Source of the DNA: a virus
Strand: one strand, 5' to 3'
Virus record (IMG/VR): IMGVR_UViG_3300034158_000006
Span: 1 to 43,780 of that record
Length of the DNA stretch: 43,780 bases
Shown here: positions 1 through 43,780 of the stretch, piece after piece
How the letters are laid out: every line of letters begins with the position of its first letter
Numbering within the stretch: the stretch's first letter is position 1
Made by a program: the position numbers and the translations under genes
Notes under the pieces: generated by a model
Database searches by the model: none
Seen by the model: only the letters and a program-made list of their open reading frames with translations
Told to the model about the DNA's origin: nothing

Positions 1-1053
1 CAGGACTCCGAGGGTAGCCGCCGGCAGGAAGTCTTTGATGATCCAGCGAACCGATCGAACCTGGCTAGCGAAGTCATTGTGGGAGCGGATATTGAACTTG
101 CCGCCTTTCGGCTCCGGGAGGACTTCGAACTCATCAGGCGAAGCCGTCTCTAGTCCCGTCTCGCCGCCGGCGTCACGGATCATCTTTAAAACGGTGCCCA
201 TGGTCGTGTATTCGGCAGAGGTATTGATACCGAAAGAGTCCCAACGCGCTTTGCCAAACTCCATGCCGCCGTACTTAGGCGAATTGGCTGACCAATCGTC
301 CCACAGGTCAAACCCCTCGCCGAAGGTCTGGTGGTGGACCGCCATACCGATGTTGCGCCAGTCCTCATACCCGAGGTCATCCGGCAGCTTATGCAGCAAC
401 TCAGTTACCTGCTCCGGAGAAAGCGGCAGAGGCGGTTTACCGTCGCCTTCGTACTTATCACGAAGCTCCTTTACTCGGAGGAAACGCTTAAGGCTATAGG
501 CACGGTGGATCTCGCTAACAGGCGCCAGGGTGTTCTGATCACCCATTAGCTCTGTTAGGTCAGTGACGTTGCCAGTGAAGGTTACGAAGCCCTTTGAGTG
601 GAAAACCTCATACCCGAATTTATCGTCGGGATTGCGCGCCGGGCTGTCTTTGTCGTCGGGTATCACGCCAGAGAAGAAAGCACGAATGCCGTTGCCGGAT
701 GGGCTGAACTCGGCGTACGAACCGTCTGTCAGCTCTAGGACTAGTGGGTCTATCTGTCCGTTGACTACGCAGTCGTCGAAGTCGAGAGCGGTTATCCCGA
801 ACTCCGGCATCGTGGCAAACCCAACGCCCGCGAAGTCATGCTTCTCTGCGGCTGCTTTGGCCTCCTCGAAGGTGACGAGCAAAGCCCGGTCTTCATCGGA
901 GCAATGGGTATACTTTCGGACTAGCCCTGTAACGTAATAAGGCATTTTGGCGGCCTTCGGACGGCCAGGTTTGCGAACCCATCTCCAGACAAGCCAGCCT
1001 TTCAAATCCCGCATGGCGTCGGGCGCCTGCAGGTTCTCAAATTTCTTTGCCAT
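1..1053 (-). CDS. PrimPol/PriCT-2 primase-helicase, 3' part off the window
   Basis: Open frame of 351 codons from the ATG at 1053 to the window edge with no stop, so only the N-terminal part is present. Residues about 60-190 look like an archaeo-eukaryotic primase-polymerase domain: an acidic TALDFDDCVVNG segment, then SPSGNGIRAFF and HSKGFVTFTGN. Residues about 215-290 (LSPEQVTELLHKL, YEDWRNIGMAVH, GKARWDSF) match the PriCT-2 primase C-terminal domain. The visible end (VRWIIKDFLPAATLGVL) is the usual run-up to the Walker A motif of a RepA/AAA_25 helicase, which should lie beyond the edge. Role inferred: primer synthesis and unwinding for phage DNA replication. It lies 18 bases after the stop of a small gene on the same strand. 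The Shine-Dalgarno sequence is weak. Confidence 0.85.
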   Translation of the reverse strand, partial: MAKKFENLQAPDAMRDLKGWLVWRWVRKPGRPKAAKMPYYVTGLVRKYTHCSDEDRALLVTFEEAKAAAEKHDFAGVGFATMPEFGITALDFDDCVVNGQIDPLVLELTDGSYAEFSPSGNGIRAFFSGVIPDDKDSPARNPDDKFGYEVFHSKGFVTFTGNVTDLTELMGDQNTLAPVSEIHRAYSLKRFLRVKELRDKYEGDGKPPLPLSPEQVTELLHKLPDDLGYEDWRNIGMAVHHQTFGEGFDLWDDWSANSPKYGGMEFGKARWDSFGINTSAEYTTMGTVLKMIRDAGGETGLETASPDEFEVLPEPKGGKFNIRSHNDFASQVRSVRWIIKDFLPAATLGVL

Positions 1054-1071
1054 CTTCGAGGCACCCACGGC

Positions 1072-1299
1072 TTATAGCTCTGACGAGAGATCAATCTCGA
1101 CTAATTCTTCGCGCGCTTCCATCATGGAATCCGCCATGTAGAAAGACAAACGCGCAAGGGAGCGTCTGTGCCCCGTCGTAAAGGATACCGTCGGATCCTT
1201 CTCCTTTAGCTCTTTGAACCGCACCATCCAGTGGCTCAAAGCTACGGCGGCGAACTGATCGCGGATCAACATTTCTTCTCGTGTGTATTTCTTGATCAT
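1072..1299 (-). CDS. Small hypothetical protein between HTH regulator and primase
   Basis: 75 residues starting MIKKYTREEML. I chose this start because TAAGGAG lies at the right distance upstream of the ATG at 1299; a longer in-frame extension exists but would overlap the upstream regulator gene. The protein is mostly helical and charged, with no recognisable motif. It lies between the Cro-like regulator (ends 1311) and the primase (starts 1053), so it probably belongs to the same short leftward operon. Function unknown. Confidence 0.75.
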   Translation of the reverse strand: MIKKYTREEMLIRDQFAAVALSHWMVRFKELKEKDPTVSFTTGHRRSLARLSFYMADSMMEAREELVEIDLSSEL

Positions 1300-1310
1300 G
1301 GTGGCACTCC

Positions 1311-1625
1311 TTATACGTCGGACGAGAAGGTCGGGGCGGCCAGGATGTCGGCGTACTTCGGATTCATTAGAGAAGCCCGGGGAATGCCGTACAGCGATTC
1401 GATTTCCGGGATACGGGAGGTAGGCACGTACCCTTGGGATACCCACTGCTGGACGGCCTGGAACGACACGCCAAGACTATTGGCGAGTGCGGACAGGCTA
1501 CCGGCGGTGACCACTGCATCGAGAATGCCGCTGTACTCCTTCGCCTCGGCCAGTCGGTTCAGCATGTGGCCGCTGGCGCCCTTGCCTACTGCGCGTTGGG
1601 TAAGTGCTTTCAGTTTGTTGCTCAT
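1311..1625 (-). CDS. YdaS/Cro-like helix-turn-helix regulator
   Basis: 104 residues from the ATG at 1625 (MSNKLKALTQ), preceded by AGGA. The C-terminal half contains a helix-turn-helix, LSALANSLGVSFQAVQQWV, followed by YVPTSRIPEIESLYGIPRA. This is the pattern of the YdaS/Cro family, in which the segment after the HTH ends in an R-x-P-x-(I/L)-E motif. It is the first gene leftward from the divergent control region 1626-1770, the usual place for a Cro-type repressor that controls both directions. The N-terminal 45 residues match nothing I know. A longer in-frame form starting at 1673 would run over the predicted leftward promoter, so it is unlikely. Confidence 0.8.
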   Translation of the reverse strand: MSNKLKALTQRAVGKGASGHMLNRLAEAKEYSGILDAVVTAGSLSALANSLGVSFQAVQQWVSQGYVPTSRIPEIESLYGIPRASLMNPKYADILAAPTFSSDV

Positions 1626-1661
1626 AGGTAATCCTGCGTCGTGATGGAGGTACGTCGCCGC

Positions 1662-1690
1662 AGAGTACGGCATTAAGCAAGATAGTGCAA
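1662..1690 (-). promoter_or_regulatory. Predicted leftward sigma70-type promoter
   Basis: Reading leftward, TTGCAC (1690-1685) and TACTCT (1667-1662) are separated by 17 bases. Transcription would begin near 1655 and cover the HTH regulator, the 75-residue protein and the primase. The region also holds GCAAG repeats that could be operator half-sites. Confidence 0.5.
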
Positions 1691-1696
1691 GAAACT

Positions 1697-1745
1697 ACCG
1701 TTTATCGAAATCGCTAGACAGCGCAAGCAGTAGGTTGTACATTTG
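1697..1745 (+). promoter_or_regulatory. Early promoter module, copy a
   Basis: A 49-base element upstream of the lipoprotein gene. It runs ACCGTT, TCG, then GCGCAAG, six bases, and GTTGTACATTTG (1734-1745). It aligns without gaps to 3158-3206 with about 30 identities out of 49, and closely to 8127-8176. The TACATT part is a plausible -10 box. It also contains TTATCGAAA (1702-1710), which recurs at 8179-8187. Probable rightward early promoter with a shared regulator site; inferred from the repeat and its position. Confidence 0.6.
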
Positions 1746-1770
1746 CTTCACCAACACAGGAGCCCCAACC

Positions 1771-2145
1771 ATGAAACGCCTTTTAATCGCCCTTACCCTT
1801 TCCGCAACCCTTTCCGGGTGCTCGACCATCATGAACGACCGTATGACCGACGTGCAGGTCACGTCCGAGCCATCCGGTCAGCACTTCAGCATTACCGACG
1901 AAGATGGTCAGCGCGTCGCTACAGGCGTCACGCCGGCTAAAGTTAACCTGGACGCAGCAGCGGGTTTCTTCGACGGGCAGACCTACCAGGTGGCATACGA
2001 CAAAGGCCCGACCGTAGAACTCGACTCGCGCGTCACTGGCTGGTACTGGGTCGGCTTTTGTATCAGCGTGGTGTCGGGCCTGATGGTCGACCCCGCTACC
2101 GGCGATATGTTTTCGCTTCCTGATAACGTGAACGGGACTTATTGA
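1771..2145 (+). CDS. Phage-encoded lipoprotein
   Basis: 124 residues from the ATG at 1771, with CAGGAG upstream. The N-terminus is a lipoprotein signal peptide: MKRLLIALTLSAT, then the lipobox LSGC, with Cys near residue 17. The mature protein begins STIMNDRMTDVQVTSEPSGQ, resembling bacterial PEGA-like or YceK-like lipoproteins in which a short beta domain follows STIMN. A hydrophobic WYWVGFCISVVSGLMVDPATG segment near residues 88-110 resembles the glycine-rich membrane-associated part of such proteins. First gene of the rightward block, so likely expressed early and attached to a membrane. A superinfection-exclusion or envelope role is possible but is only inference. Confidence 0.8.
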   Translation: MKRLLIALTLSATLSGCSTIMNDRMTDVQVTSEPSGQHFSITDEDGQRVATGVTPAKVNLDAAAGFFDGQTYQVAYDKGPTVELDSRVTGWYWVGFCISVVSGLMVDPATGDMFSLPDNVNGTY

Positions 2146-2146
2146 G

Positions 2147-2437
2147 ATGAAGAACGGCCCAAAAAGTACACCTGCCGCCCAGTGGCGCGCCGCCGGTGAA
2201 GTAGATCCGCACGCAGGGCGCTACGACTGTGAGCGCGCCGAACTGGCAATGGGTCACCTAAGTGACGATGCGCTGGCTAACGGTGCTTTCATGAACTATG
2301 ACGCTCCACTCGATATCCACGGAATCTTAGCCGGTACGCACATCAGCCCTATCGCCTGGATGACAGCGGTAAAGGATCGGATTCGCTGGCTCAGCCGTAA
2401 ACTTGAGGAAGCTACCAATGAAAAAGCGCCCAGCTAA
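2147..2437 (+). CDS. Hypothetical early protein (96 aa)
   Basis: Starts one base after the lipoprotein stop (TGAGATG), so probably translationally coupled. The sequence has a polar N-terminus and a C-terminal helix rich in Lys/Arg/Glu. No domain recognised. Its 3' end overlaps the next small gene by 20 bases. Confidence 0.7.
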   Translation: MKNGPKSTPAAQWRAAGEVDPHAGRYDCERAELAMGHLSDDALANGAFMNYDAPLDIHGILAGTHISPIAWMTAVKDRIRWLSRKLEEATNEKAPS

Positions 2438-2543
2438 ACCCAAGATGTCAAAAGTCAACACCAGCGACTGCGCCAAAGGCCAGGTGCATGAGGTGGCCGC
2501 GCAAAAGGTTGTGAAAACCATGCCAGGAGGATTTATAGCGTGA
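2418..2543 (+). CDS. Small basic hypothetical protein (41 aa)
   Basis: ATG at 2418 is preceded by GAGGAAG at good spacing; the stop is TGA at 2541-2543. The protein begins MKKRPAKPKMSKVN and is strongly basic at the N-terminus. It overlaps the preceding gene by 20 bases and the following GTG by 4 (GTGA). The last codons, PGGFIA, contain the AGGAGG Shine-Dalgarno of the next gene. Function unknown. Confidence 0.6.
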   Translation: MKKRPAKPKMSKVNTSDCAKGQVHEVAAQKVVKTMPGGFIA

Positions 2544-2773
2544 GCCAGTGGATAGATGTAAACCACCAATTACCGGAAGACGGCGACCACGGCCTCTGTG
2601 CCGTCTACAGCATGGACAACCGCAGCAACGAAAAGATCGTTGCACCATTCACCTTCATGGACGGGAACTTCCACCCTTATGCAGACGAGGACAACGTAGA
2701 GCAGGACGACTATTGGTTAGATCCGCTCTATTGGCCCACGCACTGGATGCCCCTCCCGGAGCCGCCACAGTGA
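2540..2773 (+). CDS. DUF551 family protein, copy 1
   Basis: 77 residues from a GTG start in a GTGA overlap, with AGGAGG upstream. It has the DUF551 signature: an N-terminal W-I-D-V-x-x-x-L-P-x-D-G and a C-terminal THWMPLPEPP. This family is common in phages and has no known biochemical function. A second member lies at 11959-12213. The codons for the final LPEPP carry CCGGAG, which serves as Shine-Dalgarno for the next gene; the second copy has the same arrangement. Confidence 0.85.
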   Translation: MSQWIDVNHQLPEDGDHGLCAVYSMDNRSNEKIVAPFTFMDGNFHPYADEDNVEQDDYWLDPLYWPTHWMPLPEPPQ

Positions 2774-2928
2774 CCCTCCAATGCCCCAAGTGCGGTAACC
2801 CGGACGTGATACGCATGAGCAGCCTGCGCGTTATCCACTGCCCGGATTGCCATACGGAATCACCCTGGCCGTTGAAGGACGGCCAGAAGCCTTTGATCAA
2901 TACCAGCCGAGGAGATCGGAAGAAATGA
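2770..2928 (+). CDS. Small zinc-ribbon protein (52 aa)
   Basis: Starts at a GTG overlapping the DUF551 stop (GTGA). Two C-x2-C knuckles, CPKCGN near residues 6-11 and CPDCHT near 26-31, form a typical zinc ribbon like those of Com-type or DksA-like phage regulators. The rest is a short basic tail ending GDRKK. Nucleic-acid or protein binding is likely; the target is unknown. Confidence 0.7.
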   Translation: MTLQCPKCGNPDVIRMSSLRVIHCPDCHTESPWPLKDGQKPLINTSRGDRKK

Positions 2929-3158
2929 AGATTCCAAAACCACGAATTAGGAACTGGAATATATCTGCTACCCAGTGCGAAGGCGCTGGGATAAGCCGTA
3001 TCGGTTACACCATTCAAGACGCTTACGAACGTTGGCTAATAACTTTCAAGGGCCAGCAGCTCAGTACAGGGCATTGCGAAAACAAAAAGCAACCCGGTGG
3101 CTGCCATCTCCACAATCTGCAATGCGGGTACCCAGAATGTGATCGTCTTAAACCCTAA
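2925..3158 (+). CDS. Hypothetical protein (77 aa), Cys/His containing
   Basis: ATG at 2925 overlaps the preceding stop (ATGA), with GAGGAGAT upstream. The C-terminus has HCENKKQPGGCHLHNLQC and GYPEC, five or six Cys/His residues that could bind a metal. A following transcription start (3195 module) suggests this gene ends the first small operon. No family recognised. Confidence 0.65.
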   Translation: MKIPKPRIRNWNISATQCEGAGISRIGYTIQDAYERWLITFKGQQLSTGHCENKKQPGGCHLHNLQCGYPECDRLKP

Positions 3159-3206
3159 CCGTTCGTCGGACCTACAAGCAACCGCAAGTTTCGTGTTGTA
3201 TAGTTG
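3158..3206 (+). promoter_or_regulatory. Early promoter module, copy b
   Basis: Second copy of the conserved module. ACCGTTCGTCGG at 3158-3169, CAAG at 3175-3178 and again at 3185-3188 (10 bases apart), then GTTGTATAGTTG at 3195-3206. TATAGT (3199-3204) is a good -10 box, but no matching -35 is seen at 17 bases. The CAAG pair may therefore replace it as an activator site. It drives the gene at 3240. Confidence 0.65.
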
Positions 3207-3239
3207 CATCACACAGTAAACAAATAGGAGAAGGGCAAA

Positions 3240-3500
3240 ATGACTACTGATACTCAGCGCCACGCGAACAAGATCCGCAAATTCGAAGCCGCTATCGAGC
3301 GCGCTGGTGTAGATCGCGTTTCAGACAAGATCGGCCGCGGCGCCTTCAGCTCTCTGGAATCCGCTCGTGATGCGCAGACCCGCCGTCAGAGCCCGACTAT
3401 TATAGCTAACTTCCTGGCCGATGCTCAGCAGCGCTGCGAAGAGTTCCTGAACCTGCAGTGCGACGAAGACGTGTACGGCGTTCTCTGGAGCATTAAGTGA
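3240..3500 (+). CDS. Hypothetical early protein (86 aa)
   Basis: Strong Shine-Dalgarno (AGGAGAAGG). First gene after promoter module b. Helical, charged protein starting MTTDTQRHANKIRKFEAAIE, with no recognised domain. Followed in a GTGA overlap by the next gene, so the block 3240-5528 looks like one operon. Confidence 0.75.
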   Translation: MTTDTQRHANKIRKFEAAIERAGVDRVSDKIGRGAFSSLESARDAQTRRQSPTIIANFLADAQQRCEEFLNLQCDEDVYGVLWSIK

Positions 3501-3667
3501 ACCGCTTCAAACCCAATCAGACCGTCCGCATTAACGACACGCAGAGCGAGTACCACAAGTGCCTGGCGCGTGTCGTGAAGGTCGACCAGAAGAGCTACGA
3601 CGTGGCTGTAGGGCCTACCACAATGCGCGTCGTCCCCGAACAACTGCTAGGAGTACGCAAGCCGTGA
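3497..3667 (+). CDS. Small hypothetical protein (56 aa)
   Basis: GTG start in a GTGA overlap, with TGGAG upstream. The sequence (VNRFKPNQTVRIN, then LARVVKVDQKSYDV, VPEQLLGV) reads like a small SH3-like or Tudor-like beta barrel of the kind found in many phages. That fold is inferred from the alternating pattern only. Also overlaps the next gene by GTGA. Confidence 0.65.
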   Translation: MNRFKPNQTVRINDTQSEYHKCLARVVKVDQKSYDVAVGPTTMRVVPEQLLGVRKP

Positions 3668-3912
3668 ACGAGCATGAAGCAATGATCGCTTTCCTGTCCG
3701 GCATCCGTGTTCACGAGTCGGCGATGATTCCAGAGTTCCAAGAGTCGCACCGTCAAGAACGCAAGTGGGCGAACCGCGTGAAGTACCAGCGATACCGCCG
3801 GTTCGATATCGAGCAAGGTCGGGTAGTTATCTCAATGAACGGTGAACTGTACTGCCATCCGAACACGCTCAGCGTAATCCTAAAGGCCGCAGCCAAGGAG
3901 AGTTTGAAATGA
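3664..3912 (+). CDS. Hypothetical protein (82 aa)
   Basis: GTG at 3664 in a GTGA overlap, with CTAGGAG upstream. Basic central part (KYQRYRRFDIEQGRVV) and a beta-rich C-terminal half. No family recognised. Overlaps the next start by ATGA. Confidence 0.65.
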   Translation: MNEHEAMIAFLSGIRVHESAMIPEFQESHRQERKWANRVKYQRYRRFDIEQGRVVISMNGELYCHPNTLSVILKAAAKESLK

Positions 3913-4118
3913 TCACCCGCGCACAGGCTGAAGCTTTACTGACCCTGGCCGAGTCGCTGGAAGCGTGCGATCGCTTAGGTTTCCATCTAGGGGCCTACAT
4001 GGTTCAGGGAACAGGTATCCCGTATCTAACACAAGGTACCAACGACCTCGACTTAGAACTTACAGCGTCGGACATTCGTCTTTATGTAAGCGATCGCGCC
4101 CCTTATTCGGAGACCTGA
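3909..4118 (+). CDS. Hypothetical protein (69 aa)
   Basis: ATGA overlap with the preceding gene and AAGGAGAG Shine-Dalgarno. An N-terminal helix (ITRAQAEALLTLAESLEAC) is followed by a mixed segment. No motif recognised. Confidence 0.65.
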   Translation: MITRAQAEALLTLAESLEACDRLGFHLGAYMVQGTGIPYLTQGTNDLDLELTASDIRLYVSDRAPYSET

Positions 4119-4119
4119 C

Positions 4120-4188
4120 ATGGACGACGCCGACTTCATGTTCCTGACCATCGTTGCCTTGATCCTTCTCGGCTTCTATTTCGCATAA
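4120..4188 (+). CDS. 22-residue membrane miniprotein
   Basis: ATG at 4120 one base after the upstream stop, with CGGAG in front; stop TAA at 4186. The peptide has an acidic start, MDDADFM, followed by a single hydrophobic stretch, FLTIVALILLGFYFA. It therefore looks like a one-pass inner-membrane peptide, of a size and shape seen in small phage modulators of membrane enzymes. No homologue recognised. Confidence 0.5.
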   Translation: MDDADFMFLTIVALILLGFYFA

Positions 4189-4201
4189 AGGAGTAACCGC
4201 C

Positions 4202-4396
4202 ATGCTTCAGCCACCAGTATCGGACCTCACGCCTTGGCGCCCAGGTCACTGGATCACACAAACCGGGTACGCGCTAAACGACAAAGATTTAATTGTCGGA
4301 ACGAAGCGCGTTCCCGAAAGACGTACGGACATGCAAGCCAGCGTGCTCGAAGTGGATTTAGCAATCGAAAAGGTGATGCGCAAATGGCAGGACTAA
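4202..4396 (+). CDS. Hypothetical protein (64 aa)
   Basis: AAAGGAG Shine-Dalgarno 8 bases before the ATG. Begins MLQPPVSDLTPW and ends in a helix with KVMRKWQD. Its end overlaps the start of the CsrA-like gene by 13 bases, so the two are probably co-translated. Function unknown. Confidence 0.65.
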   Translation: MLQPPVSDLTPWRPGHWITQTGYALNDKDLIVGTKRVPERRTDMQASVLEVDLAIEKVMRKWQD

Positions 4397-4668
4397 TGCT
4401 CTCCCGTAAGGCCGGACAGTCTGTCCGCTTAGTGATCGATGGCAAAGCTGAATACGTCGATATCCTCGAGGTGTCGGGCGGTTCGTGCAAGATGCGTATC
4501 CTTTCAAGCCTTCAGGTTGAACGCGTTCGCTTCAAGGATTCTCTGCAAATTGCTGAAGGCGTAACGGTCACGGTTGTTGATCTCGCCAAAGGCTACGCCA
4601 AGCTTGGATTCGTCGCGCCCCGCGAAATACAGATCCTGCGTACCGAACTGATAAAGGAGGACGTATGA
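4384..4668 (+). CDS. CsrA/RsmA-family RNA-binding regulator with an insertion
   Basis: 94 residues. The start at 4384 is preferred over 4396 because AAGGTG is well spaced and residues 4-12 (LMLSRKAGQ) match the conserved CsrA first strand L-x-L-(T/S)-R-(R/K)-x-G. Residues 60-94 match the second half of CsrA: VTVTVVDLAKGYAKLG, then APREIQI and R86 in the position of the RNA-binding Arg44. About 40 extra residues (19-58) separate these halves; ordinary CsrA is about 60 residues. Pseudomonas RsmN/RsmF also carries an insertion, but this one is placed and composed differently. CsrA dimers bind GGA motifs near ribosome binding sites, so this protein probably alters translation of host or phage mRNAs. 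That role is inference. Confidence 0.8.
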   Translation: MAGLMLSRKAGQSVRLVIDGKAEYVDILEVSGGSCKMRILSSLQVERVRFKDSLQIAEGVTVTVVDLAKGYAKLGFVAPREIQILRTELIKEDV

Positions 4669-4922
4669 CGGCGGGTACTATTCACCACGGCGGTCACAAG
4701 GAGCGCAGCCCGGAGCACCGTCGAACTAAAGAAATGCTTAGTCCGCAGGTCGCTAAGACGGTGTGGACCAGTTTGCAAGTGCTGATGAAAGCCCGTGGCG
4801 TAACACAGGAAGAACTTGCCGCTGCGCTTAACTGCAAACGAGGGACTCTCAAAGGTATAGCTACCGGATATCTTTCTCGCGAACTGATGTTACGCATAAA
4901 GAAATGGTCCTCAAAGACGTGA
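4665..4922 (+). CDS. XRE-type helix-turn-helix protein
   Basis: 85 residues, ATGA overlap with the CsrA-like gene and a perfect AAGGAGG. Residues about 45-80 (VTQEELAAALNCKRGTLKGI) form a Cro/C1-type helix-turn-helix. The first 20 residues are His/Arg rich. Being coupled to the CsrA-like gene suggests that two regulators, one of DNA and one of RNA, are made together. Confidence 0.7.
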   Translation: MTAGTIHHGGHKERSPEHRRTKEMLSPQVAKTVWTSLQVLMKARGVTQEELAAALNCKRGTLKGIATGYLSRELMLRIKKWSSKT

Positions 4923-5242
4923 ACCGCTTTCCGTGCCGCTGCCGGTCTTGCGATGGCCGACGAACCATGAGCCAGCTACCCGAGAACATGCGCAACGGCT
5001 GCAAGTGCAAAGCGTGCCGGGAAGCACGAGCAAAAGGTATAGAGCCGATCGTGCATTGCAACTGCGGCGGCACGTACCGAGCAGACGTTTATCGCAAGAC
5101 CAAAGAACACAAACTACAAGGTTGCCGCTGCTCAGGTTTTCCATGGGACAACGGCACCCACCGCAAAGGTAGCTCCAGCCCATCGAACGGGTGGTACTGC
5201 ATCCATAACGTGAAAGGAGAAGGACAGCATGAACGAATTTAA
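4919..5242 (+). CDS. Cysteine-rich zinc-binding protein (107 aa)
   Basis: Start taken as the GTG at 4919 in a GTGA overlap; an ATG at 4904 is also possible and neither has a clear Shine-Dalgarno. Contains repeated Cys clusters CRCRSC, CKCKAC, CNCGG and CRCSG, with RADVYRKTKEHK between them. It looks like a two-repeat zinc-finger protein. No known family assigned. Overlaps the next gene by 14 bases. Confidence 0.55.
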   Translation: MNRFPCRCRSCDGRRTMSQLPENMRNGCKCKACREARAKGIEPIVHCNCGGTYRADVYRKTKEHKLQGCRCSGFPWDNGTHRKGSSSPSNGWYCIHNVKGEGQHERI

Positions 5243-5528
5243 AGGCACACCAGGCCCGTGGATATTAGGAAACGTAAACCACTTCCACGCGCAGTACGTG
5301 AACAAGGAAGGCTTAGAGCCTGCCATCTGTTCAGTGCTACCACTGGACGAAGTAACGGACGGCGAATGGCAGCGTGGCGCTGAGAGCCAAGCGAATGCCA
5401 GGATGCTTTGCGCGGCGCCCGAGCTGTTCAAAGCGGTGAATGATTTCCTGAACCACTTCGAAGGCGATATTCCGCTTTGGCTTTTCGAAGAAGCAGAAAA
5501 CGCAGTGGCGAAAGCACTCGGTAAATAG
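5229..5528 (+). CDS. Conserved phage protein of the TPGPW type (99 aa)
   Basis: Strong AAAGGAGAAGG Shine-Dalgarno. Begins with FKGTPGPW and has ANARMLCAAPELFKAV in the middle, the hallmark of a small protein family very common in phages of Gram-negative hosts. Its function is not known. Last gene before the promoter/operator at 5554. Confidence 0.75.
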   Translation: MNEFKGTPGPWILGNVNHFHAQYVNKEGLEPAICSVLPLDEVTDGEWQRGAESQANARMLCAAPELFKAVNDFLNHFEGDIPLWLFEEAENAVAKALGK

Positions 5529-5553
5529 CTACAAGCAATAGCAATTAATCCAC

Positions 5554-5592
5554 TTGACATACCTTGTGCCGCTCTCTACCATCTGCGGCACA
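5554..5592 (+). promoter_or_regulatory. Sigma70 promoter with overlapping operator dyad
   Basis: TTGACA (5554-5559), 17 bases, TACCAT (5577-5582). A perfect 8-bp inverted repeat, TGTGCCGC (5565-5572) and GCGGCACA (5585-5592), brackets the -10 box with a 12-base centre. This geometry suits a repressor that blocks polymerase. As RNA most of it would lie upstream of or at the start point, so a DNA operator is more likely than an attenuator. CTACAAGCAA just upstream (5529-5538) matches promoter module b. Confidence 0.7.
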
Positions 5593-5617
5593 CCTTAACT
5601 GAAAAGGAACTTGTAAC

Positions 5618-6034
5618 ATGTCGATCGAAGCCCTGATCCAAGCCCATACCGAAGCGCTGCTCGCAAACACCGAAGCCGTAAAGCTGCTGACCCTTTCCCT
5701 GGCCGGGCGTACACCTACGGCGAAAGAAGCCAAAGCGGAAAAGGTTATTGAAGCAGTCGAAGAGAAGACGATCAAGCAGGAAGTTGAAAAAGTCCTGACT
5801 GAAGTGATCGAAGAAAGCGATGCCGTGATCCCGGCATCGGTCCAATACGAAACCGTCCGCGCACTGGTGCTCAAACTGGCCCCAACGCAGCGTGACGCGA
5901 TCAAGGCACTCAACGCGAAGCACGGTATCGCGAACCTCAAAGTGCTGCTGGACAAAGAAGACGACTTCAGCACCGTGAACGACCAAGCGAAGCTGGAAGC
6001 CGTCTATGCCGATCTTCAGGAACTGGAGGCGTAA
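5618..6034 (+). CDS. Hypothetical coiled-coil protein heading the replication operon
   Basis: 138 residues, AAAAGGAAC Shine-Dalgarno. Residues 1-65 are Ala/Glu/Lys-rich helix; the C-terminal part (IKALNAKHGIANLKVLLDKEDDFSTVNDQ) resembles a small LEM-like or SAP-like helical domain found in phage proteins ahead of DUF2800/DUF2815 genes. First gene of the operon controlled at 5554. Function unknown; a role in replication or recombination is suggested only by context. Confidence 0.7.
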   Translation: MSIEALIQAHTEALLANTEAVKLLTLSLAGRTPTAKEAKAEKVIEAVEEKTIKQEVEKVLTEVIEESDAVIPASVQYETVRALVLKLAPTQRDAIKALNAKHGIANLKVLLDKEDDFSTVNDQAKLEAVYADLQELEA

Positions 6035-6037
6035 GCC

Positions 6038-7498
6038 ATGGCCCATGCCTTTCTTTCCCCAAGTGGTGCGGCAGCGTGGTTGCGCTGTAATGCGAAACCA
6101 TGGCGCGAAAAGGATCTGCCGGACACTTCTAACGAAGCTGCTGATGAGGGTACCGCCGCCCACTTCTTGCTAGAACAGTGCCTCGATAAGAACGTCGATG
6201 CGGATCACTTCACCGGCCAGAGCATCAAAGTTGAAGACGGTAAGACCGAGTTCCATACCCACGGCGCTTATGCGGTAGGTCCGGATATGACTCGCGAAAT
6301 CCAGAAGGTCTTGGACGTCGCCAGAGCTAACGCAGACGGCGCAACCATCTATGCCGAACAAGAGCTGCGCATTGAGCAGTTCACGGGGGAGGAAGGCGCT
6401 ACCGGCACCTGCGACATGGTGATCGTCAAAGGCAAAACGCTTTGGATTCGAGATTTGAAATACGGCCGTGGCGTCCAGGTATTCGCAGAAGGCAACGAGC
6501 AGTTGCTTTTGTACGGTGGCGCCGCGCTCGACGAGTTCGACGTTATGGGGGAAATCGAGACCCTGGTACTGTGCATCGACCAGCCACGTTTGAGCCACTT
6601 CGACACCTGGACGATTTCGGTGGCTGATGCGCGCTGCTTGCTGGAGGCGATCAAGCTAACCGCGATCTACATCCTCGAAGCACCGGAGGAGCTGACCGCA
6701 GTACCGGGCGACAAACAGTGCAAATTCTGCAAAGCGTCCGCTACCTGCCCTGAGCGAACTGATTTCACAATGGAGCTAATCACCGAAACATTCGTTGACC
6801 TCGACAAAGGATTCGTGAAGGTCGAAATGCCTCAGGCGGAAAAGCTTTTGGCGCAATCGTTCGGCGTAACGCCAAAAGCGATCAGCTTTAACGAAACAGA
6901 AAGCCGGGAAGACGGCGCCTATTTCCTCGCTCACTTCACCGTCAAGAAGCCAAGCATCCGGCCATCGCTTGAAGAGGCGACTGATGCACTGGCCACGGCA
7001 GACGATGAGCGTTTGGCAACGTTGATGGACGCTGCCGACATGATAGAAGGCTTTGCCAAAGCGGTACGCGCTGAAGTCGAGCGCCGCCTACTGGCTGGTA
7101 AGTTCACCGACGCCCGCTACAAGCTGGTCGAAGGTCGGCAGGGTGCGCGTAGCTGGACCAGCGAGGAGGAAGCCGAGGCCACGCTGAAGGCTATGCGCTT
7201 GAAGGTCGACCAAATGTACGACTTCAAGCTGATCAGCCCCACAACGGCTGAGAAGGTCTTGAAGGAAGCCAACCCACGCAAGTGGACCAAGCTTCAGCCA
7301 TTGATTGGCCGTAGCGATGGCAAGCCATCCGTAGCACCGGCCAGCGATAAGCGTCCCGCTTTGAGCATGGCGATTGCCGAACAGTTCGAAGAGCTGCCGG
7401 CGGAAGTAGAAACATTGATGAACGCTGAATTGGCACACGCCGATTTGGCGGCGGAGCAAGAAACCGTTGTCGAAGATAATTTTGACGATCTCGTTTAA
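6038..7498 (+). CDS. DUF2800 protein, PD-(D/E)XK nuclease-like
   Basis: 486 residues, GGAGG Shine-Dalgarno. Recognisable DUF2800 features are GTAAHFLLEQCL near residue 35, EQELRI near 105, GTCDMVIVKGKTLWIRDLKYG near 120-140 (the D...D-x-K core of a Cas4/RecB-like nuclease) and a cysteine cluster CKFCKASATC near 230 typical of iron-sulphur or zinc sites in this superfamily. In phages this gene sits with a DUF2815 gene and a family A polymerase, as here, so it likely processes DNA ends in replication or recombination. The acidic C-terminus ends DDLV, like four other proteins in the window. Confidence 0.85.
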   Translation: MAHAFLSPSGAAAWLRCNAKPWREKDLPDTSNEAADEGTAAHFLLEQCLDKNVDADHFTGQSIKVEDGKTEFHTHGAYAVGPDMTREIQKVLDVARANADGATIYAEQELRIEQFTGEEGATGTCDMVIVKGKTLWIRDLKYGRGVQVFAEGNEQLLLYGGAALDEFDVMGEIETLVLCIDQPRLSHFDTWTISVADARCLLEAIKLTAIYILEAPEELTAVPGDKQCKFCKASATCPERTDFTMELITETFVDLDKGFVKVEMPQAEKLLAQSFGVTPKAISFNETESREDGAYFLAHFTVKKPSIRPSLEEATDALATADDERLATLMDAADMIEGFAKAVRAEVERRLLAGKFTDARYKLVEGRQGARSWTSEEEAEATLKAMRLKVDQMYDFKLISPTTAEKVLKEANPRKWTKLQPLIGRSDGKPSVAPASDKRPALSMAIAEQFEELPAEVETLMNAELAHADLAAEQETVVEDNFDDLV

Positions 7499-7541
7499 CC
7501 AACAGAAATAGAACCCTCAAAATAGACTGGAGATTTACCCC

Positions 7542-8078
7542 ATGAAAACTACATTCGCATCCGCCCGCCTGGCTTTCCCTGACGTGTTCGAACCGAACAA
7601 AGACGGCAAATTTGCAGCAGCCTTCATCTTCGAGCCCGATCACAAAGGCATTCCAGCTTTGGAAGCGACCATCGAGGAAGTAGGTAAAGCTAAGTGGGGC
7701 GCCAAGTGGCCGCAGATCCGTAAGGAGCTGAAGGCCGGCGATAACCTGCTTATCCATAACGGCGACAGCAAAGCGTCGTATACGGGCTACGAAGGAAATC
7801 TGTTCTTCAACGCCAATAACACTGTTCGCCCAACCGTTGTTGACCGAGACCGCACGCCGTTGACCAAGGCCGACGGCAAGCCCTACTCCGGCTGCTACGT
7901 CAACGTGATCATCGATGTATGGGCGCAGGACAACCAGTACGGCAAGAAGGTTAACGCCCAGCTTCAAGGCATCCAGTTCGTCAAGGACGGCGAAGCATTC
8001 TCCGGCGGCGGCACCTCGGCAGACGCCAGCGACTTCGAAGAGATTGCAGACGGCGCTGATGCGGACGACTTGGTGTAA
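7542..8078 (+). CDS. DUF2815 protein, probable phage ssDNA-binding protein
   Basis: 178 residues, CTGGAG Shine-Dalgarno. Matches DUF2815: RLAFPDVFEPNK, KFAAAFIFEPDH, VDRDRTPLTKADGKPYSGCYVN and an OB-fold-like beta pattern. The last 30 residues are acidic (DASDFEEIADGADADDLV), as in single-stranded DNA-binding proteins whose tail recruits replication partners. Follows DUF2800 in the same operon and is followed by a strong terminator. The role is inferred from the family and the tail. Confidence 0.85.
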   Translation: MKTTFASARLAFPDVFEPNKDGKFAAAFIFEPDHKGIPALEATIEEVGKAKWGAKWPQIRKELKAGDNLLIHNGDSKASYTGYEGNLFFNANNTVRPTVVDRDRTPLTKADGKPYSGCYVNVIIDVWAQDNQYGKKVNAQLQGIQFVKDGEAFSGGGTSADASDFEEIADGADADDLV

Positions 8079-8096
8079 CGCTCAACCCTGATACGC

Positions 8097-8122
8097 AAAA
8101 AGCCTCTTGATTGAGGCTTTTT
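8097..8122 (+). terminator. Intrinsic terminator after DUF2815
   Basis: AAAAAGCCTC, a 6-base loop, then GAGGCTTTTT. A 6-bp GC-containing stem extended by A-T pairs and ending in a T run. It closes the 5618-8078 operon and could work in both directions. Confidence 0.85.
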
Positions 8123-8126
8123 GTTG

Positions 8127-8176
8127 ACCGCTCGTCGGGATACGCAAGACAATACAAGTAATGCGTTGTACAGTTG
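8127..8176 (+). promoter_or_regulatory. Early promoter module, copy c
   Basis: Third copy: ACCGCTCGTCGG (8127-8138), CAAG at 8145-8148 and 8155-8158 (10 bases apart), then GTTGTACAGTTG (8165-8176) with TACAGT as -10. It starts right after a terminator, which strongly supports a promoter role for the module. TTATCGAAA follows at 8179-8187 and also occurs beside copy a. Confidence 0.7.
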
Positions 8177-8210
8177 GCTTATCGAAACCAAATAGTAGGG
8201 AGAAGGGGAA

Positions 8211-8450
8211 ATGGTAGCTCTTACAAACGAATCGATTCAGGCGGCCCGGCAGTGGTATCACGACAACGCACTGGCCTGCATCGCCGCTGTAAAGAATGGT
8301 GAGTACCGGGTTAACGACGAAGCGCGCTACTTCAAAGATATGCAAGAAAATGCGCAGGAGTACCTCAACGGTAAGTGGGATCACACCTTGGCTTTCCTGC
8401 AACGCGCTCACTTCATCCAAACCGGCGAATGCGTAGCCCTTCTGCCTTAA
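8211..8450 (+). CDS. Hypothetical protein (79 aa)
   Basis: AGGGAGAAGGGG Shine-Dalgarno, first gene behind module c. Mostly helical, with aromatic residues (ARQWYHDNALACIAAV, YFKDMQENAQEYL). No family recognised. Confidence 0.7.
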   Translation: MVALTNESIQAARQWYHDNALACIAAVKNGEYRVNDEARYFKDMQENAQEYLNGKWDHTLAFLQRAHFIQTGECVALLP

Positions 8451-8458
8451 GCTGATCC

Positions 8459-8474
8459 GCCCGGTTCGCCGGGC
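8459..8474 (+). terminator. GC hairpin with UUCG loop
   Basis: GCCCGG, TTCG, CCGGGC followed by CCTTTA. A very stable 6-bp stem with a UUCG tetraloop, 8 bases after the preceding stop. Without a clear U run it may act as a weak terminator or as an mRNA-stabilising or processing hairpin. Confidence 0.45.
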
Positions 8475-8507
8475 CCTTTAACGAAAACGAACGCGGGGAG
8501 AAGGGAA

Positions 8508-8687
8508 ATGGAAAAGCAAATCGATGAATTCTGGAATGATTACAACAGCGCGATGAACAATCCCGCGCCGCTTGATGATGGCGGAACAACCCAGCAGGAA
8601 GTTGAAGACCTTCTAGAACGCGCCACCGATTTGCTCGATGCCGTTTGGATTTCCTACCAGGGCCTTCTTGCGGAGCAAGCCAAATGA
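8508..8687 (+). CDS. Small acidic helical protein (59 aa)
   Basis: GGGGAGAAGGG Shine-Dalgarno. MEKQIDEFWNDYNSAM, then EVEDLLERATDLLDAVW, predicts two helices. No motif recognised. Overlaps the next start by ATGA. Confidence 0.65.
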   Translation: MEKQIDEFWNDYNSAMNNPAPLDDGGTTQQEVEDLLERATDLLDAVWISYQGLLAEQAK

Positions 8688-8800
8688 ACATCACATTCAG
8701 CGTCCAGTGCTACAAGAAGCTCCGCGCCAAGGGCTACAAACCCGCCGCCGCGCTCTACGCAGCCAAGTTCTACAAATCGCGTTATCCGTTCAGCAAGTAG
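8684..8800 (+). CDS. Basic miniprotein (38 aa)
   Basis: ATGA overlap with the preceding gene and GCGGAG upstream. Contains ten Lys/Arg and six Tyr/Phe in 38 residues (YKKLRAKGYK, KFYKSRYPFSK), so it is likely to bind nucleic acid or an acidic surface. No homologue recognised. Confidence 0.55.
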   Translation: MNITFSVQCYKKLRAKGYKPAAALYAAKFYKSRYPFSK

Positions 8801-8808
8801 GGGCTCTC

Positions 8809-9021
8809 ATGATCACTATCGCCCAAGAAATAGCAGCTCTGCCCAACCCCTATCAACACGCTGTTGCGAAGATGGAGTACAGGATTAAGGATACTGAGGC
8901 CGGCACCGTAACGATGTTCTTCGTAGATGGGAGCAGCATGTCCTTCCGCATCAGCTATACGGTCGACTATGGATCGCTGACCCCGGCGCAGCAGTTAGCC
9001 TTTAATCGAGGTGAACTGTGA
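8809..9021 (+). CDS. Hypothetical KTSC-like small protein (70 aa)
   Basis: Start ATG at 8809 with TAGGGG upstream. The pattern of a hydrophobic strand, DGSSMSFRISYTVDYG and a short acidic end is reminiscent of small beta-rich phage proteins. Family assignment is not secure. Overlaps the next GTG start. Confidence 0.6.
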   Translation: MITIAQEIAALPNPYQHAVAKMEYRIKDTEAGTVTMFFVDGSSMSFRISYTVDYGSLTPAQQLAFNRGEL

Positions 9022-9500
9022 TCTACACACGCCGCAGAGGCGGCGGGGAATACGAACTGATCGGGGTTTCGGTTGGCGAAGGCCGGACCAATATGGAAAC
9101 CCGGACGGTCTATCGCGATTTGGCTACCGGGGAAATTCACCACCGCTTAGCATCTGACTTTGCGCTAAACATGGCGCCTGTTGGTTCTTTCTTACCGCGT
9201 AAAGAGCTGCTGCAGGAAGCGCTACGGTTACGCGATGGCGGTAAGATCTCCTGGCGAGCCGTTGCAGAGCAGCTAGGTGTGAAAATAGGCTGGCTCCACC
9301 ACAACCTGGATGTAGAAGGACTCGTTTCACGCGACAATCGCCGGCCAGTCAAAGCCACGCCAGAACTCACGCTGAAAGCTGTAAAGCTTCGTGAAGCGGG
9401 GGTTTGTTGGAAGCTTATCGAACGGCAGCTAGGGGTTAACCAGCATACCTTGCGGCGTGCGGTTATCGAAGGCAGGTATCGTGGAAACGCGTCCTGTTAA
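9018..9500 (+). CDS. DUF1653-like domain fused to two helix-turn-helix repeats
   Basis: 160 residues from a GTG start. Residues 1-50 (YTRRRGGGEYELIGVSVGEG, METRTVYRDLATGEI) resemble the small beta domain of DUF1653 proteins. Then come two copies of a helix-turn-helix-like unit: LLQEALRLRDGG followed by SWRAVAEQLGV, and LKAVKLREAGV followed by CWKLIERQLGVNQHTLRRA. The duplication suggests sequence-specific DNA binding to a two-part site. A regulatory role is inference. Confidence 0.65.
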   Translation: MIYTRRRGGGEYELIGVSVGEGRTNMETRTVYRDLATGEIHHRLASDFALNMAPVGSFLPRKELLQEALRLRDGGKISWRAVAEQLGVKIGWLHHNLDVEGLVSRDNRRPVKATPELTLKAVKLREAGVCWKLIERQLGVNQHTLRRAVIEGRYRGNASC

Positions 9501-9502
9501 CC

Positions 9503-9540
9503 TAGGGCCCCTCTTGAATTAGGGCCCCTCTTGAATTAGG
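9503..9540. repeat. 17-bp tandem duplication in a leader
   Basis: TAGGGCCCCTCTTGAAT occurs twice head to tail (9503-9519, 9520-9536) and its first four bases begin a third copy that provides the AGGAG of the next gene. The units contain GGGCCC palindromes. It lies in the short gap 9501-9549 between two genes. Confidence 0.9.
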
Positions 9541-9549
9541 AGAAAGAAA

Positions 9550-9846
9550 ATGGCAGAACAAATAACATGGACGCATGTGGACAAACTGGTTCGCAAGATG
9601 CACGAAGAGCGCGGCATGCTACCTACGGGTTTAACGGATGCAGAAATAACGTATTCATTTATCAAGTGGCAAGAACGCCAGCGTAGCATCCTCCTATTGA
9701 GGTTGGAGCAGCAGGATTGTGAGGCCGTGCAGCTTCGCAACCAGGTGAGAGCCCTCGCGCCTAAGTCTAAAACTAAACAGCGTCTAGCTATCCTAGAAGC
9801 TGCGGTAGAAGATCTACAGGCCAAGCTGGAACGCAACTGCTTATGA
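9550..9846 (+). CDS. Coiled-coil hypothetical protein (98 aa)
   Basis: TTAGGAGAAAG Shine-Dalgarno. The N-terminal half (TWTHVDKLVRKMHEE) is followed by a leucine-heptad helix (LLLRLEQQDCEAVQLRNQV, then LAILEAAVEDLQAKLE). Translationally coupled (ATGA) to the polymerase N-terminal gene, so it may act with the polymerase. No family recognised. Confidence 0.65.
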   Translation: MAEQITWTHVDKLVRKMHEERGMLPTGLTDAEITYSFIKWQERQRSILLLRLEQQDCEAVQLRNQVRALAPKSKTKQRLAILEAAVEDLQAKLERNCL

Positions 9847-10916
9847 ACCTCGATAAGTGCATTTTCCTCGACACGGAAACCTTCTGCGAAACGCCCATAA
9901 ACAACGGGACGCACCGCTATGCGGAAGGCGCCGAGATCATCATGTGGCAGTGGGCGGTCGGCGATGGTCCTGTCGAGATTCGTGATGGGGATGAAGACGT
10001 GTCGGATCTAATGGAGCTACTGGCCGATCCCTCTTACGAGAAGGTCATCCAGAACAGCGCGTTCGACCGAACTGTTATGACTCACGCAATCGGCTTTACG
10101 ATTCCGGTAGAAGAGACGTTCGATACGATGGTCTGCGCTATGGCGCATTCGTTGCCAGGCGCTTTGGAGAAACTGGGTGATATCTTGGGGATTGCGAAGG
10201 ACAAGGCGAAGGACAAGGCCGGCAAGGCGCTGATCCAGTTGTTCTGCAAGCCTCGCCCAAAGAATCAGATCTTGCGCCGGGCTACTCGCGAAACGCATCC
10301 TGTAGAGTGGGAAGCCTTTCGCGAGTACGGGCGTCTCGACATTGAAGCTATGCGCGAGATCTACAAGAAGCTCCCGCGGTGGAATTACCGGGGGGAGGAA
10401 AAGGAATTGTGGCACCTCGACCAGCGCATTAATGAACGTGGTGTGCTGATGGATCTTGACTTGGCGCACGCCGCGATCCGCGCCTCTGACCGCGCGCAGA
10501 AGGAACTGTCGCGTCAGGCGCATGACATGACGGATGGCGCGGTATCTAGCGCCAACCAGCGCGACCGCATGCTCGAGCATATCCTGGAAGCGTATGGCAT
10601 AGCGCTAAAGGACTTGAAAGGCAGCACCTTGGAGAAGGCCCTGGAGAACGAAGACATGCCGGAAGAGCTCAAGGATCTGCTGAGAGTCCGCCAGCAGTCG
10701 AGCAAGTCGTCCAACAGCAAGTACAGCCGGGTTATCAACGGCGTGAGTTCTGACGGGCGTCTACGCGGTCTGCTGGCGTTCTGCGGGGCGTTGCGCACCG
10801 GTAGGTGGGCAGGGCGCCTAATCCAGCCGCAAAATTTACCGCGTGGAACACTTTCTCCAGAAGGCGTGGAACACGCTATCGAAGAACTGCTCTGTGACGC
10901 CGAGGATCTGCTCTGA
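9843..10916 (+). CDS. DNA polymerase family A, N-terminal part: 3'-5' exonuclease and thumb
   Basis: 357 residues. Exonuclease motifs are visible: ExoI IFLDTETF near residue 8, ExoII NSAFDRTVM near 64, ExoIII YGRLDIEAM near 166. The second half (ELWHLDQRINERGVLMD, DMTDGAVSSANQ, RQQSSKSSNSKYSRV, CGALRTGRWAGRLIQPQNLPRG) corresponds to the thumb and the entry of the polymerase domain. In the usual phage form these are continuous with the palm and fingers. Here the frame stops at TGA 10914-10916 and the remaining polymerase is encoded at 10916-11908 in the -1 frame. Confidence 0.9.
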   Translation: MNLDKCIFLDTETFCETPINNGTHRYAEGAEIIMWQWAVGDGPVEIRDGDEDVSDLMELLADPSYEKVIQNSAFDRTVMTHAIGFTIPVEETFDTMVCAMAHSLPGALEKLGDILGIAKDKAKDKAGKALIQLFCKPRPKNQILRRATRETHPVEWEAFREYGRLDIEAMREIYKKLPRWNYRGEEKELWHLDQRINERGVLMDLDLAHAAIRASDRAQKELSRQAHDMTDGAVSSANQRDRMLEHILEAYGIALKDLKGSTLEKALENEDMPEELKDLLRVRQQSSKSSNSKYSRVINGVSSDGRLRGLLAFCGALRTGRWAGRLIQPQNLPRGTLSPEGVEHAIEELLCDAEDLL

Positions 10917-11908
10917 TGTCAAATGTTATGGACAAGTGTTCCAGTGCGATCCGCGGTGTGTTCATCGCCTCGCCCGGAAAGAAATTTGTAGTAGCCGACT
11001 TGGCGGGTATCGAGAACCGGGTATTAGCCTGGCTGGCTGGCGAAGCGTGGAAGTTAGAAGCGTTCCTGGACTTCGATCTGCGCGACGGCCACGACATGTA
11101 TAAGCTCGCCTACGCGAAGGCTTTCGGCATCCGCCCCGAGGATGTAGGGAAGCACGAAAGATCCATCGGAAAAGTTTTGGAACTCATGCTGGGATACGCG
11201 GGAGGTGTAGGGGCTTACATCACTGGAGCGCTGACTTACCGCATCGACCTCGAAGACATGGCTGAAAAAGCATGGGACGTTATCCCGGCTGCGACCCGTG
11301 ACGATGCCGCCAGTTTCTTGGAGTGGCAGCTCGGCCAGGGGAAAAGCCAATACGGTCTAAGTGACCGCGCGTTCATCGTCTGCGACAGTTTCAAGCGCCT
11401 GTGGCGCGAGACTAACCCCGCCATAGCCGCATGGTGGAAAGAGCTTGAAGACGTTGTGCGACGGGCTATCAACAGCCCGGGGCAAACGCTTACGTGCCGT
11501 ATGCACAAGATCCGCCGTGATGGCGCGTGGCTCCGTATCATGCTGCCGTCGGGCCGCTACCTGTGCTATCCAAACCCCCGCGTCGAAGACGACGGCGGGA
11601 TTACGTTCATGGGCGTCAACCAGTTCACCCGCAAGTGGGAAAGGCTGCGCACATACGGCGGCCGGCTCGTCGAGAATATTTGCCAGGCGGTTGCGCGTGA
11701 CGTACTCGCCTATTCCCTCCCCTCAATCGAGAAAGCCGGTTATGAAATTGTTCTTACCGTCCACGATGAGATCATCAGCGAAGCGCCGGACACCGACGAG
11801 TACACGCACGAACACCTGGCCGAACTGATGTCCGCCGGTTGCGACTGGACAGAAGGCTTACCGCTCGCCGCCGCCGGCTTCGAAGCGTATCGCTACCGGA
11901 AAGGTTGA
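10916..11908 (+). CDS. DNA polymerase family A, C-terminal part: polymerase catalytic domain
   Basis: 330 residues starting in a TGATG overlap with the exonuclease gene. Polymerase motif A is VVADLAGIENRVLAWLAG near residue 25, motif B HERSIGKVLELMLGYAGG near 80-97, and motif C LTVHDEII near 280. All catalytic residues appear intact. No separate Shine-Dalgarno precedes the ATG, so reinitiation after the upstream stop is the likely route. The two chains would have to assemble. Either a true gene split or a single-base sequence error would give this picture. Confidence 0.9.
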   Translation: MSNVMDKCSSAIRGVFIASPGKKFVVADLAGIENRVLAWLAGEAWKLEAFLDFDLRDGHDMYKLAYAKAFGIRPEDVGKHERSIGKVLELMLGYAGGVGAYITGALTYRIDLEDMAEKAWDVIPAATRDDAASFLEWQLGQGKSQYGLSDRAFIVCDSFKRLWRETNPAIAAWWKELEDVVRRAINSPGQTLTCRMHKIRRDGAWLRIMLPSGRYLCYPNPRVEDDGGITFMGVNQFTRKWERLRTYGGRLVENICQAVARDVLAYSLPSIEKAGYEIVLTVHDEIISEAPDTDEYTHEHLAELMSAGCDWTEGLPLAAAGFEAYRYRKG

Positions 11909-11911
11909 CTA

Positions 11912-11935
11912 CAAGTCGAATCTTGCATAAGCTTG
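11912..11935 (+). promoter_or_regulatory. Probable promoter/operator related to the early modules
   Basis: CAAG (11912-11915), six bases, then CTTGCATAAGCTTG (11922-11935). The CAAG-N6-CTTG part is an inverted repeat and CTTG-N6-CTTG a direct one, with the same 10-base phasing as the three full modules. CATAAG could be part of the -10. It precedes the DUF551/VRR-NUC/methyltransferase operon. Confidence 0.4.
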
Positions 11936-11958
11936 CGTACAAATAGAGGAGAGACATC

Positions 11959-12213
11959 ATGTCAAATTGGGTTAGCGTTAAAGAGCAAGAAGCACCGAAA
12001 GACGGCCGCGCAGTTGTTCTCTGCTGGGCTATCAATGCAGACGGCCAACCTATCGACTGGAGCTTGAAGCCGGACACGGCCGGCGTATTCGTCCAAGTCG
12101 CCTCATGGTGGGAGGGCGAACGGTGGATCGTTTACTGCTCTCTGCCCCAAGAACCGCGTCTGCATTTCGAGCCTACGCACTGGATGCCTCTACCGGAGCC
12201 GCCAAAATGTTAG
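11959..12213 (+). CDS. DUF551 family protein, copy 2
   Basis: 84 residues, AGAGGAGAG Shine-Dalgarno. Starts MSNWVSVKEQEAPKDGRAVV and ends THWMPLPEPPKC, the DUF551 pattern, as in the copy at 2540-2773. Ends inside the start of the VRR-NUC gene. Function unknown. Confidence 0.85.
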   Translation: MSNWVSVKEQEAPKDGRAVVLCWAINADGQPIDWSLKPDTAGVFVQVASWWEGERWIVYCSLPQEPRLHFEPTHWMPLPEPPKC

Positions 12214-12527
12214 AACGCGATATCGAAGCCTACCTCGTCAAGCGCTGCAAAGAGATTGGCGCGCTGTGCGACAAATTTTGCAGCCCCCAGCGACGTTCGG
12301 TCCCTGATCGGCTGATCACTTTCAGCGGTCGGGTGTTGTTCGTTGAGCTGAAAGCGACCGGCAAAAAGCCTACCGAAGCTCAGGTGCGCGACCACGAGCG
12401 TCGCCGTGCTGCGGGTGCAGAAGTGGTTTGGCTGGATAGCAAAGAGGGCGTAGACGTTCTTATCGATGATTTGTGCGTCTATTGGCGGCCAGTTCGAATT
12501 GATGAAGAATTTAAGGAGTACGTATGA
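12207..12527 (+). CDS. VRR-NUC domain nuclease
   Basis: 106 residues from the ATG at 12207. The start is supported by CCGGAG in the preceding gene's LPEPP codons. Contains LERDIEAYLVKRCKE, PDRLITF, VLFVELKATGKKPTEAQ and the final A-G-A-E-V-V-W-L, which are the VRR-NUC family features, with the PD...E-x-K active site. In phages this stand-alone nuclease is often found beside a SNF2-type helicase, as here, and is thought to cut branched DNA. The next gene overlaps it by ATGA. Confidence 0.9.
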   Translation: MLERDIEAYLVKRCKEIGALCDKFCSPQRRSVPDRLITFSGRVLFVELKATGKKPTEAQVRDHERRRAAGAEVVWLDSKEGVDVLIDDLCVYWRPVRIDEEFKEYV

Positions 12528-13489
12528 CTCTTGGCTACGAGATAAAAATAGGGGATTGCCTCACGTCCCTAAAGAATATGGCCGATCAGTCGGTAAACTG
12601 CTGCGTGACCAGTCCGCCATATTTCGGATTGCGTGACTACGGCGTCGCCGGGCAGATGGGATTAGAAGCTACACCAGACGAATTCGTTAACGCACTCGTG
12701 ACTGTGCTGCGCGAGGTCCGTCGTGTACTAACCGACGACGGGACACTTTGGCTTAACCTCGGGGACAGTTACGCTCGCAATCCGGCCAAGGGGCAACACA
12801 AGCCAGGCGATTCAGGAAAGCAAGCTTACCTATACGACACTGGCGGCGGTCGCGCTTCTTGCACTTCGCAGACCGGACTAGCCGATAAGCAGTTGATCGG
12901 CATCCCCTGGCGTGTCGCGTTTGCCCTCCAGGCAGACGGGTGGATCTTGCGACAGGACATCATTTGGCAAAAGCCCAACGTCATGCCGGAGAGCGTGAAA
13001 GACCGCTGCACAAAATCTCACGAGTACATTTTCCTATTGACCAAATCGCCTAAATATTTCTTTGACCACGAGAGTATCAAAGAGCCAGTTGTCTGCACTC
13101 GTAAACCGGGGCGCAAAGTCAAAGAGACAAATCACTACTCTGCTAAGAACGGCGGCAATTCCGGCCTATCGAAAATGCTGGAGCGTTACCACGACGGTAC
13201 AGCGCCGACCACTCGCAGCAAACGCAGTGTATGGACGGTGCCTCCGGTTCCCTTCAAAGGCGCACACTTTGCCACTTTCCCGCCGGCATTGATTGAGCCT
13301 TGCATTCTCGCCGGATGTCCAGTGGGGGGCGTCGTTCTGGATCCCTTTGGGGGTAGTGGTACAACGGCTGGCGTTGCGTTGGCACATGGACGGAAAGCCG
13401 TTTTGTGCGAGCTGAATCCGGGGTACGCGGAGCTGATCCCTACTCGCATTTCCAATATAGTAAGCGCTGCGCATGGAGATCTTGTCTAA
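12524..13489 (+). CDS. DNA methyltransferase 1 (beta class, TSPPY)
   Basis: 321 residues, TAAGGAG Shine-Dalgarno. Catalytic motif TSPPYFGLRDYG near residue 30 and, near the C-terminus, the AdoMet-binding motif DPFGGSGTTAGVALAHG followed by AVLCELNPGY. That order (motif IV before motif I) defines the beta class of N4-cytosine and N6-adenine methylases; SPPY is commoner in N4-cytosine enzymes. Probably protects phage DNA from restriction. The C-terminus is GDLV and its TAA overlaps the helicase start (TAATG). Confidence 0.9.
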   Translation: MTLGYEIKIGDCLTSLKNMADQSVNCCVTSPPYFGLRDYGVAGQMGLEATPDEFVNALVTVLREVRRVLTDDGTLWLNLGDSYARNPAKGQHKPGDSGKQAYLYDTGGGRASCTSQTGLADKQLIGIPWRVAFALQADGWILRQDIIWQKPNVMPESVKDRCTKSHEYIFLLTKSPKYFFDHESIKEPVVCTRKPGRKVKETNHYSAKNGGNSGLSKMLERYHDGTAPTTRSKRSVWTVPPVPFKGAHFATFPPALIEPCILAGCPVGGVVLDPFGGSGTTAGVALAHGRKAVLCELNPGYAELIPTRISNIVSAAHGDLV

Positions 13490-14886
13490 TGGGAATTGAC
13501 TTCATACCCCGCCGCTATCAGGAACTGATCGGCGGCTTCATCGTCGGCAATAAGCGTTGCGCTGTCTGGTCTAGCCCAGGAACTGGCAAGACCGGTGCAA
13601 CGCTGTCGGCACTCGAAGACCTGACCTTCGTCGAAGACGTGTACCCCGTGTTAATAGTGGCGCCACTCCGCGTTGCGCGAACCACCTGGCCAAACGAGGT
13701 ACGCAAGTGGAACCACCTCAAGCACCTGCGCGTCGTCGTCGTTACCGGCACGCTGAAGGAACGCCGCGCCGCGTTACGCATTCCGGCGGACATCTACACG
13801 ACCAACTTCGAGCAACTTCCGTGGCTGGTCGAGGAGCTGGGCGACCGCTGGCCCTTCAAGACCGTCGTAGCGGATGAGGCTACCAAGTTGAAGGGCTTCC
13901 GCTTGCGGCAGGGCACACAGCGCGCCAAGGCACTTGCACGGGTCGCGCACACCAAGATCAAACGCATCATCCTGTTGACCGGTACGCCCAGTCCTAACGG
14001 CTTACAGGATCTGTGGGGGCAGATGTGGTTCGTGGACAAGGGGGATCGCCTTGGTCGAACCTTCGACGCCTTCAAGCAGCGCTGGTTTCGCGCTTCACAT
14101 ACCGGGTTCGGCGTAGAGGCTACCGACCAAGCGCAAGGCGAGATCCAGGCAGCGCTTAAAGACGTGTGCATCACGATCGATGCCGCCGACTGGTTCGCAC
14201 TGGAAGAGCCGATCATAAACCGCATCATGGTCGAGCTGCCGGCTGCTGCGAAGGTCATGTACAAGCAGATGGAGAAGCAATTCTTCATGGAGCTGGAGGG
14301 CGGCCAGCAGATTGAAGCGCTGAACGCTGCGGCCAAGTCGATGAAGCTTTTGCAGATCGCGAACGGCGCTGCCTATTTGGAAGGCGGGCAAGATTGGGAA
14401 AAGATCCACGACGAGAAGCTGGACGCACTCGAAGAGATCATCGAGGAAGCTGCCGGTATGCCAGTTTTGACGGCCTATCATTTTAAAAGCGACCTGGCAC
14501 GCCTCAAGAAGCGTTTCCCGGACGGCATTGACCTGTCGGCCAAAGGTGGACTGGAACGCGCTCAAGCAGGCGAAGGGCGCGTTTGGTTCGGCCACCCCGC
14601 TTCCATGGGCCACGGCGTGGACGGGTTGCAGTACCACACGAACATCATGGCGTTCTTCGGGTATAGCTGGTCGCTGGAAAACTATCTGCAGTTCATCGAA
14701 CGCATCGGGCCTACCCGCCAGTTGCAGGCCGGCTTCAAGCGCCCGGTGTTCATGCACATGATCATGGCGGCGGATACCGTGGACGAGCTGGTACTGGAGC
14801 GGCTGCACAGTAAGCGCGAGGTGCAGGACATTTTGTTAGAGGCCCTTAAACACCGGGGATATTTGGATAAGGAGGATGCAGCATGA
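13489..14886 (+). CDS. SNF2-like DEAD-box helicase
   Basis: 465 residues. Start ATG at 13489 in a TAATG overlap (MGIDFIPRRYQ). Q-motif-like RRYQELIGG, Walker A SSPGTGKTGAT near residue 27, motif Ia LIVAPLRVARTTW, motif II VVADEATKLKG, motif III LLTGTPSPNG, and a C-terminal lobe with VWFGHPASMGHGVDGLQ and an altered motif VI, FIERIGPTRQ. Matches small phage SNF2/superfamily 2 helicases. Probably remodels replication or recombination intermediates with the VRR-NUC nuclease upstream. Confidence 0.9.
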   Translation: MGIDFIPRRYQELIGGFIVGNKRCAVWSSPGTGKTGATLSALEDLTFVEDVYPVLIVAPLRVARTTWPNEVRKWNHLKHLRVVVVTGTLKERRAALRIPADIYTTNFEQLPWLVEELGDRWPFKTVVADEATKLKGFRLRQGTQRAKALARVAHTKIKRIILLTGTPSPNGLQDLWGQMWFVDKGDRLGRTFDAFKQRWFRASHTGFGVEATDQAQGEIQAALKDVCITIDAADWFALEEPIINRIMVELPAAAKVMYKQMEKQFFMELEGGQQIEALNAAAKSMKLLQIANGAAYLEGGQDWEKIHDEKLDALEEIIEEAAGMPVLTAYHFKSDLARLKKRFPDGIDLSAKGGLERAQAGEGRVWFGHPASMGHGVDGLQYHTNIMAFFGYSWSLENYLQFIERIGPTRQLQAGFKRPVFMHMIMAADTVDELVLERLHSKREVQDILLEALKHRGYLDKEDAA

Positions 14887-15632
14887 AGCTTTTACACGGC
14901 GATTGCCTGGAAATGATGGAGATGATCCCGGACGGTTCGGTTGACATGGTGCTTTGCGATCTGCCCTACGGAACTACTTCGTCAAAATGGGATGCCGTTA
15001 TCCCTTTCGACCAGTTGTGGTCGGAGTACGGGCGAATTGCTAAGAGAGGGGCAGCTATCGTGCTAACCGCTGCGCAACCATTCACTAGCGTTCTAATCGC
15101 CAGCAATATTGAACAGTTTAGGTATTCGTGGATATGGCGTAAAAGCCGTGCTTCTAACCAAGCCATGGCGAAGGCTCAACCGCTCCGGGTACACGAGGAT
15201 ATCTGCGTATTTAGCGATTTGTCTGCGCACAACGCGGCCAAAGAAAGAATGCCTTACAACCCTCAGGACCTTAAATACGTCGGCAAAATGACCAGGCAAG
15301 GAGCGAAGATAACCGAAAACCTAGGGGAAGGAAGAACACGCAAAACTGAATATTTTCAAGAGTGGGGAGATTACCCTAAATCTGTCCTTGACTTCGCTTC
15401 AGAAGGAAAGACCGTTCACCCCACACAAAAGCCCGTTGCACTCATGGAATACCTAATCCGTACCTACACGAATGAAGGCGAAACGGTGCTAGATAACACC
15501 ATGGGTTCCGGCACCACTGGCGTAGCTGCGGCGAACACCGGTCGTAAGTTCATCGGCATAGAGCGCGATTATAAATACTTCGCCATCGCGCAAAAGCGGA
15601 TCGAAGACGCACTTTATGGAGACCTCGTATGA
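14883..15632 (+). CDS. DNA methyltransferase 2 (beta class, DLPY)
   Basis: 249 residues, AAGGAGG Shine-Dalgarno, ATGA overlap with the helicase. MKLLHGDCLEMMEMIPDGS and CDLPYGTTSSKWD (catalytic motif IV) are followed by TVLDNTMGSGTTGVAAANTG with GIERD (AdoMet binding). Typical of phage N6-adenine methylases. Ends GDLV. Two methylases of different motif IV type may modify different sites or replace each other against host restriction. Confidence 0.9.
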   Translation: MKLLHGDCLEMMEMIPDGSVDMVLCDLPYGTTSSKWDAVIPFDQLWSEYGRIAKRGAAIVLTAAQPFTSVLIASNIEQFRYSWIWRKSRASNQAMAKAQPLRVHEDICVFSDLSAHNAAKERMPYNPQDLKYVGKMTRQGAKITENLGEGRTRKTEYFQEWGDYPKSVLDFASEGKTVHPTQKPVALMEYLIRTYTNEGETVLDNTMGSGTTGVAAANTGRKFIGIERDYKYFAIAQKRIEDALYGDLV

Positions 15633-15913
15633 GCGAACAGAAAACCGGCGGCAGCGTCGACTATTACAAATGCCACGTCGCTGACCCCATCGACGAAAAT
15701 AACCCTCCGTACACCGCCGAGAGCATCGACATTATCGAAGCGCTAGGGATGACCTTCGCAGAAGGTGAAGCGTTTAAAGCGATCTGGCGCACGTGCACTG
15801 GCCGCATGGGCGGTGCGGTAAAGGCGGACAACAAAGCGGTATACAACGCTGAGAAAGTCGAATTCTTCGGCGCTCGCATGGTGCGGGCCGCGAAAAGGAG
15901 TGAAGCGGAATGA
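15629..15913 (+). CDS. DUF3310-like small protein
   Basis: 94 residues, ATGA overlap and TGGAG Shine-Dalgarno. VDYYKCHVADPIDEN, then AESIDIIEALGMTFAEGEAFKAIWR, fits the DUF3310 pattern (Y-x-x...P-I-(D/E)...EGNAIKYIWR), a family frequent in phage DNA-metabolism operons and linked to nucleotide metabolism. The match is from memory of the family and partial. Confidence 0.6.
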   Translation: MSEQKTGGSVDYYKCHVADPIDENNPPYTAESIDIIEALGMTFAEGEAFKAIWRTCTGRMGGAVKADNKAVYNAEKVEFFGARMVRAAKRSEAE

Positions 15914-16047
15914 GTAGCGGATGCAATTTACCAAGCGAGTGTGACTGCGAGCTTTGCCAGTACTGGGGTGAGAATGGTTGGGATTTATCTCGCACGCCTG
16001 ATTGGCAATGCAAGAAACAGGAAGACGAGGAGGACGAAAGCGAATGA
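15910..16047 (+). CDS. Small acidic cysteine-rich protein (45 aa)
   Basis: ATGA overlap, AAGGAGTG upstream. Contains CNLPSECDCELCQYW and a later WQCKK, giving five cysteines that could bind zinc, then an acidic tail EDEEDESE. Function unknown. Confidence 0.55.
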   Translation: MSSGCNLPSECDCELCQYWGENGWDLSRTPDWQCKKQEDEEDESE

Positions 16048-16247
16048 TGTTATCCGGTGTTGAAATAGCAGAACGCGAGCTAGTCGAACGTGTTGTCCGA
16101 AACGTAAAAGGGCCTAGCAAATACCGAAGTAAATATGGCACTGCGCGTTGGGTTTTGGTGCGCGACGCTTTCGGTGTCGGCTCCGGTGTAGCCAATGCAC
16201 TATGTCGAGAATTCGGATTCGACCCAGACGAGAACCTTAGATCGTGA
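16044..16247 (+). CDS. Hypothetical protein (67 aa)
   Basis: Starts at the ATG at 16044 (ATGATG) with GAGGAGG upstream. Basic helical protein (ERVVRNVKGPSKYRSKYG) with LVRDAFGVGSGVANALCREFG, which resembles a small DNA-binding helix-loop-helix but cannot be assigned. Confidence 0.6.
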   Translation: MMLSGVEIAERELVERVVRNVKGPSKYRSKYGTARWVLVRDAFGVGSGVANALCREFGFDPDENLRS

Positions 16248-16390
16248 AAATCCTAGCCATGCTCTACATGCTAACCGCAAACGGCCCGGAGCCCGTGGCC
16301 GCGTACTTCACGCAGGACGCCCAGGTTATCTGCCGGGCGACAGCCGCTGCGCAAAATGCAACTGAGGAAGAGGAGTATTACTGTGAGTGA
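16244..16390 (+). CDS. Small hypothetical protein (48 aa)
   Basis: GTG start in a GTGA overlap. A short hydrophobic start (MKILAMLYMLTANG) is followed by VAAYFTQDAQVICRATAA and an acidic end EEEEYYCE. The GAGGAG coding for Glu near the end is the Shine-Dalgarno for the next gene. Function unknown. Confidence 0.5.
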   Translation: MKILAMLYMLTANGPEPVAAYFTQDAQVICRATAAAQNATEEEEYYCE

Positions 16391-16538
16391 AGTTAAAGAC
16401 TGCCGGCTTACCGGGATGGTCATTATGCTAACGGCTAATACTTCAGCTTCTTCAGTGCCGTTTTGGGTTTCCGTTCTACTATTCGGGCTCGCCACAATAG
16501 AGTTTGCTCGGTGTGGATACTACATCCTATCGCGCTGA
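16383..16538 (+). CDS. Small single-pass membrane protein (51 aa)
   Basis: GTG at 16383 with GAGGAG upstream, overlapping the preceding gene by 8 bases. A hydrophobic stretch, FWVSVLLFGLATIEF, near residues 27-41, predicts one membrane pass. Last gene of the rightward block. Confidence 0.5.
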   Translation: MSEVKDCRLTGMVIMLTANTSASSVPFWVSVLLFGLATIEFARCGYYILSR

Positions 16539-16564
16539 ACACTTCCAAATACCAACTGCAGAAA

Positions 16565-16582
16565 GGGGCCTAAAAAGGCCCT
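16565..16582. terminator. Hairpin between convergent gene blocks
   Basis: GGGCCT (16566-16571), AAAA, AGGCCC (16576-16581). It lies between the last rightward gene (ends 16538) and the last leftward gene (ends 16590), where a bidirectional terminator is expected. The T run after it is poor. Confidence 0.6.
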
Positions 16583-16589
16583 CATTAAC

Positions 16590-16751
16590 TTAGAGCGCGG
16601 TTTCTGCCTCCTCAATACTATCTAACCAGTACCAGCCCTCGACAGGGTAGGCGTACTCGTTGTGTTTCTCAGCCAGCAACTCGAACCGCGGTCCCGAAAC
16701 AAAATTAGGCGCTTCTAAAATCTCGTCGGCGTCACGCTTATAAAATGCCAT
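16590..16751 (-). CDS. Small tail-fibre-associated protein (53 aa)
   Basis: ATG at 16751, three bases after the LRR-fibre gene stop (16755). Begins MAFYKRDADEILEAPNF and contains AYPVEGWYWLDSIEEAE. This looks like the short proteins encoded directly after tail fibre genes in Pseudomonas phages and prophages, possibly fibre assembly chaperones. Assignment by position and general look only. Confidence 0.65.
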   Translation of the reverse strand: MAFYKRDADEILEAPNFVSGPRFELLAEKHNEYAYPVEGWYWLDSIEEAETAL

Positions 16752-16754
16752 GTG

Positions 16755-17864
16755 TCACCCCGTCACTGTCCAGCCTTTAGCGGTTGCAATTGTCCGGTCA
16801 CAAGTTGTCGCACCGGGATTGTTAGTAATAGTTACCGTTTGACCTGTAGTTGTTTTCAGGTTACCGAATATTTCATTGAGCCTTGCCGCAGTCAACTTTA
16901 AACCTGCGACGTTCAGAGATACTCCGATATTTACAAAATTTATATCAGATATGTTATACGCGCTAGCCACGCTATTTGTTAGGTTAGTGGCTGAAGTCAG
17001 ATCGAGTGCGGGAAGTAATGCAATTACACGGGCATTCTGGAACATACCGCTAAAGTTAGTACCCAGCGCGGTGCTATAGGTAGGGATGTTAATAAGAGCT
17101 GTGCACGCACTGAATAACGACGTAAAAGTTAAGCACTTAGAGGTATCTAGTACGGGGGCTTTTCGTAGAGAACCACACGCCGAAAACATAGACGCCAGTG
17201 TTGTCGCACTACTACTATCAACTTGTACGGACTGTAGACTATACGCAGTCGAAAACAAATAACTAAGGTCTGCACAAGAGTTTTTTACTATGTGCGCCAC
17301 CTCAAGCAGTGAATGTGTCACTACAGAGCTAAGCGCACCAATGACTAGTGTCGTTAACGCAGCGCCACTGATTGCGAGATCTAGCCAGCCGGTGCTGTAC
17401 GTGGCGGTCATCGCCGAGTTTCTAAATTGCAAGTTCAACGACGTGAACGACTGCCCAGCTTGCGGCGTCACCGTGACAATGGCCTGTTTATATCCACGTG
17501 TGCAGAGAGTGGTGTTGCTGGCGTCGTACGTCGCATAGTTGTATTCATGCTGCGCAGTCACACCAGTTGCGATGTTCTCGACCGTACCATCGCCCCAGTC
17601 AACCGTGTACGCACCTGCTGCGGATAGTGCGACGTAGTTTGCATCAGGGAATACAGCGTGTAACCCGACAAATTTATTGTCAGCGGTCGTGAGTACGGGC
17701 ATGGCTAGCCAATCGTAGGGCCGCTGGTAGCCGCCTATTGCCGCAATCTTTGCTGGGTACGATGCAAACGGCACAGATCCAACCGTCACACCTTTGGCCT
17801 CGATGGCAGACTTGATCGCAGCTTTTGTATTGTTGAGTAGTAGCAGGCTAACCGCGATAGTCAT
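16755..17864 (-). CDS. BspA-type leucine-rich-repeat fibre protein
   Basis: 369 residues. The N-terminal 50 residues (TKAAIKSAIEAKGVTVG, YPAKIAAIGG) are typical of phage fibre and structural proteins. Residues about 80-135 contain AYTVDWGDGTVENI and TPQAGQSF, a PKD-like beta sandwich. From about 165 onward there are DUF285/BspA-like repeats: SLQSVQVDSSSATTLASMF, then SLRKAPVLDTSKCLTFTSLF, ALINIPTYS with FSGMF. Such repeats are known for surface and receptor binding in bacteria. As the last of a group of fibre genes it is a candidate receptor-binding protein. Confidence 0.8.
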   Translation of the reverse strand: MTIAVSLLLLNNTKAAIKSAIEAKGVTVGSVPFASYPAKIAAIGGYQRPYDWLAMPVLTTADNKFVGLHAVFPDANYVALSAAGAYTVDWGDGTVENIATGVTAQHEYNYATYDASNTTLCTRGYKQAIVTVTPQAGQSFTSLNLQFRNSAMTATYSTGWLDLAISGAALTTLVIGALSSVVTHSLLEVAHIVKNSCADLSYLFSTAYSLQSVQVDSSSATTLASMFSACGSLRKAPVLDTSKCLTFTSLFSACTALINIPTYSTALGTNFSGMFQNARVIALLPALDLTSATNLTNSVASAYNISDINFVNIGVSLNVAGLKLTAARLNEIFGNLKTTTGQTVTITNNPGATTCDRTIATAKGWTVTG

Positions 17865-17865
17865 G

Positions 17866-18069
17866 TCAGACCCCGTTGATTATGTCTAAGGCTGCTGCAA
17901 TGTCGCCCACTTGGGCAGCGGTAGCTAGATCCAGGTTCCCCGACGTGAGTATCGACACGCCGTTTATTGTTTTTATCGTTGCGCCGCTTTCTAGCGCGTC
18001 CTGCTTAGCGCTTAGCTGGTCTTGCGTGCCGATATCCTTCGGGTCTGAAGTAGGTCCGAGGGATTTCAT
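17866..18069 (-). CDS. Short fibre-connector protein (67 aa)
   Basis: MKSLGPTSDPKDIGTQDQL, then SGATIKTINGVSILTSGN, the K-T-I-N-G-x-S-(I/L)-L-x-S-G-N motif found in phage tail fibre stems. Ends one base before the LRR protein starts (TGA, C, ATG), so the two may act as adaptor and tip. Confidence 0.75.
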   Translation of the reverse strand: MKSLGPTSDPKDIGTQDQLSAKQDALESGATIKTINGVSILTSGNLDLATAAQVGDIAAALDIINGV

Positions 18070-18797
18070 TAGGCTGCGACCACGGCGCGATACTGACCCG
18101 TGGTCGGCGCGGTAGCGAAGGTAAACTGAACTGTGTTCACCCCGTTAGCTACGTTGTCGACGATCACCTGCGCGCCGGTTGACACTTCGCGAACGCTTAC
18201 GACTACGTCTAGGGTGTTGAGGCCATGCGTCATGGAAATAGTAGTGGCCGTACCATCCCCGATCGTAGCCGCAGACAGGCGGGCCACTGCGCCGGGTACT
18301 ACCGACAAAACGCCCGCAACAATCTGAACCGTGGAAGACCCGGTGTAAGAGGTGCCCGCGCCCGTCTTAGCAAACACCAAAGCTGTAGTGCCCAGGGTAA
18401 TCGGGGCGTCGGTCGTCATGTTCCACGTGGTGTTGCCGTTCGCAGTGCCTTCACTGACGAAGAACGTCGCGGCTACCGCCTTAGCGCCGGTATCCATATC
18501 CGTTGTGCGAGTCCACGCACTGGCAGACACCAAGTAGGCGCCATTAGTCGCGCCGGCCGACTGATCTTTCGCCAAGAATCGGTCGCCGGCGACGAGTGCA
18601 ACGCCATCCACGGTTTGCAGGCCCGACAGCGTGATATTGGCAGTAGATGCGGCACGAACTGCGGTCTTCCAGCTCCACCCCTGGATAGCGGCGTTAAGCT
18701 GCGCCAAAGTAGCGGGGGACTGTGGAGCGGTGGCATCCGGCAAATTGGTAATTGCCGTGTTGTTCATGTCCCAGCCGTTCGTTACTTTAGTAGACAT
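18069..18797 (-). CDS. Tail fibre-type structural protein (242 aa)
   Basis: Starts MSTKVTNGWDMNNTAITNLPD with TGAGGG upstream. The N-terminal part (ATAPQSPATLAQLNAAIQGWSW and a beta-rich GDRFLAKDQSAGATNGAYLV repeat unit) matches phage fibre/appendage proteins; the C-terminal part (SMTHGLNTLDVVVSVREV, VQFTFATAPTTGQYRAVV) is a common beta-sandwich end domain. Shares the H-x-L-x...V-x-V-x-D logic with the 100-residue neighbour. Confidence 0.8.
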   Translation of the reverse strand: MSTKVTNGWDMNNTAITNLPDATAPQSPATLAQLNAAIQGWSWKTAVRAASTANITLSGLQTVDGVALVAGDRFLAKDQSAGATNGAYLVSASAWTRTTDMDTGAKAVAATFFVSEGTANGNTTWNMTTDAPITLGTTALVFAKTGAGTSYTGSSTVQIVAGVLSVVPGAVARLSAATIGDGTATTISMTHGLNTLDVVVSVREVSTGAQVIVDNVANGVNTVQFTFATAPTTGQYRAVVAA

Positions 18798-18807
18798 TTT
18801 GCAGCCC

Positions 18808-19110
18808 TCAATTTAGGTATGCTTTGCCCGCGAATGCGGAAGCATTAAGTATTTGGATTATGTTCGCATCGACGTAGCGTACACCCGTTTGCACTTCGGT
18901 ATCCGTCGAGTCTACTACGGTAACAGACGGTTTTCGCCCAAGGTTATGGGGGATAGTCCATGTGGCGAGCGGGGTGTCTTGAGTCCACGTAAAGGTTCCT
19001 GGCGCATCAGATATACTAACCGCTGCTTGGATAGACGCGTTCAAGGACGGCAGCAACGGGGCTACGGAGCCTTGGAGCACGGGCAAGACTGGAGCTATTG
19101 TTTCGCTCAT
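18808..19110 (-). CDS. Fibre/appendage protein with PHNLG end domain (100 aa)
   Basis: ATGA overlap with the upstream gene. The C-terminal part WTIPHNLGRKPSVTVVDS is a widespread phage fibre domain. It is probably a small trimeric decoration or fibre segment; the details are inference. Confidence 0.7.
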   Translation of the reverse strand: MSETIAPVLPVLQGSVAPLLPSLNASIQAAVSISDAPGTFTWTQDTPLATWTIPHNLGRKPSVTVVDSTDTEVQTGVRYVDANIIQILNASAFAGKAYLN

Positions 19111-19424
19111 GGCCGCGTCACTTGGTCGACTACCTGGAAATGCAAAGTGTCTGTCGGTCGCGTGAAGCCGTCAGAGGCCCTTGTAAACAACACGTCCAGT
19201 TGCATTGCTCCCGGTCTCCAGTTGCTGAAGTCATTCGTATAGAGCTTGACAACGATTTGATTAGCCGCAGTGGCTTCCTGCGGCGTGCATTCGACGTTGT
19301 TCCACAAGACCCCTACTGGCGACCGGATCTGACAAGACGGCACGAAATCGACGAAGGTGCTTACGTCAACGTCGTTAAGCGTGAATAGGTACTCGAATGT
19401 CGCGCCTATCTTGTGGATATTCAT
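19107..19424 (-). CDS. BppU-like baseplate/fibre N-terminal domain protein (105 aa)
   Basis: MNIHKIGATFEYLFTLND starts a beta-rich protein with VSTFVDFVPSCQIRSPVG and a terminal DTLHFQVVDQVTRP. This is the pattern of small domains that anchor fibres to phage tails (BppU N-terminal-like). ATGA overlap with the Rz stop. Assignment moderate. Confidence 0.6.
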   Translation of the reverse strand: MNIHKIGATFEYLFTLNDVDVSTFVDFVPSCQIRSPVGVLWNNVECTPQEATAANQIVVKLYTNDFSNWRPGAMQLDVLFTRASDGFTRPTDTLHFQVVDQVTRP

Positions 19425-19879
19425 TTAGCTGACCTTTTCTTTAGTTCGGCGCGGCAGAACTGCAACTCGGCGTACTGCCGGTCGAGTCCTCTCCGCAAAT
19501 CCCAATAAGCCGCTGAAGCGTCGGCTGTAAGTTCTGCGGTTCCGCTGACAGCTCCGACGGGAATGGTTCCATCGGAGGGCACTGCTGGACAACGGGCTTT
19601 GATACGCAGCCGCTTAGAGCCATCAGCAACAGCCCGCTCAAGAGCACTCGTCTCATTCTCTTTGCCCGCCTTATACTCGATGAAAGTTTCCCGGAGCGCT
19701 TCCGTCTGCGCGCGTGACGCGATTAGCTGTTGGTTCACAGCTTCCACGTTAGCACTGATCGATATCGCTGTGGCGATATCCCTGCGCTGTACGTCTTTAT
19801 CCCAGCGTAACCCCTGGACGTACCACGCGCCGCCAGCACCTATCAGAAGCGCCAGCGCGTAGCCGTAAGCGGAGTTCAT
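19421..19879 (-). CDS. Rz: Inner-membrane spanin subunit Rz
   Basis: 152 residues. One N-terminal membrane anchor (YGYALALLIGAGGAWYV) followed by a long helix, RDIATAISISANVEAV through KAGKENETSALERAVADG, then SKRLRIKARCP, as in Rz-type i-spanins. It follows the endolysin (ATGA overlap). It spans the periplasm and, with Rz1, fuses the inner and outer membranes in the last lysis step. The Rz1 gene is nested in it in another frame. Confidence 0.9.
   Translation of the reverse strand: MNSAYGYALALLIGAGGAWYVQGLRWDKDVQRRDIATAISISANVEAVNQQLIASRAQTEALRETFIEYKAGKENETSALERAVADGSKRLRIKARCPAVPSDGTIPVGAVSGTAELTADASAAYWDLRRGLDRQYAELQFCRAELKKRSAK
19441..19656 (-). CDS. Rz1: Outer-membrane lipoprotein spanin subunit Rz1, embedded in Rz
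   Basis: 71 residues wholly inside Rz in a different frame. MRRVLLSGLLLMALSGC is a lipoprotein signal with lipobox LSGC; the mature chain has prolines (KPVVQQCPPMEPFPS) as in o-spanins. Fully nested Rz1 is known from lambda. The start has a weak AGAGA upstream. Confidence 0.85.
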   Translation of the reverse strand: MRRVLLSGLLLMALSGCVSKPVVQQCPPMEPFPSELSAEPQNLQPTLQRLIGICGEDSTGSTPSCSSAAPN

Positions 19880-20343
19880 GCGAGGGTTCCTCCCGCTGCG
19901 AGGTACGCCGCGATCAGGCTATCAATGCTATGTTCGCGCTGACCGTATCCTGCGCCCGGTAGGCTCGCCCAAATGTTGGCGCACTTAGCGATCGCCTGCA
20001 CGATACGCCCGGCCTGCACTTCAGCTAGTGCGCTCTGCTCTTTGATTTGCTGCAGAGCTATGGCGTCTTGGCTTGCGGGTCCAAAGTCCGCTAGACGTAG
20101 GGACTTCGTATAAGCAGCCGCGTACTTCTGGAGTAATTGGTATCGGCCCGCAGCAGTTGACTTGAGCCCCTTGCTATTGACGGTGACCAGTACACCTGGG
20201 TGCTTACTGTAGTCTGTGAAGGTATGCGGACTGTCGACCCCGCCAACCACCACGTCGTACCCCTCGTTTTTAGTATAGCGGCTGGTACTTGTGCCTTCTG
20301 ACCAAGCTAGCATATCGAGGAAGGCTTTAACATTTTGGGTCAT
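19876..20343 (-). CDS. Lambda R-like endolysin (transglycosylase)
   Basis: 155 residues, GAGGA Shine-Dalgarno, ATGA overlaps on both sides. Closely matches lambda R: VKAFLDMLAWSEGTSTS with the catalytic Glu of SEGT, NEGYDVVVGG, FTDYSKHPG, STAAGRYQLL, FGPASQDAIALQQI and NIWASLPGAGYGQ. It cuts the glycosidic backbone of peptidoglycan. No signal peptide, so export depends on the neighbouring holin. Confidence 0.95.
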   Translation of the reverse strand: MTQNVKAFLDMLAWSEGTSTSRYTKNEGYDVVVGGVDSPHTFTDYSKHPGVLVTVNSKGLKSTAAGRYQLLQKYAAAYTKSLRLADFGPASQDAIALQQIKEQSALAEVQAGRIVQAIAKCANIWASLPGAGYGQREHSIDSLIAAYLAAGGTLA

Positions 20344-20645
20344 AGGAACATCCTCTTGTTGAGCGGCGGTATCATCTTCGCCACATTGCCTTTTGCCCGC
20401 ATCAGCAGACCTAACACGCAGCCGAACGCAATGATCATCAAGCCGTGAACCATGGCCGGACCGGGTTTAAGGATATGGAAGAGGATAAGCGTGAAGAGTC
20501 CGATATTCGCTGCGGCGATCCCTACGGCCAGCATAGAGACGCCCCAGCGTTGCCGGGAGCGGGAACCATTGTAGACGAAGAGAATCAGGAAGGTTGCGAA
20601 ATGGATGACGCACTCTACCCAAAGCAGAATCACGTTAAGCTCCAT
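20340..20645 (-). CDS. Probable 3-TM holin
   Basis: 101 residues from the ATG at 20645 (MELNVILLWVEC); a longer frame from 20726 lies inside the upstream gene. Three hydrophobic segments near residues 4-25, 36-60 and 64-82, with basic residues between the first two and a basic C-terminus, fit the 3-TM holin families. Directly upstream of the endolysin, and its last bases overlap the endolysin start. Confidence 0.75.
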   Translation of the reverse strand: MELNVILLWVECVIHFATFLILFVYNGSRSRQRWGVSMLAVGIAAANIGLFTLILFHILKPGPAMVHGLMIIAFGCVLGLLMRAKGNVAKMIPPLNKRMFL

Positions 20646-21018
20646 CGTTTCCACCCCGGCTTTTGAAAAAGGGAATAAGACCGATGATCGTCTTAATCCA
20701 CTCTGGCACTGGGCCATCTTTCTCAACCATGTAGCCTAGAGCGGTAAACACGACCGCGATAAGCGCACCGATGGCCCCCGATACGAACAAAGCTTTCTCG
20801 TCGTACGGAGGGCCACCACCATAAAAGTAAACACCGCCGCCGTACGCCATACCCCATGAGAACATGGTTAGCATGAAACGTTCCCGGAACGAGGTAGCTT
20901 TCGGCGCGGCCAGGTAGAAGCAGCAACCTATCGCCGCTCCAGCAGCGGCGTAACCATTCATCCCAGCTAGCAAAGCACAAACCCAAAGGTATGCGTACGT
21001 CTCGCACTGATCCCGCAT
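20635..21018 (-). CDS. Membrane protein, second holin or antiholin candidate
   Basis: 127 residues, AGGGG Shine-Dalgarno. Hydrophobic segments near residues 8-38, 47-66 and 76-97, glycine/alanine rich (AAAGAAIGCCFYLAA, VSGAIGALIAVVFTAL), then an amphipathic basic C-terminal tail (PEWIKTIIGLIPFFKSRGG). First gene of the lysis group. Either the true holin with the next gene as antiholin, or the reverse. Confidence 0.7.
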   Translation of the reverse strand: MRDQCETYAYLWVCALLAGMNGYAAAGAAIGCCFYLAAPKATSFRERFMLTMFSWGMAYGGGVYFYGGGPPYDEKALFVSGAIGALIAVVFTALGYMVEKDGPVPEWIKTIIGLIPFFKSRGGNDGA

Positions 21019-21032
21019 GGAGTGCCCCTAAT

Positions 21033-21054
21033 TAGTTTGCGATAGTGTATCACG
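21033..21054 (-). promoter_or_regulatory. Conserved element upstream of the lysis genes
   Basis: On the minus strand CGTGATAC is followed by ACTATCGCAAACTA just before the Shine-Dalgarno. Twenty bases (21052-21033) match 33230-33211 upstream of the gp10-like gene at about 15 positions. A role as -10 region or protein site is possible. Confidence 0.3.
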
Positions 21055-21059
21055 CAGAA

Positions 21060-23768
21060 TTACGCTGGCGGGAACGCGTCGTCATCTGCATACATCCTTA
21101 CGTCGTAATTCACGGCCTTCACGCTGCACGTCCGTGTGCCTTGTGGTGATACGTCAGTAATAAGCGCGGGGAAACACCACTTGGATTCATGGCCGAACTG
21201 GATAATGGGCGGGGTAGCAATCACGCCGCTTAGATCCGGCACGAAGTCCAGGGTCGGAATGGTGAACTTATAATCATCGATGCGCGTTGCGGTATACGGT
21301 CCTGACGCTGTGCCATCCTTACGGCGCACCAGCACCTTGTAGACGCCCGGTAGGGTCCAGTCTAGTGGCTCAGATGACTCCAGAGTAACGGGAGGGCCGG
21401 CGGTATACCCAACCACTTCGGCGCTCTGCCCATAGCCTGGAGTAGTAACGCCGAGGGCCACATAATCAAAGTATGCGCTGTTCAGTGCGTCAAGTTCAGT
21501 CTTGAATGAATACTCCCTTTGGCGATACAAGTGCGCGCGGCGCTTACGCATGCCCCACCGCCAAGCCTTATACCGAACGCCCACGCCATCGAGTTTCAGC
21601 TTCTCGATTCGTTCCCCGGCATCGCCCGGAAGACGGCATTCTACCGTCTCGGTCTGCTTGGTAACGTGGTCGTAATACTCAACATCCACGCCGTCGAAAT
21701 CGTCCGGCTGATCCGGCATAGCAAAGTCATAGGCCAGTGGTTCAAGCATAATCTGAGGGTTATACACGTGGTCAAAAGAAGGCCCGCGCGTCTCATCTCG
21801 CACCGGAACCAGTAGCCCCCGGTCGATAGTCAGTTCCGAAAATCCTACTTGCAAGGCGTCTATCACATGCGACTTTACCGTACTGGAATCGGCAATAATC
21901 CTGTCGTAAGTATCCCCTCGCGGCGTCCACCGGGTTGATTCCAAGCGGTTCAGTTCAACAAGGTCGATATCCGTCGTATCTGAATACCCTACGCTCCGCA
22001 GGATATGGCCCACGGCTGCGGATATTTCCCTTGTTGGTTGCGGGGCCTGCCATGTCGTACCCCGCAGCACCGGCAAGATACGGGTACACGCCAGGTTGAT
22101 TAGGCTTTCGCTCTCAGACGATAACCTATCGCCGCCCCGAATGTTGCAGGTCATCGTCGTCAGTCCTGCGTAACTCGTTGGGGAAGAGCTAGCCATAAGA
22201 CCTTTTAGCCGCTGCCACATGGACGTGTCATGGACTTCGCTAGGCTGCAACCCCCCCTGCTGAATGACTAGTTTCTTTACTCGAACTTCAGGGCGCATCG
22301 CGTAGGGCAGATTTATGCGGAAGGTCTTGCCTACGGCATCCAAGGAGTTGGATGACATAGAGTACGTGCCCACCGTCCATGCGCCTCCAATCGCCATGTC
22401 GCGGTACTCGAAAGAGTGGTTCGCGTCGATGGTGAAGTATTCACCTTTAGCGCCGAGGCCCACGATCCCGCTAGGATAAAACATATCCCACTCTAGTGCG
22501 GTTATTACCTGGCCTTCAGGGCATGCCGGGAATGGTCCCCGATACCCACCGGTTAGGTTTGAGCTATCGAGCGTAACCTGTGCGGCATTCGAAGACAGAC
22601 TAACCCAACCCGGCCATGCGGTGTCGTCCGTGCCGCCGGACTTAATCCGCTTAACCTGGAGCGCTTGGGCCGAGTAACTCAGGACGCGGTATCGGATGCC
22701 ACGATAGGACATGACCATCACAACCGAGCCTATGACCAAGCCAGTGCCTGGAGCACCGCCGTCGTAGTCGAGTTCCATCGTAGTCGAGGTAACCGCATGG
22801 ACTACATACAGCCCCGCGTTGTCCCCGAGGATCTGAATAGTGTCCCCCACGATAAAGTTGTGCTGGGCGATAGGCCCGCTTATAACGTCGCGCCCCCCGG
22901 AGCCAGTACCGTCCGCGATGGTGTAGCTATAGGGCGCTCCAGCATTGATCAACGTGCCTACCGCCCAGTCTGAAGGGAAGGTGCCCGCGCCCGTTGGGAT
23001 GCCTACCACGTCGCCGTTGAAGGTAAATACAGAGGCGGTTGCTGCTGATGTTAGCTCCGATTCGGCAGTAAGCTCCAAGCCATTGGCTCCGGTATTACTG
23101 GCGCCAACCTCGGGAGCCGTGTACCAGAAGTAGTGTGCCACGTCGGCTGACAAATCTGCACCGGGGCCGTATATCTCGAATACCGCATCATCGCCCAACG
23201 TGGGCAGCGGAGTTTGTCCGGTCTTCACGTCTTGGGGTGAAATCAAGTACGACCCTTGGCCTACGCTCAGACACATTTCGGTACGTGGTTCGCGTGGCGA
23301 AGCGTAGTAAGCGCGAGGAGGGATCAGATAGTCCGGATATCGTTGAGGGTTGTACCCGAACAACTCCGGCCGCACATCGTTGATCTTTACCTTGTTACCC
23401 TTACTGCTCCCCGCGTCTAGCCCTTTGCCATTCTGGCTATTACTGGTCCCGACGCCCGGCATTTTAGGGATTAGCATCCCGAGTATAGCTTTGGCGCCGA
23501 ATACTAAAGCAAACGTGATCGAGAATGGATCTGTGCCTTTAGGCTCGCGGTATATCTCGACGCGATCTGCGGCAGTGAACTCTGTGTTTAGCCACTGGTA
23601 TGGTAGTAAGCGCTCCCCATTTAGGTAAAGGCTGATCGCCAGCTTGCCTAGGTCAGTACGACGGGAAATGCCGTGACGGTAGAGCCACTCGGCCAAGGTT
23701 TGGCGCGAGCGTACCTTGTACGTCTCTTTACCTTCGTCAGAGAGGCGACTGGCATAAACCTCGATCAT
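21060..23768 (-). CDS. Tail tip attachment protein, TipJ/host-specificity family
   Basis: 902 residues from the ATG at 23768 (MIEVYASRLSDEGKE), which overlaps the NlpC stop by ATGA; an upstream ATG at 23813 lies inside that gene. The N-terminus (Y-x-V...LAEWLYRHGISR and a FSITFALVFGAKAILGMLIP hydrophobic segment) and the body with ISPQDVKTGQTPLPTLG match TipJ-type phage tail proteins, functionally like lambda J: they form the tail tip, touch the host and start DNA ejection. Slightly shorter than lambda J, without the long fibronectin-repeat C-terminus, so separate fibres likely decide host range. Confidence 0.9.
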   Translation of the reverse strand: MIEVYASRLSDEGKETYKVRSRQTLAEWLYRHGISRRTDLGKLAISLYLNGERLLPYQWLNTEFTAADRVEIYREPKGTDPFSITFALVFGAKAILGMLIPKMPGVGTSNSQNGKGLDAGSSKGNKVKINDVRPELFGYNPQRYPDYLIPPRAYYASPREPRTEMCLSVGQGSYLISPQDVKTGQTPLPTLGDDAVFEIYGPGADLSADVAHYFWYTAPEVGASNTGANGLELTAESELTSAATASVFTFNGDVVGIPTGAGTFPSDWAVGTLINAGAPYSYTIADGTGSGGRDVISGPIAQHNFIVGDTIQILGDNAGLYVVHAVTSTTMELDYDGGAPGTGLVIGSVVMVMSYRGIRYRVLSYSAQALQVKRIKSGGTDDTAWPGWVSLSSNAAQVTLDSSNLTGGYRGPFPACPEGQVITALEWDMFYPSGIVGLGAKGEYFTIDANHSFEYRDMAIGGAWTVGTYSMSSNSLDAVGKTFRINLPYAMRPEVRVKKLVIQQGGLQPSEVHDTSMWQRLKGLMASSSPTSYAGLTTMTCNIRGGDRLSSESESLINLACTRILPVLRGTTWQAPQPTREISAAVGHILRSVGYSDTTDIDLVELNRLESTRWTPRGDTYDRIIADSSTVKSHVIDALQVGFSELTIDRGLLVPVRDETRGPSFDHVYNPQIMLEPLAYDFAMPDQPDDFDGVDVEYYDHVTKQTETVECRLPGDAGERIEKLKLDGVGVRYKAWRWGMRKRRAHLYRQREYSFKTELDALNSAYFDYVALGVTTPGYGQSAEVVGYTAGPPVTLESSEPLDWTLPGVYKVLVRRKDGTASGPYTATRIDDYKFTIPTLDFVPDLSGVIATPPIIQFGHESKWCFPALITDVSPQGTRTCSVKAVNYDVRMYADDDAFPPA

Positions 23769-24160
23769 GGGCGGTCTCGATGAAAAGTCACGGTTGAGTG
23801 GTCGCGTACCCATTTATGCAGGGGTAAGCAACGTGGGCCCCGAGCGGGGTTGATCTCCAAGATCCGCAATCCTTCCGGCGAATCGATCACCACGGCAACA
23901 TGCGTACAGATACGGCCAATTAGTACGGAAGCGATAGCGCCTGGTTCCGGTTCGCACAACTCCATCACGGAGGATTCGGCTTCGTAAGCCTTAGTGAATT
24001 CGCGGGGATCAGTATGTCGAAGAGTGCCATACTCAGCTAGTAGACGTTTACCTAGCTCGATATGGCGGACAGTGCGGACAAGCCCCCAACAGTCAAAGCG
24101 ATCCGGTCCGCGTGCGCCGTCTTCGTAAGCGCAGCTTAGATATTTGTTGACCCATTCCAC
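23765..24160 (-). CDS. NlpC/P60-like tail tip assembly peptidase
   Basis: 131 residues from a GTG at 24160 that overlaps the DUF1833 stop (TAGTG); a longer frame from 24214 would overlap that gene by 55 bases. VEWVNKYLSCAYEDGARG and FDCWGLVR give the catalytic Cys of NlpC/P60, and RICTHVAVVID the His. Corresponds to the peptidase part of lambda K, which helps form the tail tip and may open peptidoglycan. Start uncertain between the two options. Confidence 0.85.
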   Translation of the reverse strand: MEWVNKYLSCAYEDGARGPDRFDCWGLVRTVRHIELGKRLLAEYGTLRHTDPREFTKAYEAESSVMELCEPEPGAIASVLIGRICTHVAVVIDSPEGLRILEINPARGPRCLPLHKWVRDHSTVTFHRDRP

Positions 24161-24654
24161 TAGACGTACCTGAGCGCTGGCGCAAAGTTGACAGTGTACA
24201 ACGCTCGGGGCCATGCGACACCGATCATGTTGAAATACCCCGTCTGCAACTGAGCTTCCTGCCCTTGGAGCGATCCTGAGAGCAGTGTAAGGACGTAAGG
24301 CTTCTCTGCGGGTGCAAGTAGATTGCCCGACAGATATGTCCGGTAGATCGCTGTTACACGAGCCTTAGCCTCTATCGCTTGGTCGATCAGCCGTGACGCT
24401 TCTCCCGTGGTGTTATCCACCGCGAAGGCCAGGGTCTGATTGCCCTTGCTGTTCTTGGCCGCCAAGGCGATATCGATGTTCGCCCCAATGAACGTAACGG
24501 TTCTGTCGTCTTCGGTAACTGCGGTGATGTCTTCGAAGCCGGTGCAGATGAATACCGACTCCGGCCACGTGGTAGAGGTAAGTTCAAGCGTCCTGATAAT
24601 CGCATCAAGACGCTCGTTAGCCCCCGCATTCACTTCAGCGAGTATTAGACTCAT
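24160..24654 (-). CDS. DUF1833 minor tail protein
   Basis: 164 residues. SLILAEVNAGANERLDAIIRTLELT, then YRTYLSGNLLAPAEKPYVLTL and YFNMIGVAWPRALYTVNFAPALRY, fit the DUF1833 family located just before the NlpC gene in siphovirus tail clusters, in the place of lambda L. Likely part of the tail tip ring. Immediately preceded by a six-codon reading frame. Confidence 0.85.
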   Translation of the reverse strand: MSLILAEVNAGANERLDAIIRTLELTSTTWPESVFICTGFEDITAVTEDDRTVTFIGANIDIALAAKNSKGNQTLAFAVDNTTGEASRLIDQAIEAKARVTAIYRTYLSGNLLAPAEKPYVLTLLSGSLQGQEAQLQTGYFNMIGVAWPRALYTVNFAPALRYV

Positions 24655-24675
24655 TTAATAATGCGCCGCATACAT
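24655..24675 (-). CDS. Six-codon leader reading frame (MYAAHY)
   Basis: ATG at 24675 with AGGAG (24686-24682) at 6-base spacing; it encodes MYAAHY and stops at TAA directly joined to the ATG of the DUF1833 gene (TAAATG). The DUF1833 start has no Shine-Dalgarno of its own at normal distance. Likely a reinitiation leader. Too short to judge by conservation. Confidence 0.35.
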   Translation of the reverse strand: MYAAHY

Positions 24676-24711
24676 TATGCGCTCCTTATGATTGGACTAG
24701 AGTCCATTGGA

Positions 24712-26793
24712 TTACGGCAATATCCATGTTCTTCCTGTAACCTGAGCTGCGGTATCCGCTAGAGTTTGACCATCCGCCCGAGAGCATAGGCCAAAACTAC
24801 CCCTATTAAACCGCATACCCGTAACCTGGACGTTAACCGCAGCCGCAGCAGTGCTGTTGATCTCTACTGCTATTACCGAATCATCAGAATTCGCCCCGAG
24901 GTTATCGAAGAAGGTTATGGTGAATTCCTTCATCGCGTTTATGGAGGATACGACTGACGAGCTAAGCGTTTGTCGGGAACCGTCCGGGTTATAAATCCGG
25001 ATAACTACTGTGCTATCGAGAGGTGAGCTAGACTGCATGAGGAATTGGCAGGTTACTGTACCCCCCTCGAATTGGTTTGCTCTCGGGAGCTGGTAGCAAA
25101 GAGCATTAGTTCCTGCTTGAAAGTAAGAAATACCAACATAGCGGGACTGACGTTTTGCTTTGCGGGTAGCGCCGGACGTGGCACGTTCAAAGGAAGACGC
25201 CGCTGTCGATCTCTGGAACCAGTTCCCCGCAAGAGGGGTCCAAGTCGCGGCAGAGACGGAGACAAGGGGGTTTGAGATATAAGCAAAATCCCCGTTTAGC
25301 GCTTTAATTTCGGAATTTAGGGTATCTATGATTCTAACATGGGAGTTAGTCAGGGGGATAAGAGGGACGTTCTCCGCTAGGATATTTCCCACTAGGATAC
25401 TCTGGCCCTCTAGGTCATTAAGGCCAACTAACGGATTGGGAGAGCTTGGGATATTAGCTAAAGTAATATCGTTTAGAGAAAGCCGATCGACTACAACCTG
25501 CGCGTTTGCGATGGCGATAAATGCGTTATTAGAAAAACTATGTAGGTTTGCATAGGCGCCGTCTACGACTACCCCGGAGATAAGGTTATTAGGGGCCGCA
25601 ACGAAATCCCCTAGCACGATGGCAGACTGTGCTCCGAAAGGCAATTCCGTATAAAGTTTTCGAATAGTTGTTAGCTTTGATGGGTATCCCAACTGCACCC
25701 CTATCAACATGCCTTCGCAGGCATTATCGGTGTAGGAGGTGCCTACAGCAGACGTATAAAAAGCAATGCCGCCGGCGACAGCGCCTAGCGATTTTACCCT
25801 ATTCTCTGAGATCACGCAGCGGGAGTTCCCGGTGTAGCGCATAGACGCTCCTAGTGAGTCTACAGCGCCGCCATCGTCTATGAATTTCCAGAAGTTTCCG
25901 CGTTTGTCTTGGTAGTCTGCCCACGTATTACCGCGACAGATTGGCCACCAGTTCTGGCCCTTCCCGGTAAAGGCCCATTCTCCAGGAGCCCCGGTGTTTA
26001 GGATTCGATTATTCTCTACGGTAAGAGTGTTACCCGTCCAAGGTTCCCACGTCGCAATTTGTGGTGGGCCGGAGACGATAGTAGCATTGCGGAGGATGTA
26101 ACTATCCTGGGACCAGAATGGGCCGGAGACTAATCCGGGTGCCCCAAATTTCCATATGGGGCCTAGTGCCGGTGGCGTGGGATTATCCCAGTTGCCTAAG
26201 TCAATGTGGACAGGGCTAACCCATACCTGTTGTGAAAGCGCAGAACCTTCCGCTTTCACCGGAGTAACTGATCTATCCCCCGAGTACGCGTTAAGCGGGG
26301 GTACGGAGATCGGTGAAGGGCCATCTACCAGGGTCGACCGTACTTCGAGAACGTCGAGTGACGTTCCCACCGTTCCAGACGGGCGGCCGACCATTGCAGA
26401 GCCGGCAGTGCCCGCTAGAGCGCTGCGCAACACAGCATCCCCCGCAGATACAAATTTTGGTCCGTCAGTCGTCCAGTTTGCTACCGTCGTATACGGCAGG
26501 GTTAGGGTAGGCCCAGGGCGATAATATTCACCACTTCGGCTAAAGACCTGGTTAGGACGAGTAATGGTCAGAGGACTATTGGTAACGTAATCACCGATGA
26601 TCTCATACCCACTTGCTAACAGGAAATTGGCAAAGTCCTTTCGGATACCTGCGATGGACTTACGCGATACCCCAAAGCGATCCGGGTAAGCGGAGTCGGG
26701 GCCGTTACTAAACACGTCAAGATTCTGCGCATTGTCGTAGAGGTCTTTAACCTCGGTAGACCCTAACGGGTTCCCCGTGTTGTAGGTGGTCAT
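24712..26793 (-). CDS. Tailspike/tail fibre with beta-helix-like body
   Basis: 693 residues, GGAG Shine-Dalgarno. The N-terminus YNTGNPLGSTEVKDLYDNAQNLD, through SRKSIAGIRKDFANFLLASGYE and LTITRPNQVFSRSGEYYRPG, matches the particle-attachment domain of tailspikes in Pseudomonas and related phages. The middle has repeated short strands with asparagines (TVENNRILNTGAPGEW, RCVISENRV, FYTSAVGTSYTDNAC), typical of a right-handed parallel beta-helix that binds or cleaves capsule or O-antigen. No catalytic residues can be assigned. Unusually it lies between minor tail genes rather than after TipJ. Confidence 0.8.
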   Translation of the reverse strand: MTTYNTGNPLGSTEVKDLYDNAQNLDVFSNGPDSAYPDRFGVSRKSIAGIRKDFANFLLASGYEIIGDYVTNSPLTITRPNQVFSRSGEYYRPGPTLTLPYTTVANWTTDGPKFVSAGDAVLRSALAGTAGSAMVGRPSGTVGTSLDVLEVRSTLVDGPSPISVPPLNAYSGDRSVTPVKAEGSALSQQVWVSPVHIDLGNWDNPTPPALGPIWKFGAPGLVSGPFWSQDSYILRNATIVSGPPQIATWEPWTGNTLTVENNRILNTGAPGEWAFTGKGQNWWPICRGNTWADYQDKRGNFWKFIDDGGAVDSLGASMRYTGNSRCVISENRVKSLGAVAGGIAFYTSAVGTSYTDNACEGMLIGVQLGYPSKLTTIRKLYTELPFGAQSAIVLGDFVAAPNNLISGVVVDGAYANLHSFSNNAFIAIANAQVVVDRLSLNDITLANIPSSPNPLVGLNDLEGQSILVGNILAENVPLIPLTNSHVRIIDTLNSEIKALNGDFAYISNPLVSVSAATWTPLAGNWFQRSTAASSFERATSGATRKAKRQSRYVGISYFQAGTNALCYQLPRANQFEGGTVTCQFLMQSSSPLDSTVVIRIYNPDGSRQTLSSSVVSSINAMKEFTITFFDNLGANSDDSVIAVEINSTAAAAVNVQVTGMRFNRGSFGLCSRADGQTLADTAAQVTGRTWILP

Positions 26794-26981
26794 TCGGCCA
26801 GCTCCGCGATCAAGGCTTTCAGCTCTTCGAGGGTAAGCGGTTGCGGCTCGTTCACGTTGGCGTACGCGATGCCGCCGTCGCGCAGGGCTTCTGTGATCGT
26901 CTGAAGGTGGGCACCCGATGTGCCATCGGCATTCAGACGAATCAGCACTTCGTAATTGCGTGTACGTTCTTCAAGGGCCAT
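26790..26981 (-). CDS. Small tail protein (63 aa)
   Basis: MALEERTRNYEVLIRLNADG and LEELKALIAELAE at the end. ATGA overlap with the tailspike start. Similar short proteins follow minor tail genes in related phages. Function unknown. Confidence 0.65.
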   Translation of the reverse strand: MALEERTRNYEVLIRLNADGTSGAHLQTITEALRDGGIAYANVNEPQPLTLEELKALIAELAE

Positions 26982-26982
26982 G

Positions 26983-27498
26983 TCAGCTCACCGTCGTAGT
27001 TGTATTGAGAATTTGCCAAACTGTACCACTGCTGCGGCATCGCTTGGAACCGCCAGTGGCGTTGGTCACGTCGATCTCATAGCCGTTGTAGGTCGCAGCA
27101 CTCGGCAGAGTGGTAAGTGTATATTGCGCAACTCGGTTAGGCAGAGTCGATACCATCGCAGACGTGATCGAGGTTACCCCGGCCAGGGTAGTGATGTCAG
27201 AGTTAGTACCACTGGCAGCGGCCAAGATAGACGTACGCGCAGCCGCCTGAGTGGTCGCCGCGAGAAAGGTCCGGGCGACTGCTGTCAGGCTTGTGACGGC
27301 CATCGTCCCGACGCCTGTGAAGTACGACAACGTGTCCGCCGCGCCGGTCAGCCCGAACAGCGCAACAATGTTTGCACCGATTGAGGCACGGAGCTGAGTA
27401 AGCGTCTGCTTTCTGCTCTGCGCGGATTGCACGACCGCGTATAAATCTGCCTCTGAGCCGACTTGGGCTACCGGAAGCTCTGACGTTTTAATAGACAC
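26983..27498 (-). CDS. Structural tail appendage protein (171 aa)
   Basis: GTG start in a TAGTG overlap, TGGAG Shine-Dalgarno. The start SIKTSELPVAQVGSEADLYAVVQ is a common N-terminus of phage fibre or collar proteins. It continues with Ala/Thr-rich repeats (ARTFLAATTQAAARTS) and a small C-terminal beta domain (YNGYEIDVTNATGG). Probably trimeric, linking appendage and tail. Confidence 0.75.
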   Translation of the reverse strand: MSIKTSELPVAQVGSEADLYAVVQSAQSRKQTLTQLRASIGANIVALFGLTGAADTLSYFTGVGTMAVTSLTAVARTFLAATTQAAARTSILAAASGTNSDITTLAGVTSITSAMVSTLPNRVAQYTLTTLPSAATYNGYEIDVTNATGGSKRCRSSGTVWQILNTTTTVS

Positions 27499-28106
27499 TA
27501 GTAATTCTCCAAAGTCAAAGTTTCGCCCGCCTCAGTAAGCATTTCCTGGCCTTCTTCGGTAAGCATATAGCGCTCATTCTCAACCAGTATGGACCGGCCG
27601 TCCTCCGTGAGCATTTCCTGACCGCCCTCGGCCAGTAGGATGTTGATTGGCGCCGCTGCGGGCCATTCGCGATTCATCGCGTAATCAAATATATCTGCGC
27701 CGAGTACGAACCCCGGCAGGATGTCGGCCCATCCGGATGCCAGTAGAGGTCGGTTACGCACCTCACAAGCTACTTTGTAACGCCACAAGAACTTACCCGC
27801 GAGTTCACCGCCGATAGGCGTTTCGGTGAACCGTACTTCCTGTACCTCAAACCCCAAAGGGGTCAGAAGCTCAATCGTGAACCAACCTGCGCCGACGACT
27901 TGTGCAGCCCAAGCTTCAAACAGTGCCGCCTGGGGCTGCGTCATGACCCACTGCAGCGCAACCATGGTCGGTACGTTACGGAACTCAATACGCTGCCGAG
28001 AGCGGCCACTATCCATCGCCGTGCGCCGGATATTGTTTACTGGCGTGAATGCGTAGTTATCCCTCAGAGGGCAGGGGAGCCCTTGGGGGTAGGCAGGGAT
28101 CGGCAT
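27498..28106 (-). CDS. Minor tail protein with C-terminal LTE-G repeats (202 aa)
   Basis: TGATG overlap with the tape measure stop. Residues 1-140 (RIEFRNVPTMVALQWVMT, FEAWAAQVVGAGWFTIELLTP, VACEVRNRPL) match phage proteins encoded just after the tape measure. The last 50 residues repeat a unit of about 10-11 residues of the form L-(T/A)-E-x-G-x-x-(M/I)-L, likely a beta stack. Confidence 0.8.
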   Translation of the reverse strand: MPIPAYPQGLPCPLRDNYAFTPVNNIRRTAMDSGRSRQRIEFRNVPTMVALQWVMTQPQAALFEAWAAQVVGAGWFTIELLTPLGFEVQEVRFTETPIGGELAGKFLWRYKVACEVRNRPLLASGWADILPGFVLGADIFDYAMNREWPAAAPINILLAEGGQEMLTEDGRSILVENERYMLTEEGQEMLTEAGETLTLENY

Positions 28107-31100
28107 CAGCGGCCCGCCGTCTGCAAGCCAAACTTACGATTCATCGCGTCAGCAGTACGCCCATCGCCGAGCAGATCCGCTACGAAAACATCAATCATCT
28201 TCTCCCCCTGGTCCCCGGTGCGCTGTTGAGTTTGCCCAGCTTTGGAGGCGTCTTCGATCAAGTTTACCGTAGTGTTGCCCGAACCGGTTGGGGATTTTAT
28301 GTCGTTAAGCGTTTGGTCTAGCTTGGCGCTGGTCTGCGCGGTAGCCGTGCGAGTAGTGCCAAGAGAGGTATCGGTCGGAAGAGTCACGAAGCCGCCCGCT
28401 GCATACCCATTACGTGCGATAGATTCTAGTTTGCTGCGCCCTATAGAAGCAGTTTGTGCTTTGGTAAAGACGTACTCCCCTTTGTGGACGATCCCCGCCG
28501 GTTCGCTAGATCCGCCGTCACCCGTGTAGCCGCCGGTCTCAAAGCCCTTGATAAGAGTGAAGGCGGCCAATAGAGCCGCGCCGCCTACAACCGCAGCCGC
28601 GCCGAAGGAGCCGATGGAGGCTACCAGGGCAGCAGGAAGCCAAGCGGCCAGGGTTGTGCCCGCAGCAGCAGTTTGAACAGCGGTAGTAGTAGCAGTGGCT
28701 GCTACGGCAGCACCTGTAGTCACCGCGGTCGTAGTCAGCATAGCAGCGGTCTTTGTACCCTCCGCTGCGACGGTAGCAATGGTTTTAGTCGCCTCCGCAG
28801 TAGTCGTAGCAGCAGTTATGGCGCCAATACCCAAAAGCTGCAGTGTTTCAGTAACGATCCACTTAGCTGCGATCTGCTCAAGCGCGCCGAGAATGGCAGA
28901 CGCCATGCTGACGCCGAGGTTTGCGAACGCTTCCCCTACCGTCTCCGTGCCCTTGATGATTCCGTCAAGACCGGACGCGACCGAAGAAGTCGCATCATTG
29001 AGCACAGACGTAGTGGCTTCGGCGGCTTGTGCGCTGTAATCAGCGGCCTCGGTCGCGTAGTTCGCCCATGCTTCCGAAGCGCCAAGGAAAAAGCTGCTAG
29101 AGGCTTCGTCGACTTGGTTGTAGTAATCCTGCTGCATCACGATACGCGAAGCCAAAGCCTCTTGTAGCGTATCGGTTTCCTTCTGATATAGCTCTGGGGA
29201 TATCTGCCCAGTGTTGCGCTGCTTGTTCAGCTTATCCAGTTCGGTCTGGTAATCCTTTCGAATCGCCAGATCTTCTTTCAGCCGTTCACGGCCCTTCTCG
29301 CCCATGCCGAGGCCGGTTAGCTGAGAGTTAAGACCCTCTTGCGCGGTGTTCAGCTTAGACGTTTGGTTCTCTTGAAACGCGGCGAGCTTGGAGGCTTCCT
29401 CCGCCGCTTGCTTACGCACAGCGACTTCTTGTTCTAAAGCGACATTGCGTTTCAGCTGGGCGGTGATCAGGGCTTCGCTGGCAAGCAATGACTTCTGGTC
29501 AGCGGTCTGAATGTCCTTCGACTTGATGTCGGCAATTTCTTGTTGGAACTTCGCCAGGGCTTGAGCCTGTACGCCCAGCTTCTCGCCGGTATCGGATTGC
29601 AGTTGAAGAGCAGCAGCTTGCTGGCGCAAGTTGTCGAGCATCTTTTGCCCGGCGTCTTCCTGATAGGCTTTAGCGGCGGGGGCATTCGCGGATTTATATT
29701 TCTCAGCTTCTGCGGCCTTCAACTGGGCAATCTGCGCGGCGCTGTACTGCACACCGCGTGCTGCTGCGGCAGCGACTTGCTTATCGATCTTCGCGTAAGC
29801 TTGGGACAGCTTTTCCTGCTTGGAAGCTGAGTCGTCTAGGCCTTTATTCAGCGCTTCAACAGCAGCGATGCCGCGTTTGTCTTTAGCGGCGGCATCTGCT
29901 TGCGCGGCGATACGGCGGCGGGATTCTTCCTGCTGCACGAGCAAGTCGGTGATCTGCTTCTCGATCTGGGTAGAGCCTTGGTTGCCGCCGCCCCTGGAAC
30001 CCGAGCCGAGGCGTGCTGCGTTCTGCAAAGCTTCTTGCAGGTTCGACATTTTCTCATCAAACGTGGCTTCTCTACCTACGTCAAGAATCGCATCCCAAGC
30101 GCCCTTAGCTACGTTCTTTACCGATATCCAAGCGGACTCAACGTAGCCGAGATCCTCTTTGATCTTTTCAGCTCGGCGCGTTAGGGCGTCTGCGTAAGTC
30201 TGTTCAGCCAGGGTTGCAGCGCCCTGCGTGTCGCCTTGGCGTTGCAGCGCTTCGATTTGGGCGTAAGTCGAAGTCGTTAGATAATTCAGCGAGTCGTTAA
30301 GCTCTTTGGAGGCCTTGACCGGATCTTTCGCCAACTTCTCAAAGTTCTTGACGGTTTCATCTGCCGCTACACCGGTTGCTTCCTGCATCTTGAGCGCCGC
30401 GATGGCGATCATGTCGAAGGACGAAGCCGGAATGTTACCGGAGGCAGCGAGCTGCGTTAGGACGGCGGCGGCAGCGCCTACGGTGCCTACGGATTGGCTA
30501 ACGCTTTGGGCAAGCGAGGAGAGTTGCCCGGAGCTAGTACCGGCAGCGTTGCCACTAAGCACTAAGGCTGAGGTGAAAGCCGTCGCCTCATCGCTTCCCT
30601 GCTTATAGGCGATAGCCAACACCCCAACAGCAGCGGCAGCGACTGTAAAGGGATTGATAAGACCCACGACGTAACCGCCGAGCGCTTTCGCAGCAGGGCC
30701 GAGGCCGCCGAACATATCTTTGAGCTGGCCGCCCTGCTGTAGGAACACAGTTAGAGGGTTCTGACCGGCGGCAATTGAAGTAGCGATATCAGTGAATTGT
30801 GCCGGCACGCCACGTAGAGCCGCCGCGGTTGCCTTCGCAGACATCCCCGCTTTAACCAGGGCGCCGTCGTTCTGGCTCAGCGATGCGCGAGTTGCGTCCA
30901 GTTGCGCCTTGTAGGTTTTATAGTCCTCCGTCGGCAGGCGCCCAGCTTTGCGGTGGGCGTCAAGCTGCTGCTCCATCTTATCAAGACGGGAGTACGCGGC
31001 CACAGTGGGGTCGATCCGACCGATCAAGCGGTCCAACTGGTCGCCCTGGTACTTGGCTTCCTTCGTGGTCCGCTTTAAAGCGCGCTCGGCGCGGTCCATG

Positions 31101-31168
31101 CCTGCTTCGAAGCCGGCCGTATTTGCAACGAGGTCAACAGTAGCTTGGCCTAGGCTGGCAATGGTCAA
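28106..31168 (-). CDS. Tail tape measure protein
   Basis: 1020 residues, TTG start at 31168 with GAGGG upstream. N-terminus ASLGQATVDLVANTAGFEAG, then coiled-coil, is typical of lambda-like tape measure proteins. The long alpha-helical body (Lys/Gln/Ala rich, 350-700) is followed by hydrophobic segments near 780-860 that are thought to contact the host membrane. Its length sets tail length; by the usual 1.5 Angstrom per residue rule the tail would be about 150 nm. No muralytic domain seen. Confidence 0.9.
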   Translation of the reverse strand: MTIASLGQATVDLVANTAGFEAGMDRAERALKRTTKEAKYQGDQLDRLIGRIDPTVAAYSRLDKMEQQLDAHRKAGRLPTEDYKTYKAQLDATRASLSQNDGALVKAGMSAKATAAALRGVPAQFTDIATSIAAGQNPLTVFLQQGGQLKDMFGGLGPAAKALGGYVVGLINPFTVAAAAVGVLAIAYKQGSDEATAFTSALVLSGNAAGTSSGQLSSLAQSVSQSVGTVGAAAAVLTQLAASGNIPASSFDMIAIAALKMQEATGVAADETVKNFEKLAKDPVKASKELNDSLNYLTTSTYAQIEALQRQGDTQGAATLAEQTYADALTRRAEKIKEDLGYVESAWISVKNVAKGAWDAILDVGREATFDEKMSNLQEALQNAARLGSGSRGGGNQGSTQIEKQITDLLVQQEESRRRIAAQADAAAKDKRGIAAVEALNKGLDDSASKQEKLSQAYAKIDKQVAAAAARGVQYSAAQIAQLKAAEAEKYKSANAPAAKAYQEDAGQKMLDNLRQQAAALQLQSDTGEKLGVQAQALAKFQQEIADIKSKDIQTADQKSLLASEALITAQLKRNVALEQEVAVRKQAAEEASKLAAFQENQTSKLNTAQEGLNSQLTGLGMGEKGRERLKEDLAIRKDYQTELDKLNKQRNTGQISPELYQKETDTLQEALASRIVMQQDYYNQVDEASSSFFLGASEAWANYATEAADYSAQAAEATTSVLNDATSSVASGLDGIIKGTETVGEAFANLGVSMASAILGALEQIAAKWIVTETLQLLGIGAITAATTTAEATKTIATVAAEGTKTAAMLTTTAVTTGAAVAATATTTAVQTAAAGTTLAAWLPAALVASIGSFGAAAVVGGAALLAAFTLIKGFETGGYTGDGGSSEPAGIVHKGEYVFTKAQTASIGRSKLESIARNGYAAGGFVTLPTDTSLGTTRTATAQTSAKLDQTLNDIKSPTGSGNTTVNLIEDASKAGQTQQRTGDQGEKMIDVFVADLLGDGRTADAMNRKFGLQTAGR

Positions 31169-31170
31169 TT

Positions 31171-31844
31171 CTACGCCCTCTTCGAAGCTTGCAGCACGCG
31201 CAGGAAATCTTGCGGCGTAGCTAATTTCAGTTCGTCGTCAGATTCCCGATTAGGGATAAAGTCCGCGACTTTTGATTTCTTGTTACCCATCAGTTGCGCG
31301 GCCGTTGTGCATATCAGTGCGGCGGATTGCTCGACGCGTTCAGCGATGTTCAAGCCCCCGTGGCGCTGAATGTACTTAGCCCATTGTCGAGCCTCGACCA
31401 AGGTTAGATTCTGTTGGGCTTCGGCGATCGTTCGACCGCCTACGCCGTTCAGAACTAATTCGAACCAGTAGTCTTCAGGGGGCTCTTCTTTTTTTCGTCG
31501 GGTGCCAGGCCGTTGACTTCGTTCACCGCGCTAATCAACGTCAGGAACAGCATGTCGCAGATTGGGCCGCGATCCGGATCCGCTGTGCCGAGCACATCCG
31601 CTGTGGTAAACACTGGAGCGCCGTCGGCATCGCAGATCATCGTCGCCAAGCGAGCGGCCAAGTGTTCCTGATTACCCTCCGCAGCTTTCCATGTCTGCGT
31701 GATCGTGTGATACGACGCCTTACGAACCCATACCGTCATGGTGATAGGTTCGCCGTTCGTATTGATCCACGTTACTTCGCGTTCGACGATTGGCTCCTGC
31801 ACAAAAGCGCCAGAAGCCATCAGGTCTTTAAGGTTCAAGGCCAT
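31171..31844 (-). CDS. Tail assembly chaperone GT, made by -1 frameshift
   Basis: The G reading frame shifts at the slippery site AAAAAAG (31494-31488) into the -1 frame. The joined protein would be about 224 residues: G up to residue 118, then EEPPEDYWFELVLNGVGG and the T part with LVEARQWAKYIQRHGGLNIAE to 31171. The T frame has no good start of its own (only TTG at 31401). This G/GT arrangement is the standard way siphoviruses make both forms, which coat the tape measure during tail assembly. Confidence 0.85.
31455..31844 (-). CDS. Tail assembly chaperone G
   Basis: 129 residues, ending soon after the slippery site. MALNLKDLMASGAFVQ, WINTNGEPITMTVWVRKAS and VLGTADPDRGPICDMLFLTLI fit tail assembly chaperones located between tail tube and tape measure genes. 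The usual form is the non-shifted product, expected in excess over GT. Confidence 0.85.
   Translation of the reverse strand: MALNLKDLMASGAFVQEPIVEREVTWINTNGEPITMTVWVRKASYHTITQTWKAAEGNQEHLAARLATMICDADGAPVFTTADVLGTADPDRGPICDMLFLTLISAVNEVNGLAPDEKKKSPLKTTGSN
31488..31494 (-). other. -1 ribosomal frameshift site AAAAAAG
   Basis: In the zero frame it reads gaA AAA AAG, the classical X-XXY-YYZ heptamer. The -1 frame stays open through the whole T part. Downstream bases are GC-rich but I cannot fold them reliably. Confidence 0.85.
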
Positions 31845-31847
31845 GGG

Positions 31848-32330
31848 TTAGCTCGACGACTTAGGTAGAAGGATCGGCTCACCAGATACTTGAATACCGA
31901 CGGTCGACGTGACCATGGTGTTCAAGCCGAAGGTGAATGGGTAGCTGTTCATGTAGCCGTCGAAGGTCAACCAACTGCGGGTCGCAGGCAAAACAAACTC
32001 ATCGTCGCCAGAACTATCAGTGCCAACGGTTGGATTTACAGTGCCGTCTGAAAAACCGATAACCCAGTGCAGGGTGGCGCCCGAAGTCTTCAACTGGTGC
32101 AAGCGGATATGCGCAGGGTCGGCCGGGTCGAACATCAGGCCAAAGGTAGCGGCGCCAGGGGTAGCCAGGCCCGCTTCGTAAGTACGCGACAGGTCGTTCA
32201 GGCAAGTCGTTTCGATCTGGTCGATCGCAGTATCGATGCCGTCGATGGAGGTGATGCAGCCCACGTCGAGCAAGGTGCCCGTAGCGGGGTCAATGGCAAA
32301 AAGATCTGTGCCTTGAGCCTTGATGGTCAT
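31848..32330 (-). CDS. Major tail tube protein
   Basis: 160 residues. MTIKAQGTDLFAIDPATG, then CITSIDGIDTAIDQIETTCLND and FGLMFDPADPAHIRLHQL, is a typical lambda V-like/TP901 tail tube protein sequence that polymerises into the tail shaft. Preceded by a sigma70-type promoter, consistent with a need for high expression. Confidence 0.85.
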   Translation of the reverse strand: MTIKAQGTDLFAIDPATGTLLDVGCITSIDGIDTAIDQIETTCLNDLSRTYEAGLATPGAATFGLMFDPADPAHIRLHQLKTSGATLHWVIGFSDGTVNPTVGTDSSGDDEFVLPATRSWLTFDGYMNSYPFTFGLNTMVTSTVGIQVSGEPILLPKSSS

Positions 32331-32366
32331 GGGTGTAGCCTCGTGAAATTGGGTACGGTGGGCGAA

Positions 32367-32394
32367 AGCATACCACGCCGCCGGGGTTTCGCAA
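32367..32394 (-). promoter_or_regulatory. Predicted promoter of the tail tube gene
   Basis: On the minus strand TTGCGA (32394-32389), 16 bases, TATGCT (32372-32367), in the 65-base gap before the tail tube gene. Confidence 0.55.
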
Positions 32395-32395
32395 A

Positions 32396-32761
32396 TTAGC
32401 GATTGACTAACCAGTTTAAGTCGAAGCCGGTGCGGTAGAGCTGCGTCTCGGGCTCCTTGTCGGTGCCTCGGTAGGACGTGATATTGCAGTCAAGCTCTAC
32501 GGCGTAGCGGATAGCCTCGGCAGCGTCCGTGCTGGACTTCGCCGTGCTGCCGTAAACGTCCACCTGAAGCACGGCGCGGTCGGCGTCTGGCCGACAGTTC
32601 AGCGTGTTGAACGGGGCGCCATCGACCCACTGGTACACCACGTACGGCTTGGCCACGTTCTGCGGAGCGCTGCCGAACGGATATATCCTGGGCAATGCCC
32701 CCCCGAGCAGAGATCGCACGACGGAATCAGCTTTGCACACGGTGAAGAAAGGTACGTCCAT
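32396..32761 (-). CDS. Tail terminator (DUF3168 family)
   Basis: 121 residues. MDVPFFTVCKADSVVRSLLG, RIYPFGSAPQNVAKPYVVYQ and LQVDVYGSTAKSSTDAAEAI fit DUF3168, the tail terminator that caps the tube and joins the head. It starts in a TGATG overlap with the gp10-like gene. Confidence 0.85.
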   Translation of the reverse strand: MDVPFFTVCKADSVVRSLLGGALPRIYPFGSAPQNVAKPYVVYQWVDGAPFNTLNCRPDADRAVLQVDVYGSTAKSSTDAAEAIRYAVELDCNITSYRGTDKEPETQLYRTGFDLNWLVNR

Positions 32762-33198
32762 CAGTTCACACCTTGCTTAATCAATTCGTATTTTGCGACG
32801 GAGAGAAACTCGGTAAACATCGCTTGAAGATTCTGGCTCAGCGCCGGACGCATAAAGGGTTGCGCGCGAGCGTTTACGGTGCCGAGTTCCTGATAATACC
32901 AGTACCACGTTTTTCCGCCGGGGCCTCGTTTCTTGCGCACGCCTACGGAGACCTTTACGGCTCCCGTCTCGTCATAGAAAGCTTTGTCTTCTGCCATGCG
33001 GATGTTGAGAGAAATGTTAGCCGGGGTTCGTGGATCATCGATACGCTGCGCACGGTTGATCGCATCGTCGCGCACGATCTCCATGGCAGCCTTGGCAGCG
33101 GGCAAAGCGATAGAACGCTGCGCGCTAGCGGATAAGGCGCGAAACTTCGCCACCAGTTCGTCAGCGCCTTTGAGCGTTAAGGTAATCGTCTTCGCCAT
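32761..33198 (-). CDS. HK97 gp10-like head-tail connector
   Basis: 145 residues; start at 33198 (MAKTITLTLKG) supported by GAGGG. The protein has LVAKFRALSASAQRSIALPAAKAA, a G-x-x-Y-x-x-x-(Q/E)-x-G-T pattern (YWYYQELGTVNARAQPFMRPAL), and a C-terminal helix, as in the HK97 gp10 family. Sits between connector and tail terminator as expected. Confidence 0.85.
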   Translation of the reverse strand: MAKTITLTLKGADELVAKFRALSASAQRSIALPAAKAAMEIVRDDAINRAQRIDDPRTPANISLNIRMAEDKAFYDETGAVKVSVGVRKKRGPGGKTWYWYYQELGTVNARAQPFMRPALSQNLQAMFTEFLSVAKYELIKQGVN

Positions 33199-33210
33199 GC
33201 TTCTACCCTC

Positions 33211-33230
33211 TATTTGGCAAGAGTTTATCA
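33211..33230 (-). promoter_or_regulatory. Conserved 20-base element before the gp10-like gene
   Basis: Minus-strand TGATAAACTCTTGCCAAATA. It matches the element before the lysis genes (21052-21033) at about 15 of 20 positions and sits the same distance before the start codon. It follows the terminator at 33241-33270, where a new promoter would be needed. Confidence 0.35.
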
Positions 33231-33240
33231 CAGGCAAGAA

Positions 33241-33270
33241 AAAGCCCCGAGTTTTAGATCAGGGCTTTTC
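33241..33270 (-). terminator. Intrinsic terminator after the methyltransferase gene
   Basis: Reading leftward: AAAAGCCC, 14-base loop, GGGCTTTTTC. Closes the glycosyltransferase/methyltransferase cassette. Confidence 0.8.
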
Positions 33271-33342
33271 CAGGAAGGCGGTCATGGCATTCCGGGTCTG
33301 TTTCCGCGCTCGCCGGGTCAAGCATTCTTCCGAAGAGGGATT

Positions 33343-33963
33343 TTAACCGGCTACGCGCTTGAATGCAAACGACGTAATTCCTTCCCGGCCAAGTTCCGTT
33401 TCGGCGTGGTTCACTTCACGTAATTCGAAACCTTGCTTTTCGCACCACTGGATCAAACCCGGAATCGAGAAGTACCAAAGGTGTTCCGCTGGCTTGAAAT
33501 GCTTAGAGGCCAGTGCCTCTTCAGCATTCTCGAATGTCGGGAGCGAAACGAAAAACCAATCTGTAACCTGGGCCAAAAGCTTCTCGGGTTCTGGGATGTG
33601 CTCCAGGCTATCCCAGCAGGTAGCCGAGTGAATAGGATGCGCGTAAGGGTCAGCGTAGGAATAGATCTTCTGTAGCCACTCCACCGCCTCGCTGCTTACA
33701 TCGTAGCCACTACCGCCCGACTCCAGAACGTAACGCCCGCCGCCGATCCCGATGTCCACGCCGAGCGCTGCAGATGTGTACTTCTTGACCAGTTCTAGCC
33801 TGGCCTTGGTTAGCGCGGCGCCCATTGGGGTTTGGTCTAGCTTCTGGTAATGGGCGAAATACTCACCGCTGTAGAGCATCGGCGGCGAGCTATGCCAGCC
33901 CATCTGTTTGACTGGGCACCAGAGGAAGGAATCGGTCAGCCCACTGGGCAAACTTTGAGTCAT
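33343..33963 (-). CDS. Class I SAM-dependent methyltransferase
   Basis: 206 residues from MTQSLPSGL at 33963 (an ATG at 33984 is also possible). AdoMet-binding motif VDIGIGGGRYVLES near residue 65-80, GYDVSSEAVEWL after it and CWDSLEHIPEPEKLL, the typical order of class I small-molecule or sugar methyltransferases. Overlaps the glycosyltransferase gene, so the two are likely a pair acting on the same molecule, perhaps a glycan on the virion or the host surface. The substrate is unknown. Confidence 0.8.
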   Translation of the reverse strand: MTQSLPSGLTDSFLWCPVKQMGWHSSPPMLYSGEYFAHYQKLDQTPMGAALTKARLELVKKYTSAALGVDIGIGGGRYVLESGGSGYDVSSEAVEWLQKIYSYADPYAHPIHSATCWDSLEHIPEPEKLLAQVTDWFFVSLPTFENAEEALASKHFKPAEHLWYFSIPGLIQWCEKQGFELREVNHAETELGREGITSFAFKRVAG

Positions 33964-34741
33964 AGTCAGAGATCCTTTTGTCACAGTTATGCTGCTTCAA
34001 TCTGCAGCGGCAGAAATTGTCGGGTACGCAAAATGTAATTGTACTATCGGCTGGGCAAATTAGCTCAGGGGCGTTAAAGCCGCCTTGGCCGCCGCAGATG
34101 ATCCACGCGGGAACCTTTGCCGCTAAGCATGCGGGGACGATCCAGCCGATGCCGCCGATCACCGCCGAGGCATTAGCGACGAGCGCCAGGAGTTGTTCAA
34201 CCGGCAGTTCGCCTTTGTGGTAACGCACTCTCGCCGTGGGTAAAGGATCTACCGCCCATTCGACGCCATCTACTAAATCCGCAACGCTGATTACTTTGTA
34301 CCCTCGGTCCTGAGCTTCTGCTGCCGCTTGCCGTATGTAAAGCGGATCAGGGTTCCGGGTATCCGCGCGCCACTCACTACGCACGGTAGCGGGGCGCACG
34401 ACGACGTACTTACCGGTTTCAGGCGAAGGCGGAAGCGGCGGTAGATCGAACTCGCCGGGCGCAATGCCGAATGTTTGCGTTAGCCCCTGGATTATCCCCT
34501 CAGCCCCGTAGCGTGGGTTACGCTGCGGCAGACCGCGCGGCGCGACTTCCCACTGGGCGTACCGCGCAATGTTTTTTGCTTGGGTGCGTAACGTGGTTTG
34601 CGGTTTTACGCAATGCACATTGGCCAAATCCTTAACTAGTTCCGGCCAGGGGGTGTCGTACCACACATCGCCTTTGAATTGCTTGACAAATGCACGCCCG
34701 TAGATAGCGTCACCAAGACCGCGCATTCCGTTGATTAGCAT
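33890..34741 (-). CDS. Glycosyltransferase family 9-like protein
   Basis: 283 residues from MLINGMRGLGDAIYGRAFV at 34741; an in-frame upstream ATG at 34786 would begin inside the terminator hairpin. Two Rossmann-like halves: G-L-G-D near the start as in heptosyltransferases, then KYVVVRPATVRSEWR, VISVADLVDGVEWAVD, and VIGGIGWIVPACLAAKVPAWIICGG. Similar to ADP-heptose:LPS transferases. Probably adds a sugar to a phage or host component. The Shine-Dalgarno (GGATAA) is weak. Confidence 0.75.
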   Translation of the reverse strand: MLINGMRGLGDAIYGRAFVKQFKGDVWYDTPWPELVKDLANVHCVKPQTTLRTQAKNIARYAQWEVAPRGLPQRNPRYGAEGIIQGLTQTFGIAPGEFDLPPLPPSPETGKYVVVRPATVRSEWRADTRNPDPLYIRQAAAEAQDRGYKVISVADLVDGVEWAVDPLPTARVRYHKGELPVEQLLALVANASAVIGGIGWIVPACLAAKVPAWIICGGQGGFNAPELICPADSTITFCVPDNFCRCRLKQHNCDKRISDYDSKFAQWADRFLPLVPSQTDGLA

Positions 34742-34983
34742 AAATGTTATCCAAAAATAAGCCCGCAAGCGCGACGGTGTGCGCAAGCAGGCTCAAAGGG
34801 AAAATAGACCTCGGAATTTTTACCGAGGCTCCGAGTCCTCTTTGCGGCGTTGGTTGATCTTAGCAGAAGGCGTAGGGTTCTAACCTACGCCCTGAGAGAG
34901 CTAACCTCAGCATGGCACCTAAGTGCGCTCTTTCCGTTGCCTGTGTGGGGGTCATTTCCCCACCGCTTCCGCTGAAACGAACT
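34742..34983 (-). ncRNA. Structured leader of the glycosyltransferase gene
   Basis: The longest non-coding gap in the window (242 bases). On the minus strand it folds into a series of hairpins: GTGGGG/CCCCAC (loop AAATGAC), CTGAG/CTCAG, GCGTAGG/CCTACGC (7 bp, loop TTAGAAC), CCTCGG/CCGAGG, and last AGCCTGCTTGCGC with GCGCTTGCGGGCT followed by TTATTTTT. The last is an intrinsic terminator just before the ORF. A 31-codon frame (34955-34860) lies inside, after GGTGGGG. A riboswitch-like or attenuation leader is inferred. Confidence 0.45.
34755..34796 (-). terminator. Terminator/attenuator in front of the glycosyltransferase
   Basis: Final hairpin of the leader: 4 bp, one G-U, 2 bp, a 2x2 U internal loop, 4 bp, then TTATTTTT, ending about 12 bases before the ATG. 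Confidence 0.6.
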
Positions 34984-35535
34984 CTAGACACTCGCATCAC
35001 AAGTGTCAACAACCCTTTGCAACTCTTTTTCCAACATGCCTAAACGGTAGGCTGTCAGCGCTGTGTCACGCGAGCAATTCACCACCTGATCGCGCTGCGC
35101 CAATCGGCAGTGTTGCGCATCCCATCTATCGCAATCTTCTTCAGTTGGGTTCTTTGTCACACTATGGTCCCCGTGCCAATGCGTACCGCTCTGCACCGTG
35201 CAATCGTACCCGATAAGCAGAACGCGTTCTGCACCGAGCTTGAAGGCCAGTTCTATCGCTCTGAGCCCGGAATTATAGTCGCCGTAGCTTTCGTGGTACT
35301 GGACCCCGTAGCGCGCTGCTGCTTGGCGCGTACAGCTCCATAGCATAGGTCCAGGGGGGATCCCGTGGACGTTCGCATCCCACCACGCGAGATCCCCTGC
35401 GTAAAGGTGATCGCACCACGGGGCTAGCTGCCAAGAGTTGTTCACGGCGATCGTGGGGAGCCCGGCCTGCTTCACGAGTTCGCAGTCGTGCGCGTTGAGG
35501 CTAGGGCCGGAGGCGATGCAGACGAATGTTTTCAT
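34984..35535 (-). CDS. MptE-like (DUF115-related) protein
   Basis: 183 residues. MKTFVCIASGPSLNAHDCEL is the G-P-S-L signature of MptE-like and DUF115 Rossmann proteins. VLLIGYDCTVQSGTHWHGDHS, then KNPTEEDCDRWDAQ, and a final helix follow. In other phages this family is often called a norphogenetic protein, with unproven function; a sugar- or nucleotide-related role is suggested by the glycosyltransferase next to it. ATGA overlap with the zinc-finger gene. Confidence 0.8.
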   Translation of the reverse strand: MKTFVCIASGPSLNAHDCELVKQAGLPTIAVNNSWQLAPWCDHLYAGDLAWWDANVHGIPPGPMLWSCTRQAAARYGVQYHESYGDYNSGLRAIELAFKLGAERVLLIGYDCTVQSGTHWHGDHSVTKNPTEEDCDRWDAQHCRLAQRDQVVNCSRDTALTAYRLGMLEKELQRVVDTCDASV

Positions 35536-35978
35536 GCGGTCTCTTGGCGTCGTTTTACTTCGCGTTTTATCTTAAGCTCCAGCCGTTTTAGTTCGAGGAG
35601 TAAAGGTGGAACCTCTCCGACGCCGCCGGGAGCTAACAGTGGCCTAACGTACGCGTCCGCGAGGGTTGAACGAGCCTTAGCTCTAGAAGCACGAGATATC
35701 TCTTTACTGCCCTCTAGATCCTTAAGCCTAGCCTCTTTGGACCAAGTAGATACTTTGTCTTTGTTCTCTTCTCGATACCGCCGCTGATTAGCTAAGGCGT
35801 GAGCCTTATTTTCTTCACGCCACTTTTTAAGGTATTCAGCGCGCCGTTCCGTGTTGGCTTTACGGTACGCGGCTTGGCACGCTTTACACTGCGAGCTAAG
35901 GCCGTCGCGCCGACAGGCGCTTAGACTGAAAGCCTCAGTTGGTTTAGCCTCCTTGCATGTCGGACAGGTCTTAATCAT
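35532..35978 (-). CDS. Endonuclease VII-like zinc-finger protein lacking the nuclease part
   Basis: 148 residues. CPTCKEAKPTEAFSLSACRR, then GLSSQCKACQAAYRKANTE, is the zinc-binding start of phage recombination endonuclease VII-like and HNH proteins, and REENKAHALANQRRYREENKDKV the usual charged repeat after it. The HNH catalytic motif expected beyond this is absent, so it is either a DNA-binding protein or a decayed nuclease. Confidence 0.7.
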   Translation of the reverse strand: MIKTCPTCKEAKPTEAFSLSACRRDGLSSQCKACQAAYRKANTERRAEYLKKWREENKAHALANQRRYREENKDKVSTWSKEARLKDLEGSKEISRASRAKARSTLADAYVRPLLAPGGVGEVPPLLLELKRLELKIKREVKRRQETA

Positions 35979-36171
35979 CGGAATTCTCCAGCCATTTGAT
36001 GGTTGGCTTTTCCTTGCGCAGTGCAGCGTATTCGAGCTGTACCTTGGCGCTGTTTATCATTTTGCCGCCAAGGTTGGCCAGTTCTGCCGCCACTTTCGCC
36101 TCTATCAAACCGGCTTGCAATTGCTCAAAAACTAGAGACAGATTCTTGCGAAGCTCTTCTGCGTTTTTCAT
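35971..36171 (-). CDS. Small conserved phage protein (66 aa)
   Basis: MKNAEELRKNLSLVFEQLQA, then AAELANLGGKMINSAKVQLEY. This short helical protein family is common in siphoviruses beside capsid genes and HNH-like genes; its function is unknown. Its Shine-Dalgarno (TGAGGAGG) lies within an inverted repeat at 36174-36200. Confidence 0.75.
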   Translation of the reverse strand: MKNAEELRKNLSLVFEQLQAGLIEAKVAAELANLGGKMINSAKVQLEYAALRKEKPTIKWLENSDD

Positions 36172-36173
36172 GT

Positions 36174-36200
36174 CGCCTCCTCAATTCGTTAACTGAGGCG
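36174..36200 (-). promoter_or_regulatory. Hairpin covering the ribosome binding site
   Basis: CGCCTC and GAGGCG (6 bp, loop 15), with an alternative CCTCA/TGAGG pairing. Either one hides the GGAGG of the 66-residue gene. GGA in this context is also a typical CsrA-binding signal. Confidence 0.5.
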
Positions 36201-36238
36201 AGTATTTCACAAGCAAACGCAATTGTCTACAACCATTA

Positions 36239-36577
36239 TCAACCTTCGTCCACGCCGAGGCTGCAAGGAGCCGACACATAATCGCGCCCGCTTTCCTGAT
36301 CCGGTAGCCAGGCGTGAACGTTGTAAATATCGCCGTTGTGCAAAATGCGTTGCTTGGCATTCAGGCCGGGGCGCTGACGGATCACGATGCGCGCGATAAT
36401 CTCGGACTGAATCGCCGCGGCGGCCAAGAATTCCCGACCGCTGGCCGGAGCAATACGCGCGGGGACGTTCGCGAAGACCGTTACCCACTGCTCCGTAAAG
36501 CCGCCCGTATCAGGATCGCGGACCTCAGTCCAGTCTTGGATGTCCACTCGATGGCGGTACTGGCCGGCGCGGCTCAT
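36239..36577 (-). CDS. Head-tail joining (head closure) protein
   Basis: 112 residues. RHRVDIQDWTEVRDPDTGGF, then WVTVFANVPARIAPASGREF and NVHAWLPDQESGRDYV, the classical order for SPP1 gp16/HK97-like head closure proteins. ATGA overlap with the connector gene upstream. Confidence 0.9.
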   Translation of the reverse strand: MSRAGQYRHRVDIQDWTEVRDPDTGGFTEQWVTVFANVPARIAPASGREFLAAAAIQSEIIARIVIRQRPGLNAKQRILHNGDIYNVHAWLPDQESGRDYVSAPCSLGVDEG

Positions 36578-36948
36578 CGGCAGGCCGGTATGCGCAATGG
36601 GTACAGCAGAGCGGTTACCGGACGTGGCAGATAACCGACGTCGTAGGCGTTGCTCGCGTTCTCATCTCGGTCTTTATAGAGGAAGCCAAGCTGCAGCAAT
36701 GTAGCCGCTTGGACTTCATACTTCACGACCTTATCGCCCGAGCTGTCGAGCGCGTAGGTCGGGTCGCCCGAACTGTCTAGAATAGGATCATCGTTGCTGT
36801 CTCGCTCTACTTCGTAAGCAGATGCAGATTTAAGGTAATTCTTGACCGCGCCGGATGCGGCGCCTATGTACGCTGTGATTAGCGCGTCATCTTGGTCGTG
36901 ATCCATATTCAAGTGCTGCTTACCGCGCTCCAGGGTGACGTACATCAT
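36574..36948 (-). CDS. Head-tail connector, gp6-like
   Basis: 124 residues. MMYVTLERGKQHLNMDHDQD, then DALITAYIGAASGAVKNYL, matches HK97 gp6-type adaptors. An inserted repeat, DSSGDPTYALDSSGD, is in the middle; the end (PRPVTALLYPLRIPAC) is usual for the family. Adaptor ring under the portal. Confidence 0.9.
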   Translation of the reverse strand: MMYVTLERGKQHLNMDHDQDDALITAYIGAASGAVKNYLKSASAYEVERDSNDDPILDSSGDPTYALDSSGDKVVKYEVQAATLLQLGFLYKDRDENASNAYDVGYLPRPVTALLYPLRIPACR

Positions 36949-37778
36949 TTGATTGATACCCCTTTAGTGGGATCTATCGTGCTCGCATTCTCGCGCAGGT
37001 CTTTACCTGGGCGGCCGGCTTTGACAGCGCAGCGCCAATCAGTCTCGCCGCTACCCGGTACGCCTTTAGGGGCATCACACTTCGCTATCCAGAAGCTGCC
37101 GCCGTAGGATACGCCGTCGCCTTTCTCGAAAGTCCCTTCGTGCTTAAAGATCCCTTTGTCGATTACCGCGGCGATCTTCACCGACTTCTCAATAAAGGTT
37201 TCACCGGCCTGCATCTTGACAGTAACGGTTCGCCCGTCGTCGGCCAGGGTTAGATCGAAGTCTTCCAGGTTCAGTGCATCGCGGCCGTCTTTCGGTTTCG
37301 GCATGCGGTCGGCCGCTTTCTCGAACGTGTCGCGCGCTTGGCGTTCCCAGGCGAGGGTCAAGTCGGAGAAACGTCGCTCGAAGGTTCCCGCGATTTCTCC
37401 AACAGAGGGAACCGGAAGTGGCGCGGGCGGCTGGATGCCTTTGACCAGTTCGCCAACGTGAGCCCGCAGAGCTTCCATGTCAGCGTCTTTGCCTTTCTCG
37501 GCGGCCGGTAGCGCGGCTACGGCTTTAGCGATTAATTCATCGACTAGGGGGCGCACGTCGTCGACCGTCACCGAAGTTCCATTCTCGGCTTTAGGAACAA
37601 GTGCGGCAGCGGACTTAGCCAGGGTTTCCAGATCAATCAGTGCCGCAGCGTCAACCGCCGATGGCACGTTGATAGCGCCTAGCTGCTTTTCCAACTGGCC
37701 GATTCGGAGCAACAGGGGCGCTGTTGCTTCCTTCACGATGGCGCCCATCGCTTTGCCGAACTCTTCAGGATCAATCAT
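36945..37778 (-). CDS. Structural protein with C-terminal carbohydrate-binding-like domain
   Basis: 277 residues. Starts MIDPEEFGKAMGAIVKEATA, continues as Ala/Glu coiled-coil to about residue 150, then has DGRDALNLEDFDLTLADDG and a C-terminal part, GDGVSYGGSFWIAKCDAPKG, of the CBM5/12-like aromatic type. Such proteins are often encoded between portal and connector in HK97-like phages. A role as decoration or scaffold is inferred. Confidence 0.75.
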   Translation of the reverse strand: MIDPEEFGKAMGAIVKEATAPLLLRIGQLEKQLGAINVPSAVDAAALIDLETLAKSAAALVPKAENGTSVTVDDVRPLVDELIAKAVAALPAAEKGKDADMEALRAHVGELVKGIQPPAPLPVPSVGEIAGTFERRFSDLTLAWERQARDTFEKAADRMPKPKDGRDALNLEDFDLTLADDGRTVTVKMQAGETFIEKSVKIAAVIDKGIFKHEGTFEKGDGVSYGGSFWIAKCDAPKGVPGSGETDWRCAVKAGRPGKDLRENASTIDPTKGVSIK

Positions 37779-39157
37779 TGCATAGCCTCAGTTCGCGCGG
37801 CCTGAACTGTTTTAAGCAGGAACAGTTCGGCGAGAGCCTTTTGTGTTTGGGGATCGACTACCGGCGTAGGATCTACGGGAGCCGATACTGCAGGTTGCGC
37901 GGCTGGAGTGTTACTTGGCAGCTTGTTATTACGGACCTCATTAAGCGGGAAGTCCTGCTGCTGCATGTAAACCGTATCGCCGCCCTGGAGGGGTTTCAAG
38001 TTGAACTCAATGCGCGCGTCATTGATCGTTTCGATACTGCCGTCCACTAGGTCGCGGTGGTACGCGGCTTTCTTGCCGGAGTCCATGCGCATGAGCACGC
38101 TCTCGTCGAGATCGATCTTATAGGGAGCAGCGTTAAGCCCTTCGGTTAACAGCGTCTCCATAGCCTGCATAGGCGCCTGTAGAGCATCGTCGAAATAGAG
38201 TTGGTTGATTGCGTCCACGCCCAAGCCGGAGGGGATAGTGCCTAGGCCAATCTTGAATGGTGGAATGCCGAACGGCTGGCAAATCTGCTCATCGGAGTAG
38301 CGCAGTTGCTCAACCATCTGTGAATCGACTGACTTCGACGCCAGGGTCACAAACTGCAGACCATCGCCGACTACAGCGACCTTGCCGGAGTTTTCCCCGG
38401 TGAAATTCGTGTTCCAATGCTCCGACAAACGCTTAGCCGATTCATCGCTAATCGCGCCGGGAGCCGAAAGAATGCCAGAGGGCTGTGCGTTGTTCCCGAA
38501 GAACTCGGACGAGGATCGCAGGATACGCATGTTCTTCAGCGCTGGCAGATACGCAGCCGCGATGGGCGGTAGACCGATCAGTGGGTGGAACGGACAGATG
38601 CAACGATCGTGGATGATCTCCGACGCCGGCACAATCGTCCCGTCGTATTCGTTCGGGACCATGTTCAAATAGTCGTTGTTTAGTTGGTAGAAAACTTCAC
38701 CGCTCTCGGAAACGAGCGGCATAACTCGGTACGGATCAAGAACGTACAGGGCCACGACTACGCCGCGGTTGTCCCTCTCTTTCAGAACGTAGGTATTCCC
38801 CTGCGTGATGCGCGACAGCGCCCATCGTTCGCGGAACTGCTGGCCGGTCTGGTAGTGATTCGGCTTGCGTAGCACCGGAGAGAAGGCGGGGCTTTCGGTC
38901 TCCGACCAAACGCCGTTTGCGTCCTTTTGCTTCAGTGAAAAAGGGATCTTCCCGATATCAGTAGCGATACGGGAAATGCAGGCGTAGAGGGCCGGGTAGT
39001 TCAGCAGGCTCTCCAGCTTCTCTTCCTTGTTACGCTGCCAAGCTCCAGTGAAGGATTCTCGCACAATCGGCCACCAACCTTGGCCGACGGGCACATTCGA
39101 TAGCGTCTTCTCTACCGTAGGCGCCTTACGACTAATGTCAAAGCCGAGGATTCTCAT
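37775..39157 (-). CDS. Portal protein, HK97 family
   Basis: 460 residues, TAATG overlap with the upstream gene. NYPALYACISRIATDIGKIP, VLRKPNHYQTGQQFRERWAL, GNTYVLKERDNRG and GIPPFKIG are HK97 gp3-like portal features. The ring at the capsid vertex through which DNA is packaged and ejected. Confidence 0.95.
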   Translation of the reverse strand: MRILGFDISRKAPTVEKTLSNVPVGQGWWPIVRESFTGAWQRNKEEKLESLLNYPALYACISRIATDIGKIPFSLKQKDANGVWSETESPAFSPVLRKPNHYQTGQQFRERWALSRITQGNTYVLKERDNRGVVVALYVLDPYRVMPLVSESGEVFYQLNNDYLNMVPNEYDGTIVPASEIIHDRCICPFHPLIGLPPIAAAYLPALKNMRILRSSSEFFGNNAQPSGILSAPGAISDESAKRLSEHWNTNFTGENSGKVAVVGDGLQFVTLASKSVDSQMVEQLRYSDEQICQPFGIPPFKIGLGTIPSGLGVDAINQLYFDDALQAPMQAMETLLTEGLNAAPYKIDLDESVLMRMDSGKKAAYHRDLVDGSIETINDARIEFNLKPLQGGDTVYMQQQDFPLNEVRNNKLPSNTPAAQPAVSAPVDPTPVVDPQTQKALAELFLLKTVQAARTEAMQ

Positions 39158-39435
39158 TAGACAAGATCCCGCGAGGAGATAACGACTTCCACGTCAGACT
39201 TCTTGATACGGCCATCTTTACCCGTGCCGACAACGGCGGCCAGGTCGACTTTGAATTCTTCTGCGAAAGCGGCGATCTCTTTGGAAACCAGCGGACCTTC
39301 ATCTTCAACCTTCACTGCTGGAGCTGCTTCGGTAGCATAGGAACCGTGGCCCAATTTGCGAAGAGTTTCCGCATAGCGGCGGGCCATCAGGACTTTTTTC
39401 CCACCTTTGACATAGATGAATTCAACTTTAGACAT
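39157..39435 (-). CDS. Small protein with E3-binding (PSBD)-like domain
   Basis: 92 residues. MSKVEFIYVKGGKKVLMARR is followed by ISKEIAAFAEEF-type helix and VDLAAVVGTGKDGRIKKSDV. The latter matches the peripheral subunit-binding domain of 2-oxoacid dehydrogenase complexes (V-D-L-x-x-V-x-G-T-G-x-x-G-R-I-x-K-x-D-V). Lies between capsid and portal. Likely a capsid-associated or decoration factor; no metabolic role is expected. Ends RDLV. Confidence 0.7.
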   Translation of the reverse strand: MSKVEFIYVKGGKKVLMARRYAETLRKLGHGSYATEAAPAVKVEDEGPLVSKEIAAFAEEFKVDLAAVVGTGKDGRIKKSDVEVVISSRDLV

Positions 39436-39459
39436 GCCAAGACCCTCAAATTTATACTG

Positions 39460-39487
39460 AGTATACGGGTTTCCGAAAATTACTCAA
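39460..39487 (-). promoter_or_regulatory. Promoter downstream of the capsid terminator
   Basis: On the minus strand TTGAGT (39487-39482), 16 bases, TATACT (39465-39460). It would restart transcription for the portal and connector genes. Confidence 0.55.
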
Positions 39488-39490
39488 AGA

Positions 39491-39510
39491 AAAGGCCCCG
39501 AAGGGCCTTT
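39491..39510 (-). terminator. Terminator after the capsid gene
   Basis: Reading leftward AAAGGCCC, TTCG, GGGCCTTT then TCTTT. Very stable stem with a UUCG loop and a T run. Confidence 0.85.
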
Positions 39511-39528
39511 CCTACTTACCGCTAGGCG

Positions 39529-41514
39529 TTACGCGCCCCAGCTTACACCGGTCAGGTACGCGACGGCCGAAGCACGACGGCGAGCCCAGTTGATAGTGCG
39601 CTCGGCGCGGAAGCCTACCAAGTTGCGCTGCCACAGGCTGACCATTACTGTCGACGCGGTGCTTGGGTTATCCGGCGCGTTATCCATCTGCAGGGACGCT
39701 TCAGTGGACATCGACAAGTCGATGCCGCCTTCGTCTGCTTCGTAGATGTCGCTCGCGTTTACCAGGGCTACGATGCCGCCCGAAGAATCAGTAGGCATGT
39801 ACTCGGATACGATCACCGGCAAGCCGAAGAAAGTACCACCCATCATACCGATGCCAGGGAACTCGGTCTGCCCCAGTGGGTTCATCATCAACCCCAAAGC
39901 CAATGCTGTTACCGAGGACATCAGCCAAACGCCTGAAGTCGGCGCGTTGTTCGCCTGGATGAAAGCGGTGAAGAGCGCTTTAACGTCAGTACGAACGTCA
40001 TCGGCGGTATCACCGCTAGATGCGATGCCAGCTACACCGTTCAAGATCGATGCCGGAGAAACACCGGATACCGCAGCTTTAGCAGGGTTGATGAAGTCGA
40101 TATCGAGACGTTCACGCAGCGCAGCGGCCAGGGTGTCGCGGATCAAGCCGTCGGCGGCAGGATTGGAATCGCGGATCAGTTCCATGGTCGCCACGGCGAT
40201 GTTCGCGACCTTCAGTGGCTCGATGGTGGTGCGGCTGAAGTCCATTTTGGTCAGCGGTTTAGCCTGACCTTCACCTACCCAGTAGCCGTCGCCGCCGGAG
40301 GTTTGCCCGATCAACGCAGTGCGGAAAGGCACACGGCGCAGGGAAGGCACGCCAGCTTGGCCGAAACGGCCGAGGATGGTCTGGGGACGCAGGAAAGCAA
40401 CGAAGTCAGCGAATACGCTGGTTTCTTCACCGACCAGCGGGGCTGCCCAAGTGGTTTGGGTAGTGGTGCCAGCGGCAACTGCAGACTTGGTAACGAGGCG
40501 CTGAGTAGCGTCAATCACGCCTTCTTGGCCATCGTACAGCGACTTAGCGATCTCGATAGCGTTGCGGTGTTCTAGATGGCCCAGTGCGAGGCACTTGGCA
40601 GCACGAGCGAAGGCGATACCCGGTTCCAGTTTCTGCGTGTTCTTCACGCGTACCGACAGACCGGTGTTTTCCACGGTGCGGATGCGGTTTTCGCTGCCGT
40701 CGACTGGCTTGGCCGATTTGGCCTGAGTAGCTTGCATACCTTTCAGACGGACGATGTGCTTGTTCACTGCGCCGACTTCAGCTTCCAGGGTGTCAAAAAC
40801 TTCGGACTGCTCAGCGTCTAAGGTGGTGCCGTCTTCGGACGCTTTGTCCATGATGCTCGACATTTCGGCCGACTTGGAAACGAGGGTAGCCTCGAATTCC
40901 TGAATTTGTTCTGCGATGGTTTTCATGTTGCCCTCCAGGGGCTTCGGAACTTTAGGGGTTTGCTTTACAACGGGTGCCGAAGCGCCGGCGGGTTTACCGA
41001 GTCGTACCACTGTGTGCGCCGATTTGCCGGACGCGGCCGGGGCACCATGGTCGAAGGACTTGATAGTTTGGATAGTGGCATCAGTGTTGCATGGAATTGT
41101 CACAAGCGACAGCTCAAATACTTCCGTCTGGAGGTAGCGAGTGCCCCAAGTTCCCGCGATGTTCTCGGATTCAAGAGCGCGGAAACCAATAGACACGGCA
41201 CGAATCAGGCCGGCTTTTACAGACTGCCATGCCTCCTCAATACGACCTTTCAGTTCGCCATCTTCCATGATCATAGGGAAAGTCGCAGTGAAAGGAACGC
41301 CCTTTGCGGTTGGCTTCCCAAACTCTGCCAAGCCTACCGGCTCATCGTGCTCGTGATGCATGAGCAACGGCATAGGGTTTTTAAACTGTACTCCGAGCGG
41401 CTCCACGATATCGCCTACGCGGTCCGTCTGCGGGCTTGTGGCGATACCTGTAATGGTACGGGTTTCCCCCTCCGTTACCGCCTTAATCTCGAAGGTGCTA
41501 TAGGCTCTGTTCAT
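39529..41514 (-). CDS. Fused prohead protease and major capsid protein
   Basis: 661 residues, CCGGAG Shine-Dalgarno. Residues 1-155: HK97/U35-type protease (ITGIATSPQTDRVGDIVEP, catalytic His in LLMHHEHDEPVG, Ser in LIRAVSIGFRA). Residues 155-300 form a linker and a coiled coil (TIAEQIQEFEATLVSKSAEM, like the HK97 delta domain). From about 330: capsid fold (VTKSAVAAGTTTQTTWAAPL, RTALIGQTSGGDGYWVGEG, IASSGDTADDVRTDVKALF, TFFGLPVIVSEYMP). In most relatives the protease is a separate gene. The protease must cut itself off during maturation. Confidence 0.9.
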   Translation of the reverse strand: MNRAYSTFEIKAVTEGETRTITGIATSPQTDRVGDIVEPLGVQFKNPMPLLMHHEHDEPVGLAEFGKPTAKGVPFTATFPMIMEDGELKGRIEEAWQSVKAGLIRAVSIGFRALESENIAGTWGTRYLQTEVFELSLVTIPCNTDATIQTIKSFDHGAPAASGKSAHTVVRLGKPAGASAPVVKQTPKVPKPLEGNMKTIAEQIQEFEATLVSKSAEMSSIMDKASEDGTTLDAEQSEVFDTLEAEVGAVNKHIVRLKGMQATQAKSAKPVDGSENRIRTVENTGLSVRVKNTQKLEPGIAFARAAKCLALGHLEHRNAIEIAKSLYDGQEGVIDATQRLVTKSAVAAGTTTQTTWAAPLVGEETSVFADFVAFLRPQTILGRFGQAGVPSLRRVPFRTALIGQTSGGDGYWVGEGQAKPLTKMDFSRTTIEPLKVANIAVATMELIRDSNPAADGLIRDTLAAALRERLDIDFINPAKAAVSGVSPASILNGVAGIASSGDTADDVRTDVKALFTAFIQANNAPTSGVWLMSSVTALALGLMMNPLGQTEFPGIGMMGGTFFGLPVIVSEYMPTDSSGGIVALVNASDIYEADEGGIDLSMSTEASLQMDNAPDNPSTASTVMVSLWQRNLVGFRAERTINWARRRASAVAYLTGVSWGA

Positions 41515-41555
41515 GTATACAGCTCCGGTAAATTACGCGCACTTTAACCCACCTA

Positions 41556-43226
41556 CTAGCCCAAGACAAACATTTGGTGTTTCTTATGCGCGGCTGCCGG
41601 GTTAAGAGCCATCAGCGACACAGCGTTGAACAGTGCCATCACCGGGTCAATCTTGGCTGAGCCAGAAGCTTGCTTCGTGATCAGGATTGAGTTTGCTCGA
41701 GGCTCTACGCGGCAGTTGGAGACGCACCACGACATCAGCGGTTGCTCTGCATGCTTCAACTTCCCTTCGGCTAGGCGGCGTTCAGTGGTCTTGATAGCGC
41801 CACCCAATTTCCATCCCTGGCTGATACCGACGATCTTATCTTCTGGGATGCCGCGCGCTACCAGTTCATCGAAGATGGCGCCAATGCCAACGGGGTCGAC
41901 GCCGATCTTATCGAGTAGTCCTGAATCGTAAACGCATTCCACGATATCGCAAACTTCCGTAACGTCTTCGCCGATACGTTTGACGATCACTAGATCGCCG
42001 TGCCGTGCAAAGTCCTCGAACCGGGCCGCTTCCTGCAGGTTGCGTTTCAGCGCTGAGGGGTGGGCCCACGCCCTTACCCACGCTAGCCAGTCTCCTGTGT
42101 CTTTATCACGTCCTACCAACGCCAAGCCGAGCAAGTCGTCCAAGCCGCCGCCGTCTATGCCTACGTCGATCACCTCACAGCGTTCTAGCAAATAGTCGAG
42201 CGTCACCAGGGTGCAGCTCTGCTCCTGCCAGTAGTCGGCGCCAGCCCATCGGTCGGTGCGCAGGGCCAATCCAATTTCAACGTTCAGATATTTTGCAAGT
42301 ACGTTCAGCGTCTCTGGCTCGCCGGTCTCCTGCGCTTGCTTCAACTTCCTGGCGATGTACTCAACGCTTGTCGATCGACCCAGGTTAGGGTTGGAGATAT
42401 AGAAATTCTCCGGGTTCAAGTAATCCTTGTTCTCAATCATCGCCGCCGGGTACTCGTAGAGCACTGGAAGGAACTGCGGGTCAACGATCTCTCCGTCGCG
42501 CACCTTACGGGCATACATCAGCTTGGAACGGAATACGCCGGCCGGAGGCTCGTCTGACTGCGTGGTCAAGTAGAGGATGAAACCCTCAGGCCGGGAGGCA
42601 AGGCCACCGGTCGCTTCAAGCAACATTTTCTCTGCGTTCGGGTTTTTACCGAATAGGTGGATCTCATCGATCAGCACCACTGCCGCTTTCTTGCCGCCTA
42701 CGGTGTTGGTGTCAGCCGCGACCACTTTTAGCGTGGCGCCCGTACCGAGGTGCGTGATAGTCCGTAAGTGGTCCTGAACCTGCATCATCGCTTCAAGTTC
42801 AGGATCGGCCTTCACCATGTCGCGTGCGGGGGCGAAGGCGTTATCGGCCACTTCCTTGGTCGGAGCCAGGATGATGAACTCGGCTGATTGCCTCCAGTTC
42901 TGGATCAGCACCGTCAGCATGATCGCCGCAGCAAAGGTTGACTTTGAGTTCTTCTTGGCGATGAGCAAGAAAAACTCCTTGATCATCTGTACGCCGTTAT
43001 CCGGGTTATACGCGCCGAAGATCGCGCCGGCTAAGTCATCCGTCCAGGGTTCGCAGGACTCGCCGATAGTTGGGCTCCCTGGAGCATCGACAATTCGGAG
43101 CAGGTGCAAGACCTGCAGCGCAGCGGCGGCCGAATCGGGAAACAGCGGGGCGAACGGAATAAGGCTTTCGCCTTTGATGATCCGGTCTTCCCAGTCTGGG
43201 CATCGTGTCGTCCAAGTTGGGATCAT
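41556..43226 (-). CDS. terL: Terminase large subunit
   Basis: 556 residues, ATGA overlap with the small subunit. Walker A-like FLLIAKKNSKSTFAAAI near residue 90, Walker B AVVLIDEIHLFG near 190, coupling motif LYLTTQSDEP, and nuclease motif DVGIDGGGLDDL near 360. Terminase_1/HK97-type. Packages and cuts phage DNA; the strategy (cos or pac) cannot be decided here. Confidence 0.95.
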   Translation of the reverse strand: MIPTWTTRCPDWEDRIIKGESLIPFAPLFPDSAAAALQVLHLLRIVDAPGSPTIGESCEPWTDDLAGAIFGAYNPDNGVQMIKEFFLLIAKKNSKSTFAAAIMLTVLIQNWRQSAEFIILAPTKEVADNAFAPARDMVKADPELEAMMQVQDHLRTITHLGTGATLKVVAADTNTVGGKKAAVVLIDEIHLFGKNPNAEKMLLEATGGLASRPEGFILYLTTQSDEPPAGVFRSKLMYARKVRDGEIVDPQFLPVLYEYPAAMIENKDYLNPENFYISNPNLGRSTSVEYIARKLKQAQETGEPETLNVLAKYLNVEIGLALRTDRWAGADYWQEQSCTLVTLDYLLERCEVIDVGIDGGGLDDLLGLALVGRDKDTGDWLAWVRAWAHPSALKRNLQEAARFEDFARHGDLVIVKRIGEDVTEVCDIVECVYDSGLLDKIGVDPVGIGAIFDELVARGIPEDKIVGISQGWKLGGAIKTTERRLAEGKLKHAEQPLMSWCVSNCRVEPRANSILITKQASGSAKIDPVMALFNAVSLMALNPAAAHKKHQMFVLG

Positions 43227-43699
43227 TTAGGCACCGCTTTCAATGCGGGCGCTGCTCGGGCGCCGAACTTGTTCCCTTCTGCCGCTGCAGCCGCTGCACC
43301 TTCCGCCTTCGTCGCCTTCTTGCCCTTCTCGCCGATCTTCGAATGCTCAAAGGGCAGCAGCGCTTTCGCCGCTTCGAGGCGGGCCTTTACGCCAGCTTTC
43401 GGACAGTTCATCAGCGCGGTTAGGAAAACCTTCGGGTCTTCGGTTTCTGGGATCTCGATCGTGGCTAACTCTGCCGCCGCGTCTTCCTCAGAAGCGGATT
43501 CAGTTGAACCGGGTTTAGTCGGCTTTATGCCGGAGGTCGAAATACCTACCGCTGCCAGTGCGGCCACGATTGCGGGGTGTTTGCGCATACGAAAGCCTGA
43601 TGGCTTGGGCGACTTCAAACCCGCGGAAATGGCGGCCTGCTCGGGTTTTTCGCCGCGCAATGTGGCTTTGAAGAACAGCTCTTGGGTGGGCGTAAGCAT
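43223..43699 (-). CDS. terS: Terminase small subunit
   Basis: 158 residues. MLTPTQELFFKATLRGEKPE, then AISAGLKSPKPSGFRMRKHP, is an N-terminal helix-turn-helix-like DNA recognition part of terminase small subunits. The central acidic part and KARLEAAKALLPFEHSKIGE follow; the C-terminus is Ala/Lys rich. It recognises the packaging site, which is often close to or inside this gene. Confidence 0.85.
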   Translation of the reverse strand: MLTPTQELFFKATLRGEKPEQAAISAGLKSPKPSGFRMRKHPAIVAALAAVGISTSGIKPTKPGSTESASEEDAAAELATIEIPETEDPKVFLTALMNCPKAGVKARLEAAKALLPFEHSKIGEKGKKATKAEGAAAAAAEGNKFGARAAPALKAVPK

Positions 43700-43712
43700 T
43701 GGTTGCTACCTG

Positions 43713-43741
43713 CGTGATACTCGTGTTTCTACGGTATCACG
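43713..43741. repeat. Perfect inverted repeat upstream of terS
   Basis: CGTGATAC (43713-43720) and GTATCACG (43734-43741), spacer 13. Located 14-42 bases before the terS start. May be an operator, part of a promoter (minus-strand TTGTGC, 18 bases, TGATAC) or a terminase recognition site. Confidence 0.6.
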
Positions 43742-43780
43742 GGTCGCAAAGCCTAGGGCACAATTAAATCTCTGAAAGGG

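What the first reader, a model, noticed from the sequence alone, without database searches (positions are those of the whole stretch)
4384..4922. Phage CsrA-like regulator with inserted segment, coupled to an HTH gene
The two ends match CsrA, including the conserved Arg near the C-terminus, but about 40 residues separate strand 1 from strand 2. This could change dimer form or add a partner surface. A phage protein of this kind could redirect host post-transcriptional control or control its own mRNAs, many of which have GGA-rich starts.
Basis: partly seen in the sequence, partly recalled or inferred. Interest (0 to 1): 0.7.

Follow-up and report, generated by a model that had tools for sequence, protein, structure and literature searches.

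The report
Phage single-chain fused CsrA-pair protein
This probable Pseudomonas phage carries a small protein in which two copies of the core of the bacterial mRNA-control protein CsrA appear fused into one chain that keeps only one of the usual two RNA-binding faces, a design I could not find described and that the phage may use to re-impose control over host mRNAs, including those for anti-phage defence.

Summary
The gene is real (window 4384-4668, 94 aa) and CsrA-related, but "CsrA with an inserted segment" is better read as a fusion. The ~40 residues between strand 1 and strand 2 look like a second CsrA core: Pfam CsrA matches twice, profiles of relatives match full length, and AlphaFold2 gives a compact nine-stranded monomer (b1, b2-b4, one middle strand, b2'-b4', b5'). 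The RNA-contact residues known from RsmN are present in the N-terminal b1 and the C-terminal half; the second site is reduced to one degenerate strand. The prediction is a natural single-chain, single-site pseudo-dimer.

A CsrA-like gene of this kind is near-core in a phage group (29 of 32 contigs sharing a neighbour gene; the other three are fragments), under purifying selection, with b1 and b5' the best conserved segments. The same architecture occurs in a cultured Pseudomonas alcaligenes phage, 14 Xanthomonas/Stenotrophomonas plasmids and one Solirubrobacterales genome. The HTH gene is not conserved and is incidental; "GGA-rich starts" are Shine-Dalgarno sequences.

No paper found describes it; UniProt calls one fold-alike "carbon storage regulator". 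Function (monovalent RsmA mimic, possibly countering Gac/Rsm-controlled defence) is inference.

The parts
4384..4668 (+). gene of the fused (tandem) CsrA-family protein, 94 aa
   Evidence: Pfam PF02599 E 5.2e-14, two matched stretches; 20 related loci; dN/dS 0.06-0.25 for pairs with the window copy
4387..4410 (+). residues 2-9: strand b1 (AGLMLSRK), N-terminal half of the retained RNA site
   Evidence: AF2 strand 2-9; L4, L6, R8, K9 invariant in A8; matches RsmN contacts L4, L6, S7, R9
4420..4500 (+). residues 13-39: first core b2-b3-b4, the supposed insert
   Evidence: AF2 strands 13-18, 21-31, 34-39; residues 4-39 align to canonical CsrA 2-34
4513..4530 (+). residues 44-49: single middle strand standing where b5 of copy 1 and b1 of copy 2 would be
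   Evidence: AF2 strand 44-49; 23% mean identity among distant members against 72.5% for b1
4540..4617 (+). residues 53-78: second core b2'-b3'-b4'
   Evidence: AF2 strands 53-57, 60-68, 71-78; aligns to canonical CsrA
4627..4650 (+). residues 82-89: strand b5' (IQILRTEL), C-terminal half of the retained RNA site
   Evidence: R86 = E. coli CsrA R44 = RsmN R62; second most conserved segment
4202..4396 (+). upstream small ORF overlapping the gene start by 13 nt; present in most relatives
4665..4922 (+). HTH-like ORF overlapping the stop by 4 nt; not part of the conserved feature
   Evidence: weak HTH match; absent from all relatives tested

Best explanation
The protein is a naturally fused CsrA pair: one chain runs b1, core (b2-b3-b4), one middle strand, core (b2'-b3'-b4'), b5'. 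In canonical CsrA two chains swap b1 and b5 to make a ten-stranded dimer with two RNA faces, each formed by b1 of one chain and b5 of the other. Here the N-terminal b1 and the C-terminal b5' remain and keep the RNA-contact residues, giving one complete ANGGA-binding face. The other face (b5 of copy 1 plus b1 of copy 2) is collapsed into one strand, so the protein should be a monomer with a single RNA site. Most likely it works as a monovalent RsmA/CsrA mimic made from the early region: it binds single GGA sites at ribosome-binding sites and blocks translation, without needing host subunits and with less avidity for multi-GGA sponge RNAs (RsmX/Y/Z). A fitting purpose is to hold Gac/Rsm-controlled host genes, including anti-phage defences, in the repressed state. 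Basis by step: fusion and nine-strand fold, supported by computation; single intact site, inferred from residues plus published topology; RNA binding, inferred; host targets and counter-defence role, speculative (about 0.3).
For: Two Pfam CsrA stretches in this protein and in each of five other members scanned separately. N half aligns to canonical CsrA 2-34 (96.8%), C half to 7-51 (98.3%). A profile built only from proteins outside this phage group (plasmids, Solirubrobacterales, phage vsMR) matches the window protein from residue 4 to 90 in one piece, E 2.6e-12; canonical CsrAs match the phage profile only as a b1 piece plus a C-half piece, or the C half alone. AF2: pLDDT 83.5, pTM 0.73, nine strands in the expected order; a diverged member (31% identical to the window protein) gives nine strands in the same order, pLDDT 81.9. 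Foldseek: 13 viral models at E<=1e-3, TM 0.68-0.92, one named carbon storage regulator. RNA contacts of RsmN (L4, L6, S7, R9, R49, A54, R56, V58, I60, R62; PMC3791407) correspond to L4, L6, S7, K9, K73, A78, R80, I82, I84, R86. Topology from PMC3791407 and PMC7652899. b1 and b5' are the best conserved segments (78% and 61%; middle strand 40%, b4 23%). A CsrA-like gene is in every record of the phage group of 19 kb or more. Gac/Rsm activation restricts phages in P. protegens (PMC11888443).
Against: In the window protein alone the internal repeat is not significant by pairwise shuffling (108 of 500 shuffles score as well); it is clear only in the Solirubrobacterales and plasmid members (0-10 of 500) and through profiles and structure. 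The middle strand keeps R49 in most members, so the second site may not be fully lost. Foldseek against the PDB gave no hit below E 0.1. The host is inferred only from structural genes and from vsMR. No RNA target is known.
Confidence: 0.6

Rival explanations
1. Ordinary homodimeric CsrA carrying an unrelated ~40-residue insert between b1 and b2, comparable with the RsmN helix insert; the dimer is still made from two chains and has two RNA sites.
For: Canonical CsrA aligns to the two ends with a gap; residues 13-52 alone have no Pfam hit; the repeat is not significant pairwise in this protein.
Against: AF2 gives the segment the same b2-b3-b4 pattern as the other half and no helix; in L026 and the plasmid members the segment is clearly a CsrA core; a compact monomer fold recurs in a diverged member.
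Confidence: 0.1
2. Same fold, but the targets are the phage's own mRNAs: the protein times translation of early or late phage genes and does not act on the host.
For: Early-region position in a steady gene order; 10 of 24 early starts have ANGGA near the ribosome-binding site against 13% of background 35-mers.
Against: That excess is expected from Shine-Dalgarno sequences (20 of 24 starts have the core); the gene's own leaders mostly lack ANGGA; no conserved phage target was found.
Confidence: 0.25
3. Same fold, but an antagonist: the single-site protein occupies GGA sites or sponge RNAs, or pairs with host RsmA, without repressing, and so relieves host RsmA repression.
For: Full glgC repression needs both RNA sites of CsrA (PMC7652899), so a single-site protein could be a weak repressor and a competitor.
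Against: Single-site CsrA targets exist (hfq), so monovalent repression is possible; a chain that already supplies both cores has no obvious need of a host subunit; relieving RsmA would turn on Gac/Rsm defences (PMC11888443), which would not obviously help a phage.
Confidence: 0.15
4. The CsrA fold is kept but RNA binding is lost; the protein binds another protein.
For: Core 1 and the middle strand are poorly conserved, and the C-terminal helix of CsrA is missing in the model.
Against: The segments under the strongest constraint are exactly the RNA-contact strands, in phages, plasmids and a bacterium.
Confidence: 0.05

Closest known systems
Canonical CsrA/RsmA/RsmE (PF02599)
   Same: Both RNA-site strands, the L4 and R44 equivalents, and the b2-b3-b4 core
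   Different: One chain holds two cores; nine predicted strands instead of five per chain; no C-terminal helix in the model; below the TIGR00202 equivalog cut-off (44.1 against 70.1 bits)
RsmN/RsmF of P. aeruginosa (PDB 4kji, 4krw, 4k59)
   Same: A CsrA relative with a rearranged fold; first-ranked PDB fold match (prob 0.96, E 0.12); contact residues in register, including the same numbering of L4, L6, S7
   Different: RsmN has one core with a helix inserted between b2 and b3 and works as a dimer of two chains (PMC3791407); here the extra segment is b-stranded and CsrA-like
Phage RsmM-type CsrA, e.g. F116 p24
   Same: CsrA-family gene in Pseudomonas phages (PMC7366521)
   Different: One canonical CsrA domain at the N terminus plus an unrelated C-terminal extension
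Plasmid-borne RsmQ (pQBR103)
   Same: A mobile element's CsrA relative acting on host behaviour (PMC9928087)
   Different: Described there as an RsmA homologue; no fusion is mentioned in the passages read
Engineered E. coli CsrA dimers with one R44A site (Mercante et al. 2009, as reviewed in PMC7652899)
   Same: A CsrA unit with a single working RNA site
   Different: Made in the laboratory from two chains by mutation, not a natural fusion

Membership tests
CsrA family, Pfam PF02599 | Score above the gathering threshold (27 bits) | tested here: met
   52.4 bits, two stretches
CsrA equivalog (TIGR00202 / NF002469) | Score above the equivalog cut-off (70.1 / 73 bits) | tested here: not met
   44.1 and 40.5 bits
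Canonical CsrA/RsmA | Key RNA-binding residues L4 (b1) and R44 (b5) | tested here: met
   L4/L6 in b1 and R86 in b5', invariant in A8
Canonical CsrA/RsmA | One b1-b5 unit per chain followed by a C-terminal helix | tested here: not met
   Nine predicted strands, two cores, no helix
Canonical CsrA/RsmA | Homodimer | not testable with these tools
   Structure prediction was for single chains only
Canonical CsrA/RsmA | Two RNA-binding faces | tested here: inconclusive
   One face complete by residues; the other reduced to one strand that matches neither motif apart from R49
Canonical CsrA/RsmA | Binds ANGGA RNA | not testable with these tools
   Needs a binding assay
RsmN/RsmF | Helix inserted between b2 and b3 | tested here: not met
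   No helix in the model; the extra segment is b-stranded
Phage RsmM/F116 type | Single canonical CsrA domain at the N terminus | tested here: not met
   F116 p24 has its whole CsrA domain at residues 1-50 and aligns only to residues 49-89 of the window protein

The most novel reading that the evidence does not exclude
A natural class of single-chain, single-site CsrA proteins, shared by phages, plasmids and at least one bacterial lineage, that escapes titration by multi-GGA sponge RNAs and lets phages lock the Gac/Rsm pathway in its repressed, defence-off state.
Probability: 0.2. Interest if true: 0.8.

Novelty: new variant of a known kind. Interest (0 to 1): 0.58.

Why it matters
The CsrA proteins described in the papers read here work as two-site dimers. 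A natural fusion with one site would be a ready-made test of what bivalency is for (bridging of two GGA sites, titration by sponge RNAs), a question so far approached with engineered R44A dimers. If its targets are Gac/Rsm-controlled genes, it would give phages a way to act on the post-transcriptional switch that governs anti-phage defence in Pseudomonas.

Tried and rejected
Close relatives in the named-phage collection: only F116-type hits over 41 residues; the vsMR homologue was reached only through L078. Own-leader ANGGA sites as a sign of autoregulation: not conserved. GGA at starts as evidence of targets: explained by Shine-Dalgarno sequences. HTH gene as a partner: absent in the relatives. 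Pairwise internal repeat in the window protein: not significant alone. The Pseudomonas silesiensis plasmid protein (L023) first looked like a fusion but by eye is a single core with a long insert. Megablast of the first 24 kb against phages: no match. Literature searches on fused, tandem, monomeric or phage CsrA gave no report of a fused CsrA. PDB Foldseek on the diverged model was uninformative. Scans with L021 and L022 as queries gave no further relatives.

Full report
What is there. Window 4384-4668 (+) encodes MAGLMLSRKAGQSVRLVIDGKAEYVDILEVSGGSCKMRILSSLQVERVRFKDSLQIAEGVTVTVVDLAKGYAKLGFVAPREIQILRTELIKEDV. The record is a 43,780-base IMG/VR virus contig with one CsrA-family match. Pfam CsrA scores 52.4 bits (cut-off 27) in two stretches, the better at residues 49-92 on profile 7-50; the first 52 residues alone match profile 2-34 at E 0.012, below the cut-off; the last 55 alone match at E 4.1e-10. 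So profile positions 7-34 are covered twice. It falls short of the CsrA equivalog TIGR00202.

The 'insert' is probably a second core. AlphaFold2 on an 18-sequence family alignment gives a monomer with pLDDT 83.5 and pTM 0.73 and nine strands: 2-9, 13-18, 21-31, 34-39, 44-49, 53-57, 60-68, 71-78, 83-85. The b2-b3-b4 pattern occurs twice, joined by one strand. Profile comparison places the N half on canonical CsrA 2-34 (96.8%) and the C half on 7-51 (98.3%); the N-half score owes much to b1. In the window protein alone, core 1 against core 2 is not significant by shuffling (108 of 500), and core 1 without b1 has no Pfam hit. The architecture is much clearer in others: a Solirubrobacterales MAG protein (L026; Pfam 101 bits; internal repeat 0 of 500 shuffles) and Xanthomonas/Stenotrophomonas plasmid proteins (1-10 of 500). 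A profile made only from these and the vsMR phage protein matches the window protein in one piece from residue 4 to 90, E 2.6e-12, while the phage profile splits most canonical CsrAs into a b1 piece and a C-half piece, the rest matching by the C half only.

Relatives and context. Scans of IMG/VR gave 20 related loci, counting two distant ones at about 40% (alignment). Searching with a conserved neighbour (3497-3667) gave 32 contigs. Of these, 24 have the gene at 63-97% identity (one, on contig 3300034358_000012, with a broken reading frame), one more has it elsewhere in the record (L077), one has a compact 85-aa form (L078), and three have a diverged form (L062, L067, L070); the three without a hit are contigs of 8.7-12 kb, so no record of 19 kb or more lacks it. 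Order is steady: g3497, g3909, g4202, csrA-like, g4904, g5618, a DUF2800-type gene, a Gp2.5-like single-strand-binding gene. The HTH ORF of the finding is in none of them. Purifying selection is clear (dN/dS 0.06-0.25 for pairs with the window copy). The diverged L067 protein, 31% identical to the window protein, is predicted with nine strands in the same order, pLDDT 81.9, pTM 0.75. Foldseek against predicted viral proteins gives 13 matches at E<=1e-3 with TM 0.68-0.92 and 10-74% identity, one named carbon storage regulator, so the fold is spread more widely among phages. In 61 Solirubrobacterales-order genomes only one has a full-length match; 49 others match by the C-terminal part, as canonical CsrA does. 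A homologue also lies in the cultured phage vsMR of Pseudomonas alcaligenes, and 14 Xanthomonas/Stenotrophomonas plasmids carry the fused form.

How it probably works. In RsmA the sheets are b5A-b2B-b3B-b4B-b1A and its mate (PMC3791407); the RNA faces are formed by b1 of one chain and b5 of the other, L4 and R44 being critical (PMC7652899). In the fusion the N-terminal b1 and the C-terminal b5' are the pair that makes one face. RsmN contacts L4, L6, S7, R9, R49, A54, R56, V58, I60 and R62 (sequence confirmed) fall on L4, L6, S7, K9, K73, A78, R80, I82, I84 and R86. The other face would need a b5 and a b1 between the cores; only one strand (LQVERVR) is there, matching neither motif apart from R49. 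Conservation agrees: among six distant members b1 is 72.5%, the b5' segment 51.7%, the middle strand 22.9% and b4 15.6%.

Purpose. Not shown. Structural genes resemble those of Pseudomonas phages (portal 74% to PAJU2, terminase 64% to IME307), so a Pseudomonas host is likely. In Pseudomonas the Gac/Rsm pathway, in which sponge RNAs titrate RsmA, switches on defences including BstA and PARIS and lowers phage plaquing (PMC11888443). A phage RsmA-like repressor with a single site, hence presumably less avidity for multi-site sponge RNAs, would push the switch back. Alternatives are control of phage mRNAs or antagonism of host RsmA. Full glgC repression needs both sites of CsrA, but single-site targets exist.

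Known or new. Phage-borne csrA is known (30 phages listed in PMC7366521; the RsmM type is in P. aeruginosa phages; F116 carries a single canonical domain). Plasmid RsmA homologues are known (PMC9928087). No paper found by the searches describes a fused CsrA, though only open-licence papers were searched. I rate it a new variant of a known kind.

Noticed in passing
L024:1360-1701, L033:3001-3351, L034:3001-3348: Xanthomonas and Stenotrophomonas plasmids (14 records) carry a fused CsrA annotated only as carbon storage regulator; in X. citri plasmid plB it sits next to a canonical csrA.
   Followed up: partly
L026:5998-6369: A Solirubrobacterales MAG encodes a clear fused CsrA pair; only 1 of 61 genomes of the order has a full-length match.
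   Followed up: partly
L081 (OR687460.1, about 22207-22464): Cultured Pseudomonas alcaligenes phage vsMR, deposited without annotation, encodes a fused-CsrA-like protein.
   Followed up: partly
L062:3792-4082, L067:3235-3531, L070:3838-4128: A strongly diverged CsrA-like form, placed upstream of the g3497 neighbour instead of downstream, with the b1 and b5 motifs intact and the middle rewritten.
   Followed up: yes
window 3497-3667: A 56-aa protein 79-96% identical in 32 phage contigs with no PHROG match: a strongly conserved small early protein of unknown function.
   Followed up: no
L023:2956-3330 (Pseudomonas silesiensis plasmid pPL1): A CsrA-like protein with b1 and b5 ends and a long insert that does not look like a second core; possibly a separate RsmN-like variant.
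   Followed up: partly
window 1735-2145: Predicted lipoprotein (LSGC motif near the N terminus, PHROG 6823, unknown function) beside a repressor-like gene at 1311-1673(-); could be a superinfection-exclusion gene.
   Followed up: no
L020 / L057 (contig 3300034358_000012), L020:3527-3792: The csrA-like frame is broken after GGSCPRSG in one contig: a frameshift or an assembly error.
   Followed up: no
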